Assembly (NCBI RefSeq): GCF_003945765.1
Contig: NZ_CP027712.1
Coordinates: forward strand, 1,116,001-1,180,000
Direction of reading: 5' to 3'
DNA: 64,000 nt
From: Pseudomonas chlororaphis subsp. chlororaphis
Lineage (GTDB): Bacteria; Pseudomonadota; Gammaproteobacteria; Pseudomonadales; Pseudomonadaceae
The notes beneath the pieces were generated by a model, which saw only the letters and a list, made by a program, of their open reading frames with translations, ran no database searches and had not been told where the DNA came from. This document shows, piece after piece, positions 1 to 64,000 of the stretch. The first letter of the stretch is position 1. Every line of letters begins with the position of its first letter. The translations under genes and the position numbers were made by a program.

Positions 1-347
1 TAGTCGGCCATCAGCGGGGTCAGCGGATTGTGTTCGCGCAAGCCCCAGGCCGTGGCGGAACCGGCGCCGAGGATCAGCAGCAGTTTCAGCGCCTGGCGCC
101 GGCTGGAGGACTTCGGCGCGTTGAGCGCGGCATGGGCCAGGGGCGAAGACAGGCCGCGCAGCCGCTGGTTGACCCGCTGGATATGTTCCCAGGCCCGTTG
201 ATGTTCGCTGTGGGCGTCGTGCCACTGCTGCCAGGCCAGTTGCTGGCGCGGGCTGAGCGGCCCCGCCTGCATTTCGAGCAGCCAGTGCACAGCCTGTTCG
301 GCGACCTGGGCGCCGATGTCCGGCGGGCGGGGGAGTGCAGCGTTCAT
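1..347 (-). CDS. FecR-type anti-sigma factor, N-terminal part (cut by window edge)
   Basis: The first 115 residues of a FecR-family membrane sensor that relays a siderophore-receptor signal to the neighbouring ECF sigma factor. The visible part has the DUF4880-type start: an alternating AVHWL..M..GPLSPRQ..AWQQW segment near residues 18-45 followed by QRAWE. A hydrophobic stretch around residues 85-100 (LKLLLILGAGSATAWG) is the expected single membrane helix. The periplasmic FecR domain would lie beyond the window. The ATG overlaps the sigma-factor stop codon (ATGA), so the two are probably translationally coupled. The residue pattern makes the family call firm; the signal sensed is unknown. 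Confidence 0.85.
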   Translation of the reverse strand, partial: MNAALPRPPDIGAQVAEQAVHWLLEMQAGPLSPRQQLAWQQWHDAHSEHQRAWEHIQRVNQRLRGLSSPLAHAALNAPKSSSRRQALKLLLILGAGSATAWGLREHNPLTPLMAD

Positions 348-913
348 AGGGCGAAGTAGCAGCGCAGGGCTGCCTTGTGCAGGTGGCGCTTGACCGTGGC
401 GATGGAAACCCCCAGCTCGCGGGCGATCTCGCCGTGTTTCAGGCCATCGACCTGGGCCAGCAGGAACGCGCGTTTCACCAGGCGTGGCAAACCGTCGAGC
501 AACTGGTCCAGCTCCATCAGGGTCTGCAGGATGATCGCCTTGTCCTCCTCGGACGGCGCCAGCAGTTCCGGCATCTGCGCCAGCGTGTCGAGGTAGGCCC
601 GTTCCAGGTCCTGGCGCCGATAGTGGTTGCACAGCACCCGTTTGGCGATGGTGGTGAGGAACGCCCGTGGCTCGACGATCGACGGCGTTTCCCGGGCGCT
701 GAGCACCCGCATGAAGGTGTCCTGGGCCAGGTCGGCGGCGCTGTCGGGGCAGCCGAGCCGACGCCGCAACCAGCCGTTCAGCCAGCTGTGATGGGCGTGA
801 TAGAGGACTTCGACGGTAGAGGAGTGAGCCAAGCCGAACGCTCCGGCAGCATGAAAATGCTTAAGAGAACAAGAATTGTTCGCATTGTAGTGGCCGGGCA
901 TGGCATTGGGCAA
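344..913 (-). CDS. ECF sigma factor, FecI family
   Basis: An iron-starvation type extracytoplasmic-function sigma factor that would direct RNA polymerase to a TonB-receptor or related promoter when its FecR partner signals. Region 2 is visible as VLYHAHHSWLNGWLRRRLG and DLAQDTFMRVL, then RAFLTTIAKRVLCNHYRR; region 4 ends in GEIARELGVSIATVKRHLHKA, a helix-turn-helix. From the first ATG it is 189 residues, slightly longer than usual. The first ~30 residues resemble leader sequence and translation may begin at the ATG at 901 or a TTG near 832. A Fur-box-like sequence lies about 50 bp upstream. The target gene is not in the window. Confidence 0.88.
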   Translation of the reverse strand: MPNAMPGHYNANNSCSLKHFHAAGAFGLAHSSTVEVLYHAHHSWLNGWLRRRLGCPDSAADLAQDTFMRVLSARETPSIVEPRAFLTTIAKRVLCNHYRRQDLERAYLDTLAQMPELLAPSEEDKAIILQTLMELDQLLDGLPRLVKRAFLLAQVDGLKHGEIARELGVSIATVKRHLHKAALRCYFAL

Positions 914-965
914 TCAACCCGGACCGACGGAAGAGCCCTCGGTGGATTGGTGATTTTTTGCACAT

Positions 966-984
966 GAGAATATTTATCATTAAT
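966..984. promoter_or_regulatory. Fur-box-like operator
   Basis: The sequence GAGAATATTTATCATTAAT matches 13 of 19 positions of the classical Fur consensus GATAATGATAATCATTATC. It sits between the divergent fecI-like gene (start 913) and the DUF3649 gene (start 1053), so it could repress both in iron-replete cells. The match is by eye. Confidence 0.55.
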
Positions 985-1052
985 ATTGCGTCGACTTGAG
1001 CCCGCGTGAGGTATTTGCCAATGCCGGGCTGTCCTGGTTTCAAGGTCGAAAC

Positions 1053-1358
1053 ATGAAAAGCAAAGTTGCTGCGATCCCTTTTTCCTATCGTCTGGCCGTG
1101 ACTTCGCGGGTGCTGGCCGCGGTGTTTGGCGGTTACCTGCTGGCGGCGTTGTCCAGCATTTGCCTGACCCTGCTGCTCCCTGTGTCCCGCGCCGATGCGG
1201 TATTCGGCGGCATGATGGCGTCCTTCCTGTTCTACCTGGTGGCGGTGCTCTGGTGCTTTGCCTGCCGCACGGCCTGGCAGGCCTGGTTCGGGTTGCTGCT
1301 GCCGGCGCTGGTGTTGGCGGCGATTTCTGCGTTGGCGTATTGGATGAATCTCTCATGA
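1053..1358 (+). CDS. DUF3649 family small membrane protein
   Basis: A protein of about 101 residues with three hydrophobic helices (around VLAAVFGGYLLAALSSICLTLLL, MMASFLFYLVAVLWCFACRTA and WFGLLLPALVLAAISALAYW). It resembles the DUF3649 proteins that precede PepSY-domain genes in iron-regulated Pseudomonas operons. The start at 1053 (MKSKVAAIPFSYRLAVTSR) fits better than an upstream in-frame start because it removes a non-hydrophobic leader. Its last codons overlap the start of the PepSY gene by ATGA, indicating one operon. No biochemical function is known to me; a role in inner-membrane iron or siderophore processing is inferred from context. Confidence 0.75.
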   Translation: MKSKVAAIPFSYRLAVTSRVLAAVFGGYLLAALSSICLTLLLPVSRADAVFGGMMASFLFYLVAVLWCFACRTAWQAWFGLLLPALVLAAISALAYWMNLS

Positions 1359-2929
1359 AGGAGGGATTTCGCCAGTCCATGGCCTGGTTGCACACTTGGG
1401 TCGGACTGGTATTCGGCTGGCTGCTGCTGGCGATTTTCCTGACTGGCACCCTGGCCTACTTCAAGGATGAAATCAGCCATTGGATGCAGCCCGAAGTGCC
1501 ATCGCGCTCGGTCAGCAACGAGACCAGCGTGATCCTCGCCCAGAGCTACTTGCAGCAGCACGCCCAGGGCGCCTCGCGCTGGTTCATCAACTTGCCCGAC
1601 GCCCGCGAGCCGGTGTTGTCGGTGATGTGGCAATTTCCGGGCAAGCCCGGCGAGCGCGGCGCCTTTACCCAGAAACTGCTGGACCCGGCCACCGGCGCCG
1701 AGCTGCAGGCCCGCGATACCCGCGGCGGCGAATTCTTCTACCGCTTCCATTTCCAGTTGCAGATGCCCTATCCCTGGGGCCGCTGGCTGTCCACCGCGGC
1801 GGCCATGCTGATGTTCGTCGCCTTGATCAGCGGCATCATCATCCACAAGAAAATCTTCAAGGACTTCTTTACCTTCCGCCCTCGCAAGGGCCAGCGCTCC
1901 TGGCTCGACGGGCACAATGCGGTGGGTGTGCTGGTGCTGCCGTTCCACCTGATGATCACCTACAGCAGCCTGGTGATCTTCATGTCGATGGTCATGCCGG
2001 CGAGCATCCTGGCCACCTACGGCGAAGACAGCCGGGCACTGTTCAATGAGGCGTTTCCCGCCACCAGCAACGCACCGGCCGCGGGCCGGCCGGCGCCGCT
2101 GGTGCAGCTCGAACCGTTGTTGCAGCAGGCCCGCGAGCAGTGGCCGGGCGGCCGCGTGGGGCGTATCACGGTGAACAATCCCGGGGATGCCCATGCCTCG
2201 GTGAATGTCATGCGCCACGGTGGCGATCAGGTGGTTCGCGATTTTGGCAGTGCGGTTTCGTTCGACGGCGTCAGTGGCAAGCTGCTGCAGGTTGCCCCGC
2301 CGCAGTCGCCGATCGTTGCTATTCGAGGCGGTTTCTACGGGCTGCACATGGGCCTCTTCGCCGGGCCGCTGCTGCGCTGGCTGTACTTTATCTGCGGCCT
2401 GGCCGCCACCGCGATGATCGGCACCGGGCTGGTGATCTGGCTCGGCAAGCGCCAGCTCAAGCATGCCAAGAGCGGCGTGACGCCCTTCGAGTTGCGGCTG
2501 GTGGAAGTGCTGAACATCGCCAGCATGTCCGGCCTGGTGCTGGCTGTCGCCGCCTTCTTCTGGGCCAACCGCCTGTTGCCGGTGAGCCTCGCCGGGCGGG
2601 CGGACTGGGAAGTGAACAGCTTCTTTATCGTCTGGGGCCTGAGCCTGCTGCACGCCGCGCTGCGTCGCGGGCGCAAGGCCTGGGTCGAGCAGTTGGGCGC
2701 GGCGGCGTTGCTGCTGGCCAGTGTGCCGCTGCTCGATGCGCTGACGGTGCCCGATGTGCTGGATGGTTTCCTGGTGCACGGCGACTGGGTCCGGGCCGGG
2801 TTCGACCTGACCTGCCTGGTGGCGGGGCTGTTCCTGGCCTGGGCGGCCTGGAAGATGTCGCGTCCTGTCGCCCAGCCTGCCGTTGCCGCCCGCTCGCGAC
2901 GGACCACCCTTGAAACCGAGGTGAATTGA
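1355..2929 (+). CDS. PepSY-associated transmembrane protein (iron-uptake operon)
   Basis: A 524-residue inner-membrane protein of the PepSY_TM (PiuB-like) family. The N-terminus MAWLHTWVGLVFGWLLLAIFLTGTLAYF is the typical first helix with a W-H motif, followed by a periplasmic part, a second helix near LMFVALISGIIIHKK, the HNAVGVLVLPFHLMITYSSLVIF helix, a second periplasmic region and C-terminal helices. Such proteins accompany TonB-dependent siderophore uptake and several are thought to reduce ferric siderophores; that role is an inference here. The start is fixed by ATGA overlap with the upstream gene, and the stop abuts the DUF3325 gene start with no gap. Confidence 0.85.
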   Translation: MKEGFRQSMAWLHTWVGLVFGWLLLAIFLTGTLAYFKDEISHWMQPEVPSRSVSNETSVILAQSYLQQHAQGASRWFINLPDAREPVLSVMWQFPGKPGERGAFTQKLLDPATGAELQARDTRGGEFFYRFHFQLQMPYPWGRWLSTAAAMLMFVALISGIIIHKKIFKDFFTFRPRKGQRSWLDGHNAVGVLVLPFHLMITYSSLVIFMSMVMPASILATYGEDSRALFNEAFPATSNAPAAGRPAPLVQLEPLLQQAREQWPGGRVGRITVNNPGDAHASVNVMRHGGDQVVRDFGSAVSFDGVSGKLLQVAPPQSPIVAIRGGFYGLHMGLFAGPLLRWLYFICGLAATAMIGTGLVIWLGKRQLKHAKSGVTPFELRLVEVLNIASMSGLVLAVAAFFWANRLLPVSLAGRADWEVNSFFIVWGLSLLHAALRRGRKAWVEQLGAAALLLASVPLLDALTVPDVLDGFLVHGDWVRAGFDLTCLVAGLFLAWAAWKMSRPVAQPAVAARSRRTTLETEVN

Positions 2930-3253
2930 ATGCTCCTGGCGCTGCTGCTGTGTTACCCCGGGTTTGCCGGGTTGTGCCTGTCGATGGACCGTCACCACGC
3001 CGAACTCCTGGGCTACAAACCCACGGCCTGGCGCCGCAGTGGCCTGCGCTTCGGCGGCTGGTTGCTGCTGGCGGGTTCGCTGTGGGCGGCGATCGCGGCG
3101 GCCGGTTGGGCTTTCGGCTTGGTGCAGTGGTGCGCGGCCTTGATGCTCAGCGCCTTGTCGCTGGTGCTGTTGTTGCCCTATCAGCCGCGTCTGGCGCTGC
3201 TGGCGGCCGGGCTGGGGTTGCTGGTCAGCCCGCTGGCCGCGTTGGCGCAATGA
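2930..3253 (+). CDS. DUF3325 family membrane protein
   Basis: A 107-residue protein with three predicted membrane helices: LLALLLCYPGFAGLCLSM, the segment around GGWLLLAGSLWAAIAAAGWAF, and LLLPYQPRLALLAAGLGLLVSPLAAL. A cluster like MDRHHAELLGYKP after the first helix is typical of DUF3325. The start codon follows the PepSY stop codon directly, so it is the last gene of the three-gene iron-linked operon. No enzymatic motif is visible and the function is unknown. Confidence 0.78.
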   Translation: MLLALLLCYPGFAGLCLSMDRHHAELLGYKPTAWRRSGLRFGGWLLLAGSLWAAIAAAGWAFGLVQWCAALMLSALSLVLLLPYQPRLALLAAGLGLLVSPLAALAQ

Positions 3254-3393
3254 GCGCTGCGCAACGCCCGGCCTGAGGCGTCGGCTGCGATTGTTCGTTG
3301 ACACGCGCCCCTCGCCAATCGTTATCTGGGCGCCCGCCGCAGCCGCAAGGCTGTCGGCGGTGGGTTCGAGGTCATCAAGGAAATACCTTTCTC

Positions 3394-4842
3394 ATGGGTT
3401 CAGTACATCGTTTTTACACTCGCGGGCTGGGGTTGTTCCTGGCCTTGTCGCTGGCGGCTTGCGCCAGTCATCCCGGCGCCCGGTACGCCGCCAACCTGGA
3501 TCAGGTCCTGGCCGACCCGGCGCTCCAGGGCGCTACGGTATCGCTGACGGTGCGCGATGCCGAGAGCGGTGCGGCCTTGTATCAGCACAACCCCGACAGC
3601 CGCCTGATCCCGGCTTCGAGCCTCAAGCTGCTGACCACCGCCGCCGCGCTGGACGTCCTCGGCCCCGACTACCGTTTCGCCACCGCGGTGCTGGGCGACG
3701 GTGCGCAACAGGGCGAGCGGCTGCACGGCAATCTCTACCTGCGCGGCTCTGGCGACCCGAGCATGCAGGCCAAGGATTATCAGGAGCTGGCGGCGGCGGT
3801 GGCGCGTACCGGCATTCGTCAGGTCGCGGGTGACCTGGTGCTCGACGACACCGCCTTCGATGACCAGCGGCTCGGCGTCGACTGGGCCAGCGACGATGAA
3901 AGCCTGTATTACGCGGCGCAGATTTCCGCGCTCAATATCTCCCCCAACGACGACTTCGACGCCGGCAGCGTACTGGTTGCGGTAACGGCCCCGACGGTGC
4001 CAGGAGCGCCGCTGGCGGTGCGCGTCAGCCCGGAAAACCGGCTGATGAGCCTGCGCAACCAGGGCCGGGTCGGGGCGGCAGACAGCCTGCAGGTCGGCCG
4101 TGAGCATGGCAGCAATCTGCTGCTGGTCAGTGGCGCCTTGCCGCCGGGGCAGTCGCGGCGCAACTGGGTCAGCGTGTGGGAGCCGACCCGGCTGGTGGCG
4201 GACGTGTTCCAGCAGGTCCTGGCCGAGCAGGGCGTGATGGTGCAGGGCCAGGTGCGCCTCGGCCAGCCCACGGCGCCCGCGGCCCGGGTGCTGGCCAGCC
4301 ACTCGTCGATGCCGCTGGCGGGCCTGATCACGCCCTTGCTCAAGCTGTCGAACAACAACATGTCCGAGGTGCTGCTCAAGGCCATGGGCCGCAAGACCGC
4401 CAATGCCGGCACCGCCGCTGCCGGGGTGGCGGCCATCGAGGGCTTCCTGCGGCGCCAGGGCCTGAGCCCGCAAGGATTGGTGCAGGTGGACGGTTCCGGG
4501 CTGTCGCGGCGTAACCAGATTTCCAGCCAGAGCCTCAGCGACCTGTTGCTGGTGGCGCGCAAGCAGCCCTGGTTCGCCACCTGGTACGCGGCGCTGCCGG
4601 TGGCTGGCGATGCCCAGCGCATGACCGGCGGCACCCTGCGTTATCGCCTGCAAGGCACCGGGGCTGTGGATAACCTGCACGCCAAGACCGGCTCGATGCA
4701 GGGCGTGTCGTCGCTGTCCGGGTATCTGCGAGCGGCCGATGGTCGCCGGTTGGTGCTGGTGATGCTGTCGAACAACTACCGTGCCGACGGCGCGCAGATC
4801 AAGGCCCTGGAAGACCGGGTGACGCGGGTGCTGTTGCAGTAA
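3394..4842 (+). CDS. dacB: D-alanyl-D-alanine carboxypeptidase/endopeptidase (PBP4)
   Basis: A class C low-molecular-weight penicillin-binding protein that removes terminal D-Ala and cleaves peptidoglycan cross-links in the periplasm. The 482-residue product has all three active-site motifs: SSLK (Ser75, Lys78), SNNN in LLKLSNNNMSEVLLK, and KTG in HAKTGSMQG. The N-terminus has a hydrophobic segment ending LSLAACAS, which reads as a lipobox with Cys23, so it may be lipid-anchored; many DacB proteins are soluble. The ATG at 3394 was chosen because it starts the signal sequence directly; an in-frame ATG-type extension upstream adds about 32 unrelated residues. Confidence 0.92.
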   Translation: MGSVHRFYTRGLGLFLALSLAACASHPGARYAANLDQVLADPALQGATVSLTVRDAESGAALYQHNPDSRLIPASSLKLLTTAAALDVLGPDYRFATAVLGDGAQQGERLHGNLYLRGSGDPSMQAKDYQELAAAVARTGIRQVAGDLVLDDTAFDDQRLGVDWASDDESLYYAAQISALNISPNDDFDAGSVLVAVTAPTVPGAPLAVRVSPENRLMSLRNQGRVGAADSLQVGREHGSNLLLVSGALPPGQSRRNWVSVWEPTRLVADVFQQVLAEQGVMVQGQVRLGQPTAPAARVLASHSSMPLAGLITPLLKLSNNNMSEVLLKAMGRKTANAGTAAAGVAAIEGFLRRQGLSPQGLVQVDGSGLSRRNQISSQSLSDLLLVARKQPWFATWYAALPVAGDAQRMTGGTLRYRLQGTGAVDNLHAKTGSMQGVSSLSGYLRAADGRRLVLVMLSNNYRADGAQIKALEDRVTRVLLQ

Positions 4843-4880
4843 AAGCCTGGAACGACGGAGGGTAACCGATACACCGTCTT

Positions 4881-4939
4881 CGCGGGCAAGCCTCGCTCCT
4901 ACAGGCGCCGCGTTCGTAGGAGCGAGGCTTGCCCGCGAA
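4881..4939. repeat. REP palindrome, GTAGGAGCGAGGCTTGC family
   Basis: Two inverted copies of a ~25-bp unit (CGCGGGCAAGCCTCGCTCCT and its complement AGGAGCGAGGCTTGCCCGCG) separated by a short spacer. It lies between the convergent ends of dacB and the AraC gene, a usual place for Pseudomonas REP doublets (REPINs). Confidence 0.9.
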
Positions 4940-4975
4940 AAGGTGCGACGCGGTACGCCTGCCGATCACTCGCCG

Positions 4976-5851
4976 TCAGCCGAGAAACGCCTGGCGATAT
5001 TCCCCGGGCGTGCCACCCAGGGCCTGGCGAAAGCGGTTGGTGAAGTGGCTGGCGCTGGCGAAGCCGCAGGCCAGGGCAATCTCGCCCAGGGGCAGGCGGG
5101 TGCCGCGCAGCAGGTCGCGGGCATGCTTCAGGCGTCGCGCCAGCAGGTATTGATGGGGTGGCAGGCCGAAGCTTGCGCGGAACATCCGCGCGAAGTGGTA
5201 TTCCGACAAGGCGCAGCGCGCGGCCAGTTGCCCGAGGCTGATCGGCTCGGCCAGTTGGCTGTCGATGTATTCCACCAGTTGCCGACGCTGATGCGCCGCC
5301 AGCCCGCCCTTGAGGCGCAGGCCCTGGCGCTGGCCGACCTGGGTCAGCAGGGCATGGCTGAGCATCTCGTGGGCCAGGCTGCTGGTCAGCAGGCGCTCGC
5401 CGGGTTCGTCCCAGTTCAGCTGGATCAGTTGCCGAAAACGCTGGGCCTGCTGCGGGTCGTCGAGGAAGGTGGTTTCCTGCAATTGCAGCTCGCGGGGTTC
5501 GCGGTCCAGCAGGGTCACGCAGCCCAGGGCGAATTGTTCCGGGCTGAAATACAGGTGGGCCAGGCGGATCCCGCCATTGATCACCCAGGCAGACTGGTGC
5601 TCGGCGGGCAGGATGCACAGCTTGTCCGGGCCGCCCTTGGTCCCTGGCTGGCCGCGGCGAAAGGTCCCGGTGCCGCCGGCGATGTAGCACGACAGGGTGT
5701 GATGGCTCGGCGCTTCGTAGTCCTGGGCGTCGTGATGGTTGCTCCACAAGGCTGCGGCCAGGCCGTCACCGAGCTCGGCGCTGTGCTCCAGGCGAGCATT
5801 GGGCGAGCGGTTCAGGGCTTGAAAGACTTGCAGGGTTTCCAGTGCGGGCAT
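4976..5851 (-). CDS. AraC-family transcriptional regulator
   Basis: A 291-residue regulator with an N-terminal cupin-like AraC_binding domain (HTLSCYIAGGTGTFRRG, residues about 50-130) and a C-terminal pair of helix-turn-helix motifs: ISLGQLAARCALSEYHFARMFRASFG and LPLGEIALACGFASASHFTNRFRQALGGTPGEYR. The second is the classic AraC signature. The next gene, on the opposite strand about 260 bp away, is an EamA exporter and is a plausible target. The inducer is unknown. Confidence 0.9.
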   Translation of the reverse strand: MPALETLQVFQALNRSPNARLEHSAELGDGLAAALWSNHHDAQDYEAPSHHTLSCYIAGGTGTFRRGQPGTKGGPDKLCILPAEHQSAWVINGGIRLAHLYFSPEQFALGCVTLLDREPRELQLQETTFLDDPQQAQRFRQLIQLNWDEPGERLLTSSLAHEMLSHALLTQVGQRQGLRLKGGLAAHQRRQLVEYIDSQLAEPISLGQLAARCALSEYHFARMFRASFGLPPHQYLLARRLKHARDLLRGTRLPLGEIALACGFASASHFTNRFRQALGGTPGEYRQAFLG

Positions 5852-5881
5852 GGCGGTCAGGTCTGAAATTGAACGGCATTC

Positions 5882-5982
5882 TGTAGCCGCTGCCGATAGG
5901 CTGCGATAAGGCCGAAGGCCTTCAGCGATCTCAAGGGCACGTCTCCTGCGGAGCCGATCGCAGCCTGTCGGCAGCGGCTACA
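5882..5982. repeat. REP palindrome, TGTAGCCGCTGCCG family
   Basis: Outer arms TGTAGCCGCTGCCG and CGGCAGCGGCTACA, with inner complementary arms around GGCTGCGAT and ATCGCAGCC, enclose an inner stem (GGCCGAAGGCC). It lies between the divergent AraC and EamA genes, unusually within a promoter region. Confidence 0.9.
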
Positions 5983-6111
5983 CGATGTTCTGCATCCTAC
6001 TCCGTGGGCGGCGCGCTGCCAGCCCGGCAACCGACAAAAGCGCAAGTTTATGCAAGCGCCAGGGCACGCAATGGCCTGAGACTGGGTTGCCCTGCACAGG
6101 AGTCCCGCGCC

Positions 6112-7083
6112 ATGAACCTCTCGCTTTATCTGCTCACCGTCCTGATCTGGGGCACCACCTGGATTGCCCTCAAGTGGCAGCTTGGGGTGGTGGCGATTCC
6201 GGTGTCCATCGTCTATCGCTTCGCCCTGGCGGCCCTGGTGCTGTTCGTCATGCTGCTGCTCAGCCGCAAGCTGCAGGTGATGAACCGCCGCGGGCACCTG
6301 ATCTGCCTGGCCCAGGGGCTGTGCCTGTTCTGTATCAACTTCATGTGCTTCCTGCACGCCAGCCAGTGGATTCCCAGCGGCCTGGTGGCGGTGGTGTTTT
6401 CCACGGCGACCCTGTGGAACGCCCTGAATGCCCGGGTGTTCTTCGCCCAGAAGATCGCCCGCAACGTACTGCTGGGCGGGGCGTTGGGGCTGCTGGGGCT
6501 GGGCCTGCTGTTCTGGCCGGAACTGGCGGGGCATAGCGCCAGCCCGCAAACCCTGCTCGGCCTGGGCCTGGCGCTGTTGGGCACCTTGTGTTTCTCGGCG
6601 GGCAACATGCTTTCCAGCCTGCAGCAGAAAGCCGGCCTCAGGCCGCTGACCACCAACGCCTGGGGCATGGCCTATGGCGCGGCGATGCTGGCGGGCTATT
6701 GCCTGGTCAAGGGCATCCCTTTCGATATGGAGTGGAACGCGCGCTACATCGGCTCGTTGCTGTATCTGGTGATCCCGGGGTCGGTGATCGGCTTCACCGC
6801 CTACCTGACCCTGGTCGGCCGCATGGGCCCGGAGCGGGCGGCCTACTGCACCGTGCTGTTCCCGGTGGTGGCGCTGAATGTCTCGGCCTTCGCCGAAGGT
6901 TACCAGTGGACCGCCCCGGCGCTGGCCGGGCTGGTCCTGGTGATGCTGGGCAACGTGCTGGTGTTCCGCAAGCCCAGACTTGTGCCTGCATCTGCATCCG
7001 GATTTGAATCTGAATCTGTAGCCGCTGCCGAGCCTGCGAGGCTGCGAACGGCGGCGCAGCCGTCGCAAAACCAGGCGACCTGA
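6112..7083 (+). CDS. EamA/DMT-family transporter with repeat-encoded C-terminus
   Basis: A 323-residue inner-membrane protein with about ten hydrophobic helices in two homologous halves, as expected of drug/metabolite exporters. It opens with YLLTVLIWGTTWIALKWQLG, the usual DMT N-terminal signature, and the second half has the GSVIGFTAYLTLVGRMGPERAAY motif. The start is chosen because it begins right at the first helix. The last 22 residues (from about residue 302, SVAAAEPARLRTAAQ...) are encoded by a TGTAGCCGCTGCCG-family palindrome that runs across the stop codon, so the natural C-terminus was probably displaced. Substrate unknown; the neighbouring AraC gene may control it. Confidence 0.88.
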   Translation: MNLSLYLLTVLIWGTTWIALKWQLGVVAIPVSIVYRFALAALVLFVMLLLSRKLQVMNRRGHLICLAQGLCLFCINFMCFLHASQWIPSGLVAVVFSTATLWNALNARVFFAQKIARNVLLGGALGLLGLGLLFWPELAGHSASPQTLLGLGLALLGTLCFSAGNMLSSLQQKAGLRPLTTNAWGMAYGAAMLAGYCLVKGIPFDMEWNARYIGSLLYLVIPGSVIGFTAYLTLVGRMGPERAAYCTVLFPVVALNVSAFAEGYQWTAPALAGLVLVMLGNVLVFRKPRLVPASASGFESESVAAAEPARLRTAAQPSQNQAT

Positions 7084-7151
7084 TTCTGCAGGTCTATCGC
7101 TGAAGGTCCTGCGGACCTTTTCGCAGCCTCGCAAGCTCGGCAGCGGCTACA
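7017..7151. repeat. REP palindrome, TGTAGCCGCTGCCG family, overlapping the EamA gene end
   Basis: Arms TGTAGCCGCTGCCGAG and CTCGGCAGCGGCTACA with inner complementary sequence. The left half lies inside the EamA coding sequence and supplies its final codons. Confidence 0.88.
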
Positions 7152-7174
7152 GGGTGTATGGGCGGCAGGGCTTC

Positions 7175-7267
7175 TGTAGGAGCGAAGCTTGCTCGCGATG
7201 GCGGCACCTCAGGCACAGCGCGTGGTTCCTGGAGCGGGCAATCGAGCGTCGGCCGGCCGCTCCTACA
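7175..7267. repeat. REP palindrome, GTAGGAGCGAAGCTTGC family
   Basis: An inward unit TGTAGGAGCGAAGCTTGCTC on the left and a diverged inverted copy ending GGCCGCTCCTACA on the right. It follows directly after the other repeat family at 7017-7151. Confidence 0.75.
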
Positions 7268-7283
7268 GAGGACAGCGCGGGTA

Positions 7284-8258
7284 TCAGCCTTTCCACACCT
7301 GCGGGTTGACCAGGTCCTGTGGGCGCTCGCCGAGCAGGGCGCTGCGCAGGTTGGCCAGGGCGCGGTTGGCCATGGCGTCGCGGGTTTCATGGGTGGCCGA
7401 GCCGATGTGCGGCAGGGTCACGGCGTTTTTCAGCTGGAACAGCGGCGACTCGGCCAGCGGTTCCTTCTCGTAGACGTCCAGGCCGGCGCCGCGAATGGTG
7501 CCGTTCTGCAGGGCTTCGATCAGCGCCGGCTCGTCCACCACCGGGCCGCGGGAGATGTTCACCAGGATCGCGCCCGGCTTCATCAGCGCCAGTTCGCGGT
7601 GGCTGATCAGGTGCTTGGTCTTTTCGCTCAACGGCACCACCAGGCAGACGAAATCCGCTTCGGCCAGCAACTGCTCGAGGCTACGCAGCTGCGCGCCCAG
7701 CTCCTGTTCCAGCGCGGCCTTGCGGCTGTTGCCGCTGTAGATCACCGGCATGTTGAAGCCCAGGCGACCGCGTCGGGCGATGGCCGCGCCGATGTTGCCC
7801 ATGCCGACGATGCCCAGGGTCTTGCCATGCACATCGCAACCGAACAGCGGTGCGCCGACGCTGGCCTGCCATTGCCCGGCCTTGGTCCAGGCGTCCAGTT
7901 CGGCGACGCGCCGGGCGCTGCTCATCAGCAGGGCGAAGGCCAGGTCGGCGGTGCTTTCGGTGAGCACGTCCGGGGTGTTGGTGAGCATGATCCCGCGTTC
8001 GTTGAAGTAGGCCAGGTCATAGTTGTCGTAGCCCACCGAGACGCTGGAGACCACTTCCAGCCGGCTGGCGTTTTCCAGTTGCGCGCGGCCCAGCTTGCGA
8101 CCGACGCCGATCAGACCGTGGGCGTGGGGCAGGGCTTCGTTGAATTGCGCGCCGATGTCGCCCTGCTTGGGGTTGGGCACTATCACCTCGAAGTCCTGGC
8201 GCAGGCGCTCGATCATGTCCGGAGTGATGCGGCTGAAGGCAAGTACGGTCTTTTTCAT
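7284..8258 (-). CDS. D-isomer 2-hydroxyacid dehydrogenase (glyoxylate/hydroxypyruvate or 2-ketogluconate reductase type)
   Basis: A 324-residue cytosolic NAD(P)H-dependent reductase of 2-keto acids. It has the Rossmann motif GMGNIGAAIARR, the substrate-binding arginine in LVNISRGPVVDEPALIEAL, a conserved Glu in YEKEPLAESPL and the catalytic histidine in LPHIGSATHETRDAM. The family is close to GhrB/TkrA proteins, which accept glyoxylate, hydroxypyruvate and 2-ketogluconate. Which substrate this one prefers cannot be read from sequence. The ATG at 8258 (MKKTVLAFSRI) is chosen over an upstream in-frame start 18 codons earlier because homologues start there. Confidence 0.88.
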   Translation of the reverse strand: MKKTVLAFSRITPDMIERLRQDFEVIVPNPKQGDIGAQFNEALPHAHGLIGVGRKLGRAQLENASRLEVVSSVSVGYDNYDLAYFNERGIMLTNTPDVLTESTADLAFALLMSSARRVAELDAWTKAGQWQASVGAPLFGCDVHGKTLGIVGMGNIGAAIARRGRLGFNMPVIYSGNSRKAALEQELGAQLRSLEQLLAEADFVCLVVPLSEKTKHLISHRELALMKPGAILVNISRGPVVDEPALIEALQNGTIRGAGLDVYEKEPLAESPLFQLKNAVTLPHIGSATHETRDAMANRALANLRSALLGERPQDLVNPQVWKG

Positions 8259-8364
8259 CGCGGGAAAGCTCGTCAGGCAGAGGAGAATGCCAAGCAAGCT
8301 AACATTCCCCACGGGCTTTTTGTAGCGGCTGCGGCAGGCCGTGGGGGCGAGAAGGTTCTGGGAA

Positions 8365-8463
8365 TGTAGCCGCTGCCGAAGGCTGCGATCGGCTCCGCAG
8401 GAGACGTGCTCTTGAGATCGCCGAAGGCCTTCGGCCTTATCGCAGCCTGCGGCAGCGGCTACA
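8365..8463. repeat. REP palindrome, TGTAGCCGCTGCCG family
   Basis: Arms TGTAGCCGCTGCCGAAGGC and GCCTGCGGCAGCGGCTACA surround an inner GCCGAAGGCCTTCGGC stem. A related half-unit (TGTAGCGGCTGCGGCAGGC) lies just to the left at 8321-8339. It lies between the tandem LysR and dehydrogenase genes. Confidence 0.88.
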
Positions 8464-8502
8464 GGGATGGGGGAAGCATGACAAAGCCCCGAAGGGCTTG
8501 GC

Positions 8503-9471
8503 TCAAGGGGCCAGGCGCACGCCGCTGAGTCCGCCGCTCAGTTCATAGGCCGTCAGCTCCGCCTGATGGGCGGCGAGAATCTCCGGCAGGGTGTTGCGCA
8601 GGTACTCGACCCAGGTCTTGATCTTGGCGTCCAGGTACTGGCGCGACGGGTAGATGGCGTACAGGTTCAGCTCCTGGGAGCGGTACTTGGGCATGACCCG
8701 CACCAGGGTACCGTTGCGCAGGCCCTCGATGGCCGCATACACCGGCAGCACGCCCAGGCCCATGCCGCTGGTGATCGCGGTTTTCAGCGCGTCGGCGGAG
8801 TTCACCAGGAACGGCGAGCCGTTGAGGGTGACCCCTTCCTGGCCCTCGGGGCCGTCGAACAGCCACTTGTCCAGGGCGATCACCGGGCTCACCAGGCGCA
8901 GGCAGGCGTGGTTCGACAGGTCGCTGGGGCTGCTCGGGCAGCCGTTGGCTTTCACGTAGGCCGGCGAGGCGCAGACGATGCTGTAGGTGATGCCCAGGCG
9001 CTGGGAGACGAAACCCGAGTCCGGCAGCTCGCTGGCCAGCACGATGGACACGTCGTAACCCTCGTCCAGCAGGTCCGGCACGCGGTTGGCCAGGGTCAGG
9101 TCGAAGGTCACGTCCGGGTGCGACTTGCGGTACCGGGCGATGGCGTCGATCACATAGTGCTGGCCGATGCCGGTCATGGTGTGCACTTTCAACTGCCCGG
9201 ACGGCCGCGCGTGGGCATCGCTGGCCTCGGCCTCGGCTTCTTCGACGTAGGCCAGGATCTGCTCGCAGCGCAGCAGGTAGCGCTTGCCGGCCTCCGTGAG
9301 CGCGATGCGGCGAGTGGTGCGGTTGAGCAAGCGGGTTTGCAGATGGGCCTCCAGATTGGAGACCGCGCGCGAGACATTCGCCGTGGTGGTGTCGAGCTGG
9401 ACGGCGGCAGCGGTGAAGCTGCCGGCTTCGGCGACACAGCTGAAGGCACGCATGTTTTGCAAAGTGTCCAT
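8503..9471 (-). CDS. LysR-family transcriptional regulator
   Basis: A 322-residue LTTR. The N-terminal winged helix is clear: MRAFSCVAEAGSFTAAAVQL then TTANVSRAVSNLEAHLQTRL and LLNRTTRRIALTEAGKRYL. The remainder is a LysR-substrate effector domain with a typical GMGLGVLPVYAA segment near residues 230-240. It is transcribed away from the NodT-FUSC-HlyD efflux operon starting at 9734, and the 262-bp space between them would be a normal place for LysR operators, so control of the efflux operon is plausible. The downstream dehydrogenase is separated by a REP element. Confidence 0.92.
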   Translation of the reverse strand: MDTLQNMRAFSCVAEAGSFTAAAVQLDTTTANVSRAVSNLEAHLQTRLLNRTTRRIALTEAGKRYLLRCEQILAYVEEAEAEASDAHARPSGQLKVHTMTGIGQHYVIDAIARYRKSHPDVTFDLTLANRVPDLLDEGYDVSIVLASELPDSGFVSQRLGITYSIVCASPAYVKANGCPSSPSDLSNHACLRLVSPVIALDKWLFDGPEGQEGVTLNGSPFLVNSADALKTAITSGMGLGVLPVYAAIEGLRNGTLVRVMPKYRSQELNLYAIYPSRQYLDAKIKTWVEYLRNTLPEILAAHQAELTAYELSGGLSGVRLAP

Positions 9472-9672
9472 GGGGTGCTCTCTGGGGAGATGGCAAATTG
9501 TGACACGAAGTAACAGATTGTTGGCTATTGCACCAAGGGATTATCGCGCGAACGGTAATAAAGATTCACAGGAATCCCAGCTTATCGCCGTAAAGCCCGC
9601 CGCCTAGAATTGCGCCGATCTGTAGGGGCCGGCTGCCGGAGCACGTGCAATGCGGTGGCTCAGTGACACCGT

Positions 9673-9697
9673 CTCGCGAGCAAGCTCGCTCCTACAG
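9673..9697. repeat. Single REP unit, CTCGCTCCTACAG family
   Basis: One unpaired copy, TCGCGAGCAAGCTCGCTCCT followed by ACAG, about 40 bp upstream of the outer-membrane lipoprotein gene. Confidence 0.7.
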
Positions 9698-9733
9698 GGA
9701 TCCGCCTTCTCCCTATTTCAGGAATTCGCAGCA

Positions 9734-11245
9734 GTGCCGCGTCGCATCAGCAGAGAGCTGAAGACTCTCAGTGTTTGGGCTTTATCGTTAGCAATCAGCG
9801 GCTGCATCGGAACCGGGGGCATTGCCCCACAGGGCAAGGCACTACCGGCCAATACACTGGCCACCGACGAGGCGATCCAGAGCGCCGCGCGCGACGCCCG
9901 CTGGCCCGCCGCCCAATGGTGGCAGGCCTATGGCGATGCGCAGCTGAACCACTGGGTGACCCTGGCCGTGCAGGGCAGCCCGAGCATGGCCATGGCCGCC
10001 GCCCGGGTGCGCCAGGCGCGTGCCATGGCCGGCATCGCCGAGTCGGCCGAGTCGCTGCAGATCAAGGGCGACGCCACCCTCAAGCGCCACAACTGGCCCA
10101 CCGACCAGTTCTACGGCCCGGGCGAACTGGCCAACAGCACCACCTGGGACAACAACGCCGCGCTCGGCTTCAGCTACGCCCTCGACCTCTGGGGTCGGGA
10201 AAGCAATGCCAGCGAGCGTGCCGTGGACCTGGCGCACATGAGCGCCGCCGAGGCGCGCCTGGCCCAGCTGGAACTGCAGAACAATGTCGTGCGCGCCTAT
10301 ATCCAGCTGTCGCTGCAATACGCCCAGCGCGACATCGTCCTCGCCACTCTGAAGCAGCAGGAACAGATCCTCGAACTGGCGCAAAAGCGCCTGGCCGGCG
10401 GCATCGGCACCCACTTCGAAGTCAGCCAGGCGCAGACTCCGCTGCCGGAAACCCATCGCCAGCTGGACGCCCTGGACGAAGAAATCGCCCTGGGTCGCAA
10501 CCAGATCGCTGCCCTGGCCGGCAAGGGACCGGGGGCGGGCGCGCAGTTGCAACGGCCGAGCCTGTCCCTGGCCGCGCCGCTGAAACTGCCGTCGGCCCTG
10601 CCCGCCGAACTGCTTGGCCAGCGCCCGGACGTGGTCGCCAGCCGCTGGCAGGTGGCGGCCCAGGCCCGCGGCATCGATGTCGCCCACGCCGGCTTCTACC
10701 CCAACGTCGACCTGGTGGGCAGCCTCGGCTACATGGCCACCGGCGGCGGGGCGCTGGAGTTCCTCACCGGCAAGAAGCTCAACTACAACGTCGGCCCGGC
10801 CATCAGCCTGCCGATCTTCGACGGCGGCCGCCTGCGCGCCGAGCTGGGCGAGGCCGCGGCCGGTTATGACATCGCCGTGGCCCACTACAACCAGACCCTG
10901 GTCAACGCCCTGAAGAACATCTCCGACCAGTTGATCCGCCGCGAGTCCATGGACAAGCAGGCCGAGTTCGCCGCCGAGTCGGTGGCGTCGGCGCAGAAGA
11001 CCTACGACATCGCCATGGTCGCCTTCCAGCGCGGCCTCACCGACTACCTCAATGTGCTCAATGCCCAGGGCATGCTGTTCCACCAGCAGCAGATCCAGCA
11101 GCAGGTCCAGGCCGCGCGCCTGAGCGCCCATGCCGAGCTGGTGACGGCCCTGGGCGGCGGCCTGGAGGCGGGGCGCGATGTGCCCGAGGACAGCCGGACC
11201 CAACCGAGCAAGACCCCGGCGGCGCTGGCCATCTTTGACCATTAA
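9734..11245 (+). CDS. RND-type outer-membrane efflux lipoprotein (NodT/OprM family)
   Basis: The outer-membrane channel of a tripartite exporter. The 503-residue product has a hydrophobic signal ending in a lipobox (LAISGCIGTGG), then two OEP repeats with long coiled regions (QARAMAGIAESAESLQIKGDATL and QLELQNNVVRAYIQLSLQYAQRD; second GYDIAVAHYNQTLVNALKNISDQL). Motifs FYPNVDLVGSLGY and GPAISLPIFDGGRLRAELGEA are hallmarks of this family. I chose GTG at 9734 because it gives a normal lipoprotein signal; an upstream in-frame ATG at 9650 would add 28 residues reading through a REP unit. It heads an operon with the pump genes at 11312-14577. Confidence 0.9.
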   Translation: MPRRISRELKTLSVWALSLAISGCIGTGGIAPQGKALPANTLATDEAIQSAARDARWPAAQWWQAYGDAQLNHWVTLAVQGSPSMAMAAARVRQARAMAGIAESAESLQIKGDATLKRHNWPTDQFYGPGELANSTTWDNNAALGFSYALDLWGRESNASERAVDLAHMSAAEARLAQLELQNNVVRAYIQLSLQYAQRDIVLATLKQQEQILELAQKRLAGGIGTHFEVSQAQTPLPETHRQLDALDEEIALGRNQIAALAGKGPGAGAQLQRPSLSLAAPLKLPSALPAELLGQRPDVVASRWQVAAQARGIDVAHAGFYPNVDLVGSLGYMATGGGALEFLTGKKLNYNVGPAISLPIFDGGRLRAELGEAAAGYDIAVAHYNQTLVNALKNISDQLIRRESMDKQAEFAAESVASAQKTYDIAMVAFQRGLTDYLNVLNAQGMLFHQQQIQQQVQAARLSAHAELVTALGGGLEAGRDVPEDSRTQPSKTPAALAIFDH

Positions 11246-11311
11246 AAGCTGATCATTAAAAGCCAACCCCCAAGAGCCGACCCCCAAGTGCTGATCACCG
11301 AGTAAGCCCCC

Positions 11312-13516
11312 ATGACTCCCTTGCCTGCACCCTTGCGCTGGCTGTACTCCCTTGAATGGCGCCGGGGTTTCTTCGACTGGGCACGCAGCGACGGCGTGAC
11401 CTGGGTCTATATCTTCAAGGTCCTGGCCGCCGCGTTCCTCACCCTGTGGCTGGCCATGCGCCTGGAGTTGCCGCAACCGCGCACGGCAATGATCACCGTG
11501 TTCATCGTCATGCAGCCGCAGAGCGGCCAGGTGTTTGCCAAGAGCTTCTATCGGTTTCTCGGCACCCTGGCCGGGTCGGCGGTGATGGTGGCGCTGATCG
11601 CCCTGTTCGCCCAGAACACCGAACTGTTCCTTGGGTCGCTGGCGATCTGGGTCGGCATCTGCTCGGCCGGCGCTGCGCGTTATCGCAACTTCCGCGCCTA
11701 CGGCTTCGTGCTGGCCGGCTACACCGCGGCGATGGTCGGCTTGCCGGCCCTGGCCCATCCGGACGGGGCCTTTATGGCGGCGGTATGGCGGGTGCTGGAA
11801 ATCTCCCTGGGGATTCTCTGCTCGACCCTGGTCAGCGCCGCGATCCTGCCGCAGACCGCCAGCGCGGCGATGCGCAACGCCTTGTACCAGCGCTTCGGGG
11901 TGTTCGCCCTGTTCGTCACCGACGGTTTGCGCGGCCGCAGCCAGCGCGACGCGTTCGAGAGCGGCAACGTGCGTTTCATCGCCGAAGCGGTGGGCCTGGA
12001 GGGCCTGCGCAGCGTCACCGTCTTCGAAGACCCGCACATGCGTCGGCGCAACGGCCGCCTGAGCCGTTTGAACAGCGAGTTCATGGGCATCACCACCCGT
12101 TTCAACGCCCTGCACCAGTTGCTCGAACGCTTGCGCAGCAGCGCCGCCGAGTATGTGCTGGCGGCGACCAAACCGGGGTTGCAGGACCTCGCCGAACTGC
12201 TGGACGGCTTCTCCGGCCGTGCCCTGACCAGCCCCGATGCCGCGCGCCTGGCCGAGCAGTTGGCGAGCTACAAGGCCGAGCTGCCGGCGCGGGTGCGCAG
12301 CATGCGCGCGCTGTTCCAGGAACATGAGCCGAGCGATGCCGAGCAGCTGGATTTCCACACCGCCTATGAGCTGCTCTATCGCTTCGTCGACGAGCTGCAC
12401 AGCTACGCCCAGACCCACGCGTCCCTGGCCGAACACAGCCATGAACGCGAGCGCTGGGACGAGCCCTTCACCCCGCAGACCAACTGGCTGGCCTCGGCCG
12501 CCTCGGGGATCCGCGCCTCGTTCATCCTGATCGTGCTCGGCAGCTACTGGGTCGCCACCGCCTGGCCCAGCGGCGCCACCATGACCCTGATCGCGGCGGC
12601 CACCGTCGGCCTCTCGGCCGCCACGCCGAACCCGAAACGCATGGCCTTCCAGATGGCCTGCGGCACCTTGATCGGGGCCGTGGTCGGCTTCGTCGAGATG
12701 TTCTTCGTGTTCCCCTGGATCGACGGTTTTCCACTGCTGTGCGTGATGCTGGCGCCGGTGATCGTGCTCGGTTCGTTCCTCGCTTCCCGCCCGCAGTACG
12801 CCGGGGTCGGCCTGGGGCTGCTGATCTTCTTCAGCACCGGTTCGGTGCCGGACAACCTGACCGTCTACAACCCCTACGCCTTCATCAACGACTACATCGC
12901 CATGGTCATGGGCATGCTGGTCTGCGCCGCCGCCGGGGCGATCATCCTGCCGCCCAACAGCCGCTGGCTGTGGCGCCGCCTGGAGCAGGACCTGCGCGGC
13001 CAGGTGGTATACGCCATCAGCGGCAAGCTCAAGGGCCTGGCGTCGAGCTTCGAAAGCCGCACCCGCGACCTGCTGCACCAGGCCTATGGCCTGGCGGCAG
13101 GGCAGCCGCAGGTGCAGCGCGAGCTGCTGCGCTGGATGTTCGTGGTGCTGGAGGTGGGCCACGCCATCATCGAGCTGCGCAAGGAGCAGGCGATCCTCCC
13201 GGTGCACCCGGCCTACGCCGAATCCCAGCCGTGGCGCCAGGCGATCCGGGTCATGGGCCGTTCGCTGGTGCGGCTGTTCCTGCAACCGAGCCAGAGCAAT
13301 CTTGCGCGCTCGCTGGTCGCGGTCGATCACGCGATCGGGCGGGTCCAGGCCAGCGACGAACCCTTCGCCCCGCACTTCGATACCTCGGTCTTGCGCCGGG
13401 TGAAGAGCTACCTGCACTTCATCCGCAGCTCATTGCTCGACCCGCAATCGCCGCTGGCCGCCTACGCCGCACAGCCCGTACAGGCCCCGACCCAAGGACT
13501 TGAACATGCCTCGTGA
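11312..13516 (+). CDS. FUSC-family inner-membrane efflux pump (AaeB/fusaric-acid-resistance type)
   Basis: A 734-residue membrane protein with two sets of transmembrane helices (residues about 25-190 and 400-530) separated by a cytosolic region, the organisation of FUSC/AaeB aromatic-acid exporters. Characteristic segments include MITVFIVMQPQSGQVFAKSFYR with GTLAGSAVMVALIALF in the first half and a PNPKRMAFQMACGTLIGA repeat of it in the second. It overlaps the following DUF1656 gene and is followed by an HlyD adaptor, so it should form an AaeXAB-like system with the NodT channel. Aromatic carboxylic acids are the likely but unproven substrates. Confidence 0.9.
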   Translation: MTPLPAPLRWLYSLEWRRGFFDWARSDGVTWVYIFKVLAAAFLTLWLAMRLELPQPRTAMITVFIVMQPQSGQVFAKSFYRFLGTLAGSAVMVALIALFAQNTELFLGSLAIWVGICSAGAARYRNFRAYGFVLAGYTAAMVGLPALAHPDGAFMAAVWRVLEISLGILCSTLVSAAILPQTASAAMRNALYQRFGVFALFVTDGLRGRSQRDAFESGNVRFIAEAVGLEGLRSVTVFEDPHMRRRNGRLSRLNSEFMGITTRFNALHQLLERLRSSAAEYVLAATKPGLQDLAELLDGFSGRALTSPDAARLAEQLASYKAELPARVRSMRALFQEHEPSDAEQLDFHTAYELLYRFVDELHSYAQTHASLAEHSHERERWDEPFTPQTNWLASAASGIRASFILIVLGSYWVATAWPSGATMTLIAAATVGLSAATPNPKRMAFQMACGTLIGAVVGFVEMFFVFPWIDGFPLLCVMLAPVIVLGSFLASRPQYAGVGLGLLIFFSTGSVPDNLTVYNPYAFINDYIAMVMGMLVCAAAGAIILPPNSRWLWRRLEQDLRGQVVYAISGKLKGLASSFESRTRDLLHQAYGLAAGQPQVQRELLRWMFVVLEVGHAIIELRKEQAILPVHPAYAESQPWRQAIRVMGRSLVRLFLQPSQSNLARSLVAVDHAIGRVQASDEPFAPHFDTSVLRRVKSYLHFIRSSLLDPQSPLAAYAAQPVQAPTQGLEHAS

Positions 13517-13706
13517 AATCGCCTTCCACGGCGTGTACATGCCGACCATGACCCTGATGTTCTTCATTGCCGCGGCCCTGGCCTGGGCCCTGGACCGCTT
13601 CATCTCGGGTTATGACCTGTACCGTTTTTTCTGGCACCCGGCGCTGCTGCGCCTGAGCCTGTTCTGCTGTCTGTTCGGCGCCATGGCGCTGACTGTCTAC
13701 CGTTGA
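13506..13706 (+). CDS. DUF1656 (AaeX-like) small membrane protein
   Basis: A 66-residue protein with two hydrophobic helices (PTMTLMFFIAAALAWALDR and LLRLSLFCCLFGAMALTV) and the DUF1656 start PREIAFHGVY. It overlaps the end of the FUSC gene by about 11 bases and is followed at 10 bp by the adaptor gene. Proteins of this family always accompany FUSC/HlyD pairs; their role in the pump is not established. Confidence 0.85.
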   Translation: MPREIAFHGVYMPTMTLMFFIAAALAWALDRFISGYDLYRFFWHPALLRLSLFCCLFGAMALTVYR

Positions 13707-13716
13707 GAGTCCTTTG

Positions 13717-14577
13717 ATGAAAAAGTTTTTCAGCCTGCTCGCGACCCTGCTGGTGCTGGCCCTGGCCCTGTGGATCGGCCGCACCCTGTGGGTGCATTAC
13801 ATGAACACGCCGTGGACCCGCGACGGCCGGGTGCGCGCCGACATCATCAACGTCGCCGCCGACGTCACCGGGGAAGTGGTGGACGTGCCGGTGCGCGACA
13901 ACCAGCTGGTGAAAAAGGGCGACCTGCTGATGCAGATCGACCCCGAGCACTACCAGATCGCGGTCAAGCAGGCGCAGTCGCTGGTGGCTTCGAGAAAGGC
14001 CACCTGGGAGATGCGCAAGGTCAACGCCCACCGCCGCGCCGACCTGGACAACCTGGTGATCTCCAAGGAGAACCGCGACGACGCCAGCAATATCGCCGAC
14101 TCGGCCCTGGCCGACTACCAGCAGGCCCAGGCGCAACTGGAGGCCGCCGAGCTCAACCTCAAGCGCACCCAGGTACGCGCCGCGGTGGACGGCTACGTGA
14201 CCAACCTCAACGTGCACCGCGGCGACTACGCGCGCATCGGCGAGCCGAAGATGGCGGTGGTCGACATGAACTCGTTCTGGGTCTACGGCTTCTTCGAGGA
14301 AACCAAGCTGCCCCATGTGCGTGTCGGCGATAAGGCCGAGATGCAGCTGATGAGCGGCGAGGTGCTCAAGGGCCATGTGGAGAGTATTTCCCGCGGCATC
14401 TACGACCGCGACAACCCGGAAAGCCGCGAGCTGATCGCCGACGTCAACCCGACCTTCAACTGGGTGCGCCTGGCCCAGCGCGTGCCGGTGCGCATCCATA
14501 TCGACGAGGTGCCGGAAGGCGTGTTGCTGGCGGCGGGGATTACCTGCACGGTGGTGGTGAAGGAGGATGGGGAGTAG
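13717..14577 (+). CDS. HlyD-family periplasmic adaptor (AaeA-like)
   Basis: A 286-residue membrane-fusion protein that links the FUSC pump to the outer-membrane channel. It has one N-terminal helix (FFSLLATLLVLALALWIGRTLW), the half-lipoyl motif around INVAADVTGEVVDVPVRDNQLVKKGDLLMQID, a coiled-coil hairpin (residues about 85-155), the second lipoyl half KRTQVRAAVDGYVTNL and a beta-barrel domain with FWVYGFFEETKLPHVRVGD. It is the last gene of the efflux operon. The ATG at 13717 follows a TTG; both are in frame and only one residue apart. Confidence 0.9.
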   Translation: MKKFFSLLATLLVLALALWIGRTLWVHYMNTPWTRDGRVRADIINVAADVTGEVVDVPVRDNQLVKKGDLLMQIDPEHYQIAVKQAQSLVASRKATWEMRKVNAHRRADLDNLVISKENRDDASNIADSALADYQQAQAQLEAAELNLKRTQVRAAVDGYVTNLNVHRGDYARIGEPKMAVVDMNSFWVYGFFEETKLPHVRVGDKAEMQLMSGEVLKGHVESISRGIYDRDNPESRELIADVNPTFNWVRLAQRVPVRIHIDEVPEGVLLAAGITCTVVVKEDGE

Positions 14578-14649
14578 CCCGCCTCACAGGGGTATTTGTG
14601 GCCAAGGCCGGGTTGTGGCAAGCAGGCAAGCTCCTCGCCACAGGTCTGG

Positions 14650-15672
14650 TTAGCGGTAGGTTTTGTTGACGATCGACAGTGCCTGCTCGATGGTTTCGGC
14701 GACGGACAGTTCATCGTCCTTCATCACCGCGACGATTTTCTTGTCCTGCGCGATGTCCACGCCGGGCTTTTTCAGTTGAGCCTGGCGATTCACCACGATG
14801 TAGCTCAGGACATGGCCACGACCCTTGACGAACGGCAGGTCGATGGCTTTGAACATGCTTTGCTTGACGTAGTTGTAACGCTCGGCGGACGACAGGCCCT
14901 TAAAGGTGTCCGGGTAGTCTTGATAGATCTCGGCAGAGTAACGGCCGACGTCTTCTTCCCGCGCTTCGGCGTACAGGGCTTGTTTGCTGGTGACCTGGCC
15001 GGTGAGTTGGGTGTAGCGCTGGTCACCGTCGGTGATCTGTGCGGCGCTCATCCTGGCTTTCAAGGCATCGGCTGCGGTGGTGTCATCGGCCTTGGCCATG
15101 ATTCGGGTCCAGGCATAGGCGGCGCTCAGGTTGCCTTGTTCCTCGTACTTTTCAATCAGGTCCTTCTGCGCTTCGGGGTAGCCGTGCCGGGCCGAGCGCT
15201 CCAGCCAGCGCAGGGCCAGGGCCGTGTCCTGTTTGGCGCTGGTATGGCCGTAGTTGTAGGCCTGGTACAGGCCATATTCGGCGCACCAGTCGTTCTGCAG
15301 CGCCGAGTAAGCCATGTAGTTGAAGGATTCGGTATTGCGCTGTTCATCGGTTTTGCTTTCATCCTGACCGGCAATCATCGACAGGTAGCAGAACGCGCGA
15401 GGGTGTTTCGGCGCGGCCAGCACCATGCAGGTTTTCGCAGCATCGAGCTCCTGGTTTTCGTACAGCAGGAAGCCGACGCCGAACAGAATGTCGCTGTCCA
15501 TTTGTGCATTGCACTGTTCGTTGCTGGCAACAGTTGGCAATACGTTTTGCAGGGTCAACTTGGGCAGTGTGTCGTTGAGGGACGATTCTTTATCGGCGGT
15601 TTTATCGGATGCGGTGGTGCAGCCGGTCAGCAACACCACCAATGCCATTGGCAGCACGTTGAACAGTTTCAA
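14650..15672 (-). CDS. Sel1-like repeat lipoprotein, paralogue 1 of 3
   Basis: A 340-residue envelope lipoprotein of unknown function. The signal (LKLFNVLPMALVVLLTGC) ends with a lipobox. The body has a run of helical repeats of Sel1/TPR kind, clearest at ALRWLERSARHGYPEAQKDLI. A conserved Cys pattern is shared with the two paralogues downstream of 15952. The start is a TTG preceded by AGGGA: all three paralogues keep the block AGGGA-N7-TTGAAA, so this unusual start is supported by conservation. An ATG-started longer frame (to 15813) is less likely because the three leaders diverge before this block. Confidence 0.8.
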   Translation of the reverse strand: MKLFNVLPMALVVLLTGCTTASDKTADKESSLNDTLPKLTLQNVLPTVASNEQCNAQMDSDILFGVGFLLYENQELDAAKTCMVLAAPKHPRAFCYLSMIAGQDESKTDEQRNTESFNYMAYSALQNDWCAEYGLYQAYNYGHTSAKQDTALALRWLERSARHGYPEAQKDLIEKYEEQGNLSAAYAWTRIMAKADDTTAADALKARMSAAQITDGDQRYTQLTGQVTSKQALYAEAREEDVGRYSAEIYQDYPDTFKGLSSAERYNYVKQSMFKAIDLPFVKGRGHVLSYIVVNRQAQLKKPGVDIAQDKKIVAVMKDDELSVAETIEQALSIVNKTYR

Positions 15673-15951
15673 TGGATATTCCCTGATCTGCGATTGAATG
15701 AAGAGGCGCATGGAATGAAGCAGGGACAGGACGGGAGAGGAGGGAGCTTGAGCAGTTCCGTGCTTCAGTGTCGATGCCAGCGATTCCATGCTGTGTTGAG
15801 CGCAAGCGCTCAAGAGGCGCGCATTCTACTGGGATTGCGAGGGCGCACAACCGAAACCGCAGCATCTGTTTGGCCACGGCAAAGGACTCTTGGGCCTCGC
15901 GCACGCGACACCTCGGCGGCGCTTCAAAAGAAGTAGCGCCAGCCTCTCAAG

Positions 15952-16983
15952 CTATTGCTTGCGCTTAGCCAGGATGGTTTTGGCCTTGGCCACGGTGTCT
16001 TCCACGCTCAGGTCATCATTAACCAGCAAGGCATGCAGTGCCGGGTCCTGCCACAGGTCCACGGCCGGCCCGGTACTTTGCACAAGGCGGGAAATCAAGG
16101 CGTAGGCCACCACTTGGCCGCGCGTGTGGAACTTTGGGTAGAGGTCCTGCATGTCCACCAACTGGGCCACGAAAGCACGCCGTTGCATAGGGGACATGCC
16201 CTCGAACACCTCCGGGTGGCTGTAGTAAAGATCCCCTGAGCTCAGGGCGATGATGTCCTTGCGCAGCGCCTGGTTGATATCCTTTTCGGGGGTGAGTTGG
16301 CTGAGCAGTTGGGTGTAGTGCTGCTCGCCCTCGGCCATTTGCCGAGGGCTCATTTTGCGCTTCACTGCCTCGATTGTTTTTGTCTCATTCAGGACCCTGG
16401 CCCAGGCATAGGCCACCGGGAAATTGTCCTGTTCGCTGCTCCAGCGCACCATGTCCTGTTGCGACTCCTGGTCGCCGTGCCGAGCGGCGCGCTCAAGCCA
16501 GCCCATGGCCAATTCCTTGTTCGGTGGATGGCCCAGCTTGCCAACGCTGTAGATGTCGTACAGGCCTGCTTCCGCGCAGGATTCATTGTGCTTGGCGGCG
16601 TAGGCGATATAGTCGAAGGCTTCGCTTTTGTCATAGTCGTTTTGCCTGGCGCCGACAATGCTGCCCAGGATGCACAAGCTCGTGGTGTAGCGGGGGGCGG
16701 CCATGATCAGGCAGCTGCGGGCCATTTTTATTTCCTTGCTCGCCAGCAAGGTACGGCCTGCGCCATACAGCACCTCGTCCTCATTGATCAGTCGGATGCC
16801 GAGGCCGAGCAGCAATTCGCTGTCCATCTCCGGCGTGCAGTACTGGTTGGCCTCGACCTTGGGCAGGATCTGCTCGAGGCTCAAGTCCGGCAGGGAATTA
16901 TTGAGTTTTTCGTCCGGTGACGAGGCATTGCAGCCCAGCAGCAGAGTGAAGATAGCCAAGGGCAGCAGGCTACGAGATTTCAA
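15952..16983 (-). CDS. Sel1-like repeat lipoprotein, paralogue 2 of 3
   Basis: A 343-residue paralogue of the genes at 14650 and 17138. The lipoprotein signal is LKSRSLLPLAIFTLLLGC; after it come NNSLPDLSLEQILPKVEANQYC, matching NDTLPKLTLQNVLP in paralogue 1 and NATLPQLSLKELLP in paralogue 3. The Sel1-type repeat LAMGWLERAARHGDQESQQDMV is clear. It starts with TTG after AGGGA-N7, as do its paralogues. Its 300-bp spacing from the next copy and separate upstream blocks suggest each copy may have its own promoter. Function unknown. Confidence 0.8.
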   Translation of the reverse strand: MKSRSLLPLAIFTLLLGCNASSPDEKLNNSLPDLSLEQILPKVEANQYCTPEMDSELLLGLGIRLINEDEVLYGAGRTLLASKEIKMARSCLIMAAPRYTTSLCILGSIVGARQNDYDKSEAFDYIAYAAKHNESCAEAGLYDIYSVGKLGHPPNKELAMGWLERAARHGDQESQQDMVRWSSEQDNFPVAYAWARVLNETKTIEAVKRKMSPRQMAEGEQHYTQLLSQLTPEKDINQALRKDIIALSSGDLYYSHPEVFEGMSPMQRRAFVAQLVDMQDLYPKFHTRGQVVAYALISRLVQSTGPAVDLWQDPALHALLVNDDLSVEDTVAKAKTILAKRKQ

Positions 16984-17137
16984 TGGAGAGTCCCTGAGGT
17001 TCAATCGTAAAAGGGAGGACGCCAAGAGGGCATGAGCAGGGGTGGGGTGCAGCCGTTCCGTGCTTGAGGTGCCGCTTCCTTGCGATTGGAGTGCGGGCAT
17101 TCTACGGGCATCGGCGCGGCCGGCGGTGTTCCCGCTG

Positions 17138-18133
17138 TTACAGGGCGGCCTGGCCGAGGATCACGTAGGCTTTCTTCACGGCATCCGCCACTTCCAGCTC
17201 TTTATCGCTGAGCAGTTCCACGATCTGCGGGTTCTGCAGCACATCTACGCCGGCCTGCTTCAACTGGGCCTGCCGCGCGATGATCACATAGGCGTACAGC
17301 TGGCCACGGGTGCTGAACTCGGGACGGCCGCTCACCGTGGCCACGGCCTGCTCCATGAGGGCATGACGCTCGGCCACCGACAGGCCCTTGAAGGTCTCGG
17401 GGTATTCCATATGGATGTTCGCCGAGTACACCGCGATGTTTTCCTCGCGGGCTTCCTTGCGCACCGCGTCCTTGCTGGTGACGTGCTTGCCCAGTTGCTC
17501 GAAGCCTTGTTCGCCTTCGCTGATTTGCTGCGGGTTCATCCGTTGTTTCAAGGCGTCGATCTGTGCGCTGTCATCCAGGACCCTGGCCCAGCTGTAGGCC
17601 AGCGGCAGATTGTTCTTGTTGCTGTGCAGGCGCACCAGGGTCTGTTGCGCGTCCGCGTCGCCATGGCGCGCGGAGCGCTCCAGCCAGCGCAGGCCCAGGT
17701 CGCTGTCCGGGGTCTGCCCGCGCATGCCGTAGGTGAAGTTCTGGAACATGCCGAACTCGGCACAGGAGTCGTTCTTCCGCGCGGAATAGGCCATGTAGCC
17801 GAAGGCTTCGCGGTCGCGCTCGGCGCTGTCCTTGCTGCTGTCCTGTTCCGCGATGCTCGCCAGGTAGCACAGGGCCCGGTCGTGGGTGGGCGCGGCCATG
17901 ATCAGGCAGCTGCGCGCCTGCTCGGGTTTATCGTCGTTGTACAGCTGGTAGCCGATGCCATACAGCAGATCGCTGTCCAGCTTGGGGTTGCAGTATTCGT
18001 TGGCGACGGCCGGCGGCAACAGCTCCTTGAGGCTGAGCTGGGGCAGGGTGGCGTTCAGCTCCTCGTCTGGCGACGGTGTGCAGCCGATAAGCGCGGTGGC
18101 CAGTACCAGCGGCAGCAAGTGTTGAGGTTTCAA
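17138..18133 (-). CDS. Sel1-like repeat lipoprotein, paralogue 3 of 3
   Basis: A 331-residue member of the tandem triplet. Signal LKPQHLLPLVLATALIGC, then a region rich in paired Cys (YCNPKLDSDLLYGIGYQL, RSCLIMAAP, ALCYLASIAEQ) that is shared by all copies, then the Sel1 repeat LGLRWLERSARHGDADAQQTLV. The TTG start at 18133 follows AGGGA-N7 exactly as in the others. A block CGCGCATTCTACTGGGATTG lies upstream of copies 1 and 3 (near 15815 and 18248), with a diverged form before copy 2, indicating duplication of gene plus leader. Function unknown; Sel1 proteins often scaffold complexes. Confidence 0.8.
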   Translation of the reverse strand: MKPQHLLPLVLATALIGCTPSPDEELNATLPQLSLKELLPPAVANEYCNPKLDSDLLYGIGYQLYNDDKPEQARSCLIMAAPTHDRALCYLASIAEQDSSKDSAERDREAFGYMAYSARKNDSCAEFGMFQNFTYGMRGQTPDSDLGLRWLERSARHGDADAQQTLVRLHSNKNNLPLAYSWARVLDDSAQIDALKQRMNPQQISEGEQGFEQLGKHVTSKDAVRKEAREENIAVYSANIHMEYPETFKGLSVAERHALMEQAVATVSGRPEFSTRGQLYAYVIIARQAQLKQAGVDVLQNPQIVELLSDKELEVADAVKKAYVILGQAAL

Positions 18134-18355
18134 TGGATATTCCCTGATCGACGATTGAGTGACGGCGAGCATGGAAAGGAGAGGGGGCGTTTCAGGGGTT
18201 CGCCAGCGATCCATGCGGCCTGATCGAGGCTGTGGGAGCCTCGAGTGCGCGCATTCTACTGGGATTGGGAGAGGGTACAACCTAGGCGACTAAAAGACGT
18301 TTTCTGGAACTCGTGGGAAGCGGCCGGGCGACGTTCCGCGGCCGGTGATTGGCCG

Positions 18356-19180
18356 TTACAGTTTTGCGCCCAGGCCAAAACGCTTCATCAGCGCCTTCTC
18401 CAGCAAACCCTTGGGCAACAGACTGGCCATCAAGGGCAAGGCCCGGCTGCCATTACCGATCCGAACCAAGCGTGGCGGTTTGTCCTGCTGCACGGCCCTG
18501 AGCAGCCTGGCGGCAAATTCGCTGGCGGGCGTTGGGTGGTCCTGGGAGGCCCTGGCCCGTGCGCGGATGCCTTCGCGCAACGGCCACCAGGGCGATCGTT
18601 CGGTCAACAGCTGTTCGGCTTCGTGCCCGGCATTCTTGGCAAAGCTCGAAGCGATGGCGCCGGGCTGGACCTCCATCACGCGGATGCCGAACGGCGCCAG
18701 CTCCATGCGCAGCGCATCGCTCAAGGCATGCACCGCCGCCTTGGAGGCGCAGTAGGCACCGGCAAAAGGCGTCACCAGGACGCCCGACACACTGCCGATA
18801 TTCACCACCAGCCCGCGGCTGCGGCGCAGCACCGGGAACATGGCCCGGGTCACGCCGACCAGGGCGAACACATTGGTTTCGAACTGTCGTTGCATGGCCT
18901 CGACACCGCCATCGAGCAGCGGGCCCATGGCGCCGTAGCCGGCGTTGTTGATCAGCAGGTCGAGGCCGCCATATTGCTGGTTGATGCGTTCGCCCAGGGC
19001 GGTGAGCGCCGGGCCGTCGTTGACGTCCAGTTGCACCGCGTCAAAACCCGCGGCTCGCAGCATGGCCACGTCCTCGGCCCTGCGGGCGGTGGGCAGGACG
19101 GTGAAACCGGCGGCCTTGAAAGCATCCGCCAGGGCGCGGCCGATGCCGCTGGAACAACCGGTGATCAGCGCAACGGGCAT
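18356..19180 (-). CDS. Short-chain dehydrogenase/reductase (SDR)
   Basis: A 274-residue classical SDR with the cofactor motif TGCSSGIG near residue 8, the NNAG motif in LLINNAGYGAMGPL, the catalytic Ser in NIGSVSGVLV and the YCASK catalytic Tyr/Lys motif. Acidic or basic residues after the second beta strand (PTARRAEDV) favour NADP(H). The start at 19180 follows AAGGA with normal spacing; an upstream in-frame TTG adds six residues. Substrate cannot be inferred. It is preceded by a small membrane-protein gene on the same strand. Confidence 0.88.
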   Translation of the reverse strand: MPVALITGCSSGIGRALADAFKAAGFTVLPTARRAEDVAMLRAAGFDAVQLDVNDGPALTALGERINQQYGGLDLLINNAGYGAMGPLLDGGVEAMQRQFETNVFALVGVTRAMFPVLRRSRGLVVNIGSVSGVLVTPFAGAYCASKAAVHALSDALRMELAPFGIRVMEVQPGAIASSFAKNAGHEAEQLLTERSPWWPLREGIRARARASQDHPTPASEFAARLLRAVQQDKPPRLVRIGNGSRALPLMASLLPKGLLEKALMKRFGLGAKL

Positions 19181-19216
19181 GGCGCGGTCCTTGTGCAAAA
19201 AGAGGGAAGGGGGGAA

Positions 19217-19681
19217 TCAGTCGGAGAAACTGCCCTGCAAGCGTTCGGCGCGAAACTCCAGGGTTTGCGGGCGGTAGCCGGGGCGCAGCGGCGGCAGGGG
19301 CAGGCAGTCTTCCCAATTGGCGCCCGCCTGCAACTCGCCGGGGCCGCGATAACGCGGAGCGGTGTACTGGTTGTCGGCCAGGTTCACGGTGTCGCCCGGG
19401 GCGTAGGCGGCGACGCGCCAGCGCAGTTCGGTCAGCGGCACATCGTTACCGTTGTTCATCTTCAGCAGCAGCGGACGATCCGCCGGGCAATGCTCGGGGG
19501 CATAGCTGATGCGCAACTCCAGGCGCGCCAGCTGCTGGGCTTCGCGGTTGTCCAGCCAGACCACCCACACCGCCACCAGGCCCAGCCCGACAGCGGCGGC
19601 CATGGACACCGGCAAGGCCTTGGCGGGGTAACGGACCAGCAGGATCAGCCAGGTGATAACCAGCAGAACGCCGATGAACAT
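19217..19681 (-). CDS. Hypothetical membrane protein
   Basis: A protein of about 154 residues with two N-terminal hydrophobic helices (MFIGVLLVITWLILLVRY and LPVSMAAAVGLGLVAVWVVWL) and a soluble C-terminal part that looks beta-rich (LELRISYAPEHCPADRPLLLKM, LRWRVAAYAPGDTVNL). Two Cys residues (in EHCPADRP and EDCLPLPP) could form a disulfide in the periplasm. GAGG lies eight bases before the ATG at 19681; another ATG at 19714 would add eleven residues. I do not recognise a functional family; some Pseudomonas homologues are named multidrug transporter, which the size does not support. Confidence 0.65.
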   Translation of the reverse strand: MFIGVLLVITWLILLVRYPAKALPVSMAAAVGLGLVAVWVVWLDNREAQQLARLELRISYAPEHCPADRPLLLKMNNGNDVPLTELRWRVAAYAPGDTVNLADNQYTAPRYRGPGELQAGANWEDCLPLPPLRPGYRPQTLEFRAERLQGSFSD

Positions 19682-19874
19682 GAGGTGAACCTCGGGGGGA
19701 AATAGAGCAGTCATCCTACCTAAGCGTAGGTGGGATTGGCCAACCCTGATCCCAGGACGGAGAGGGCGCAGTGGCGCGGCATTTCGGAAAGATTTTGAAA
19801 AGGATTGGGGATTGTCTGTTTTTCGAGCATTCGGCAGAGTCGGTTTTCTCGCCAGTTTCGATAGGGAAGTTGAA

Positions 19875-20282
19875 ATGTCTGGGAAACCTGCCGCGCGCGT
19901 TGGCGATCCAACCGCCTGCCCTTTGCCTGGTCACGGTACCAATCCGATAACCAGTGGCTCGCCTGATGTCCTCTTTGACCACCTGCCCGCCGCACGGGAG
20001 GGTGACCCGACCGCTTGCGGTTCAGCATTGAACGCCAATGTCATTCCCAACGTACTGATCAACGGAAAGCCAGTCGCTGTCCTGGGTTCCCTGGGCAGTC
20101 ACGGCAATGTGGTTATGGGTGGTTCGGGGACGATCATCATCGGCAACAGTGGCGGCGGTGCGGTGTCCTCCGCAGTAGCCGCACTCCCCTCCGTACCCGG
20201 ATTATGTTTGAAGTGCCTGCTGCTGGCCGCTCAGCGCAATCAGACCTTTGTCCCGCTGGAAGTACTGGGGAGCAGCGCATGA
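19875..20282 (+). CDS. PAAR-domain protein (type VI secretion spike tip)
   Basis: A 135-residue PAAR protein. It begins MSGKPAARVGDPTACPLPGHG and has the repeat pattern G(S/T)PDVLFDHLPAAREGDPTACG..., NVLINGKPVAVLGSLGSHGNVVMGGSGTIIIG that forms the zinc-bound cone capping VgrG. No long C-terminal toxin extension is present; only ~35 residues with CLKC follow. It heads the effector cluster with a GGGAAG Shine-Dalgarno, and its stop overlaps the DUF4123 gene start (ATGA). No vgrG or T6SS core gene is in the window, so it should load onto an apparatus encoded elsewhere. Confidence 0.88.
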   Translation: MSGKPAARVGDPTACPLPGHGTNPITSGSPDVLFDHLPAAREGDPTACGSALNANVIPNVLINGKPVAVLGSLGSHGNVVMGGSGTIIIGNSGGGAVSSAVAALPSVPGLCLKCLLLAAQRNQTFVPLEVLGSSA

Positions 20283-20821
20283 GGCGTGTCGGCTCTTTAT
20301 TCTGGCAGCTCTCGGAACCCTCCGGGCCGTCGTCCAGACTGCTTGCCCTTATCGATGGCGCCCGCTATCTGACGTTGAACAAACGCCTTGAAGAGGCGGG
20401 CGACAGCATCCGTTTTCACTGGCTCCTGAGCGCTGGCGCACTGGATGAAATTCGCCATGCCGGCCCGGTACTGGTTGAGTTTCCAGACTCCAGGAGCGGT
20501 TTGCACGGGGCATTCGGCAACTGGCTGATTACGCGGGACCAGCAGACGCCGATGGTCTCCTGGCTTTGGAGTGATCAGCCTTTCGACATCCTGCGCGATT
20601 ATCACCAGGGCTTGTTGTTCAGCCAAATGCCGGATGGGCGACGAGCACTGTTTCGTTACTACAGTCCCGAGGTCAGGCGTGCGCTGGATAAGGTGATATC
20701 ACCCTCCCAGATCCAGCAGATCATGCGTCATGTCCAGGACTGGCTGGTCTGGCAACCCCTGCAAGGTTGCTATCTCAGCTACGGTGTCGAGCAGGTAGGG
20801 GAGCACGCATGTTTGAGTTGA
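20279..20821 (+). CDS. DUF4123 family T6SS effector chaperone/adaptor
   Basis: A 180-residue protein of the DUF4123 family (Tap/TEC), which loads effectors onto PAAR/VgrG. Indicative segments are LLALIDGARYLTLNKRLEE at the start, AGPVLVEFPDSRSGLHGAFGNWLIT in the middle and FRYYSPEVRRAL near residue 125. It overlaps both neighbours (ATGA with PAAR, 13 bases with the next gene), which shows tight operon coupling and supports its role in delivering the Tox-REase-5 protein downstream. Confidence 0.85.
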   Translation: MRRVGSLFWQLSEPSGPSSRLLALIDGARYLTLNKRLEEAGDSIRFHWLLSAGALDEIRHAGPVLVEFPDSRSGLHGAFGNWLITRDQQTPMVSWLWSDQPFDILRDYHQGLLFSQMPDGRRALFRYYSPEVRRALDKVISPSQIQQIMRHVQDWLVWQPLQGCYLSYGVEQVGEHACLS

Positions 20822-21195
20822 GTGCCGAGCAGCTTTCACAACTGGATGACATTCGTCAGAACGAAGTGTTTGAGCGGTTGTTACTGGAACTACAGCAGGA
20901 GAACCCTGAGTGGTTGTCCAGAAAGGGCCTGATGCCGGCTCTACAGATGTTGAAAGACCTGCGTGAGCGTGCGTGGAGTTTTGGCATCAGGGAGCCCGAG
21001 TCCGTCGAGCATTTTTTGCGGCATGGATTGACCTTTACCGACTTTGACAAGCAGCCGGCCTTTATCGAGTTCATGAACAGGCCTGTAGCGGATAGCCCCG
21101 AACGGCGATTCGAGGATTACGAGGATATCGTGGCGTTCAGGATGAACATGCAGCACTGGCGGGATATGCAAGCCGCCGGGGAGATTCGACCATGA
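20809..21195 (+). CDS. Hypothetical protein in T6SS effector operon
   Basis: A 128-residue, acidic, helix-rich protein with no signal peptide or membrane helix. It opens MFELSAEQLSQLDDIRQNEVFERLLLEL and has a repeated FxxFM/FRxNMQHWRDM-like C-terminus. It starts inside the DUF4123 gene and its stop overlaps the start of the effector gene by four bases (ATGA). I do not recognise a family. Position between chaperone and effector suggests a co-adaptor or an effector-stabilising partner. Confidence 0.75.
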   Translation: MFELSAEQLSQLDDIRQNEVFERLLLELQQENPEWLSRKGLMPALQMLKDLRERAWSFGIREPESVEHFLRHGLTFTDFDKQPAFIEFMNRPVADSPERRFEDYEDIVAFRMNMQHWRDMQAAGEIRP

Positions 21196-22016
21196 GTGGA
21201 CTGGGGATTCTGCCAAGTACAGGGCCCATGGTTATTCGCGTGGCGCCTCGCTTGGGGCCACGTTTACCGTTCGAGATTCCAGCCCCGCCTCCCAGGCTGC
21301 CGATGCCCGCTCCTCGGCCAATGCCGATGCCGGCGCCCAGGCCCACTCAGCCACTGCCTGCGCCCAGGCCAATCCCGCAGCCCGTCCCTTTGCCGCAGAC
21401 GCAACCCCAGGCAAAACCCAGGGTAGATGCGCCTCCGACGACCGCTGAGCGGACTCGGGAAGCCGAGCGCGACTGTAAGGTCAAGCGGGACAAGGACTGT
21501 GTGAAATGCCCACCCGAACAGGGAACCATGACGATACCCAATAACGGCAAAGGTCATAGTATGTCCGCCCAGTCCGCGCTCTATCAGGCGTGGGTGACTG
21601 CTTTCCCGATGCCTTACGAGTGGTGGTGGAACAATACCTGGTGGGATGGTTTCGACAAACCGCGTTGCACCTTGCTGGAAGCCAAGGCCAATTACGCGTT
21701 CATGTTCATTCCGCTTATCGGGCTGCCGCGCCCTTGGGCCAATGTGGAGAAAACCCTGATTACTCCTGCCGAGATACATTCCCTGAAAGCCCGGCCCAGC
21801 CCGCCGGTTTCGGTTGAATGGCATTTCCTGCAAAGGGTGGTCTATGAGTATTGTGCCGAACAGTATGCGGAGAAGGGGCTCGCCAACCTGACCGCCTACT
21901 GGAACCCGATGCCGGGCACCAAGGATCATGATGAGTACATCAAGCAACGTGCAAAAGAGCAGAAAGAGTGGGATGAGTACCGCCGTGAAAATCCCGACCG
22001 TGTTTTTGAAGCCTGA
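21192..22016 (+). CDS. T6SS effector with Tox-REase-5 (restriction-endonuclease-fold) domain
   Basis: A 274-residue predicted antibacterial DNase. Residues 25-75 are a proline-rich linker with repeated PMPAPRP units, as in polymorphic toxins loaded by PAAR/DUF4123. Residues ~95-274 match Tox-REase-5: Cys95, Cys103 and Cys106 (KCPPEQG), then W-rich segment, DGFDKPRCTLLEAKANYAF (Asp152, Glu163, Lys165) which is the D...ExK core of the nuclease fold, and a Q..V..YCAEQ segment. It overlaps the preceding gene and is followed by its immunity gene at 15 bp. Nuclease activity is inferred from the retained catalytic residues. Confidence 0.85.
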   Translation: MSGLGILPSTGPMVIRVAPRLGPRLPFEIPAPPPRLPMPAPRPMPMPAPRPTQPLPAPRPIPQPVPLPQTQPQAKPRVDAPPTTAERTREAERDCKVKRDKDCVKCPPEQGTMTIPNNGKGHSMSAQSALYQAWVTAFPMPYEWWWNNTWWDGFDKPRCTLLEAKANYAFMFIPLIGLPRPWANVEKTLITPAEIHSLKARPSPPVSVEWHFLQRVVYEYCAEQYAEKGLANLTAYWNPMPGTKDHDEYIKQRAKEQKEWDEYRRENPDRVFEA

Positions 22017-22030
22017 CTGAGGATGAGCGC

Positions 22031-22744
22031 TTGTTCAGAAAATTTTCATTCGTTCTGCGTTTCGACAAACAGAAGATCTCAGCGGTCTCGCATGAGGCGC
22101 AGTTGGAAAGGGCCGAGCGCTTTCTCAAAGGCCTTGGCGAGATTCATCCTCTGCTGCGGGACTGGTATCTGCAGGGCGGTTCCAGGGAGGAGTCGCTGCG
22201 CAAGCGGATCAATGACGACTTCGAGTCTCTGCGTGAAGAGGCCCGGAGCAACCATAACGACGACTTCCCCACGAAATTGCAGTTTTCCGTGTGGAATGGC
22301 TTGGATGATCCCCTGAAGGGCGGGTTGGCCTTTCATTACAACGCACACGACCTGGATTCAGTCGCCAGCATGCGCTTCGAAGATGGCGGGGCGCTTGTGG
22401 CAGCCATTCCCGATGTGAAACCGGTAGTGATCAGGGTGATTCAGTTGGCTGTTGAACTGTGGCCTGAACTTGACTGGTGTGTGCTGGCGCCAAAAGACCA
22501 CTATTTGCGCACCAAGGTGTTCAAGGACCGGCAGACCGTCGGCTGGGTCGGGTTTTGTCCACACGTGTTGCGGGCTGGGGATTTTCCGAGCGCCGACCAG
22601 CTCATCGACATTCCAAAACGCGGCACGCTGATCGTGAGTTGTCCACAGGTGATGGATGAGGGCAAACGGGCTGATGTCCAGCGAGTTGCGGAGATCGATA
22701 TCAAGTTGGTGGAGCTGGGGTATTTACCGCTGTTCATGAACTAG
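22031..22744 (+). CDS. Immunity protein for the Tox-REase-5 effector (Imm52-like)
   Basis: A 237-residue cytosolic protein directly downstream of the nuclease effector; the size, FVLRFDKQKISAVSHEAQLERAERFLKGL start and late WPELDWCVLAP...GWVGFCPH..., PKRGTLIVSC segments fit the Imm52 family that neutralises Tox-REase-5. The start is a TTG preceded by GAGGA at normal spacing. An ATG eight bases upstream is in another frame. Immunity function rests on context and family resemblance. Confidence 0.75.
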   Translation: MFRKFSFVLRFDKQKISAVSHEAQLERAERFLKGLGEIHPLLRDWYLQGGSREESLRKRINDDFESLREEARSNHNDDFPTKLQFSVWNGLDDPLKGGLAFHYNAHDLDSVASMRFEDGGALVAAIPDVKPVVIRVIQLAVELWPELDWCVLAPKDHYLRTKVFKDRQTVGWVGFCPHVLRAGDFPSADQLIDIPKRGTLIVSCPQVMDEGKRADVQRVAEIDIKLVELGYLPLFMN

Positions 22745-22856
22745 CTCGGTGGGCCTCGCCCGGGCACAAAAGAATCCCTTCATCCAGCCGGCTGCCGATA
22801 GGAACCACAGCCAGCTGGAAGGTGCTGCGACAGTGCTACCGTACCCGCGCGTCACG

Positions 22857-23252
22857 TCAGTGCTTAGTCAGTTTCAACAGCGCATACATAGTCGAGCCCC
22901 AGACCAGAAGCACGACATCCATCCAGTTTCTGATGGTCAGCAGGCGCTGGAGATGGGGAGGGAAGTTGTCTATGTCTTCCGAGGAAAGGAAGCCTCTGTG
23001 AACCGCAGGGCCAGGCCAAAGCATCGATCCTCGAACGGCGGTCAGCATTACAAAATGGGTGAACCATCCCTCGTAGGGAAGGCTCTCGGCCCAGCGATAA
23101 AAGTGTTGGCTACGCTGCAGGGCTTCCAGCATTTTTCTCAGGTAGCGACGGCTCAGGTAGCAGCTGAATGAGAGGTTTATTACGCACAGTAGAAGCGGAC
23201 TGGCGACCAGTACGAGGCCTAACCATGAATACCAAAAACTCTTTGCCATCAT
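22857..23252 (-). CDS. Two-helix membrane protein, putative immunity paralogue A
   Basis: A 131-residue protein with a hydrophobic helix at each end (WYSWLGLVLVASPLLLCVINLSF and WMDVVLLVWGSTMYALLKL) and a ~70-residue loop between them. It is clearly homologous to the next gene upstream (shared FWYS, YLSRR.L..ML.A.Q, LPY.GWF, VRG.ML.P, RGFL, NFPP.L..LLT). Together they follow the 399-residue glycine-rich effector candidate. Duplicated small membrane immunity genes behind a membrane-acting toxin are a known arrangement; here the role is inference. Two adjacent ATGs are possible starts. Base composition is lower in GC than the flanking genes. Confidence 0.7.
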   Translation of the reverse strand: MMAKSFWYSWLGLVLVASPLLLCVINLSFSCYLSRRYLRKMLEALQRSQHFYRWAESLPYEGWFTHFVMLTAVRGSMLWPGPAVHRGFLSSEDIDNFPPHLQRLLTIRNWMDVVLLVWGSTMYALLKLTKH

Positions 23253-23361
23253 GGTCGGATTACCCCGTAAATAACTTCCTCAGTTCTTTCCCGGCTCATC
23301 ACCTGAATAACTGTCTTGGATGCCTTCATCCCACAAGACGTGTAAAGCTCCATAGAGGTCA

Positions 23362-23754
23362 TCAGCTATTCAACTTCAAAAACGTATACACAATGGCTGT
23401 CCATAGGATCACAACGCCGTCCAACGTGTTTTTTACAGTCAGAAGGTGTTTCAGTCGTGGAGGGAAATTGCGTACATCCTTTGCACAAAGAAAGCCTCTA
23501 CGAACTCCGGCGTTAGGGAAGAGCATCATTCCTCGAACGCTGACAAACATCAGAATGCGCTCGAACCATCCCTGATAGGGAAGCTTGTCGAGCCATCCAT
23601 AGAAGTAAGAACTCTCCTGCATGGCTACCAGCATCTCTTTCAAGTGGCGGCGACTCAGGTAGTAGCTGAATGTAAGACTTGCAAGAGCTAGCAGAACTGG
23701 ACAGAGGAGCAGTACAAGCGCGATCCCTGAATACCAGAATTTCTCATCTACCAT
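23362..23754 (-). CDS. Two-helix membrane protein, putative immunity paralogue B
   Basis: A 130-residue paralogue of the protein at 22857-23252, with helices FWYSGIALVLLLCPVLLALASLTFSYYL and LDGVVILWTAIVYTFLKL. Its ATG lies within the last codons of the glycine-rich protein gene (7-base overlap), so the two are probably translated together, as expected for a toxin and cognate immunity protein. The central loop (residues ~35-105) is the less hydrophobic part and could face the periplasm or cytosol. No known family recognised. Confidence 0.72.
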   Translation of the reverse strand: MVDEKFWYSGIALVLLLCPVLLALASLTFSYYLSRRHLKEMLVAMQESSYFYGWLDKLPYQGWFERILMFVSVRGMMLFPNAGVRRGFLCAKDVRNFPPRLKHLLTVKNTLDGVVILWTAIVYTFLKLNS

Positions 23755-24947
23755 GGCTGCGCGCGCTCATAAATGATTTCCCCAATCCTCTCCCCAATCA
23801 CATCACCAGAATCTGTTCCCAGGGATGCTCCTACGCCTACCAAGGTTGCAACACATAGCACTCCGCCAATTGCGGTAGAGGCCCCGAGAGCAGCACAAAT
23901 AAATCTGCTTCCTGCCATTGCGGTTTCAGTACCCAGTATTCCTCCCGCGGTTGACCCCGCAAACTTCCCCGTCTCAGTAAACATAACCTTCCTGCAACTC
24001 TCATCCCCCGCCCCCGCCTGACAAACCTCCTGAACCTTCAACACCGACGAAACCCCACCCAGCGCAATCCCCACATACCCACCCATCTGCATGTACTTCG
24101 CCGCGCGGCTGACCGATTTTACGTGGGCGACATAGCCCGGTATCTGCCCGGGCCCACCGGCCTTGTCCCATTGATGGGCCAGGCTGCGGCTGGAGAGGCC
24201 GAGGGCGGTTTTCAGCTTGGGGTGGTCGCCCAGGGTGGTGTAGCCGCGCAGGCGGGTGGAGTTCAGCAGTTGCGCGTCCAGCTGCGCCAGCAGGCGCCGG
24301 CGGCGGGCGAGGAATTCGGGGGATCTGAGGAGGCCGTGTTGGCGGTAGCTGTCCTGATGCAGGCGTTCCATGTCTTGCAAGGTCTCGCGTAGTTTGTCCA
24401 GGTGTTTGCCCATCACCGAGGTGCCGATGCCCAGCCAGGTCGAGGCCTGGCCGGTAAAGCCGGCGATCTCGGCCTGATGGCGGACCATAAAGTCGGCTTC
24501 GTCGGGCGTCAGCGGTTCGAGGGCGATCTTAACCTGTTCGGCGGCCTGCATGAGTTGCGCTTCCTCGTAGGTGCAGGCGTGGTTGGCGGGGGCGCTGAGC
24601 ACGATCAGACTGCCGGCCTTGACCGTATCGCCAAGGCCTGGATTGAGGGCCAGGTATTTGGCCAGAACGTCGGATGAGGGGTTGTCGAACAGGCGGCGCT
24701 GCAACTCGCTCGGCGGCATGCTCCGGGGCACGATGTAGAAGCCTGGGGCGACAGGCGTAGAGGGTTGGACCTGTGAGGGTTTCGCAGGAGTGTCGAGGCC
24801 TTGAGGCGTGGTCAGTATCGAGGTGTTCTTTGTACGTGCGCCCGGCAGCGGTGGATTCGGGTTGGCCGGGCGCAGTACGCGCGGCATCGGTGTCGGTTCG
24901 CCGCGCGAATCGGTGGTGTATTTGTTGCCGGAGAGTTGCTCGGCCAT
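23748..24947 (-). CDS. Candidate T6SS pore-forming effector (LysM-like plus glycine-zipper)
   Basis: A 399-residue protein that I do not recognise by name. Residues 1-65 are polar and Pro/Thr rich. Residues ~69-118 (FYIVPRSMP...VLAKYLALNPGLGDTVKAG, then SLIVLS) have the pattern of a LysM peptidoglycan-binding module. Residues 140-240 are helical and charged (KHLDKLRETLQDMERLHQDSY). From residue 285 to 378 there are glycine-spaced hydrophobic stretches (MGGYVGIALGGV; GKFAGSTAGGILGTETAMAG; AALGASTAIGGVLCVATLVG) like glycine zippers of pore-forming T6SS toxins. Four Cys lie between or in them. It overlaps a membrane-protein gene pair and lies beside a PAAR cluster, which together suggest a membrane-targeting effector. 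Activity is untested. Confidence 0.6.
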   Translation of the reverse strand: MAEQLSGNKYTTDSRGEPTPMPRVLRPANPNPPLPGARTKNTSILTTPQGLDTPAKPSQVQPSTPVAPGFYIVPRSMPPSELQRRLFDNPSSDVLAKYLALNPGLGDTVKAGSLIVLSAPANHACTYEEAQLMQAAEQVKIALEPLTPDEADFMVRHQAEIAGFTGQASTWLGIGTSVMGKHLDKLRETLQDMERLHQDSYRQHGLLRSPEFLARRRRLLAQLDAQLLNSTRLRGYTTLGDHPKLKTALGLSSRSLAHQWDKAGGPGQIPGYVAHVKSVSRAAKYMQMGGYVGIALGGVSSVLKVQEVCQAGAGDESCRKVMFTETGKFAGSTAGGILGTETAMAGSRFICAALGASTAIGGVLCVATLVGVGASLGTDSGDVIGERIGEIIYERAQPW

Positions 24948-25325
24948 CGCTGTGTTCGCTGTGTGTTTGAGCCTCGCGAAACACTAATGAGCGGTATGGA
25001 TGGAGTCGTTGAGAGCTATCTGAAACGCCCTGCGGTGTTTTCGAAATGTCGGGTAGGAATTGGTGAAACGACTGTAGCCGCTGCCGCAGGCTGCGATCGA
25101 CCGCGAAGCGGGCGCAGGATTTTGAGATCGCTGAAGGCCTTCGGCCTTATCGCAGCCTGCGGCAGCGGCTACAGGAGATCCTCGTTCAGGCGCGCGGACA
25201 TAAAAAATCCCCCGGCTAACCGGCTGCGGATAGGGGACGCAGTCGGTCGGACGGGGGGCAAGGACTTGCTGGCAACGACTCCCTGCTTTTACTTGCAGCT
25301 TGCCGCTTGGAACTTGTCGCTGTGA
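24948..25325. other. Intergenic region holding a REP palindrome; no gene seen
   Basis: Between the effector candidate start and the algA stop. Apart from the palindrome at 25073-25173 it has a GC-rich segment (25208-25260) of weak dyad symmetry that might terminate the alginate transcript, but no U-tract convincing enough to call. Confidence 0.5.
25073..25173. repeat. REP palindrome, TGTAGCCGCTGCCG family
   Basis: Arms TGTAGCCGCTGCCGCAGGCT and AGCCTGCGGCAGCGGCTACA with an inner AAGGCCTTCGGCCTT stem; located downstream of the alginate operon. Confidence 0.9.
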
Positions 25326-26777
25326 TTACTGGGCGATGGTTTTCACCGAGATACCGCGTTCCACCGGGGTGGAGCGGCCGTAGATGTCTTCGAAGCGTTC
25401 GATGTCGTCTTCGCCCAGGTAGCTGCCCGATTGCACTTCGATGATCTCCAGGGGGATCTTGCCCGGGTTGCGCAGGCGGTGCACCGAGGCGATCGGGATG
25501 TAGGTGGACTGGTTTTCGGTGAGCAGGAACACGTTCTCGTCGCAGGTGACTTCGGCGGTGCCGCTGACCACGATCCAGTGTTCGGCGCGGTGGTGGTGCA
25601 TCTGCAGGGACAGGCACGCGCCCGGCTTGACCGAGATGTGCTTGACCTGGAAGCGCCCGCCCATGTCCACCGAGTCGTAGGAGCCCCACGGACGGTAGAC
25701 CTCGCAGTGGTTCTGGGTTTCGCTGCGGCCCTGTTCGTTGAGGGTGTTGACCATCTGTTTGACGCCTTGGACCTTGTCCTTGTGGGCGATCATCATGGCG
25801 TCCTTGGTTTCCACGACCACGATGTTTTCCAGGCCGATCACCGACACCAGCTTGCCGTTGCCGTGGATCATGCAGTTGCGGCTGTCCTGGATCACCACGT
25901 CGCCCTTGCTGACGTTGCCGTTGACGTCCTTTTCATGCACGTCCCACAGCGACGACCAGCAGCCCACGTCGCTCCAGCCGGCGCTCAGCGGCACCACGCA
26001 GGCGCGCTGGGTCTTTTCCATCACCGCGTAGTCGATGGAGTTGTCCGGGCAGCAGGCGAAGGTGGCCGGGTCGACGTCCACGGTGTCGGCGTCCTGGGCA
26101 CTGCGTTCCAGGGTCAGCAGGCAGGTGTCGTAGATGTCCGGGTCGTGCTTTTTCAGCTCTTCGAGGAAGCGGCTGGCGCGGAACAGGAACATGCCGCTGT
26201 TCCAGAAGTAGCCACCGGCCTCGACGAACTCGGCGGCGCGCTTGACGTCGGGTTTCTCGACGAAGTGCGAGACGCGGCTCACGCCTTCCGGCAGCAGCGC
26301 ATCGTTGGTCGACTTGATGTAGCCATAACCGGTTTCCGGCTTGGTCGCCGGCACGCCGAACAGCACCATCTCGCCACGCTCGGCGGCCACGGTGGCCAGG
26401 GCCAGGGCGCGTTGCAGGGCTTTCTGGTCTTCCAGCACGTGGTCGGCCGGCAGCACCAGCATCAGTTCGTCGCGACCTTCGTTGACCAGCATCATCGCGG
26501 TCAGGGCCACGGCCGGCGCGGTGTTGCGGCCGAACGGCTCCATCAGGATGCGCTGGGCTTCGAGTTTGCGCGCCGCCAGTTGCTCGTTGACGATGAAGCG
26601 GTGGTCCTTGTTGCAGACCACGATCGGCGTGTCCATGCCTTCGAACACCAGGCGCTCGAGGGTTTGCTGGAACAAGGTGTGTTCGCCGGTCAGGGCGAGG
26701 AACTGTTTAGGGAATTGCTTACGCGAAAGCGGCCAAAGACGTGAGCCACTACCACCTGACAAGATCACCGGAATCAT
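25326..26777 (-). CDS. algA: Mannose-1-phosphate guanylyltransferase / phosphomannose isomerase
   Basis: A bifunctional 483-residue enzyme making mannose-6-P from fructose-6-P and GDP-mannose from mannose-1-P plus GTP, the first and third steps toward alginate. The N-terminal nucleotidyltransferase motif GGSGSRLWPLSRKQFPKQF is intact, and FVEKPDVKRA provides the second active-site signature. The C-terminal cupin with PGACLSLQMHHHRAEHWIVVSG is the metal-binding isomerase domain. It is the last gene of the alginate operon, separated from algF by about 190 bp with a REP-like palindrome, which may lower or decouple its expression. Confidence 0.97.
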   Translation of the reverse strand: MIPVILSGGSGSRLWPLSRKQFPKQFLALTGEHTLFQQTLERLVFEGMDTPIVVCNKDHRFIVNEQLAARKLEAQRILMEPFGRNTAPAVALTAMMLVNEGRDELMLVLPADHVLEDQKALQRALALATVAAERGEMVLFGVPATKPETGYGYIKSTNDALLPEGVSRVSHFVEKPDVKRAAEFVEAGGYFWNSGMFLFRASRFLEELKKHDPDIYDTCLLTLERSAQDADTVDVDPATFACCPDNSIDYAVMEKTQRACVVPLSAGWSDVGCWSSLWDVHEKDVNGNVSKGDVVIQDSRNCMIHGNGKLVSVIGLENIVVVETKDAMMIAHKDKVQGVKQMVNTLNEQGRSETQNHCEVYRPWGSYDSVDMGGRFQVKHISVKPGACLSLQMHHHRAEHWIVVSGTAEVTCDENVFLLTENQSTYIPIASVHRLRNPGKIPLEIIEVQSGSYLGEDDIERFEDIYGRSTPVERGISVKTIAQ

Positions 26778-26875
26778 GTTGTTACTCCTTCAAATACCGT
26801 TTGGGTTAGAGCTACTGCGTTCTGTCGTTTCACTCTCTTGTTTTTGTTCCTGTCCGGATTGGTCAATCGATCCTC

Positions 26876-26944
26876 CGTAGGAGCCAGGCTTGCCGGCGAT
26901 GGCGTTCTCAAGGGCCTCATCGCCGGCGAGCCTGGCTCCTGCAG
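26876..26944. repeat. REP-like palindrome, GTAGGAGCCAGGCTTGCCGG variant
   Basis: Arms GTAGGAGCCAGGCTTGCCGG and CCGGCGAGCCTGGCTCCTGC separated by a short spacer, within the alginate operon between algF and algA. Confidence 0.85.
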
Positions 26945-26970
26945 GGGAGCGTCAATCCGGAAAATTCATA

Positions 26971-27627
26971 TCAGCGCGTCGAGACCGGGCGCTTGACCCA
27001 GACTGGCGACAGGCTGCTGCCATTACCGGTGACGTAGAGCACCGCGGCTTCGCCGCGCTCCAGGGCGACCGGCTTGAGGTCGCTGACTTTTTTCTCGCCC
27101 TCATACAGCGCGAAGCTGACTTTCACCGGGTTGATTTCACGTTCGCCACGGCCCTTGGCGGCCACCGACTGGACCACGTCGGTCTTGCCGTCGGCAGTCT
27201 TCAGGGTCAGGGCCTTGTCGCTCAGGTTCTGCACCCGGACCAGGGACTTCTGCTTGTTCTTGAACGGCGGCTCTTCGATCAGTTGCGGCTGGCCGCTGGC
27301 GTTGTTGACCAGGGTGTAATAGTGGTCGGCGGCGAGTTTCACCGGCACGCTCTGGCTGCCGACCTTGGCGGTGTAGTCGCCGCCGGGCATGAAGCTGAAG
27401 TCACTGCTGGCCAGCGGCGCGACGTCGCTGAGGCTGGTGCTGCCGACGGTGGCGCTGACTTCCTGGTTGCTGGCGTTGTAGATACGCACGAAGGACGAGC
27501 CTTTGGGCGCAGTCGGGCCGTACAGCGCGGCGTCGCCACCGGCGAAGGCGGGCAGGGACAGGACGCTCATGCCGGCAGCCAGTGTGATTGCCTTGGCGAG
27601 ACGACGCGGAGTGATAGTGAAAGTCAT
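26971..27627 (-). CDS. algF: Alginate O-acetyl transferase adaptor AlgF
   Basis: A 218-residue periplasmic protein needed for alginate O-acetylation with AlgI, AlgJ and AlgX. A cleavable signal peptide is visible (ITLAAGMSVLSLPAFAGG). The mature start ALYGPTAPKGSSFVRIYN and two beta-rich halves are family features. The ATG at 27627 lies eight bases after GAGG; a GTG three codons upstream is in frame but lacks such spacing. It sits between algJ and algA as in other pseudomonads. Confidence 0.95.
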   Translation of the reverse strand: MTFTITPRRLAKAITLAAGMSVLSLPAFAGGDAALYGPTAPKGSSFVRIYNASNQEVSATVGSTSLSDVAPLASSDFSFMPGGDYTAKVGSQSVPVKLAADHYYTLVNNASGQPQLIEEPPFKNKQKSLVRVQNLSDKALTLKTADGKTDVVQSVAAKGRGEREINPVKVSFALYEGEKKVSDLKPVALERGEAAVLYVTGNGSSLSPVWVKRPVSTR

Positions 27628-27643
27628 GGGTGTCACCTCTCTT

Positions 27644-28819
27644 TCAGTTTTGCGCCCGATCGGGCGTCTCGGATTTGTTGAGTGCAGCTACGTTCTGTTG
27701 GCGGGCGCCGGCTTGTTTGAGCTCTGCGACCCACTGCGGGTCGGCGTCGCCGATTTCGTTATTGACCGGCAGATATCGTTCGGGGAACTCCCAGATCAGC
27801 ACCTGGGGCGGGCTGTTCTTGAAGGCATCGCTTTTCAGGTAGCTGAGCATCGGCAACACCGGGCCGTGGCCGTCTTCGGCGTAGCTGACCACGTCGCTGT
27901 GCAGGGCCTGCTTAAGCGCGCCGACGAAGTTCCAGTTCGGGTTGGCGCTGTAGCTGGTGCCCACCAGGGCCACCGGCACTTCGTTGTCGGCGAACAGTGC
28001 GTCGTCGGCGGCCGGCTGATCGTCGGCGGCGCGGGTCACGCGTTTTTGCAGCGGCTCCTTGGCCGGCATCAGGTTTTCGAACAGCGGGTCCAGGGGCAGG
28101 AACAGGCGCAGGTCGCCCTTGTGCACCACGGTCTGCTCGGCTTCGGTGACGAAGCGTTGCGGCTGACCCATCAGCGGTGCCTTGTCGGCGATCGCCTTGG
28201 CCAGCTGGTTGGCGGCGACTTCGGCGCCGGCCGGGGTCCAGTGGGTGTCGGTGCGCAGGAACACTTGCTGGCCGTTCTGCTTGGCCTGTTGCAGCGGGCC
28301 CAGCAGGTCGGGGGCGAGGATCTTGTCGGCCGCCACCCGGGCGTGGAAGTCCTGGTAGAGGTTGGCGTGGATGCTGGCCGGCTGGACGTCGCCCAGGTGT
28401 TCCGGGTACAGGCGCACCTTGGCCGGCACGATCGCCATCACCAGTTTCACGCCTTTCTCTTTCAGGGCCTGGCGCACGCCTTCGACCAGCGCGTAGTTGC
28501 CTTGCAGGTTGAGTTCTTCGTTGACGATCGGGTGGAACTCTTCATCGCTGTACAGCCACTGGTCGCGGCCGAGCACCACGCCCGGACGACCTTCGTTGAA
28601 CAGCTTGAAGTCCAGGGCCGCCCACAGGTTGGTGCCCAGGCGCTTGATCGGGAACTCGTCGTCGTAGTGGGTTTCCACGGCCTTGGCCCAGCGACCGTTG
28701 AGCACGGTGGCGTCGTTGTTGGTGCTGAAGCCGAAGAAGCTGCGCACCGACCACAGACCCAGGACCATCAGGGTCACCAGGAACAGGGCAATGTAGAAGA
28801 CGCGTAATGAGCGGGTCAT
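27644..28819 (-). CDS. algJ: Alginate O-acetyltransferase AlgJ
   Basis: A 391-residue type II membrane protein with one N-terminal helix (FYIALFLVTLMVLGLWSVRSFFG) and a periplasmic SGNH-like acetylesterase domain. The catalytic Asp-His motif DTHWTPAGAEVAANQ and the serine motif GTSYSANPNWNF are both present. It transfers acetyl groups handed over by AlgI within the acetylation complex. It begins a few bases after algI ends, so the pair are co-translated. Confidence 0.96.
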   Translation of the reverse strand: MTRSLRVFYIALFLVTLMVLGLWSVRSFFGFSTNNDATVLNGRWAKAVETHYDDEFPIKRLGTNLWAALDFKLFNEGRPGVVLGRDQWLYSDEEFHPIVNEELNLQGNYALVEGVRQALKEKGVKLVMAIVPAKVRLYPEHLGDVQPASIHANLYQDFHARVAADKILAPDLLGPLQQAKQNGQQVFLRTDTHWTPAGAEVAANQLAKAIADKAPLMGQPQRFVTEAEQTVVHKGDLRLFLPLDPLFENLMPAKEPLQKRVTRAADDQPAADDALFADNEVPVALVGTSYSANPNWNFVGALKQALHSDVVSYAEDGHGPVLPMLSYLKSDAFKNSPPQVLIWEFPERYLPVNNEIGDADPQWVAELKQAGARQQNVAALNKSETPDRAQN

Positions 28820-28830
28820 GGTCAGATCCC

Positions 28831-30396
28831 TCAGAACTGGAAGTAAAGGAACGGCGAGAAGCTTTGCGCCGAGAGTTTGAGAATCGAAGCGATGAACAGC
28901 AGCAGCACCAGGGCGCGCATCACGTAACGCGGCCAGTCGGCGACCCAGTAGGCCGGCTGGACCTGGGCTTCGACGCCCACGGTGTAGCCCGGCTGGTGGA
29001 TGCTGTCCGGCTTGTCCCCCGGTACGGCCTTGATCAGCCCCGGCTGGGCGGTGGCCGGACCGTCGGCCTCGGTGTTGATTTCAGGCTTGCTCTTGACCGG
29101 CGTCGGGTTGCGATACAGGTCACGCAGGCCGAAGAACGCCAGGGTGGCGTAGGCCACGACCAGGGTTGCCACTTGCAGGCCGGTGAGGCTGGCGCGGTTG
29201 AGTTCCGACAGCGACCAGTCGCCGAAGCTGAACATGGCGCCGTACATGCGACCGGCGACATGCAGGTTCTCGGCGCGGAAGATCACCCAGCCCATTACCA
29301 CCAGCAGGAAGGTCAGCGCCCAGCGGATCGGGTTCAGGCTGCGCGGCGAAGTGTTGATGCCAAGCATTTTCTCGATCGCCAGCCACATGCCGTGCCAGGC
29401 GCCCCAGACCACGTAGGTGATGTTCGCGCCGTGCCACAGGCCACCGAGCAGCATGGTCAGGAACAGGTTGCGATAGGTCATCAGTGTGCCTTTGCGGTTG
29501 CCGCCCAGGGTGATGTACAGGTAGTCGCGCAGCCAGGTGGACAGGCTGATGTGCCAGCGCCGCCAGAACTCGGTGATCGACTGGCTGATGTAGGGCTGCT
29601 TGAAGTTTTCCATGAAGCGAAAACCCATCATCAAGCCCAGGCCGATGGCCATGTCGCTGTAGCCGGAGAAGTCGAAGTACAGCTGCGCGGTGTAGGCCAG
29701 GGCGCCCAGCCAGGCGTCGCCCGTGGTCGGGTTCTGCAGGGCGAAGCAATGGTCGGCGACCACCGCCAGGGTGTCGGCGATGAACACTTTCTTGATGAAG
29801 CCCTGCATGAAGCGCGTGCAGCCTTCGGAGAACTTGTCCAGGGTGTGGGTGCGGTTGTTGAACTGGTCGGCCAGGTCGCGAAAACGCAGCACGGGGCCGG
29901 CGATCAGGTGCGGGAAGATCGCCACGAACGCCGCGAAGTCGATCAGGTTGCGGGTGGCCGGGGTGTCGCCGCGGTAGACGTCGATGATGTAGCTGATGGA
30001 CTCGAAGATGTAGAACGAGATACCGATCGGCAACAGCACATGGGTCAGGATGAACGGCTCCAGACCGAACGAGGTCATGATCGCGTTGATGCTGTCCACG
30101 CCGAAGTTGGCGTATTTGAAGTAGCCGAGGATGCACAGGTCGACCGCCACGCCGAGCAGCAGCCAGCGCTGGGCCGGCTTGGTGCGTACACCGGCGGCGC
30201 CGACTTTCAGGCCGATCCAGTAGTTCCACAGGGTGACGCCGGCGAACAGCGCCAGGAAGTCCACCCGCCACCAGGCATAGAACACGTAGCTGGCGATCAG
30301 CAGCAGCAGGTTGCGATAGCGTTGCCCGCTCAGGTAGTACAAGCCGAGAAAGATCGGCAAGAACAGGAACAGGAACACATTGGATGAGAAAACCAT
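28831..30396 (-). CDS. algI: Alginate O-acetyltransferase, MBOAT membrane subunit AlgI
   Basis: A 521-residue multispanning inner-membrane protein of the MBOAT family that moves acetyl groups across the membrane for alginate acetylation. The catalytic histidine region LGGLWHGANITYVVWGAWHG and the preceding FWRRWHISLSTWLRDYLYI motif are intact; the N-terminus MVFSSNVFLFLFLPIFLGLYY matches the family. The C-terminus has a longer hydrophilic insert (VKSKPEINTEADGPATAQPG) before the last helix. The ATG at 30396 has GGAGAG upstream. About 40 bp further upstream lies a tract of two G7 runs, and then a REP palindrome separates it from algL. Confidence 0.96.
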   Translation of the reverse strand: MVFSSNVFLFLFLPIFLGLYYLSGQRYRNLLLLIASYVFYAWWRVDFLALFAGVTLWNYWIGLKVGAAGVRTKPAQRWLLLGVAVDLCILGYFKYANFGVDSINAIMTSFGLEPFILTHVLLPIGISFYIFESISYIIDVYRGDTPATRNLIDFAAFVAIFPHLIAGPVLRFRDLADQFNNRTHTLDKFSEGCTRFMQGFIKKVFIADTLAVVADHCFALQNPTTGDAWLGALAYTAQLYFDFSGYSDMAIGLGLMMGFRFMENFKQPYISQSITEFWRRWHISLSTWLRDYLYITLGGNRKGTLMTYRNLFLTMLLGGLWHGANITYVVWGAWHGMWLAIEKMLGINTSPRSLNPIRWALTFLLVVMGWVIFRAENLHVAGRMYGAMFSFGDWSLSELNRASLTGLQVATLVVAYATLAFFGLRDLYRNPTPVKSKPEINTEADGPATAQPGLIKAVPGDKPDSIHQPGYTVGVEAQVQPAYWVADWPRYVMRALVLLLFIASILKLSAQSFSPFLYFQF

Positions 30397-30436
30397 CCCG
30401 ATCTCTCCATGTTTGACCAACAGTAAAGGGCCAGAG

Positions 30437-30453
30437 CCCCCCCAAACCCCCCC
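30437..30453 (-). promoter_or_regulatory. G-quadruplex-type tract upstream of algI
   Basis: On the sense (minus) strand the sequence is seven G, TTT, seven G, which satisfies a four-tract G3 quadruplex pattern with loops of 1, 3 and 1 bases. It lies about 40 bases before the algI start, and next to a CCCCCG/CGGGGG stem-loop (30449-30468). It could affect translation or be prone to length change. Confidence 0.5.
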
Positions 30454-30487
30454 GTGAAAAACCGGGGGCGGCGTATTGCATTCGTCC

Positions 30488-30600
30488 GTAGCCACTGCCG
30501 AGGTACGAGGCTGCGATCGGCCGCGAAGCGGTCGTGCTCTTGAGGACCTCGGAAGGCTCTTCGAGCCTTGTCGCAGCCTCGTGCCTCGGCAGCGGCTACA
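30488..30600. repeat. REP palindrome, GTAGCCACTGCCGAGG variant
   Basis: Arms GTAGCCACTGCCGAGGTACG and CGTGCCTCGGCAGCGGCTAC-type complement with one mismatch, inside the alginate operon between algL and algI. Confidence 0.88.
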
Positions 30601-30608
30601 GGTGTCGC

Positions 30609-31733
30609 TTACGAACCCTTGTTGCCCTTCTCGTGCGAGGGGTCGTAGACCTTGGTCAGGTCGCCACCCAGGCGGAAGGTCTTGAACGGTTGCATCTTGT
30701 GCTTGCGTTCCAGTACATCCGGGGCGCAGGTGTAGAGGCTGCAGAAGGGTTCGAGCCAGGCGAATTTCGAGTCGACCTTGAGGTCGGTCATGTCCTGTTC
30801 CTTGCCGTTCTTTTCCTCGAACTCGTCCGGGTCTTTCACCCCGGCCAGCACCCGCTCGCCCAGGCGTTTCAGGGCGCCGTTGTTCTCCTGGCGCAGGTCG
30901 ACGCCGTTGACCTGGGCGAAGCTGGCGATCATCGCCAGCGGCGGCAGGGCGTAGTTGTGATAGGCCAGGGCGCGTTGCTGGCGCTTGAGTTCGTTGGGCA
31001 GGAAGCCGTCGGCGTCGACCTGATTGGCGCCGACTTTGTATTCCTTCACCGCCCAGTCGAACAGATCGCGGCGGTTGGTCGCCACGGCGGTGGCCATCAC
31101 CGACCAGGCGGCCCAGTACGAGTGGTTGTTGGTCTGCTCCAGCGGCAGGTTGTCCCAGTCGCTGACCACCTGGTCGGCCATCTTGCTGAACCAGGCCTCG
31201 ATCTGCTGCGCCTGCTGCTGGTGAGTGTCCAGCGGATGGGAGTCGGAGAACTTCAGGCGCAGGTAGGCCGAAGCCATGCTGCCCAGGGCCCATTTGCGCA
31301 TGGACTTGCCGGTGTGGTTGAAGTCCTTGGACATCAACGCATCGGCCTGGGCCCAGGCGCTCAGCCAGCTCAGGGTGCAGTCCAATTGTTCCGGACGGCC
31401 GTCGCGCATGAACTGCATCACCCGCTTGCTGGTGCCGCGCTCGATCTTGGTGATGTCGGCGGTGCTGTCGCGAAAGGCCTTTTCCGATTGCACATTGAGG
31501 GTCGCGCGAGCCTTGTCCGAACCTTCGTACTTGCTGCGAAATTGCAGCGAGCCAGTGTAAGGCGCGGGCATGGCGTCGCAGCCTTCGCTGTGGTCGCCGC
31601 TCTTGAATTTATCCACCGGCGCGTAATAACCCTGGGGCGGGCGCAGTGGGGCCGCGGCCTGGGTTGCGCCTGCGAACATCGCCAGGCTCAACAGGCTCGG
31701 TGCCAGTAACTGTTTCAGCGTTTTGCTTTGCAT
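30609..31733 (-). CDS. algL: Alginate lyase
   Basis: A 374-residue periplasmic poly(mannuronate) lyase (polysaccharide lyase family 5) that clears misrouted alginate from the periplasm. A signal peptide ([15 protein letters not shown]) is followed by [16 protein letters not shown]. The catalytic [10 protein letters not shown] motif and the [13 protein letters not shown] segment with the active-site Arg and Tyr are present. The longer in-frame start upstream would run through the algX end, so [10 protein letters not shown] at 31733 is the likely start. The stop is close to a REP palindrome. Confidence 0.95.
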
Positions 31734-31740
31734 AGGAACC

Positions 31741-33189
31741 TCATTGCCCGATTTGCGCGGTGCGTTGACCGGCATCCGGGAATACGTTGCGTTTGCAAAT
31801 TTTCGCTTCGACTTTCTGTGCCGCGGCGCCGGCTTCCGGACCCTGGACTTCGACTGCCAGCAGGTTCTGCGAGGCCCAGTCTTCGTCGGTGCGCAGTTCA
31901 AAGGCGAAACGCCCGTCGGTGTCGGATGTTTCCGGTTTGTCGATCTTGATGTCCTCGTGGCGCCCGTTCATGTACCAGAGGGTGGCTTGCAGGGTTTTCA
32001 CCGAGGTGTCGGCGAAGCGGATATCGACCTGGTGGCTGCTGTTGCGCAGGTCCATGTTCTTGCTGTTGACCATCAGCTCGTTCTTGCCGGGCTTGAGGGT
32101 GGCGCTGGCGCTCATTTGCGCCGGCTTGCCTTCGCAGCCGTTGTCGAGCAGGGCCATCATCTGCCGGTAGATGGTTTCCTGGTCCAGGCGGTACAGCGGC
32201 GAGAATTCCCAGATCAGGATCTTCGGTGGCTTGGTCTGGAATTCCTCGCTGCCCAGGTACTGCAGCATGGAGCCTTCGAAGCCGCCGCCGGGGAAGGCGA
32301 CGTTGAGAATGTCGGCGCCGATCTCTTCCTGCAGGAAGCCGGCGAAGTTGTAGTTCTTGCCGCTGTGGCTGGTGCCCACCAGGGTGATCTCCGGGTTGCC
32401 GGAATCGCCGAACAGGTCGCCGTCGCCGGCCTCGCCCTTGGGTTCGGTGGTGAACTGGTCCATGTACTGGATCGCGTAGCTGGTGCCGCAGAGCTGGCCG
32501 GCCATGTTGTGCAGGGTGCCGGTCTTGCCCATGCGCCCGGACTTGTGGGTCTCGAACTCACGCTTGGGAATGTCGGCGAAGGCCGGCAACTGCTTGACCT
32601 TCTGCGCCACGATCTTCGCCGTGCGCTGGGCGCCGTACGGAGTCCAGTGCTGATCGCCGCGGAAGTAGAAGTCGTGGGCCGGCAGGGTCTCCGGCAGTTG
32701 CTCGTTGGTCAGCGGCGACAGGTCCGGTACCACGTAGCCCATCTGGGCGAAACGGCCGAGCATGCCCTGGTAGTTTTTCAGTGCCTTGTCGTAGTCGAAG
32801 CTGGCCTTCTCCTGTGGGTTGAGCTTGTTGCGGTTCACCAGGCCGCGGGTCGGCTGGTACACCAGCACCAGCTCCACGCCCTTGCTCTTGAAGGCGTCGT
32901 GCAGCTGTTGCAGGCGGCGATAACCTTCCGGCGTGGTGTTGAATTCGGTGCGCAGGTCTTCCTGGGTACGGAACAGCCAGTCGCCCTGGGCTTGCACCAG
33001 GGTGGTGAAGTTCTGCTGGTAGCGGGTGGTGTAGTTCTTCGCGTCATGGGCCGCCGGGCACAGGTTGCAGCAGGGCTCGGCGGTGAACTTCGGTGCCTGG
33101 GTTTCATCGGCGCGAGCGCTGTTACTGGCGGCGAGAATGCCCGCGGTCAATGCCGAGAGGCTCAAGAGTTTGATCAGGTGTGGGCGCAT
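31741..33189 (-). CDS. algX: Alginate acetyltransferase/scaffold AlgX
   Basis: A 482-residue periplasmic protein that performs the terminal O-acetylation and helps hold the secretion complex together. Signal peptide [24 protein letters not shown]-like domain with [13 protein letters not shown] (Asp-His) and [12 protein letters not shown] (Ser); C-terminal carbohydrate-binding beta-sandwich from about residue 350. Several in-frame starts exist (33198, 33204); the ATG at 33189 (MRPHLIKLL) follows GAGGA at normal spacing and resembles homologues. The stop is seven bases before algL. Confidence 0.95.
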
Positions 33190-33200
33190 GACAGTCATCC

Positions 33201-34805
33201 TCAATCGCGCATTTCGGTCTGGCGTTCGACAGGGTCGATCAGCACGGCTTTCTGCTGGCGCACCAGCAGGTCAAGAATTTCGTCCTGGCGCTCGCCGAGG
33301 ATCCCCGAGAAGCTGATGCCGCTGCTCTTGGTCGGGGCGAGCATGGACACGCGGTACAGCTCGACGCTCAACGGCGAGTCGATGGACATCGGGCCGCTGC
33401 CATTGGCAGCCAGCTCGCCGCCGACCACGATCAGCGACACCTGGGCGTCGAACGGGTCGAGCTTGATGTCGCGGTCGGTGTCGGAGAGGTCCTTGATGTG
33501 GCCGTAGATGCCGGTCAGGCCGTTGGCCATGGCGACGTTCTCGTACAGGCGGATGTTCACGCTGTTGCGAATGCGGATGCCATGGCGCCGGTTGCTGATC
33601 ACCTTGTTGCCCCACAGCAGGTTGTCGGCACTCTCATAGAGGGTGATGCCGTCGGTGTGGTTGCGGTAGATCTCGTTGTCGGCGATCAGGTTGTTCACGC
33701 TGTTACGGTCGATCACCAGGCCCGAAAGGTTGTTCTCGTAGCTGCGGTTGTTGAAGATGAAGCTGTCGTTCACTTCCCGGGAAATGATGATCCCGTGCTT
33801 CTTCTTGGTCCCGTAGACGGTGTTGTAGGCGATGATCAGCCGGTGCGAACGGTCGTGGGGGTCGATGCCGTAGACGATGTTGTCCTTGTAGGTGTTGCCC
33901 TTGACCACGAAGTCGCGGGTCTCGTAGCAATAGAAGCCGTACCACATGTCCGAGAACTCAGAGCCGATGATCCAGCCGGTGGGTTCGGGGCGCTTGAGCA
34001 CCTTGGCCATGTTCGGCGTGTACTGGGAAATACTCACGCCGTAGGACTTACTGTTGGCGTAGCCGAAGCTGGCCATCTTGCTGTTGACGATGTAGGTCTC
34101 GGTGCCGCCCCAGGCCAGCAGGAACGGACGGAATTCCTTGGGCGAGTTGAACGTCGCCGGGCCGTTGTCCTTCTCGCGCCAGCCGGTGACCTTGGTGTCG
34201 CGCACGAACAGCTGGCCGTCGTTGACCAGGAACGAACCGCCTTCCTGGGACAGGCGCAGTTCCTGGGTCTGCTGGTCGATTTCCAGGATGCCCTTGCGCC
34301 CGACCACGATCGGCAGCCGCGCCAGGTAAACGCCCGGCGAGGTTTCGCTGATGTACTGCTTGGGCAGCTTCTTCGCCAGCTCCTTGAGGTTGACGTAACC
34401 GTCGTCGATGAAGATCGCCTGGGGGATGCCGTGCTGGCGCACCACCCATTCGGCCATCTTGTTGTCACCGCCGATAAAGTCCTTCAGCGCGTCTTCCTGC
34501 ATCATGCGGCGCACGCTGATCTTGCCGGGCTTGCTGCGCACGATCTTCGCCGCCGCCGCTTCGGCGGTGTAGCCGGAGAGGTCGGGCAGGGCCGGCTTGG
34601 CCAGGTTCAGCGGCGCGGTGGGCGCGCTGCTGACGGTGTAGGTCTTGGCCTGTTGCAGCTCCTTGGCCACGGTCGGCAGCTTGCCGGACGTAGCGGCCGG
34701 GGCCGGTTCGACGTTGGCGAAGACGGCGCTGCTGGCCAGCAGCATGGCGCTGGCCAACAGGCTGATCGAGCCTCTTATCGCTGGGCTGTTCATCGGGCTG
34801 TTCAT
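33201..34805 (-). CDS. algG: Poly(beta-D-mannuronate) C5-epimerase AlgG
   Basis: A 534-residue periplasmic enzyme that converts mannuronate to guluronate in the polymer. A signal peptide (ISLLASAMLLASSAVFA) leads to a right-handed parallel beta-helix with many NXXXN repeats (HGIIISREVNDSFIFNNRSYENNLSGLVIDRNSVNNL style). The catalytic motif DPHDRS is retained. The start at 34805 is supported by GGGAG eight bases upstream; a second ATG at 34793 repeats MNSP. Its stop overlaps the alternative algX start, consistent with coupling. Confidence 0.95.
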   Translation of the reverse strand: MNSPMNSPAIRGSISLLASAMLLASSAVFANVEPAPAATSGKLPTVAKELQQAKTYTVSSAPTAPLNLAKPALPDLSGYTAEAAAAKIVRSKPGKISVRRMMQEDALKDFIGGDNKMAEWVVRQHGIPQAIFIDDGYVNLKELAKKLPKQYISETSPGVYLARLPIVVGRKGILEIDQQTQELRLSQEGGSFLVNDGQLFVRDTKVTGWREKDNGPATFNSPKEFRPFLLAWGGTETYIVNSKMASFGYANSKSYGVSISQYTPNMAKVLKRPEPTGWIIGSEFSDMWYGFYCYETRDFVVKGNTYKDNIVYGIDPHDRSHRLIIAYNTVYGTKKKHGIIISREVNDSFIFNNRSYENNLSGLVIDRNSVNNLIADNEIYRNHTDGITLYESADNLLWGNKVISNRRHGIRIRNSVNIRLYENVAMANGLTGIYGHIKDLSDTDRDIKLDPFDAQVSLIVVGGELAANGSGPMSIDSPLSVELYRVSMLAPTKSSGISFSGILGERQDEILDLLVRQQKAVLIDPVERQTEMRD

Positions 34806-34831
34806 CTCAGGCACTCCCTTGGCGGCTCGCA

Positions 34832-36319
34832 TCAGAAGCGCCAGATCACGTCGACAAAGGCGCGGTGCATGTACGAGTCGACGTTCTTGCCATAGGCATC
34901 GCCCGGCTTGAACACGCCGCCACGAAAGCGCACCAGCGCCGAAGGCTCGTCGATCGACTGGCTGAGCGCGGCCGGCAGCAGGCCTTGCTTGAAGTACTTG
35001 GTGACCACCAGGTCCACTTCCTGGCCAAGGTCTTTCTCGCCATCGCGCAGCGGCAGGGACGAGCTGGAGAGCAGGGCGCCGGTGGCGTCGTCGTAGTTGT
35101 TTTCCACGGCGTTGATACCGTTGCTGCCCACCGGCTTGTTGCCGTCCACGCGCCAGAACTTGTGGTAGATCAGGCTGGCGTCGTATTCGTCGGCGAGCAT
35201 CCAGGAACCGAACAGGGTGGCGGTCTGCATGTTGTTCATTTCGCCGCGGAAGGCTTCGCCGAAACGGTGCACCCGCGAGCGGGTCCCGGTGTAGTTCGAG
35301 CGGTTGCTTTCCAGTCCGTTCTGTTCGTAGTCGCCGCTGGCGCGGGCGTAGGCCGCGCCGACCTGCCATTTCGGGTCAAGGCGCAGGCGCACGCCGAGGT
35401 CGGTGGCCCAGCCGTCGAGGCTCTCGCCGCTCTTGGCCTGGGCCGGGCGGGTGCCGTCGGCGTTCAGCGCGTTGACCTTGTCGCGGTCGCCGCTCATGCC
35501 GGTGATGCTCGCCCAGTAGTTGACGGTGTTGGTGTTGCGCCAGTTGTAGGCGTCGCTGTTGGCTTCCAGGCCAAGCCAGGTCAGGTCACCGTTCTGGCGC
35601 TTGTCCAGGGAGTCGGTGGCTTCGCCCGGGACCGGGTAGTCGAGCTTGCCGTCGTCGTGGCTGTGGTGAGCGCGCACGCCAGCCCAATGCCCCGGGGTCC
35701 ACTGGTAGGCCACATCGCCGTAGACATGCAGGCGATCCTTGTCTTCCGGCGCCAGCTCCTTGAGGTCGGTGCGGTACTCGCTGAAGCGCTCGGCGATGCC
35801 GACGTTGGCGCGCAGCAGGGTGGTGTCGAAGGTCCAGTTCAGGGCTTCGATGTTGGTGTCGCGCCATTGGCCGTCGTCGTTGCGCAGGCGCTGGCGACCG
35901 AACTTCAACTGCTCGCCCGGGTAGGGGGTGAGGCCGCTGTAGCCGATCCAGAACTCGCGCATCGCCAGGTAGTTCTTCTTGCTCTTGCGGTCGCTGTTGT
36001 TGCTGCTTTCGGTGCTGGCGCCGTCGGACTGCTGCAGGGTGTCGGTCTCGATGATATCGGTCGAGGTCACCGCCTGGCCCATGGCGTAGGCGCTCCAGTT
36101 GCCGCTTTCGCCGTAGACCCAGGGCCGCAGGTCGAGGCCGACGCCGTTGACGTCGCCGCCGCCCAGGGTGCCGAGGTCACGGTCGTCTTCGGACTGGCCG
36201 GTGATCTTCACTTCCAGGCCGAAGTTCTTGCTCTCGGTGATGGCCGCGAGCGTCGGACAGGACCAGATCAGGGCGAAGCTCAGGCCGATACCGGCCTTCA
36301 CGAATGGATTCAACTTCAT
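34832..36319 (-). CDS. algE: Alginate outer-membrane secretin AlgE
   Basis: A 495-residue outer-membrane beta-barrel (18 strands in known AlgE) that exports alginate. Signal peptide [20 protein letters not shown]; alternating amphipathic strands with arginine-rich pore residues; C-terminal Phe in VIWRF as required for barrel assembly. Acidic loops such as [10 protein letters not shown] and [10 protein letters not shown] are surface-exposed. It overlaps algK by four bases (ATGA), and AlgK and AlgE act together at the outer membrane. Confidence 0.96.
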
Positions 36320-37872
36320 AGGGATTCCTCACCGTCTTCTTCCTGCAGCGCGTGCAGTTCCAACGTGTTCTGGCTCAAGGCGCCACGCACGGCCTGCTCC
36401 TGTTGCAGCAGGCGTTGGGCCTCGGCGCGTTGGCCTGGCGGCAGTTGGGCTTCGAGTTGTTGCGCAAGCTCGTTGGCTTGCGGGGTGTCCTGGGTCTTGG
36501 CCAGCTGGCTGAAGACATAGGCGTTGAGCGGGTCGGGCTTGGTGCCCTTGCCCTGGGAGAACAGCTGGGCGATGGCGAAGTCGGCGCTGTTCTGGCCGTT
36601 GCGCGCGGCGGTCAGCAGGTGGTCCAGGGCTTTTTGCGGATAGACCTGGCCCAGGTAGCCGCGGCGGTAGATCTGGCCGAGGTAGTAATCGGCGGCGACT
36701 TCCTTGCCCTGGGCCTTCTTGAAGTGTTCTTCGGCGACCTTGGCGTCGGCCGGGACCATCTTGCCTTCGTAGTAGAGCTTGCCCAGCAGCAGTTCGGCGC
36801 GGGGCTGGTCGGCGGCGCGACCGTTGTCCAGGTACTGCATCATCTTGTCGACGTCGCCGAGTTCAGGGAAGTCGTAGAGCAGCTGCGCCAGGGTGACCCA
36901 GGAGGCGGGGTAGGCGGGAGCGATCGGCTCCAGCAGCGCCTGCGCGGTTTTCTCGTCGGTCTTGCCCAGGCTCGCATCGCCCAGCACCCGGGCCACGCTG
37001 TCGACCCGTTGCGCGCTGATGGCGCCGCGGGCGTGGCCGGCCTGCAGCTGTTTGAGCAGCTCGGCCTGTTGCTCCGGCTGGCCGCGTTTCTGGTACACGG
37101 TGGCCAGTTCGACGTAGCAGATATCGGTGACGTTCAGAGCCGCCTTGCAGATGGTTTCCACCTCGGCCAGGTGCTGGTCGTAGGTACCCTGGGTGCGATA
37201 CAGCAGCACCTGGGCCAGGCCGGCTTCCGGGTAGCCGGCGCTGCGCCATTGGCTGATCTGCTGCTGGGCGTTGACCTTGGGGAAGCTCTGCGGATATTGC
37301 AGGTAGAGCATCGCCAGCGGGATCAGGGTGTTGCCTTCACCATTGGCGAAGGCCTTTTTCAACAGGCCTTCGGCTTCGTGGTGCTCGGCTTCGGTGGAGC
37401 CGGGCTTGGCCACCAGCAGGCGACCCAGGCGCGCCTGGGCCCGCGGCGAAGTGTCGGCCGCGGCGCGGTAGGTCGCCTCGGCTTGCTTGATCTTCGCCGG
37501 GTCGCGGGTTTCCATCTGGATATCGGCCAGGCCGACCTGGGCGTCGCTGTAACCCAGGTCCGCCAGCTGCCGGTAGTTCTGCTCCGCGAGCACGGTGTCG
37601 CCGCGCTTCAGGGCTTCGTTGGCCAGGCGCTGGTCGGGCAGGCCGGCGCAACCGGCCAGGGCCATGGCGGTCACCAGAGGCAACAGCAATGCCGAACCCT
37701 GTAGCCGCTGCCGCAGGCTGCGATCGGCCGCGTAGCGGACGGGTTCCGGACGGCGCGCTGTGTTCGCCAGACCGCATTCATCCCCTTCACGAGTGCGTTG
37801 CACTCGATCGCAGCCTGCGGCAGCGGCTACAGGGGCCGTTTTCGTCATCGGGAGTGGGGTATGAATATTCAT
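36316..37872 (-). CDS. algK: Alginate secretion lipoprotein AlgK, with in-frame REP insertion
   Basis: A TPR-like outer-membrane lipoprotein that helps assemble AlgE. The mature part [27 protein letters not shown] and Sel1/TPR repeats are typical. Here the frame from the ATG at 37872 is 518 residues instead of about 475. The extra 46 codons (residues ~14-59) are exactly a TGTAGCCGCTGCCG palindrome lying between [14 protein letters not shown] and the hydrophobic signal [14 protein letters not shown]. The frame stays open. Either a long n-region signal is tolerated, an internal non-ATG start is used, or the gene is impaired. It overlaps algE by four bases and starts three bases after alg44. Confidence 0.9.
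37697..37834. repeat. REP palindrome inserted within algK
   Basis: A perfect pair of ~30-bp arms begins CCCTGTAGCCGCTGCCGCAG and ends CTGCGGCAGCGGCTACAGGG. Total length is 138 bp, divisible by three, so algK remains in frame. Confidence 0.92.
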
Positions 37873-37874
37873 GG

Positions 37875-39044
37875 TTAGAGACCGGCAGCCATGGCTTTGT
37901 CGATCAGCCAGTTCACAGACGGGCCGCGATCGCTGCTGACTTCCACCGGGCGGCCGGCGAAGGCGCTGCTCAGCGGGGCGTCGGGCTTGATCTGCACGCG
38001 AATGTCCGAAGACAGGTCGCTGCTGTTGAGGCTGGTGCTGCTGACGATGGTGCCGCTGCGTACGTCGTCTTCGCCGGCGATCTGGAAGCTGACCTTGGTC
38101 CCCGGACGCACGTCGGCGAACTGGCGGTAGGAGAAGCGCGCTTCGACGTTGGCCTGGCTGTTACGCGGGACCAGCTGGAAGATCACGTCGCCCTTGCTGG
38201 CGTACTGGCCGTCGGCAACCATTTGCTGGGCCACGGTGCAGTCGCAGGGCGAGGTCAGGGTGCCGGTCATCTGCTTGCCGAACAGTTCCTCGACCTTGGC
38301 CGGTTGCAGCTGGTCTTCGTTCAGATGGCCCTTGAGCACGTCGAGCATGCTGGTGCTGAAGGTCGCCAGCGGGGCGCCCTTGGCGGCCACGCCGTCGGCC
38401 TGGATCAGGCTCTGCACGGTGCCGTCGCGCGGCATGGTGACGTTCATCCCCGGCGCGCTGACCAGGCCGGCCTGGGCGTGGCTGACGAAGTACATGCCGT
38501 ACACTGACTTGAGGATGAAGCCGAAGGCCGCCAGGCCAACGACGAAGATCCCGGCGCTGAAGGTCACCGCGCGCAGGCGGCCCAGGGCGCTCATGCCGTG
38601 GCCGGCGTCCTTGTTCTTGCGCGCCTTGGTGAAGTTGTCGCGCTGCAGGGTGGCGAGCACGTCGCCCATGGTCACGATGTCGCCGGCCAGGTGCGAGGTG
38701 ATCAGCTGGCGCAGGGTCGAGATGTCCTGGGGCTCGAGGTTCTGGAACTGGCAGCCGACCCGGCCGCTCTGGCGATCCACGGAGCGCACCTGCAACTCCA
38801 CGTCCATGGCCAGCCCGAGGTTGTCGATGACGAACTGCAGGCGACCCTTGTGCACGTCGCCGACCTTGATCGGCAACTGCCCGCAGTTGAAGCTCAGGCC
38901 GCCGGCGGAGAGGTCGATGACCCGCGCCTCGACCGGGGTCCGGTCGGGGCCGAAGAAGCGCAGCTTGGCCGGGATCTTGACCCGGGCGTGTTGGCGTTGG
39001 GCTTCGGATTCATGCACTACATTGACGTTCACGGCGGTGTTCAT
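37875..39044 (-). CDS. alg44: Alginate co-polymerase with PilZ domain, Alg44
   Basis: A 389-residue inner-membrane protein that activates polymerisation when it binds cyclic di-GMP. The N-terminal PilZ domain shows RQHARVKIP (the RxxxR motif, residues 17-21) and DLSAGGLSF (DxSxxG). One membrane helix (FSAGIFVVGLAAFGFILKSVYG) precedes an HlyD-like periplasmic domain (PRDGTVQSLIQADGVAAKGAPLATF). Both c-di-GMP motifs are intact, so post-translational control of alginate by c-di-GMP is expected. Confidence 0.97.
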   Translation of the reverse strand: MNTAVNVNVVHESEAQRQHARVKIPAKLRFFGPDRTPVEARVIDLSAGGLSFNCGQLPIKVGDVHKGRLQFVIDNLGLAMDVELQVRSVDRQSGRVGCQFQNLEPQDISTLRQLITSHLAGDIVTMGDVLATLQRDNFTKARKNKDAGHGMSALGRLRAVTFSAGIFVVGLAAFGFILKSVYGMYFVSHAQAGLVSAPGMNVTMPRDGTVQSLIQADGVAAKGAPLATFSTSMLDVLKGHLNEDQLQPAKVEELFGKQMTGTLTSPCDCTVAQQMVADGQYASKGDVIFQLVPRNSQANVEARFSYRQFADVRPGTKVSFQIAGEDDVRSGTIVSSTSLNSSDLSSDIRVQIKPDAPLSSAFAGRPVEVSSDRGPSVNWLIDKAMAAGL

Positions 39045-39079
39045 AAGGGCGATTTCCTAGTTAATTCAGGCAAGGCGGG

Positions 39080-40561
39080 TCAGACCATCAGCAGCAGCGC
39101 GGCGACGAAAATGCTGCCGGCGGAGAAGGTCATGGTCCGAGACGACCAGGTGTTGAACCAACGTTGAAAGCTGGCGAGGTCACGGGACAGAGCAGTCGGT
39201 TGGCGGGTCCAGGACTGTTGGTCGAGGCGGAAGAACACGTAGATCTTCACCAGGGCCCCGACGATCTGGTTGTAATAGAGGATCAAAGGGTAGGCCGGGC
39301 CGATCCGGTGCCCCGAACAGGACAGCAGCAGGGTCAGCAGCAGGCGGGTGATACCGATCCACAGCAGGTACACCAGGATGAAGGCGGTGCCGTACTTGAA
39401 GCTGGCGATCAGGGCCACGGTCAGGCCGAGCAGGGAGGTCCACATCGACACGCGCTGGTCGAACAGCACCACGCTGGTGAACAGGCCCAGGCGCTTGAGA
39501 CCCAGGCCCAGGGCCCGGGAGTTCTGCCGCAGGTTGTTGCCGTACCAGCGGAACATCAGCTTGCGGCTGGCCTTGATGAAACTCTTCTCTGGCGGGTGTT
39601 CCACGGTGTTGATCGCCGCATCGGGCACGTAGAAGGTGTCGTAGCCCAGGCGCATCAGGCTGAACCAGCTGGACTTGTCGTCGCCGGTGAGGAACTTGAA
39701 GCGGCCCAGGCGCCAGTGTTGCAGCGAGTCGCTTTCCACGTCGGCGATGAAGTCCGGGTTGGTGACCACGCTGGCGCGGAACACCGACATGCGTCCGGTC
39801 ATGGTCAGCACGCGCTTGGACAGGGCCATGGAGCACATGTTGATGTGGCGCTGGGCGAAGCGCAGCTTGTGCCATTCGCTCATGATGTAGCCGCCGCGCA
39901 CTTCGCAGAACTCGTTGGTGGTCAGGCCGCCGACGTTGCCGAACAGCTGGAACCAGGGCACGGTCTTGCGCACCACGCCTTCGCCGAGCACGGTGTCGCC
40001 GTCGATCACCGCTACCACGGCGCGGTCGTCCGGCAGGTGGCGGGAGATGGCGCGGAAACCGAAGGCCAGGCCGTCGCGCTTGCCGGTGCCGGGGATGCGC
40101 ACGAAGTCGAGCTTGACGTGGGCTGGCGGGTTCATGCGGGCCCAGAGGCTTTTCACCAGCAGCTCGTCGGACATCTCCACGATCGAGCAGACCACGGTGG
40201 TAGGGAAGCCGCAGTCGATGGCTTCACGGATCACCGAGCCATAGACCTGGGCGGTGGTCAGGGCGTCGATCCGGAAGCTGGTGACCATCAGGTACACGTG
40301 GGACGGATCGGCGGCCTTGCCCAGCTTGCGGACCTTGCGGCGCAGGTGCGGGTAGACCACGTAGAGAAACAGCATGCCGCGCACGAAATGCGTGGCACCC
40401 ATCGAGTAGCGCCAGATACCCACGGCGCCAATCAGGAAGATGAAGTCCTTCGATTCGGAGTCGAATGTGGACGCGGGCAACGCCAGGGCGAGACCCATCA
40501 GTAAACTCAAGAAAAACAGCCAACCTGCGGCCTGAAGTAGGCCGTGCTTTAGCCTGTGCAT
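39080..40561 (-). CDS. alg8: Alginate polymerase, glycosyltransferase 2 family, Alg8
   Basis: A 493-residue inner-membrane processive glycosyltransferase that polymerises GDP-mannuronate. N-terminal helices, then the cytosolic GT2 domain with [13 protein letters not shown] (DxD), [25 protein letters not shown] and the [10 protein letters not shown] motif, then C-terminal helices. The start is taken at the ATG giving [16 protein letters not shown] as in homologues; another ATG three codons upstream (40570) is possible. A REP palindrome fills the 210-bp gap to algD. Confidence 0.95.
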
Positions 40562-40648
40562 AATCTGCATCCGTCTCGATCTCGGGCGAGCCTGTGGGGT
40601 GGCCCGATGGGGTTAAGGCAGGCAAAAAAGCCAAAGGGGGCACATTCC

Positions 40649-40750
40649 TGTAGCCGTTGCCGGAGGCTGCGATAGGTCCGCAGGACCTCCGGCGGTTGCA
40701 GGTACGTCGCGACCCTTCGGGTTCGATCGCAGCCTGCGGCAGCGGCTACA
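40649..40750. repeat. REP palindrome, TGTAGCCGTTGCCG variant
   Basis: Arms TGTAGCCGTTGCCGGAGGCT and AGCCTGCGGCAGCGGCTACA; lies in the leader between algD and alg8, where it could shape the relative mRNA level of algD versus the downstream genes. Confidence 0.88.
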
Positions 40751-40780
40751 GGAACGGGGGACTGCCCCCGATACCGCTGG

Positions 40781-42097
40781 TTACCAGCAGATACCTTCGG
40801 TCCGGCCGCTCGCGCTGGTGGCCTTGGACATGAACCCGACCAGGTCGATGACCTGCTTGCCATGCGGCACGTCTTCGGCCAGGGCACGGAACTTCTCGTC
40901 GCGGTTGCCGAGGATGATCACGTCGGAGTTGTCGATCACCGAGTCGAAGTCCGCGTTGAGCAGGGACGAGACGTGGGGGATCTTGGACTCGATGTAGTCT
41001 TTGTTGGCACCGTGGACGCGGGCGTACTCGACGTTGCTGTCGTAGATGCTCAGGTCGAAGCCCTTGCCGATCAGCATTTCCGCCAGCTCCACCAGCGGGC
41101 TTTCGCGCAGATCGTCGGTACCGGCCTTGAAGCTCAGGCCGAGCAGGGCGACTTTGCGCTTATCGTGGCTGGAGACGATGTCGAAGGCGTTCTGCACCTG
41201 GGACTCGTTGCTGCGCATCAGCGAGTTGAGCAGCGGCGCTTCGACGTCCAGGGAACCGGCGCGGAAGGTCAGGGCGCGCACGTCCTTGGGCAGGCAGGAA
41301 CCGCCGAAGGCGAAGCCTGGGCGCATGTAGTACTGGGACAGGTTGAGGGTCTTGTCCTGGCAGACCACGTCCATCACTTCACGACCATCGACGCCGACGG
41401 CCTTGGCGATGTTGCCGATCTCGTTGGCGAAGGTGACCTTGGTGGCGTGCCACACGTTGCAGGTGTACTTGATCATCTCGGCGACAGCGATGTCCTTGCG
41501 GATGATCGGTGCGTCGAGTTCTTCGTACAGCGATTGCAGGACGTCGCCCGAGGCCTTGTCGAATTCGCCGATCACGGTCATCGGTGGGAAGTCGTAGTCC
41601 TTGATCGCGGTGCTTTCACGCAGGAACTCAGGGTTGACCGCGACGCCGAAGTCGACGCCGGCCTTCTTGCCGGAGCAGTCTTCGAGGATCGGGATCACCA
41701 CGTTGGCGACAGTGCCCGGCAGTACGGTACTGCGCACCACGATGGTGTGGCGGGAGGTCTTGTCGCGCAGGACAAAACCGATCTCGCGGCATACCGCTTC
41801 GATGTAGTTGAGTTCCAGGTCGCCGTTCTTCTTGCTGGGCGTGCCGACACAGATCATCGACAAGTCAGTGTCGCGAATCGCCTCGGCGAAGTTGGTGGTT
41901 CCGCGCAGACGACCGGTTTGAATACCTTGCGCCAGAAGTTCACCCAGACCCGGTTCAACGATCGGCGATTTACCGGCGTTGATCATGTCGATCTTGTCCT
42001 TGGCAACATCGACGCCAACGACCTCATGGCCCCGTGCAGACAGGCAACCGGCACATACCGCGCCGACGTAACCCAAACCAAATATGCTGATGCGCAT
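40781..42097 (-). CDS. algD: GDP-mannose 6-dehydrogenase
   Basis: The committed enzyme of alginate synthesis: four-electron oxidation of GDP-mannose to GDP-mannuronate with NAD. The 438-residue product has the Rossmann motif GLGYVGAVCAG, the CVGTPSKKNGDLEL segment, the conserved NPEFLRESTAIKD, and the catalytic Cys in FGGSCLPKDVRAL. The ATG at 42097 (MRISIFGLGY) has AGAGG eight bases upstream; an in-frame extension to 42121 is disfavoured. It is the first gene of the twelve-gene operon and follows an 813-bp regulatory region. Confidence 0.97.
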   Translation of the reverse strand: MRISIFGLGYVGAVCAGCLSARGHEVVGVDVAKDKIDMINAGKSPIVEPGLGELLAQGIQTGRLRGTTNFAEAIRDTDLSMICVGTPSKKNGDLELNYIEAVCREIGFVLRDKTSRHTIVVRSTVLPGTVANVVIPILEDCSGKKAGVDFGVAVNPEFLRESTAIKDYDFPPMTVIGEFDKASGDVLQSLYEELDAPIIRKDIAVAEMIKYTCNVWHATKVTFANEIGNIAKAVGVDGREVMDVVCQDKTLNLSQYYMRPGFAFGGSCLPKDVRALTFRAGSLDVEAPLLNSLMRSNESQVQNAFDIVSSHDKRKVALLGLSFKAGTDDLRESPLVELAEMLIGKGFDLSIYDSNVEYARVHGANKDYIESKIPHVSSLLNADFDSVIDNSDVIILGNRDEKFRALAEDVPHGKQVIDLVGFMSKATSASGRTEGICW

Positions 42098-42910
42098 CGC
42101 ATTTACCTCTGTGTTATTCACGCCATTAGATGGCCGGAGTTAATGTTTGCCAGCTGTAATTACGCACTCGGAAGTTCAACGAACAGGCGTTGAGATATCC
42201 AGTGCAGGCAGACTAAGTTCCGAGTGTCTAAATAAGTGCACTCAAGTTGTGCGCAACTTGGCCTTGTTGTAGGGGCTGCCCTTAAATGTTGCCGTCCTTC
42301 CTGCTGGAAGGCAGCTCCGAGGTTGGCGATAATCCTGATTTATAGGAGCAGGCCCATGATAATCAGGTAGTTACACGCTCCCGGAAGCGCTTTAAGGCGG
42401 GCTATGCCATGGCCTTGTAGGGGATAGTAATGGTGCATTATCTCCTGTGTATTGACCCTGAGTTCGAGTTCCTGAGCAGTAGGTCAGGACAATATGACAA
42501 CTTCGCTACTGTCGTTGGATCCCATGTAAGTCATCTCCTACAAACTCGCTGAGAATCGTTACCGGTGGTATGAGCGGTGGTTCAGGACATAGTTCCAGAC
42601 CGCTGATCCTGTTTTCTGAAATTTCTTGAAATATTGCAAAAGATGGCACTGCTTTCATATTGATAGCACTTACCATTTCAGCCTTTAGTTATGGGGAGTT
42701 AAAGCGCGGGGATATTTTTATGCCACTACCGCTAAAAAATTTGTGTGCCACTACTGAAAAAAATGACCTCTGTCGAGTGAAACAAAAGTTATAAATTCAG
42801 AAGAAAATATTTTGGCGCCAATTGTTTGGCGTTTTGGCGGGAGTCAAAGAGGAAAGTGACCGCTCGTCGACGCACTCGTTTGCGCGAAACCAGTGCATCG
42901 ACCGCGTGCG
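42098..42910 (-). promoter_or_regulatory. algD upstream regulatory region (no gene seen)
   Basis: Eight hundred bases without a credible gene between yaaA and algD. The distal part (about 42560-42830) is strikingly AT-rich for this genome and contains the direct repeat TGCCACTAC at 42722-42730 and 42744-42752. This position and length match the long regulated algD promoter of pseudomonads, where AlgU, AlgR and AmrZ act. I could not place AlgR or AmrZ sites with confidence. Confidence 0.65.
42191..42220 (-). promoter_or_regulatory. Candidate AlgU-type promoter for algD
   Basis: On the minus strand GGAACTT occurs at 42220-42215 (matching the GAACTT -35 of AlgU/RpoE promoters) and TCTCA at 42195-42191, but with a spacing of 19 rather than 16-17. 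A second GAACTT lies at 42177-42172 without a good -10. Weak call. Confidence 0.28.
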
Positions 42911-43690
42911 TTATTCCGGTGCGTGATCGCGCAGGAAAACCAGATTATCGGGTTTCGACTGTTCGGCGCTGTAGCGGTAACCCTGGACATCGAACTGCTT
43001 GAGGGCCGCCGGGTCGTTGATGCGTTCTTCTATGACGAAGCGGCTCATCATGCCCCGGGCCTTCTTGGCGTAGAAGCTGATGATCTTGTACTGGCCGTTC
43101 TTCAGGTCCTTGAACTCGGTATTGATGATCCGGGCGTTCAGGGCCGTGCGCTTGACCGCCGAGAAGTATTCGTTGGAAGCCAGGTTGAGCAGCAGGTCGT
43201 CGCCTTGTTCGGCCAGGGCTTCGTTGAGCCATTCGCTGATGCGCGTGCCCCAGAAGGCGTACAGGTCCTTGCCGCGGGCGTTGGCCAGCTTGGTGCCCAT
43301 TTCCAGGCGATAGGGCTGCATCAGGTCCAGCGGGCGCAGCAGGCCGTACAGGCCGGAAAGCATGCGCAGATGCTGCTGGGCGTAGTCGAAATCGGCTTCG
43401 CCCAGGGTTTCGGCATTCAGGCCGGTGTACACGTCGCCCTTGAACGCCAGCAACGCCTGCTTGGCGTTGGCCGGAGTGAAGGCCGGGGTCCAGCTGCCGA
43501 AGCGCGCGGCGTTGAGGCCGCCGATCTTGTCGGAGACGTGCATCAGTTCGCTGATTTGCGCCGGGCTCAGTTCGCGCAATTGCAGGATCAGTTCCTGGGA
43601 GTGATCGAGGTACTGCGGCTGGGTGAAGCGTTGAGTGACGGGCGGGGTCTCGAAATCGAGGGTCTTGGCGGGTGAAATCACCATCAGCAT
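42911..43690 (-). CDS. yaaA: Peroxide stress protein YaaA (DUF328)
   Basis: A 259-residue cytosolic protein of the YaaA/UPF0246 family, which limits free iron and protects DNA under peroxide stress in E. coli. The start [13 protein letters not shown] is diagnostic; later motifs [40 protein letters not shown] and the end region [17 protein letters not shown] all fit. It is complete and of usual length. It lies upstream of the algD regulatory region on the same strand but with no sign of co-transcription. Confidence 0.95.
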
Positions 43691-43916
43691 GAAGTCGTCT
43701 CCTGTAAGCGTCGGGGGATTCTAGGGGCTTGGGCGCTTTGACTCCACCTATGAAGGCAATAGGGCATGCCGCCGGTCGTCCGTCGATCGGCGATGGCCTG
43801 CTGCGGGGAGGCGCGTGTCCGCTCTCTATAAAGGGAAGGGGAGCGGCCTAGGCAATAGGGCCGAGAGGCCGGCATCGGCTATAGTGCCGCGCGGGTTTTG
43901 TTATGGAGACATCCCT

Positions 43917-45041
43917 TTGCGCAGCGCGTTTTTTCTTTCGATCTGGCTGTTGAGTTTCGGCGCCCTGGCGGCGCCGAACGAGGTGGCGACCCTGGATCGC
44001 AGCACCTGGCCGGAACAGCTCGGCAACCCGACCCTGTTCGACGTGGCGTCGCGGGCGGAGATCCTCACCTTCGCCCGTGCCCTGCTGGACAGCGAGGCCT
44101 GGGATGAAGCCTCGTTGAAGCAGCGCCTGGGCCTGCGGATCATCAACATGGCGTCGATCGATACCGTCCGCCAGCGGCTCTGGCAGCAGTTGCTGAGCAA
44201 TTACAACTTCGCCCAGCAGAGCTGCGACCAGGACGCTTCCTTCTGTTTCCTGGTGGAAGACATGGACACCCTGCGCGAGCAGGCCGGCAAGTTCCAGTTG
44301 GGCGATGACTCCTATTACGCCCGCTGGGCCGAACCGAGCCGGGCCTTCCATGAGCAATATCTGGACGAGCTGCTGCGCAAGGCCGCGCTGTTTCCCCAGA
44401 CCGCCAGCGAGATCGAGCGTTTTGGCGACTACGAGCGCAATGGCGACGAGCTCAACGACCGGCTGTTTTTGTTGACCTTCGACAGCGCCGCCAATCTCGC
44501 CCCGGACAACACCCCCTGGCTGACCGAATACCTGCGCAAGTCGAACATGAACGGCACCTTCTTCGTGCTTGGCAGCGAGTTGCAGAGCCGCCTGGAGCAG
44601 CGTTCGGTGGCCAGCCTGCAGGCTCTGTATTCGCAGCAGTGCGTGGGTGTGCTGGGCTGGGAGTATCGTTCCCACAGCCATTGGCAGGATTGGCAGGACT
44701 CGATCGAGCGCAGCGTCGAGCTGGCCAAGGGCAAGCTGCCGGAAAACTACGTGCCGCTGTTTCGCCCGCCCTACGGTCAGCGCCGGGCGGATGCGCAGGC
44801 CTTCTTTAATGCACAGGGCTTGCAGGTGGCGCTGTGGGACATCGATCCGCAGGACGGCGCCGGCAAGCTCAAGGGCGAACAGAGCGGCCAGCGGGTGCTG
44901 ACCCTGATGCTGTTGTGGCGGCACGGGGTGATCAATTTCAACGCCCGGCAGGATGCGGTGAAGACGGCATTGCCCTGGTTGCTGACGCAGACGGCGCAGA
45001 GCGGAATCGGTTGGGAGGATTGTCAGGACGCGTTTCGCTAA
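43917..45041 (+). CDS. Polysaccharide-deacetylase-like secreted protein
   Basis: A 374-residue exported protein. From the TTG at 43917 (GGAGA seven bases upstream) it starts with a signal peptide SAFFLSIWLLSFGALAAP. The C-terminal half has a NodB-like fold: LLTFDSAANLAPDNTPWLTEYL, NGTFFVLGSELQ, and FRPPYGQRRADAQAFF with LWDIDPQD. The metal-site motifs look changed: TFDS instead of TFDD, and RSHSHWQDW lacks the usual HxxxH. So it may be a divergent or inactive deacetylase. It is not obviously linked to the alginate operon. An ATG-started longer frame is less likely because it lacks a signal peptide. Confidence 0.75.
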   Translation: MRSAFFLSIWLLSFGALAAPNEVATLDRSTWPEQLGNPTLFDVASRAEILTFARALLDSEAWDEASLKQRLGLRIINMASIDTVRQRLWQQLLSNYNFAQQSCDQDASFCFLVEDMDTLREQAGKFQLGDDSYYARWAEPSRAFHEQYLDELLRKAALFPQTASEIERFGDYERNGDELNDRLFLLTFDSAANLAPDNTPWLTEYLRKSNMNGTFFVLGSELQSRLEQRSVASLQALYSQQCVGVLGWEYRSHSHWQDWQDSIERSVELAKGKLPENYVPLFRPPYGQRRADAQAFFNAQGLQVALWDIDPQDGAGKLKGEQSGQRVLTLMLLWRHGVINFNARQDAVKTALPWLLTQTAQSGIGWEDCQDAFR

Positions 45042-45389
45042 AAATGACGAAAGGTCCGTATTTACGGGGGGAGAGGAGGTTTTTGCCGATTTTGGCCAGG
45101 ATTTCGAGGCAGGCGGACTTCCGACTTTAACGGTGCCGGGGCAGCGCGCCAAGGGCTATTCGTCACTCTGCAAAATAAACTTAAAAAAAGCGTCAAAGTG
45201 CTTTTTCCTGTCACAGGTTTTGGAGTATTACGAAGTCAGACCGCCGAAACCTGCAACACAGGTGGCGTCTCCCAAGACTCCTTTTGTGTGCACTTCACTC
45301 GAACCCCTGCGGGTGAATTCGACGGTCAATTCGAGGCGCAGCACCGCCATGGTATTGCGTCGACTGGCCCCCACATAAGGTGACCGAGT
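45042..45389. other. Intergenic region, no gene or clear element seen
   Basis: Between the deacetylase-like gene and phoH. It contains an AT-rich segment (AAAATAAACTTAAAAAAAGC around 45171) that may hold the phoH promoter. I found no REP unit, terminator hairpin or convincing short gene. Confidence 0.4.
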
Positions 45390-46784
45390 ATGGATGACCA
45401 CGGACGTAGCCCTTCCTCCAACCAGCCAATCCTTTATGTACTCGATACCAATGTATTGATTCACGATCCAAACGCCCTGCTGAACTTCGAAGAACACCAT
45501 GTGGCGATCCCGATGATCGTCCTGGAGGAACTCGACAAGCTCAAGAGCGGCCATCACAGCGTTGCAGCGGAATGCCGCCAGGCCATTCGCCTGATCGACA
45601 AGACCCTGGGTGAGGCTTCGCCTGAAGACGTCGAGCTGGGTGTGCCTATCCAGCGTGGCAAGAGCGGCCCCAAAGGCCTGCTGTCGATCCTCATGAGCAA
45701 GCGCTCCGAGCCCAACAGCCTGCTGCCGGAAAACCTCAACGACAACATCATCATCAACCAGTTGATCGACCTGCACGCGCGCGACAAGGAGCTGCGCGTG
45801 GTGCTGGTGACCAAAGACATCAACATGCGCCTCAAGGCGCGCGCCTGTGGGATCGCCGCCGAGGACTACAGTACCGACCAGTTGGTCGACGACGTGGCTT
45901 TGCTGCCCAATGGCTTCCACAACATGACCGGTTCCTTCTGGGACCGCGTGAGCAAGGTGGAAACCCGCCAGGATCACGGCCGCACCTGGCACCAGGTGCA
46001 ACTCACCGACAACCTGCCGGCGGTGCACATCAACGAGTTCATCATCGACGAACAGGGTTTCGTCGGCTGGATCAAGGAGATTCGCGCCGATGTGCTGCTG
46101 ATTCTCGACCTGCATCAGGAACCCCTGTTGCACCAGGAAGCCTGGGGCCTGAAACCGCGCGACATCTATCAAGGCCTGGCGCTGTTCGCCCTGCTCGATC
46201 CGGACATCCACCTGGTCAACCTGTCCGGGGCTGCCGGTTCAGGCAAGACCATCCTGGCCCTGGCCGCAGCCATCGAGCAGACCATGGTCAGCAAGCGTTA
46301 TCGGCGCATCATCGCCACCCGCAGCGTGCAGGGGCTGGACCAGGAGATCGGCTTCCTGCCGGGCACCGAAGCGGAAAAGATGGAGCCCTGGCTCGGCGCC
46401 ATCACCGACAACCTCGAAGCCCTGCACATGGATGACGAAAGCACCCATGGCAGCGTCGACTACATCCTCAGCAAGGTGCCGCTGCAGTTCAAATCCCTCA
46501 ACTACATTCGTGGCCGCAGCTTCCAGCAGAGCCTGATCCTGATCGACGAATGCCAGAACCTCACCCCGCACCAGATGAAAACCATCATCACCCGTGCCGG
46601 CGCCGGTTCCAAAGTGGTGTGCCTGGGCAACCTGGCGCAGATCGATACCCCTTACCTGTCCGCGACCAGCTCCGGGCTGACCTACCTCACTGAACGCTTC
46701 AAGGACTTCCCCAACGGGGTGCACATCACCCTGCAAGGGGTGCCACGCTCGATTCTGGCCGAATACGCCGAATCCCATCTGTAA
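45390..46784 (+). CDS. PIN-PhoH family ATPase
   Basis: A 464-residue fusion of an N-terminal PIN nuclease-like domain (YVLDTNVLIHDPNALLNF with the acidic DTN motif, and later VVLVTKDINMRLKA) and a C-terminal PhoH ATPase with Walker A GAAGSGKTILAL and Walker B LILIDECQNLTPHQMK. Such PhoH2-type proteins are RNA helicase/RNase-like in the studied members. Initiation at the ATG at 45390 follows GGTGA. The stop is followed at once by a strong terminator, so it is monocistronic. Confidence 0.92.
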   Translation: MDDHGRSPSSNQPILYVLDTNVLIHDPNALLNFEEHHVAIPMIVLEELDKLKSGHHSVAAECRQAIRLIDKTLGEASPEDVELGVPIQRGKSGPKGLLSILMSKRSEPNSLLPENLNDNIIINQLIDLHARDKELRVVLVTKDINMRLKARACGIAAEDYSTDQLVDDVALLPNGFHNMTGSFWDRVSKVETRQDHGRTWHQVQLTDNLPAVHINEFIIDEQGFVGWIKEIRADVLLILDLHQEPLLHQEAWGLKPRDIYQGLALFALLDPDIHLVNLSGAAGSGKTILALAAAIEQTMVSKRYRRIIATRSVQGLDQEIGFLPGTEAEKMEPWLGAITDNLEALHMDDESTHGSVDYILSKVPLQFKSLNYIRGRSFQQSLILIDECQNLTPHQMKTIITRAGAGSKVVCLGNLAQIDTPYLSATSSGLTYLTERFKDFPNGVHITLQGVPRSILAEYAESHL

Positions 46785-46794
46785 CCCTCGTCAG

Positions 46795-46824
46795 ACGGGC
46801 GGCCGCGAGGCCGCCCGTTTTTTT
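46795..46824 (+). terminator. Rho-independent terminator after the PhoH gene
   Basis: A ten-pair GC-rich stem (ACGGGCGGCC, loop GCGA, GGCCGCCCGT) is followed by seven T. It starts ten bases after the stop codon. Confidence 0.92.
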
Positions 46825-46842
46825 GTGCCTGGATGAAACTTC

Positions 46843-46975
46843 TGTAGCCGCTGCCGCAGGCTGCGATCGGATGCGCAGCAGACGCCAGAGGACTTGTTGC
46901 GTTTCACCGGTAACCCTGGGGAAGTCCGGAGCACGTCCGCTACGCGGCCGATCGCAGGCTGCGCCAGCGGCTACA
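46843..46975. repeat. REP palindrome, TGTAGCCGCTGCCG family
   Basis: Arms TGTAGCCGCTGCCGCAGGCT and a slightly changed right arm ending GCGCCAGCGGCTACA; upstream of moaC. Confidence 0.87.
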
Positions 46976-47049
46976 AGGATTGCGTAATCAAACGTGCGGA
47001 AATTTGACCCTCGGGTTTACAATCGCCTTTCCTGATCAGGAGTAAGGCT

Positions 47050-47523
47050 GTGCTGACTCATCTCGATTCCCAAGGTCGCGCCAATATGGTCGACGTCACC
47101 GACAAAGCCGTGACGTCCCGCGAAGCCACGGCCGAAGCCCGGGTGCGCATGCTCCCGCAAACCCTGCAAATGATCGTCAGCGGCGGTCACCCCAAGGGTG
47201 ATGTGTTCGCCGTGGCGCGCATCGCCGGCATCCAGGCGGCGAAAAAGACCAGCGATCTGATCCCCCTGTGCCATCCGCTGATGCTTACCAGCGTCAAGGT
47301 CGAGCTCAGCGCCGAAGGCGAGGACAGCGTGCGCATCGTTGCCCGCTGCAAGCTGGCCGGGCAGACCGGGGTGGAAATGGAAGCCCTGACCGCCGCCAGC
47401 GTCGCCGCCCTGACCATCTATGACATGTGCAAGGCCGTGGACCGCGGCATGACCATCGAAGGCGTGCGCTTGCTGGAGAAGCTGGGCGGCAAGAGCGGTC
47501 ATTACCAGGCGGGTGAACAATGA
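47050..47523 (+). CDS. moaC: Cyclic pyranopterin monophosphate synthase
   Basis: A 157-residue cytosolic enzyme of molybdopterin synthesis that forms cyclic pyranopterin monophosphate. Diagnostic segments: [17 protein letters not shown] at the start, [16 protein letters not shown] with the active-site His and Lys, [23 protein letters not shown]. The start is GTG, with AGGAG ten bases upstream, giving MLTHLDSQG as in homologues. It overlaps moaD by four bases (ATGA). Confidence 0.96.
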
Positions 47524-47762
47524 ACCTGACCGTGAAATTTTTCGCCCGCTATCGCGAGGCGCTGGGCGTGGATTCGCTGCGGGTCGCCGGCGATTTCGCC
47601 ACGGTCGACGATGTGCGTGCCCTGCTGGCCCAACGCGAGGGCGCCGAAGTGCTCAGCGAGCAGAACCTGATGTGCGCCCGCAACGAAGACCTGTGCCAGC
47701 TCGACGAGCCAGTGAGCGACGGCGACGAAGTGGCGTTTTTTCCTACCGTGACCGGGGGCTGA
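47520..47762 (+). CDS. moaD: Molybdopterin synthase small subunit
   Basis: An 80-residue ubiquitin-fold sulfur carrier ending in the required Gly-Gly (FFPTVTGG), which is thiocarboxylated to donate sulfur to precursor Z. It overlaps moaC and lies one base ahead of the moaE start, so the three genes form an operon. The [15 protein letters not shown] start is typical. Confidence 0.95.
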
Positions 47763-47763
47763 C

Positions 47764-48216
47764 ATGGCGATTCGTGTGCAATCGGGCACCTTCGATCCGG
47801 GGGCGGAAGTCAACGCGATGCATGCGGCGAATGTCGGCGTCGGCGCGGTGGTGAGCTTTGTCGGCTACGTGCGTGATTTCAACGATGGCCTGGATGTGGC
47901 CGGGATGTTTCTCGAGCATTACCCGGGCATGACCGAAAAGGCCCTCGGCAAGATCGCCGCCGAGGCCGAACAGCGCTGGCCGCTGCTCAAGCTGGAAGTG
48001 CTGCATCGCATTGGCGCGCTGGAGCCGGGCGAGCCGATCGTCTTCGTCGGCGCCGCCAGCGCCCACCGCCAGGCGGCATTCGACGCCTGTGCCTTTGTCA
48101 TGGACTACCTGAAAACCCGCGCGCCGTTCTGGAAGAAGGAAACCACCGCCGATGGCCCGCGCTGGGTGGAAGGTCGCGACAGCGATCACGCGGCGGCGGA
48201 TCGTTGGAAAGAATGA
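47764..48216 (+). CDS. moaE: Molybdopterin synthase large subunit
   Basis: A 150-residue catalytic subunit that pairs with MoaD. Conserved FVGYVRDFNDGLDVAGMFLEHYPGM, then RIGALEPGEPIVFVGAASAHRQAAFDACAFVMDYLKTRAPFWKKE with the active-site Lys residues. Complete and normal in length; the last gene of the moaCDE operon. Confidence 0.96.
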   Translation: MAIRVQSGTFDPGAEVNAMHAANVGVGAVVSFVGYVRDFNDGLDVAGMFLEHYPGMTEKALGKIAAEAEQRWPLLKLEVLHRIGALEPGEPIVFVGAASAHRQAAFDACAFVMDYLKTRAPFWKKETTADGPRWVEGRDSDHAAADRWKE

Positions 48217-48249
48217 TTGCCTGATTCATCCGTATTGACCGCAAGTCCT

Positions 48250-48329
48250 CATCGAGGGCAGGCCTCGCTCCTACAGAGGATTGCATGGCTTCTGTAGGAG
48301 CGGCCGGTCGATGCTCGATTGCCCGCGAT
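48250..48329. repeat. REP palindrome, GGCCTCGCTCCTACAG family
   Basis: Left unit AGGCCTCGCTCCTACAG and right unit TGTAGGAGCGGCCGGTCGAT with diverged ends. Confidence 0.8.
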
Positions 48330-48431
48330 AGGCCCTCAGCTGCACCCTCCATTTCCCTGTTTTCCCATTTCTGTCTCTCGACCAAAGGCCAGCTGAGCCA
48401 CATCCGCTGCGTTGACGAAATATACGTAAAA

Positions 48432-48444
48432 GTCCAGTATGGAT
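48432..48444. promoter_or_regulatory. Operator-like palindrome GTCCAGTATGGAT upstream of binding-protein gene
   Basis: A near-palindrome flanked by A/T-rich sequence (TAAAA and TTTAC), nearly identical to the palindrome at 52347-52359. It ends about 80 bases before the start codon at 48526. Confidence 0.5.
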
Positions 48445-48525
48445 TTACAAGTACAAACAAGGCTCCACCGTTTCACTCCTTTCTTCTGTCTTGCCAAACC
48501 AACAACAACCCGCGAGAGAACGAAT

Positions 48526-49302
48526 ATGAAGAAACTCCCCCTCATCAGTGGCCTGGCCCTGAGCCTGTTGGCGTGCAGCAGCCTGTTTGCCGCCGAGAAA
48601 ACCCTGCGCATCGGCATCGAGGCGGCTTATCCGCCGTTCGCCTCGAAAACCGACAAGGGCGAGATCGTCGGTTTCGACTACGACATCGGCAATGCCCTGT
48701 GCGCGCAGATGCAGGTCAAGTGCCTATGGGTCGAGGGTGAATTCGACGGCCTGATTCCCTCCTTGAAAGTGAAGAAGATCGACATGGCGCTGTCCTCGAT
48801 GACCATCAACGAAGACCGCAAGAAGTCGGTCGACTTCACACACAAGTACTACTTCACTTCCTCGCGGCTGGTGATGAAGGAAGGCGCCACGGTCGATGAC
48901 CAATACGCCAGCCTCAAGGGCAAGAACGTCGGTGTGCAACGGGCGACCACCACTGACCGCTACGCCACCGAAGTGTTCGAGCCCAAGGGCATCAACGTCA
49001 AGCGCTACAGCAACAACGAAGAGATCTACATGGACCTGGCGGCCGGGCGCCTCGATGCGATTTTCGCGGACACCATCCCGCTGAATGACTTCCTGTCGAT
49101 GCCGCGCGGCAAGGGCTATGCGTTTGTCGGGCCGGAACTGAAGGACCCGAAATACGTGGGTGAGGGCGCGGGAATCGCGGTGCGCAAGGGTAATACCGAG
49201 CTGGTCAGCCAGTTGAATAGCGCCATCGATGGCATTCGCGCCAGTGGCGAATATCAGAAGATTTCCGAGAAGTACTTCAAGTCCGACATCTACGGCGACT
49301 GA
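48526..49302 (+). CDS. Periplasmic amino-acid-binding protein (lysine/arginine/ornithine type)
   Basis: A 258-residue solute-binding protein of family 3. Signal peptide [19 protein letters not shown]; mature start [31 protein letters not shown] is diagnostic; [14 protein letters not shown] and [24 protein letters not shown] follow. It resembles ArgT/HisJ-type proteins for basic amino acids or opines. No permease or ATPase gene follows; it is an orphan component flanked by REP elements. The shared operator with the ornithine-cyclodeaminase operon supports a ligand such as ornithine, lysine or a related compound (inference). The ATG at 48526 begins the signal peptide. Confidence 0.9.
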
Positions 49303-49328
49303 TGTCGTGTGGCGTTCGTGAGGACGCC

Positions 49329-49381
49329 ATCGCGGGCAAGCCTCGCTCCTGTGGTTTGTAGGAGCGAGGCTTGCCCGCGAT
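49329..49381. repeat. REP palindrome, GTAGGAGCGAGGCTTGC family
   Basis: Arms CGCGGGCAAGCCTCGCTCCT and AGGAGCGAGGCTTGCCCGCG, near-perfect, between convergent genes. Confidence 0.92.
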
Positions 49382-49395
49382 GCTTTTAGAGGCTG

Positions 49396-50022
49396 TCAGC
49401 CCTTCAATTCCTTCAGGTGCTTGTACACCGTCGCCCGCCCCATGTTCAGCACGTTGGCCACATAGTTGGCGGCGCTTTTACCCTTGAACGCGCCTTCGGC
49501 GTGCAGCGCCAGCACCAGTTCGCGCTTGTGTTCGCGGGTCAGCAGGTTCAGGCCCAGTTGACGTTCGCGCAGCCAGTTGTGCAGGAAGGTGTTGATGCGC
49601 TCCTGCCAGTCGTCGCGAAACAGCGAGTCTGGTTGCGGGATCAGTTTGCTCGGCGAGAGGAACAGGTCCAGCGCCGCCTTGGCATTCTCGAACAGCGAAA
49701 TATTCAGGTTGATGCACAGCACCGCCAACGGCTGGCCGCTGCCGTCGCGCAGCACGCTGCTGAGGCTGCGGATCTTCTGGCCGTCCCAGTTGAGCTTTTC
49801 GTAGGGGCCGATATTCCGCTCATTGGCGTCCTCGCCGAGCATGTCTTCGAGGGCGGAGTCGTCGCCCACTTCGCGCTTGGAGATGTTGTTGGCGATGTAG
49901 TCGATCTTCTGCGTGCGCAGATTGTGGATGACCACCTCGGCATGGGGGAAGAACAGCGTGGCGATGGCATCGGCGATCGCCCGGAAGTTATCCAGGACAG
50001 GGTCCTGCGCGGGTGAGGTCAT
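49396..50022 (-). CDS. YheO-type PAS/HTH transcriptional regulator
   Basis: A 208-residue regulator with an N-terminal PAS-6 (YheO-like) domain, residues ~10-120 (FPHAEVVIHNLRTQKIDYIANN, GSGQPLAVLCINLNIS), and a C-terminal HTH (AANYVANVLNMGRATVYKHLKEL). Members with this architecture regulate amino-acid or opine degradation genes in Pseudomonas. It is upstream-adjacent in position to the DAO/OCD genes on the same strand, with ~85 bp between it and the oxidase gene stop. It is the best candidate to bind the GTCCA-TATGGAC palindromes. Confidence 0.88.
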   Translation of the reverse strand: MTSPAQDPVLDNFRAIADAIATLFFPHAEVVIHNLRTQKIDYIANNISKREVGDDSALEDMLGEDANERNIGPYEKLNWDGQKIRSLSSVLRDGSGQPLAVLCINLNISLFENAKAALDLFLSPSKLIPQPDSLFRDDWQERINTFLHNWLRERQLGLNLLTREHKRELVLALHAEGAFKGKSAANYVANVLNMGRATVYKHLKELKG

Positions 50023-50108
50023 GGGTGGTTCTCCAGGCGGTGTCAGCGCCCTGCGAGGCAGGGTGCTGCGAGTGTGCCGCAATCGTTGGGGCGCGTCACT
50101 GAGCGGGG

Positions 50109-52317
<2,209 letters not shown>

Positions 52318-52346
52318 GCGGGTGCTCCCAAGAAATAAACTAATTT

Positions 52347-52359
52347 GTCCATTATGGAC
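52347..52359. promoter_or_regulatory. Palindromic operator upstream of the cyclodeaminase-family gene
   Basis: GTCCATTATGGAC is a perfect palindrome around a central base and is extended by AAACTAA on the left and TTTAGTTT on the right. It is 30 bases before the ATG at 52317 and matches the site at 48432-48444 in 11 of 13 positions. Confidence 0.6.
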
Positions 52360-52388
52360 TTTTAGTTTTGCCGAGCAATATCCAGGCG

Positions 52389-52424
52389 AAAAAAAACGCA
52401 GCCCGTGGTCGGGCTGCGTTTTTT
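52389..52424 (-). terminator. Bidirectional terminator downstream of rhlB
   Basis: Stem CGCAGCCCG/CGGGCTGCG with TGGT loop, flanked by a run of A on the left and of T on the right, so it works in both orientations. It ends the rhlB transcript before the cyclodeaminase operon. Confidence 0.9.
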
Positions 52425-52440
52425 GCGAGCAGGCTTGTAT

Positions 52441-52521
52441 CTGTAGGAGCGAGGCTTGCCCGCGAGGCGTCATTGCTGACACCGTGCGTTATCGTTCATC
52501 GCGAGCAAGCTTCGCTCCTAC
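52441..52521. repeat. REP palindrome, GTAGGAGCGAGGCTTGC family
   Basis: Units TGTAGGAGCGAGGCTTGCCC and GCGAGCAAGCTTCGCTCCTA inverted around a 40-bp spacer. Confidence 0.87.
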
Positions 52522-52532
52522 AACGATGCTGC

Positions 52533-54011
52533 TCAGGCTTTCGGGCGTTTGCGTTCCACGGGGCGCAGCAGCTCGGTCGGCGGCATTTCGCAGCTGATCT
52601 TGCGACCCAGCAGCGCCTCGATCGACGGCAACTGATAGGAGTCGTCCTCGCCGGCGAAGCTGATGGACACGCCGTCGGCGCCCGCCCGGCCAGTGCGGCC
52701 GATACGGTGCACGTAGTCGTCCGGCACTTCCGGCAGGGTGAAGTTGATCACGTGGCTGATGCCGTCGATGTGAATGCCACGCCCGGCGACATCGGTGGCC
52801 ACCAGTACGCGGATCTTGCCTTCGCGGAAGCCTTCCAGGGTCTTGATGCGCTTGTGCTGCGGCACGTCGCCGGACAGCTGGGCGGCGTTCACGCCGTCGC
52901 GTACCAGGCGTTCCTCGATGCGCCGCACTTCATCCTTGCGGTTGGCGAAGACCATGACCCGTTCCCAGCCGTTGTCGTTGACCAGGTTGTACAGCAGCTT
53001 GTACTTGTCGGCGCCGGCCACCGCGTAGATATGCTGTTCGACGTTGGCGTTGGCCACGTTCTCGGCTTCGATCTCGACGATCGCCGGGTCGGTGGTCCAC
53101 TGCTTGGCCAGGTTCATCACGTCGTCGGTGAAGGTGGCGGAGAACAGCAGGGTCTGGCGTTCGCTTTTCGGCGGGGTCTGGCGAATGATCTGGCGTACCT
53201 GGGGGATGAAGCCCATGTCGAGCATGCGGTCGGCTTCGTCCAGCACCATCACTTCGACCATGTCCAGGTGCACGTCGCCGCGCTGGTTGAAGTCCAGCAG
53301 GCGGCCCGGGGTGGCCACCAGAATGTCGCAATGCCGGGCTTCGAGGTGCTTGAGCTGTTTGTCGAAGTCCATGCCGCCGACAAAGGTCATCACGTTGAGA
53401 CCGGTGTATTTGGTCAGGCTGGCCGCATCCTTGGCGATCTGTACCACCAGTTCGCGGGTCGGCGCGATGATCAGCGCCCGCGGCTCGCCCATGTAGCGCT
53501 CTTTCGGCGGTGGGGTCTGCAGCAGCTGGGTGATGATCGAGATCAGGAACGCGGCGGTCTTGCCGGTACCGGTCTGGGCGCGGCCGATGGCGTCTTTGCC
53601 GGCCAGGGTGAACCCCAGTACCTGCGCCTGGATCGGCGTGCAGTAGGGGAAACTCAGGTCGTGGATCGCGTGCATCAGTTCCGGCGCGAGTTTGAAGTCG
53701 TGGAAACGGGTCTTGCCTTCCTGCGGTTCGACGACGAAGTCTTCCAGTTTCCAGGTGCTTACCGGTGGTTTCGGCGCGCGTGGGCGGCGCGGCTGCTCGG
53801 CCTTGGGCTTGTCGCTGCGCGGCGCGGTCTGGGCCGTCGGGGCGGCTGGGGCCACCGGCTCTTGCCTGGCCATGGAGGCGGGCGCGGTCCGTTCCGGCTG
53901 ATGGCCGTCGGTACGGCTGCTGGGGCTGGAGGAAGATGGGCTGGAGCCTGGCGCGAGCTGCTCAGCCTCGCTTTTACCGAAGATTTTCTTGAGTGCTTTG
54001 AGCACGGTCAT
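52533..54011 (-). CDS. rhlB: DEAD-box ATP-dependent RNA helicase RhlB-type
   Basis: A 492-residue helicase with all DEAD-box motifs: Q motif ([10 protein letters not shown]), AQTGTGKT (I), PTREL (Ia), GG, TPGRL, DEAD in [14 protein letters not shown] (II), SAT (III), [13 protein letters not shown] (V) and HRIGRTGR (VI). An N-terminal Pro/Ser/Ala-rich extension of about 95 residues is probably disordered, and the basic C-terminus ends [10 protein letters not shown]. RhlB-type proteins work with RNase E in mRNA turnover; the exact subgroup call is based on overall motif spacing. Confidence 0.88.
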
Positions 54012-54106
54012 CTCATCAATTGGTTAAGGAATGTACGCCGGGCAGTGTAATGCAAGAATCGGGCGCGGCGTAGTGGATTGCTCAACGGGCTACCTAACTT
54101 ATCGAT

Positions 54107-55230
<1,124 letters not shown>

Positions 55231-56262
55231 ATGAAGATGTTGAAATCCACCCTGGCTGTGGTCACGGCCGCCGCGGTACTGGGTATGAGCGGCTTCGCGC
55301 AGGCGGGTGCGACCCTGGATGCGGTGCAGAAGAAAGGCTTTGTGCAGTGCGGTGTGAGCGACGGTCTGCCGGGCTTCTCGGTACCGGACGCCACCGGCAA
55401 GATCCTCGGCATCGACGCCGATATCTGCCGCGCCGTGGCCGCCGCGGTATTCGGCGACGCGACCAAAGTGAAATTCAGCCAGTTGAACGCCAAGGAGCGT
55501 TTCACCGCGCTGCAATCGGGCGAAATCGACATCCTGTCGCGCAACACCACCATGACCAGTTCCCGCGACGCGGGCATGGGCCTGAAATTCCCGGGCTTCA
55601 TCACCTACTACGACGGCATCGGTTTCCTGGTGAACAACAAGCTGGGCGTCAAGAGCGCCAAGGAACTGGACGGCGCGACCATCTGCATCCAGGCCGGCAC
55701 CACCACCGAGCTGAACGTGTCCGACTACTTCCGCGGCAACGGCCTGAAATACACCCCGATCACCTTCGACACCTCCGATGAAAGCGCCAAGTCGCTGGAG
55801 TCCGGGCGTTGCGACGTGCTGACCTCCGACAAGTCCCAGCTGTTCGCCCAGCGCAGCAAGCTGGCTTCGCCGAAGGACTATGTGGTTCTGCCGGAAACCA
55901 TTTCCAAGGAACCGCTGGGCCCGGTCGTGCGTAACGGCGACGACGAGTGGCTGGCCATCATCCGCTGGACGGGCTACGCCATGCTCAACGCCGAAGAGGC
56001 CGGCATCACCTCGAAGAACGTCGAAGCTGAAGCCAAGTCCACCAAGAACCCTGACGTTGCGCGTCTGCTGGGTGCCGACGGCGAATACGGCAAGGACCTG
56101 AAGCTGCGCAAGGACTGGGTGGTACAGATCGTCAAGCAAGTCGGCAACTACGGCGAAGTGTTCGAGAAGAACCTCGGCAAGAGCACTCCGCTGGAGATCG
56201 ATCGCGGCCTGAACGCGCTATGGAACAACGGCGGCATTCAATACGCACCACCAGTGCGCTGA
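55231..56262 (+). CDS. aapJ: General L-amino acid ABC transporter, periplasmic binding protein AapJ
   Basis: A 343-residue binding protein with signal peptide LAVVTAAAVLGMSGFAQA. It begins GATLDAVQKKGFVQCGVSDGLPGFSVPDATGK, and has AVFGDATKVKFSQLNAKERFTALQSGEIDIL, both typical of AapJ/YhdW. A GGAGG precedes the ATG by a few bases. The gap to aapQ contains a stable hairpin, which likely keeps the binding-protein message more abundant than the rest. Confidence 0.94.
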   Translation: MKMLKSTLAVVTAAAVLGMSGFAQAGATLDAVQKKGFVQCGVSDGLPGFSVPDATGKILGIDADICRAVAAAVFGDATKVKFSQLNAKERFTALQSGEIDILSRNTTMTSSRDAGMGLKFPGFITYYDGIGFLVNNKLGVKSAKELDGATICIQAGTTTELNVSDYFRGNGLKYTPITFDTSDESAKSLESGRCDVLTSDKSQLFAQRSKLASPKDYVVLPETISKEPLGPVVRNGDDEWLAIIRWTGYAMLNAEEAGITSKNVEAEAKSTKNPDVARLLGADGEYGKDLKLRKDWVVQIVKQVGNYGEVFEKNLGKSTPLEIDRGLNALWNNGGIQYAPPVR

Positions 56263-56273
56263 TGGTTCTATCG

Positions 56274-56294
56274 CCCGGCGGGCCAACCGCCGGG
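56274..56294 (+). other. Hairpin between aapJ and aapQ
   Basis: CCCGGCGG / CCGCCGGG eight-pair stem with a five-base loop and no T-tract. Such hairpins after the first gene of ABC operons slow 3' decay and raise the level of the binding protein. Confidence 0.7.
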
Positions 56295-56328
56295 TGATGT
56301 TCTTGTTCCATTATTTCCGGGGCACTTC

Positions 56329-57510
56329 ATGCAAAACTCAATCGGCGCACCTAAGCAGAGGCTCAGTCTCAGCGATCCACGAGTGCGTGCGTGGCTATTC
56401 CAGATCATCACCGTCGTGGCCGTGATCTCGCTTGGCTGGTACTTGTTCGATAACACGCAAACCAACCTTCAGCACCGGGGGATTACCTCCGGCTTCGACT
56501 TTCTCGAGCGCAGCGCCGGCTTCGGCATCGCTCAGCACCTGATCTCCTACACCGAAGCGGACAGCTATGCCCGGGTGTTCGTGATCGGCCTGCTCAACAC
56601 CCTGCTGGTGACGTTCATCGGCGTGATCCTGGCGACCATCCTCGGTTTCATCATCGGTGTGGCGCGCCTGTCGCAGAACTGGATCATCAGCAAACTGGCG
56701 ACCGTGTATGTGGAAGTGTTCCGCAACATTCCGCCGCTGCTGCAAATCCTGTTCTGGTATTTCGCGGTGTTCCTGACCATGCCGGGGCCGCGCAACAGCC
56801 ACAACTTCGGCGACACCTTCTTCGTCAGCAGCCGGGGCCTGAACATGCCGGCGGCCCTGGTGGCCGACGGCTTCTGGCCGTTCGTGATCAGCCTGGTGGT
56901 GGCGATTGTCGCCATCGTGCTGATGTGCCGCTGGGCCAACAAGCGCTTCGAAGACACCGGCGTACCGTTCCACAAGTTCTGGACCGGCCTGGCGCTGTTC
57001 CTGGTGATCCCGGCACTGTGCATGCTGGTGTTCGGCGCCCCGCTGCACTGGGAAATGCCCGAGCTCAAGGGCTTCAACTTCGTCGGTGGCTGGGTGCTGA
57101 TCCCGGAACTGCTGGCCCTGACCCTAGCCCTGACCGTCTACACCGCGGCGTTCATCGCCGAGATCGTGCGTTCGGGGATCAAGTCGGTGAGCCACGGCCA
57201 GACCGAGGCGGCCCGTTCCCTCGGCCTGCGCAACGGCCCGACCCTGCGCAAGGTGATCATCCCGCAAGCCCTGCGGGTGATCATTCCGCCACTGACCAGC
57301 CAATACCTGAACCTGGCGAAGAACTCATCCCTGGCGGCGGGTATCGGTTATCCGGAAATGGTTTCGCTGTTCGCCGGTACCGTGCTCAACCAGACCGGCC
57401 AGGCCATCGAAGTCATTGCCATCACCATGAGCGTGTACCTGGCGATCAGCATCAGCATTTCCTTGCTGATGAACTGGTACAACAAGCGCATTGCGCTGAT
57501 CGAGCGGTGA
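56329..57510 (+). CDS. aapQ: General L-amino acid ABC transporter permease AapQ
   Basis: A 393-residue permease with 8 or so helices. N-terminal helix WLFQIITVVAVISLGWYLF, the FIIGVARLSQNWIISKLATVYVEVFRNIPPLLQILFWYF segment, and the EAARSLGLRNGPTLRKVIIPQALRVIIPPLTSQYLNLAKNSSLAA coupling motif (EAA loop) that contacts AapP. Length and motifs match AapQ of Pseudomonas. It starts 67 bp after aapJ and ends 11 bp before aapM. Confidence 0.95.
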   Translation: MQNSIGAPKQRLSLSDPRVRAWLFQIITVVAVISLGWYLFDNTQTNLQHRGITSGFDFLERSAGFGIAQHLISYTEADSYARVFVIGLLNTLLVTFIGVILATILGFIIGVARLSQNWIISKLATVYVEVFRNIPPLLQILFWYFAVFLTMPGPRNSHNFGDTFFVSSRGLNMPAALVADGFWPFVISLVVAIVAIVLMCRWANKRFEDTGVPFHKFWTGLALFLVIPALCMLVFGAPLHWEMPELKGFNFVGGWVLIPELLALTLALTVYTAAFIAEIVRSGIKSVSHGQTEAARSLGLRNGPTLRKVIIPQALRVIIPPLTSQYLNLAKNSSLAAGIGYPEMVSLFAGTVLNQTGQAIEVIAITMSVYLAISISISLLMNWYNKRIALIER

Positions 57511-57520
57511 GGAAACGCGC

Positions 57521-58618
57521 ATGAGCACTCATACTTTCAAACCCGACATGCCACCGCCGAGCAGCAGCATCGGGATCGTGGCGTGGATGCGGGCACACAT
57601 GTTCTCCAGCTGGATCAACACCCTGCTGACCCTGTTTGCCTTCTACCTGATCTACCTGGTGGTGCCGCCGATCCTCAGCTGGGCGATTTTCGACGCCAAC
57701 TGGGTGGGCACTACCCGTGCCGACTGCACCAAGGAGGGCGCCTGCTGGGTGTTCATCCAGCAGCGCTTCGGCCAGTTCATGTACGGCTACTACCCGGCGG
57801 ACCTGCGCTGGCGCGTGGACCTGACCGTGTGGCTGGCGGTGATTGGCGTGGCGCCCTTGTTCATCGCCCGGGTTCCGCACAAGGCCATTTATGGCCTGAG
57901 CTTCCTGGTGCTGTACCCGATCATTGCCTACTTCCTGCTGCATGGCGGTCTGTTTGGCATGGTCAACGTCGCCACCAGCCAGTGGGGCGGCCTGATGCTG
58001 ACCCTGGTGATCGCCACCGTCGGCATCGCCGGCGCCTTGCCGCTGGGCATCGTGCTGGCCTTGGGGCGACGCTCGAACATGCCGGCGATTCGTGTGGTCT
58101 GCGTGACCTTCATCGAGTTCTGGCGTGGCGTGCCGTTGATCACCGTGCTGTTCATGTCCTCGGTAATGCTGCCGCTGTTCCTGCCCGAAGGCATGAACTT
58201 CGACAAGCTGCTGCGGGCGCTGATCGGGGTGATCCTGTTCCAGTCGGCCTATATCGCCGAAGTGGTGCGCGGCGGGTTGCAGGCGATTCCCAAGGGACAG
58301 TACGAAGCGGCCGCGGCCATGGGCCTGGGCTACTGGCGCAGCATGGGCCTGGTAATCCTGCCGCAAGCCCTGAAGCTGGTGATCCCCGGCATCGTCAACA
58401 CCTTCATCGCCCTGTTCAAGGACACTAGCCTGGTGATCATCATCGGCCTGTTCGACCTGCTCAACAGCGTGAAACAAGCCGCCGCCGACCCGAAATGGCT
58501 GGGCATGGCCACCGAAGGCTATGTCTTCGCGGCCCTGGTGTTCTGGATTTTCTGTTTTGGTATGTCCCGCTACTCCATGCATCTGGAGCGTAAGTTGGAC
58601 ACAGGCCACAAGCGTTAG
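57521..58618 (+). CDS. aapM: General L-amino acid ABC transporter permease AapM
   Basis: A 365-residue second permease. N-terminal region [41 protein letters not shown] and the [28 protein letters not shown] segment are characteristic. The EAA motif is [25 protein letters not shown]. It is followed at 10 bp by aapP. Heterodimer with AapQ in the inner membrane. Confidence 0.95.
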
Positions 58619-58628
58619 GAGTATCTCC

Positions 58629-59393
<765 letters not shown>

Positions 59394-59415
59394 TCCAGGT
59401 ACCGTCTTGAAAATG

Positions 59416-59443
59416 AACCCGGCCTGGCGCCGGGTTTATTTTT
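59416..59443 (+). terminator. Terminator after aapP
   Basis: Stem AACCCGGC/GCCGGGTT with a five-base loop and a T-rich tail (TTATTTTT); the reverse side could also serve mqsA, whose stop is just downstream. Confidence 0.85.
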
Positions 59444-59453
59444 GCCTGGGATT

Positions 59454-59927
59454 TCACGACGTCGCGACGCGTGCCTGGTGCGGATCGTTGTCGGCCGCGG
59501 GCGCTTGTTGTTCGCTGAGTGCCTGCACGTCGGCCATCAGTTGCGGATGACGATCGAGCAGGCGCATCAACATGAACAGCGGCTGGGGCGGGGCGACCTC
59601 GCCGCGTTCGTAGCGGGAGAAGGCGTTGTGCCCGCCGCCGGAGAGCAGCTTTACCGCATCCTTCTGCGAGAGGTGCAGCTTGCGGCGGATGCGTTTCATC
59701 TCGCTGGCCATGAACTGCCGGCAATCTTCCAGCAATTGGTCGCCGGCGCTGGCGTAGCGTTCGGCGCTGGCCGGGTCGAATTCGACTTCCCCACAGGCCT
59801 GGCACTCCCAGCCATCCAGGCCGTCGATTTGCCGCAGCAGGTGCTTGTAATCGATCAGCTCGCTGCGGTTCTCGAACGGCTGCATGCCGGCCGGGGCACC
59901 GCAGCTGACGCATTGTCTTTGTTTCAT
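59454..59927 (-). CDS. mqsA: Type II antitoxin MqsA family
   Basis: A 157-residue antitoxin-regulator. N-terminal zinc site: CVSCGAP and CQACGE, two CxxC pairs; C-terminal HTH: LHLSQKDAVKLLSGGGHNAFSRYERGE with the conserved motif before the operator-binding helix. Slightly longer than E. coli MqsA (C-terminal tail of ~25 residues). It overlaps mqsR by four bases. Confidence 0.88.
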   Translation of the reverse strand: MKQRQCVSCGAPAGMQPFENRSELIDYKHLLRQIDGLDGWECQACGEVEFDPASAERYASAGDQLLEDCRQFMASEMKRIRRKLHLSQKDAVKLLSGGGHNAFSRYERGEVAPPQPLFMLMRLLDRHPQLMADVQALSEQQAPAADNDPHQARVATS

Positions 59928-60235
59928 GGGTGTTTCTCCTTGAAGGAGATCACTGGGGGACCGCCGCCGGGGCGGTAAGTGACGTTGATGTACAGCTCCA
60001 CGGAATCGATGTGCGTGTAATACACGTCCTGCCAGATTCGATGATCGAGATAGCTGGTCGTCGATTTGTAGAGCATTTTCCCCAGCAGCCCGGCAATCAC
60101 CTGCTGCATGTCCCGGCAGGTCAGGCCGAGGTGCCGGCCGCTGACCAGGGCGGTTCGGGTAAAGGCGGCTGCCCCCAGCCGGGCGACATCCGCCTTGATC
60201 ACCGACAGGTCGTAATGAGGTGTGTGCTTTTCCAT
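59924..60235 (-). CDS. mqsR: Type II toxin MqsR family (mRNA interferase)
   Basis: A 103-residue predicted RNase toxin. The sequence MEKHTPHYDLSVIKADVARLG, then GRHLGLTCRDMQQVIAGLLGKMLYKSTTSYLDHRIWQDVYYT, closely follows MqsR, including the basic and aromatic residues around the catalytic site. Toxin-first order is the usual mqsRA order. Its expression should be controlled by MqsA binding upstream (palindrome at 60262). Confidence 0.88.
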   Translation of the reverse strand: MEKHTPHYDLSVIKADVARLGAAAFTRTALVSGRHLGLTCRDMQQVIAGLLGKMLYKSTTSYLDHRIWQDVYYTHIDSVELYINVTYRPGGGPPVISFKEKHP

Positions 60236-60261
60236 AAGACACCTGGAGTCGAGATTAAATT

Positions 60262-60274
60262 ACCCTTAAAGGGT
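60262..60274. promoter_or_regulatory. Candidate MqsA operator
   Basis: ACCCTTAAAGGGT is a palindrome around a central base, 27 bases upstream of the mqsR start. It resembles the AACCT-N-AGGTT palindromes bound by MqsA in E. coli. Confidence 0.45.
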
Positions 60275-60365
60275 TTTTTGGCAATCGGATTTCCTTTCCG
60301 CTTGCTACATGCATGCATCGGCTTTGTTGTTCACCCACGCGAAGCTGACTAATATGCCAAAAAAA

Positions 60366-60386
60366 TTCATCCGATGATTGGATGAA
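60366..60386. promoter_or_regulatory. Inverted repeat upstream of the GntR gene
   Basis: TTCATCC-N7-GGATGAA lies 14 bases ahead of the start of the GntR-family gene and could be its autoregulatory operator. Confidence 0.5.
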
Positions 60387-60399
60387 AAGGCGATGGCAC

Positions 60400-61059
60400 A
60401 TGACAGAAAATTCTCCTTTGATTAAACGTTCCCTGGTCGATCAGGCCCTGGAACAGCTGCGCCAGCGCATCAATGACGGTGTATGGAGCATCGGCCAGCG
60501 CCTGCCGACCGAGCCGGAGCTGGCGGCAGAGCTGGGCATCAGCCGCAATACCGTGCGCGAAGCCATGCGAGTCCTGGCGTTTTCCGGCCTGGTGGAGATT
60601 CGCCAGGGCGACGGTAGTTACCTGCGTGCGGTGGTCGATCCGCTGGACACCCTCAAGGCCCTGTCCCAGTGCTCCCTGGAGCAGGCGCGCGAAACCCGGC
60701 AGATCATCGAGACGGAGGCCATCGGCTTGGCGGCCCTGCGGCGTACCGACCAGGACCTGCTGGCGTTGCGCGAAGCCCTGGCTCTCAGCGGCGATCACTA
60801 TCACGGCGATCTGGAGAGCTATATCGCCTGCGACCTGGTGTTTCACGGGCGCCTGGTGGACGCCGCGCATAACCCCACCCTCAGCGAGCTGTACCGCTAT
60901 TTCTCCAGCGTGGTCGGCGCGCAACTGCGCCAGACCCTGAACATCCATCCCCGGCGCCAGGCGGTGTTCGATCTGCACATCGACCTGCTGGACGCCGTCG
61001 AGCAGCGCGACCCGGAGCGGGCCAAGGCCATTTCCCGGCAGCTGATCAATGAACCTTGA
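60400..61059 (+). CDS. FadR/GntR-family transcriptional regulator
   Basis: A 219-residue regulator with an N-terminal GntR winged helix (IKRSLVDQALEQLRQRINDGVWSIGQRLPTEPELAAELGISRNTVREAMRVLAFSGLVEIRQGDGSYLR) and a helical FCD effector domain (CSLEQARETRQIIETEAIGLAA...LDLLDAVEQRDPERA). The next gene, a CynX-type MFS transporter, is only 13 bp downstream, so the pair is an operon in which the regulator likely controls its own transporter. Start taken at MTENSPLI; an in-frame ATG six codons upstream is possible but overlaps the inverted repeat. Confidence 0.9.
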   Translation: MTENSPLIKRSLVDQALEQLRQRINDGVWSIGQRLPTEPELAAELGISRNTVREAMRVLAFSGLVEIRQGDGSYLRAVVDPLDTLKALSQCSLEQARETRQIIETEAIGLAALRRTDQDLLALREALALSGDHYHGDLESYIACDLVFHGRLVDAAHNPTLSELYRYFSSVVGAQLRQTLNIHPRRQAVFDLHIDLLDAVEQRDPERAKAISRQLINEP

Positions 61060-61072
61060 GACTGAGAGCGCC

Positions 61073-62368
61073 ATGTCCAGCCACCAGGCCAATAACCCGC
61101 CACCTATTGCTGTCCCTCGACGCGAGGCCGAGCTCGAAGAGTTGTTGATCGACGCCGAAGCCGACGATGCCGAGGTCCAGCAGAGCCACCCGGCGCCGAG
61201 TCGCCCGTGGCTGTTGCTGCTGGGGCTGATCCTGGTGGCGCTGAACCTGCGTCCGGCGCTGTCGAGCATGGCACCGCTGCTCAGCGAGGTGTCGCACAGC
61301 CTCGGGCTGTCGGCGGCCCAGGCCGGCCTGCTGACCACCTTGCCGGTGCTGTGCCTGGGCCTGTTCGCCCCCCTGGCCCCGGTGCTGGCGCGGCGCTTTG
61401 GTGCCGAGCGCGTGGTGCTTGGCATCCTGCTGACGCTGGCGGGCGGGATCATCCTGCGTAGTTCCCTGGGAGACGTCGGACTGTTCGCCGGCAGCATCCT
61501 AGGTGGTGCCAGCATCGGCGTGATCGGGGTGTTGCTGCCGGGCATCGTCAAGCGCGACTTCGCCAAACACGCGGGCACCATGACCGGCGTCTACACCATG
61601 GCCCTGTGCCTGGGCGCGGCGATGGCCGCGGGGGCGACCGTGCCCTTGAGCCAGCACTTCGATAACAGCTGGGCGCTGGGCCTCGGCTTCTGGGTGCTGC
61701 CGGCGCTGGTAGCGGCGCTGTTCTGGCTGCCCCAGGTCGGCAAGCGGCAGGGCGCGCACCATGTGGCCTATCGGGTGCGCGGCTTGCTGCGCGACCCGCT
61801 GGCCTGGCAAGTGACGCTGTACATGGGTCTGCAATCCTCGTTGGCCTACATCGTATTCGGCTGGCTGCCGTCGATCCTTATCGGTCGCGGCCTGAGCCCG
61901 ACCCAGGCGGGGCTGGTGCTGTCCGGCTCGGTGATCGTCCAGCTCGCCAGTTCGCTGGCCGCGCCCTGGCTGGCAACGCGGGGCAAGGATCAGCGCCTGG
62001 CGATCGTAGTGGTGATGCTGCTTACCCTCGGCGGCCTGTTCGGCTGCTTGTATGCCCCGCTCGATGGCCTGTGGGGCTGGGCGATCCTGCTGGGCGTGGG
62101 GCAGGGCGGTACTTTCAGCCTGGCGCTGACCCTGATAGTCCTGCGTTCGAAGGACGCCCATGTGGCGGCCAATCTGTCGAGCATGGCCCAGGGCTTTGGC
62201 TACACCCTGGCCTCCATGGGGCCGTTCGCGGTCGGCCTGGTGCACGACTGGACCGGTGGCTGGACGGCCCTGGGCTGGATTTTCGCGGTGATCGGCCTGG
62301 GGGCCATAGTCGCCGGCCTGGGGGCCGGGCGTTCGCTCTATGTGCAGGTCGAAAGCGAAAAAATCTGA
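61073..62368 (+). CDS. MFS transporter, CynX/NimT family
   Basis: A 431-residue inner-membrane transporter with twelve hydrophobic segments and an N-terminal polar tail of about 45 residues. The first helix is LLLLGLILVALNLRPALSSMAPLL, a family signature (LNLRPA), and FGAERVVLGILLTLAGGIILR and GASIGVIGVLLPGIVKRDF follow. CynX/NimT members export or import cyanate, nitroimidazoles or glutamate-like ions. The substrate is unclear. ATG at 61073 has GAGAG nearby; another ATG at 61049 would overlap the end of the GntR gene. Confidence 0.88.
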   Translation: MSSHQANNPPPIAVPRREAELEELLIDAEADDAEVQQSHPAPSRPWLLLLGLILVALNLRPALSSMAPLLSEVSHSLGLSAAQAGLLTTLPVLCLGLFAPLAPVLARRFGAERVVLGILLTLAGGIILRSSLGDVGLFAGSILGGASIGVIGVLLPGIVKRDFAKHAGTMTGVYTMALCLGAAMAAGATVPLSQHFDNSWALGLGFWVLPALVAALFWLPQVGKRQGAHHVAYRVRGLLRDPLAWQVTLYMGLQSSLAYIVFGWLPSILIGRGLSPTQAGLVLSGSVIVQLASSLAAPWLATRGKDQRLAIVVVMLLTLGGLFGCLYAPLDGLWGWAILLGVGQGGTFSLALTLIVLRSKDAHVAANLSSMAQGFGYTLASMGPFAVGLVHDWTGGWTALGWIFAVIGLGAIVAGLGAGRSLYVQVESEKI

Positions 62369-62467
62369 TCCGTCCCACTGTCGGTATTTGCGCGGCGAAT
62401 GCCGATAGTGTTTCCCGGGTTTGCAGACTATCGTGCAGGCATCTTTCCCCGAGTCGGAGCCTGTTTC

Positions 62468-62938
62468 ATGAGTGACGCCCACCGCGCCTTGATCACTGAG
62501 TTCTATAGCGCCTTCCAGCGCCTGGATGCCGAGGCCATGGCCGCCTGCTACACCGAGGATGTGCTGTTCAGTGATCCGGCGTTCGGCGAACTGCGCGGCC
62601 GCGATGCCGCTGACATGTGGCGCATGCTCACCACCCGGGCCAAGGATTTCTCCCTGGTCTTCGACAAGGTCCGCGCTGACCAGCGCAGCGGCGAAGCCCA
62701 CTGGGTGGCGACTTACCTATTCAGCCAGACTGGCAATACCGTGGTCAACGATATCCAGGCGCGTTTTGTGTTTCGTGACGGCAAGATCTGCGAGCACCAC
62801 GATCATTTCAATATGTGGCGCTGGGCCCGCCAGGCCCTGGGGACCAAGGGCCTGATCCTCGGCTGGACCCCGCTGCTGAAAAACGCCGTGCGCGCCCAGG
62901 CTCGCAAAGGCCTGAAAGCCTTCCAGGCCGGCCGCTGA
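62468..62938 (+). CDS. Nuclear transport factor 2-like (SnoaL) protein
   Basis: A 156-residue small protein with the cone-shaped NTF2 fold pattern: FYSAFQRLDAEAMAACYTEDVLFSDPAFGELRGRD, WVATYLFSQTGNTVVNDIQARFVFRDGKICEHHDHFNMWRW. Such proteins are ketosteroid-isomerase-like hydrolases or binding proteins; no catalytic assignment is possible. Start ATG at 62468. Monocistronic, with no identified partners. Confidence 0.82.
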   Translation: MSDAHRALITEFYSAFQRLDAEAMAACYTEDVLFSDPAFGELRGRDAADMWRMLTTRAKDFSLVFDKVRADQRSGEAHWVATYLFSQTGNTVVNDIQARFVFRDGKICEHHDHFNMWRWARQALGTKGLILGWTPLLKNAVRAQARKGLKAFQAGR

Positions 62939-62989
62939 ATCTTCGCCTCTGGTAAGATCGCGGCTTGTTATCCACACGCCGCGATCACC

Positions 62990-63304
62990 GTGACCCGCCC
63001 CAGCCCATCCCCCGCCAGCGATTCCGAGCCTGTCTCTGTGGTGAGCAAACCCTGGTTTGTCTACCTGGTGCGCGCCGCCAACGGCGCCCTGTACTGCGGC
63101 ATCAGCGACGACCCGGTCAAGCGTTTCGCCAAGCACCAGAGCGGCAAGGGCGCGCGCTTCTTCCTCTCCAGCCCGGCCGTCGCGCTGGTCTACACCGAGG
63201 CCTGCCGCGACAAGAGCGAAGCCCTGCGCCAGGAGCGGCTGATCAAGAAACTCCGGAAAAGCGCCAAGGAGTGCCTGGTGGCCAGTTGGGATTTGGCTAC
63301 CTGA
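62990..63304 (+). CDS. GIY-YIG nuclease-domain protein (YhbQ-like)
   Basis: A 104-residue protein with the GIY-YIG core: [37 protein letters not shown] contains the YLV and YCGIS strands and the catalytic Arg, and [23 protein letters not shown] completes it. The start is GTG, with an N-terminal tail of about 20 residues; initiation could also be at a later GTG just ahead of SKPWF. Some members process DNA in repair; this group (UPF0213) is of unknown function. Confidence 0.85.
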
Positions 63305-63323
63305 TCCTGTCAGAGTCGGGGGC

Positions 63324-64000
63324 TCAACCCTGAAGCCAGCGCAGCAGGGCTTTCAGATTGTTCAGAACCGGGTTGTTACTTTGTAGTGCTTGGCTCCAAT
63401 CGATGGTGATCGCCGCCAGGGCCACTTGAAGAAGAGCCAGGCCGCCGACGATCCAAGAGTAGAAACGATTGAACTTCAGGTTTTCAAATTGCACCTGATC
63501 GTTGCTGAGTGACTTTCGTTGCGCGATACGTTTTTTCAGTAACTCGACTTTCTCAGTCAGGCTTTGCAGTTCATTTTCTGCTTCGGTTCGGAAAGCCCGA
63601 TAATGGTACTGTTCGGCGAGTCGAGTTATAGCCTCTATTTTTTCCTCGATGCGCCCAATTTCTATACTTGCTTGTAGTAAAGAGCCTAGGCTTTCTGAAG
63701 TGTTCTGGGTAATGGTTGAAAGGACAGGATTTACCGCATCTCGACACTGAACGTATTTGTGTTCAATCTCCCTTATGAGTGAAAGATACAGGTGGGAGCT
63801 TAAGTGGTCTGTTAGATTGTAAGTGTCATCTATGTTGTCGACAAAAAAAGCGTTCATTTTTAATTTGTTGGACCAGAGATCATAGATGTAACTGGCGTCG
63901 CTTGTGGTGTCTTTATAGTAACTGCAGCCAACTCCTGATGAGCTGATCAGGGCATAGTGATCTTGCTCGTTGGTAATGTCGTAGGAGTCAATGTAGTGAA
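63324..64000 (-). CDS. Hypothetical coiled-coil membrane-anchored protein, C-terminal part (cut by window edge)
   Basis: The open frame continues upstream of the ATG at 63857 to the window end (residues HYIDSYDITNEQDHYALISSSGV...), so the visible part is a C-terminal fragment of at least 225 residues. There is a long helical/coiled region (SLGSLLQASIEIGRIEEKIEAITRLAEQ, ENELQSLTEKVELLKKRIAQRK) followed by one hydrophobic helix (SWIVGGLALLQVALAAITI) near the C-terminus. GC content is clearly lower than in the neighbouring genes, suggesting recent acquisition. I do not recognise the family. Confidence 0.65.
   Translation of the reverse strand, partial: HYIDSYDITNEQDHYALISSSGVGCSYYKDTTSDASYIYDLWSNKLKMNAFFVDNIDDTYNLTDHLSSHLYLSLIREIEHKYVQCRDAVNPVLSTITQNTSESLGSLLQASIEIGRIEEKIEAITRLAEQYHYRAFRTEAENELQSLTEKVELLKKRIAQRKSLSNDQVQFENLKFNRFYSWIVGGLALLQVALAAITIDWSQALQSNNPVLNNLKALLRWLQG

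Follow-up and report, generated by a model that had tools for sequence, protein, structure and literature searches.

Palindromic REP-type elements recur in frame in the predicted signal-peptide region of AlgK across Pseudomonas

Rickettsia palindromic elements (RPEs) lie in frame inside genes without destroying them, and N-terminally decorated proteins are expressed, according to the available text of PMC3733652. The same article (Di Nocera et al. 2013) describes intragenic GTAG REPs in ORFs, some of them near the N-terminus, Pseudomonas included; the available passages do not mention algK. In the P. fluorescens work, an inverted pair of REPs around a spacer makes up a REPIN; the available part of PMC3116915 studies REPINs as extragenic sequences, and that of PMC3686654 does the same for the REP classes PF1-PF22. 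A second REP, REPb, occurs in large numbers in P. chlororaphis but is less frequent in P. protegens Pf-5; RAYTs are associated with REPb, and the Pf-5 genome has 999 REPa copies and an inactivated RAYT (available text of PMC3390384). Intragenic REPs are, then, known; for repeated, translated insertion into a single signal peptide, a PMC search combining REPs with AlgK, signal peptides or coding sequence gave no title or abstract start that describes such a case.

The DNA analysed here (the window, 64,000 nt) covers positions 1116001-1180000 of a single 6.8-Mb contig, which appears to belong to P. chlororaphis or a species very near it. The algK product matched the AlgK structure 3e4b and AlgK of P. 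chlororaphis (cluster P0001). The top protein cluster, at 97% identity and with 159 members, was AlgK of P. chlororaphis subsp. piscium, and its representative has a diverged copy of the insert described below. The gene lies between alg44 upstream and algE downstream (families assigned by Pfam), and the relevant features are the following:

36316..37872, minus strand: algK ORF, 518 aa, frame open; alginate-export TPR lipoprotein with Sel1 repeat by Pfam
37875..39044, minus strand: alg44 (PilZ/HlyD by Pfam), directly upstream of algK, its stop 2 nt before the algK ATG
37870..37872, minus strand: start ATG of algK, two bases past the alg44 stop, shared by close relatives whether or not they carry the element
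37697..37834, minus strand: REP palindrome (REPIN-like), 138 nt, in frame as 46 codons, no stop
37805..37834, minus strand: left arm in algK orientation, 30 nt, perfect complement of the right arm
37697..37726, minus strand: right arm in algK orientation, 30 nt, perfect complement of the left arm
37651..37695, minus strand: hydrophobic h-region and lipobox of the signal peptide, 3' of the element, named by inspection
37648..37650, minus strand: lipobox Cys codon, predicted mature residue 1; the 3e4b chain aligns from the next residue

An earlier note, made from the sequence of the window, had described an exact, stop-free REP palindrome of 46 codons inside algK and a signal-peptide n-region of about 60 residues. 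Both descriptions stand: perfect 30-nt arms enclose a 78-nt spacer, the element extends from base 3 of codon 13 to base 2 of codon 59, and the region ahead of the Cys comprises 74 residues with an n-region of about 59. The ATG next to the alg44 stop is common to six relatives aligned with the window. The P. chlororaphis AlgK database cluster begins at the ninth residue (510 aa), and both of these starts precede the element. Start-like codons are also found in frame 3' of it, namely two TTG, one GTG and one ATG, the last of these 5 codons before the Cys. Since the element lies wholly upstream of the lipobox Cys, it is expected to leave with the signal peptide and should be discarded with it. 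Because the solved AlgK chain aligns from the residue after the Cys, the element would touch the pre-region only, and mature AlgK is predicted to be unaffected in sequence.

The identity of the element as REP-type is safe, while its mobilisation by a resident RAYT is a candidate only. The motif TGTAGCCGCTGCCG occurs 19 times in the window at up to 2 mismatches, against 1.26 expected by shuffling, and, at up to 1 mismatch, 744 times in the genome (362 and 382 on the two strands) against 52 (22 and 30) for a reversed-pattern control. The 18-mer TGTAGCCGCTGCCGCAGG has 264 exact copies in the source genome and none for the control; among the 15 genomes searched, it was also found in G372 (262), G346 (192), G082 (166), G314 (45), G094 (38) and G382 (3), and was absent from the remaining 8. 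As in described REPs and REPINs, the element is thus a many-copy sequence arranged as an inverted pair, and its arm opens with a GT(A/G)G tag (CCCTGTAGCC). It departs from them in location, lying inside the algK frame with start codons ahead of it. We collected 57 distinct complete elements of 99-147 nt from motif end to motif end, a set partly chosen by likeness to the algK insert. In the tables of PMC3686654, none of the 22 REP classes is identical to TGTAGCCGCTGCCG, although other arms found in algK loci, GTGGGAGCGAGCTTGCTCGCGAT, GTGGGAGCTGGCTTGCCAGCGAT, GTAGGAGCGAGCTTGCTCGCGA and GTGGCGAGGGAGCTTGCTCCCGCT, match classes described there. The motif of the window is, like REPb in the available text of PMC3390384, abundant in the P. 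chlororaphis lineage, and we infer that it is REPb by this likeness in abundance rather than by consensus.

At E <= 0.001, PF01797 (RAYT/Y1 transposase) matched 5 of 14 control genomes but nothing in the source genome (G000), which nevertheless carries hundreds of REP copies. Its RAYT may have been lost or may be too divergent for PF01797. The same operon contains one more copy of this family, apparently extragenic, in the interval between algD and alg8 (window 40649-40750). Another (window 8365-8463), within an open frame, closely precedes a 2-hydroxyacid dehydrogenase gene; as the encoded domain begins well downstream of the element, this copy was read as lying upstream of the gene. Besides algK, 26 stop-to-stop ORFs of at least 250 aa span one of the 57 complete elements; Pfam searches of 17 of them gave families above the cut-off for one, the dehydrogenase just mentioned, a match below the cut-off only for another (L070) and none for the other 15.

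We then surveyed the alg44-algK junction in other genomes. A search of relatives gave a match in 44 of 57 (Sel1-repeat paralogues counted), and algK-level matches (E <= 1e-90) were obtained in 355 of 398 genomes of the genus. The 260 algK loci studied, some of them duplicates, comprise the best 30 each of the relatives and genus searches, the best 80 of 365 named contigs and 120 lower-scoring genomes picked by handle from the genus match list. All but one (L236) were parsed, and these 259 loci gave 228 distinct junctions, measured between the alg44 stop and the Cys, of which 96 were shorter than 110 nt and 132 longer. A strong palindrome, defined by an inverted-repeat score of at least 24 and with L030 left out despite reaching that score, was present in 119 of the 228, whereas the score never exceeded 16 in the 96 short junctions. 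In one genome (G034:C1:2057208-2058580), algK was recovered as two overlapping matches, perhaps through a frameshift or an assembly error. The insert of the window does not look like the oddity of one strain: in-frame palindromic inserts occupy the same spot in 119 of 228 distinct Pseudomonas junctions, which bears out the suggestion that a REP-type palindrome can be tolerated as coding sequence.

Within the palindrome, the algK frame has stops in none of the 119 junctions, compared with 82 and 57 in the other two frames; these 119 are not independent, as many share ancestry and arms may have been swapped by gene conversion. Over all 132 longer junctions, the corresponding counts are 1, 103 and 114, and the sole algK-frame stop belongs to L030, a distant species with a 340-nt spacer. 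An in-frame start ahead of the left arm is present in all 119; L190 has an in-frame stop six bases past the alg44 stop, ahead of its ATG. A chance open frame in GC-rich DNA is ruled out by the stops in the other two frames of the same DNA. As a null, 36 elements of the source genome, drawn from the window and the first 30 loci and including the one in algK, were placed in every orientation and phase; 34 of the 216 resulting combinations were free of stops and had a length divisible by three. For 36 REP pairs of three other genomes, the figure was 40 of 216, so that 16-19% of the combinations of sampled genomic elements pass. A larger collection of 57 elements gave 69 of 342 but was enriched by likeness to the algK insert and was not taken as a null. 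As in RPEs, insertion keeps the frame relative to an unfilled homologue (L041 against L037 and L001). Taken together, the frame and stop statistics indicate, at the level of sequence comparison, that the inserts are read.

The inserts fall into eight types by family, pair orientation and reading frame, one of the TGTAG type and seven GTRG-type REP combinations. Three of the 119 were left without a type, and a separate class of three (L154, L138, L153) was dropped because its right-arm anchor lay on flanking bases. If the types are independent, the chance that all eight would be frame-compatible at 18.5% each is about 1e-6, although eight may overcount the insertions, as paired indels could shift the frame of an arm. 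The differing families, pair orientations and frames rule out one ancestral insertion for all, although a single insertion probably accounts for many fluorescens-group members. Trees of algK gave 31-40 changes between presence and absence, varying with the tree and the support threshold. These counts are unreliable because two leader alleles, the LPVPLALAIALAGC and VCALALAVSLAGC types, occur at dispersed places in the algK tree (fluorescens group, e.g. L002/L004/L050 vs L003/L012), suggesting recombination at the algK leader, which probably inflates them. Single-linkage clustering of spacers by shared words was not used, as most chain into one cluster (94 of 119 with 9-base words). Nested REP pairs, inside another REP pair within algK and with the frame open, were observed in L044/L125, L235/L262 and L153/L158.

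The arm motifs are multicopy in most genomes tested, with a control of 0. A generic arm pattern searched in 41 genomes gave counts of up to 1421 (G009) and a control of 0 throughout. Four filled genomes (G110, G247, G292 and G306) had at most 10 matches, their arms having one extra base or a divergent core, and the source family of their inserts was, therefore, left unassigned by this pattern. One variant arm, found in algK of both G360 and G004, has 105 exact copies in the former and only 4 in the latter. The short in-frame leaders of L033, L036, L093 and L202 look like deletion remnants of the inward-facing REP pair of L035/L039/L017.

An alignment of algK 5' ends across relatives, proposed in the earlier note together with a search for the precise empty site, showed that the same 46 codons are not shared by all: the element is common to the P. 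chlororaphis lineage, other Pseudomonas carry other REP families in this interval, and L041, a close relative aligned with the filled L037, L038, L114, L034, L032 and L001, is unfilled. At this site, L041 reads CAACTCGCGGTGTTGCC, where L037 has CAGCTCTCTGTAG...CTACAGGGTTCGGTGTTGCC. The sequence to the right of the element is common to L001 and L037, so a single insertion in their common ancestor is likely; in L041, the element may never have been present or may have been lost. Between the sister species L001 and L032, the insert accumulated 4 synonymous and 11 non-synonymous base changes in 45 codons, compared with 46 synonymous and 10 non-synonymous in the 444 codons of the mature part (Fisher p = 1e-4). 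In this pair, the amino acids of the insert appear to change almost freely while the mature protein is conserved. The arms have also decayed with the frame still open, being mismatched in L032 and further degraded in L034 (score 27 vs 60 in L001).

This decay bears on the best-surviving alternative, namely that the palindrome is kept as an RNA hairpin tuning algK translation or mRNA stability within the alg operon, with translation of the insert a mere side condition. REPs between the genes of an operon can tune translation or mRNA stability, the site is the alg44-algK junction, many arms are near perfect, and the predicted fold in the window is very stable (-128.3 kcal/mol for 37650-37890, z = -6.5). 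A regulatory hairpin is nevertheless disfavoured because the arms decay while the frame is kept, as the scores of L034 and L001 illustrate; the weak or shortened inserts of L202, L198, L286, L287, L036 and L033 likewise stay open, and 96 of the 228 junctions have a short gap with no inverted repeat above the score given earlier. We, thus, regard this explanation as unlikely.

Signal-peptide n-regions need to be hydrophilic and are usually positively charged. The mean best 15-residue hydropathy of the inserts is -0.28 in the algK frame, compared with 0.73 and 0.45 in the other frames, a comparison confounded by shared ancestry and by the dropping of stops from the other frames. The median net charge of the n-region is +4 in filled and +1 in unfilled loci, though 6 of 119 filled n-regions lack a net positive charge (13 of 119 for their last 20 residues). 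A crude pattern for SD-like motifs found one ahead of the start in only 45 of 119. The higher charge, together with the frequency of filled n-regions among the fluorescens-group loci studied, could be taken to mean that a long n-region is adaptive in itself and that REPs merely supply the sequence, and extended signal peptides are adaptive in some secreted proteins. However, no sequence constraint is visible in the one sister pair compared (L001/L032), the lengths ahead of the Cys vary from 42 to 85 residues, and some relatives (L041, L002, L050) do without an insert, so that we consider adaptive length distinctly improbable.

Least tenable of all, and in our view very improbable, is that the REPs are truly extragenic, with the real algK start 3' of the element and the upstream frame open by chance, a view that the available text of PMC3733652 takes of most N-terminal REPs in P. 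putida and two further species, which it considers non-coding. In 50 of the 119, an in-frame ATG (14) or GTG/TTG (36) lies past the right arm with 12 or more codons left before the Cys, and translation may start there. The other 69 have no such codon, which rules out the internal start considered in the earlier note as a general account; the cross-species frame test in algK points the opposite way, with in-frame stops in 0 of 119 against 82 and 57 in the other frames, and filled and unfilled alleles share the same start context (EDMPVT or TAACCATG).

We, thus, favour the interpretation that the AlgK n-region is a recurrent, frame-filtered landing slot for REPINs that are translated and then removed, which the sequence evidence makes highly probable. 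Comparison of the junctions shows presence and absence of the element, a frame constraint, a loose amino-acid constraint (in one sister pair) and many element types. An element of the TGTAGCCGCTGCCG family, REPIN-type, would have entered just past the algK start before P. chlororaphis and its near relatives split. Ribosomes would start at the ATG by the alg44 stop, or eight codons later, and read the 46 codons of the element before the h-region and lipobox. In lipoprotein processing, the extension ahead of the lipidated Cys is removed; signal peptidase II would accordingly be expected to take off the whole extension, leaving mature AlgK unchanged. We infer this translation and cleavage, and an absence of fitness effect, from sequence. 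The n-region would tolerate length and sequence provided that the insert is in frame and hydrophilic, and only stop-free insertions of suitable length would survive. Across Pseudomonas, other REP families would have occupied the same slot time and again, in some cases as REPs nested within REPs, and the slot would act as a filter in which frame-keeping insertions survive because their peptide is thrown away. As far as the available text of PMC3733652 describes them, RPEs are similar in being palindromic repeats in frame within genes that are not destroyed. They differ in that many genes are hit in Rickettsia, whereas several REP families have repeatedly entered a single gene here, and in that the peptide of the algK insert is expected to go with the signal peptide.

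By definition, REPs are extragenic, and their occurrence inside genes near the N-terminus has been ascribed to misannotated starts. One practical consequence is that the starts of Pseudomonas AlgK proteins should not be cut to the standard leader length. A single gene entered by several REP families across a genus amounts to a natural experiment. More tentatively, and with somewhat less than an even chance in our estimation, REPINs of many families, nested ones included, may be self-discarding peptides that now supply the n-region itself, which would give this extragenic mobile DNA a second, coding niche in secreted proteins. Cleaved leader regions may, in this way, offer mobile DNA a low-cost entry into coding sequence.
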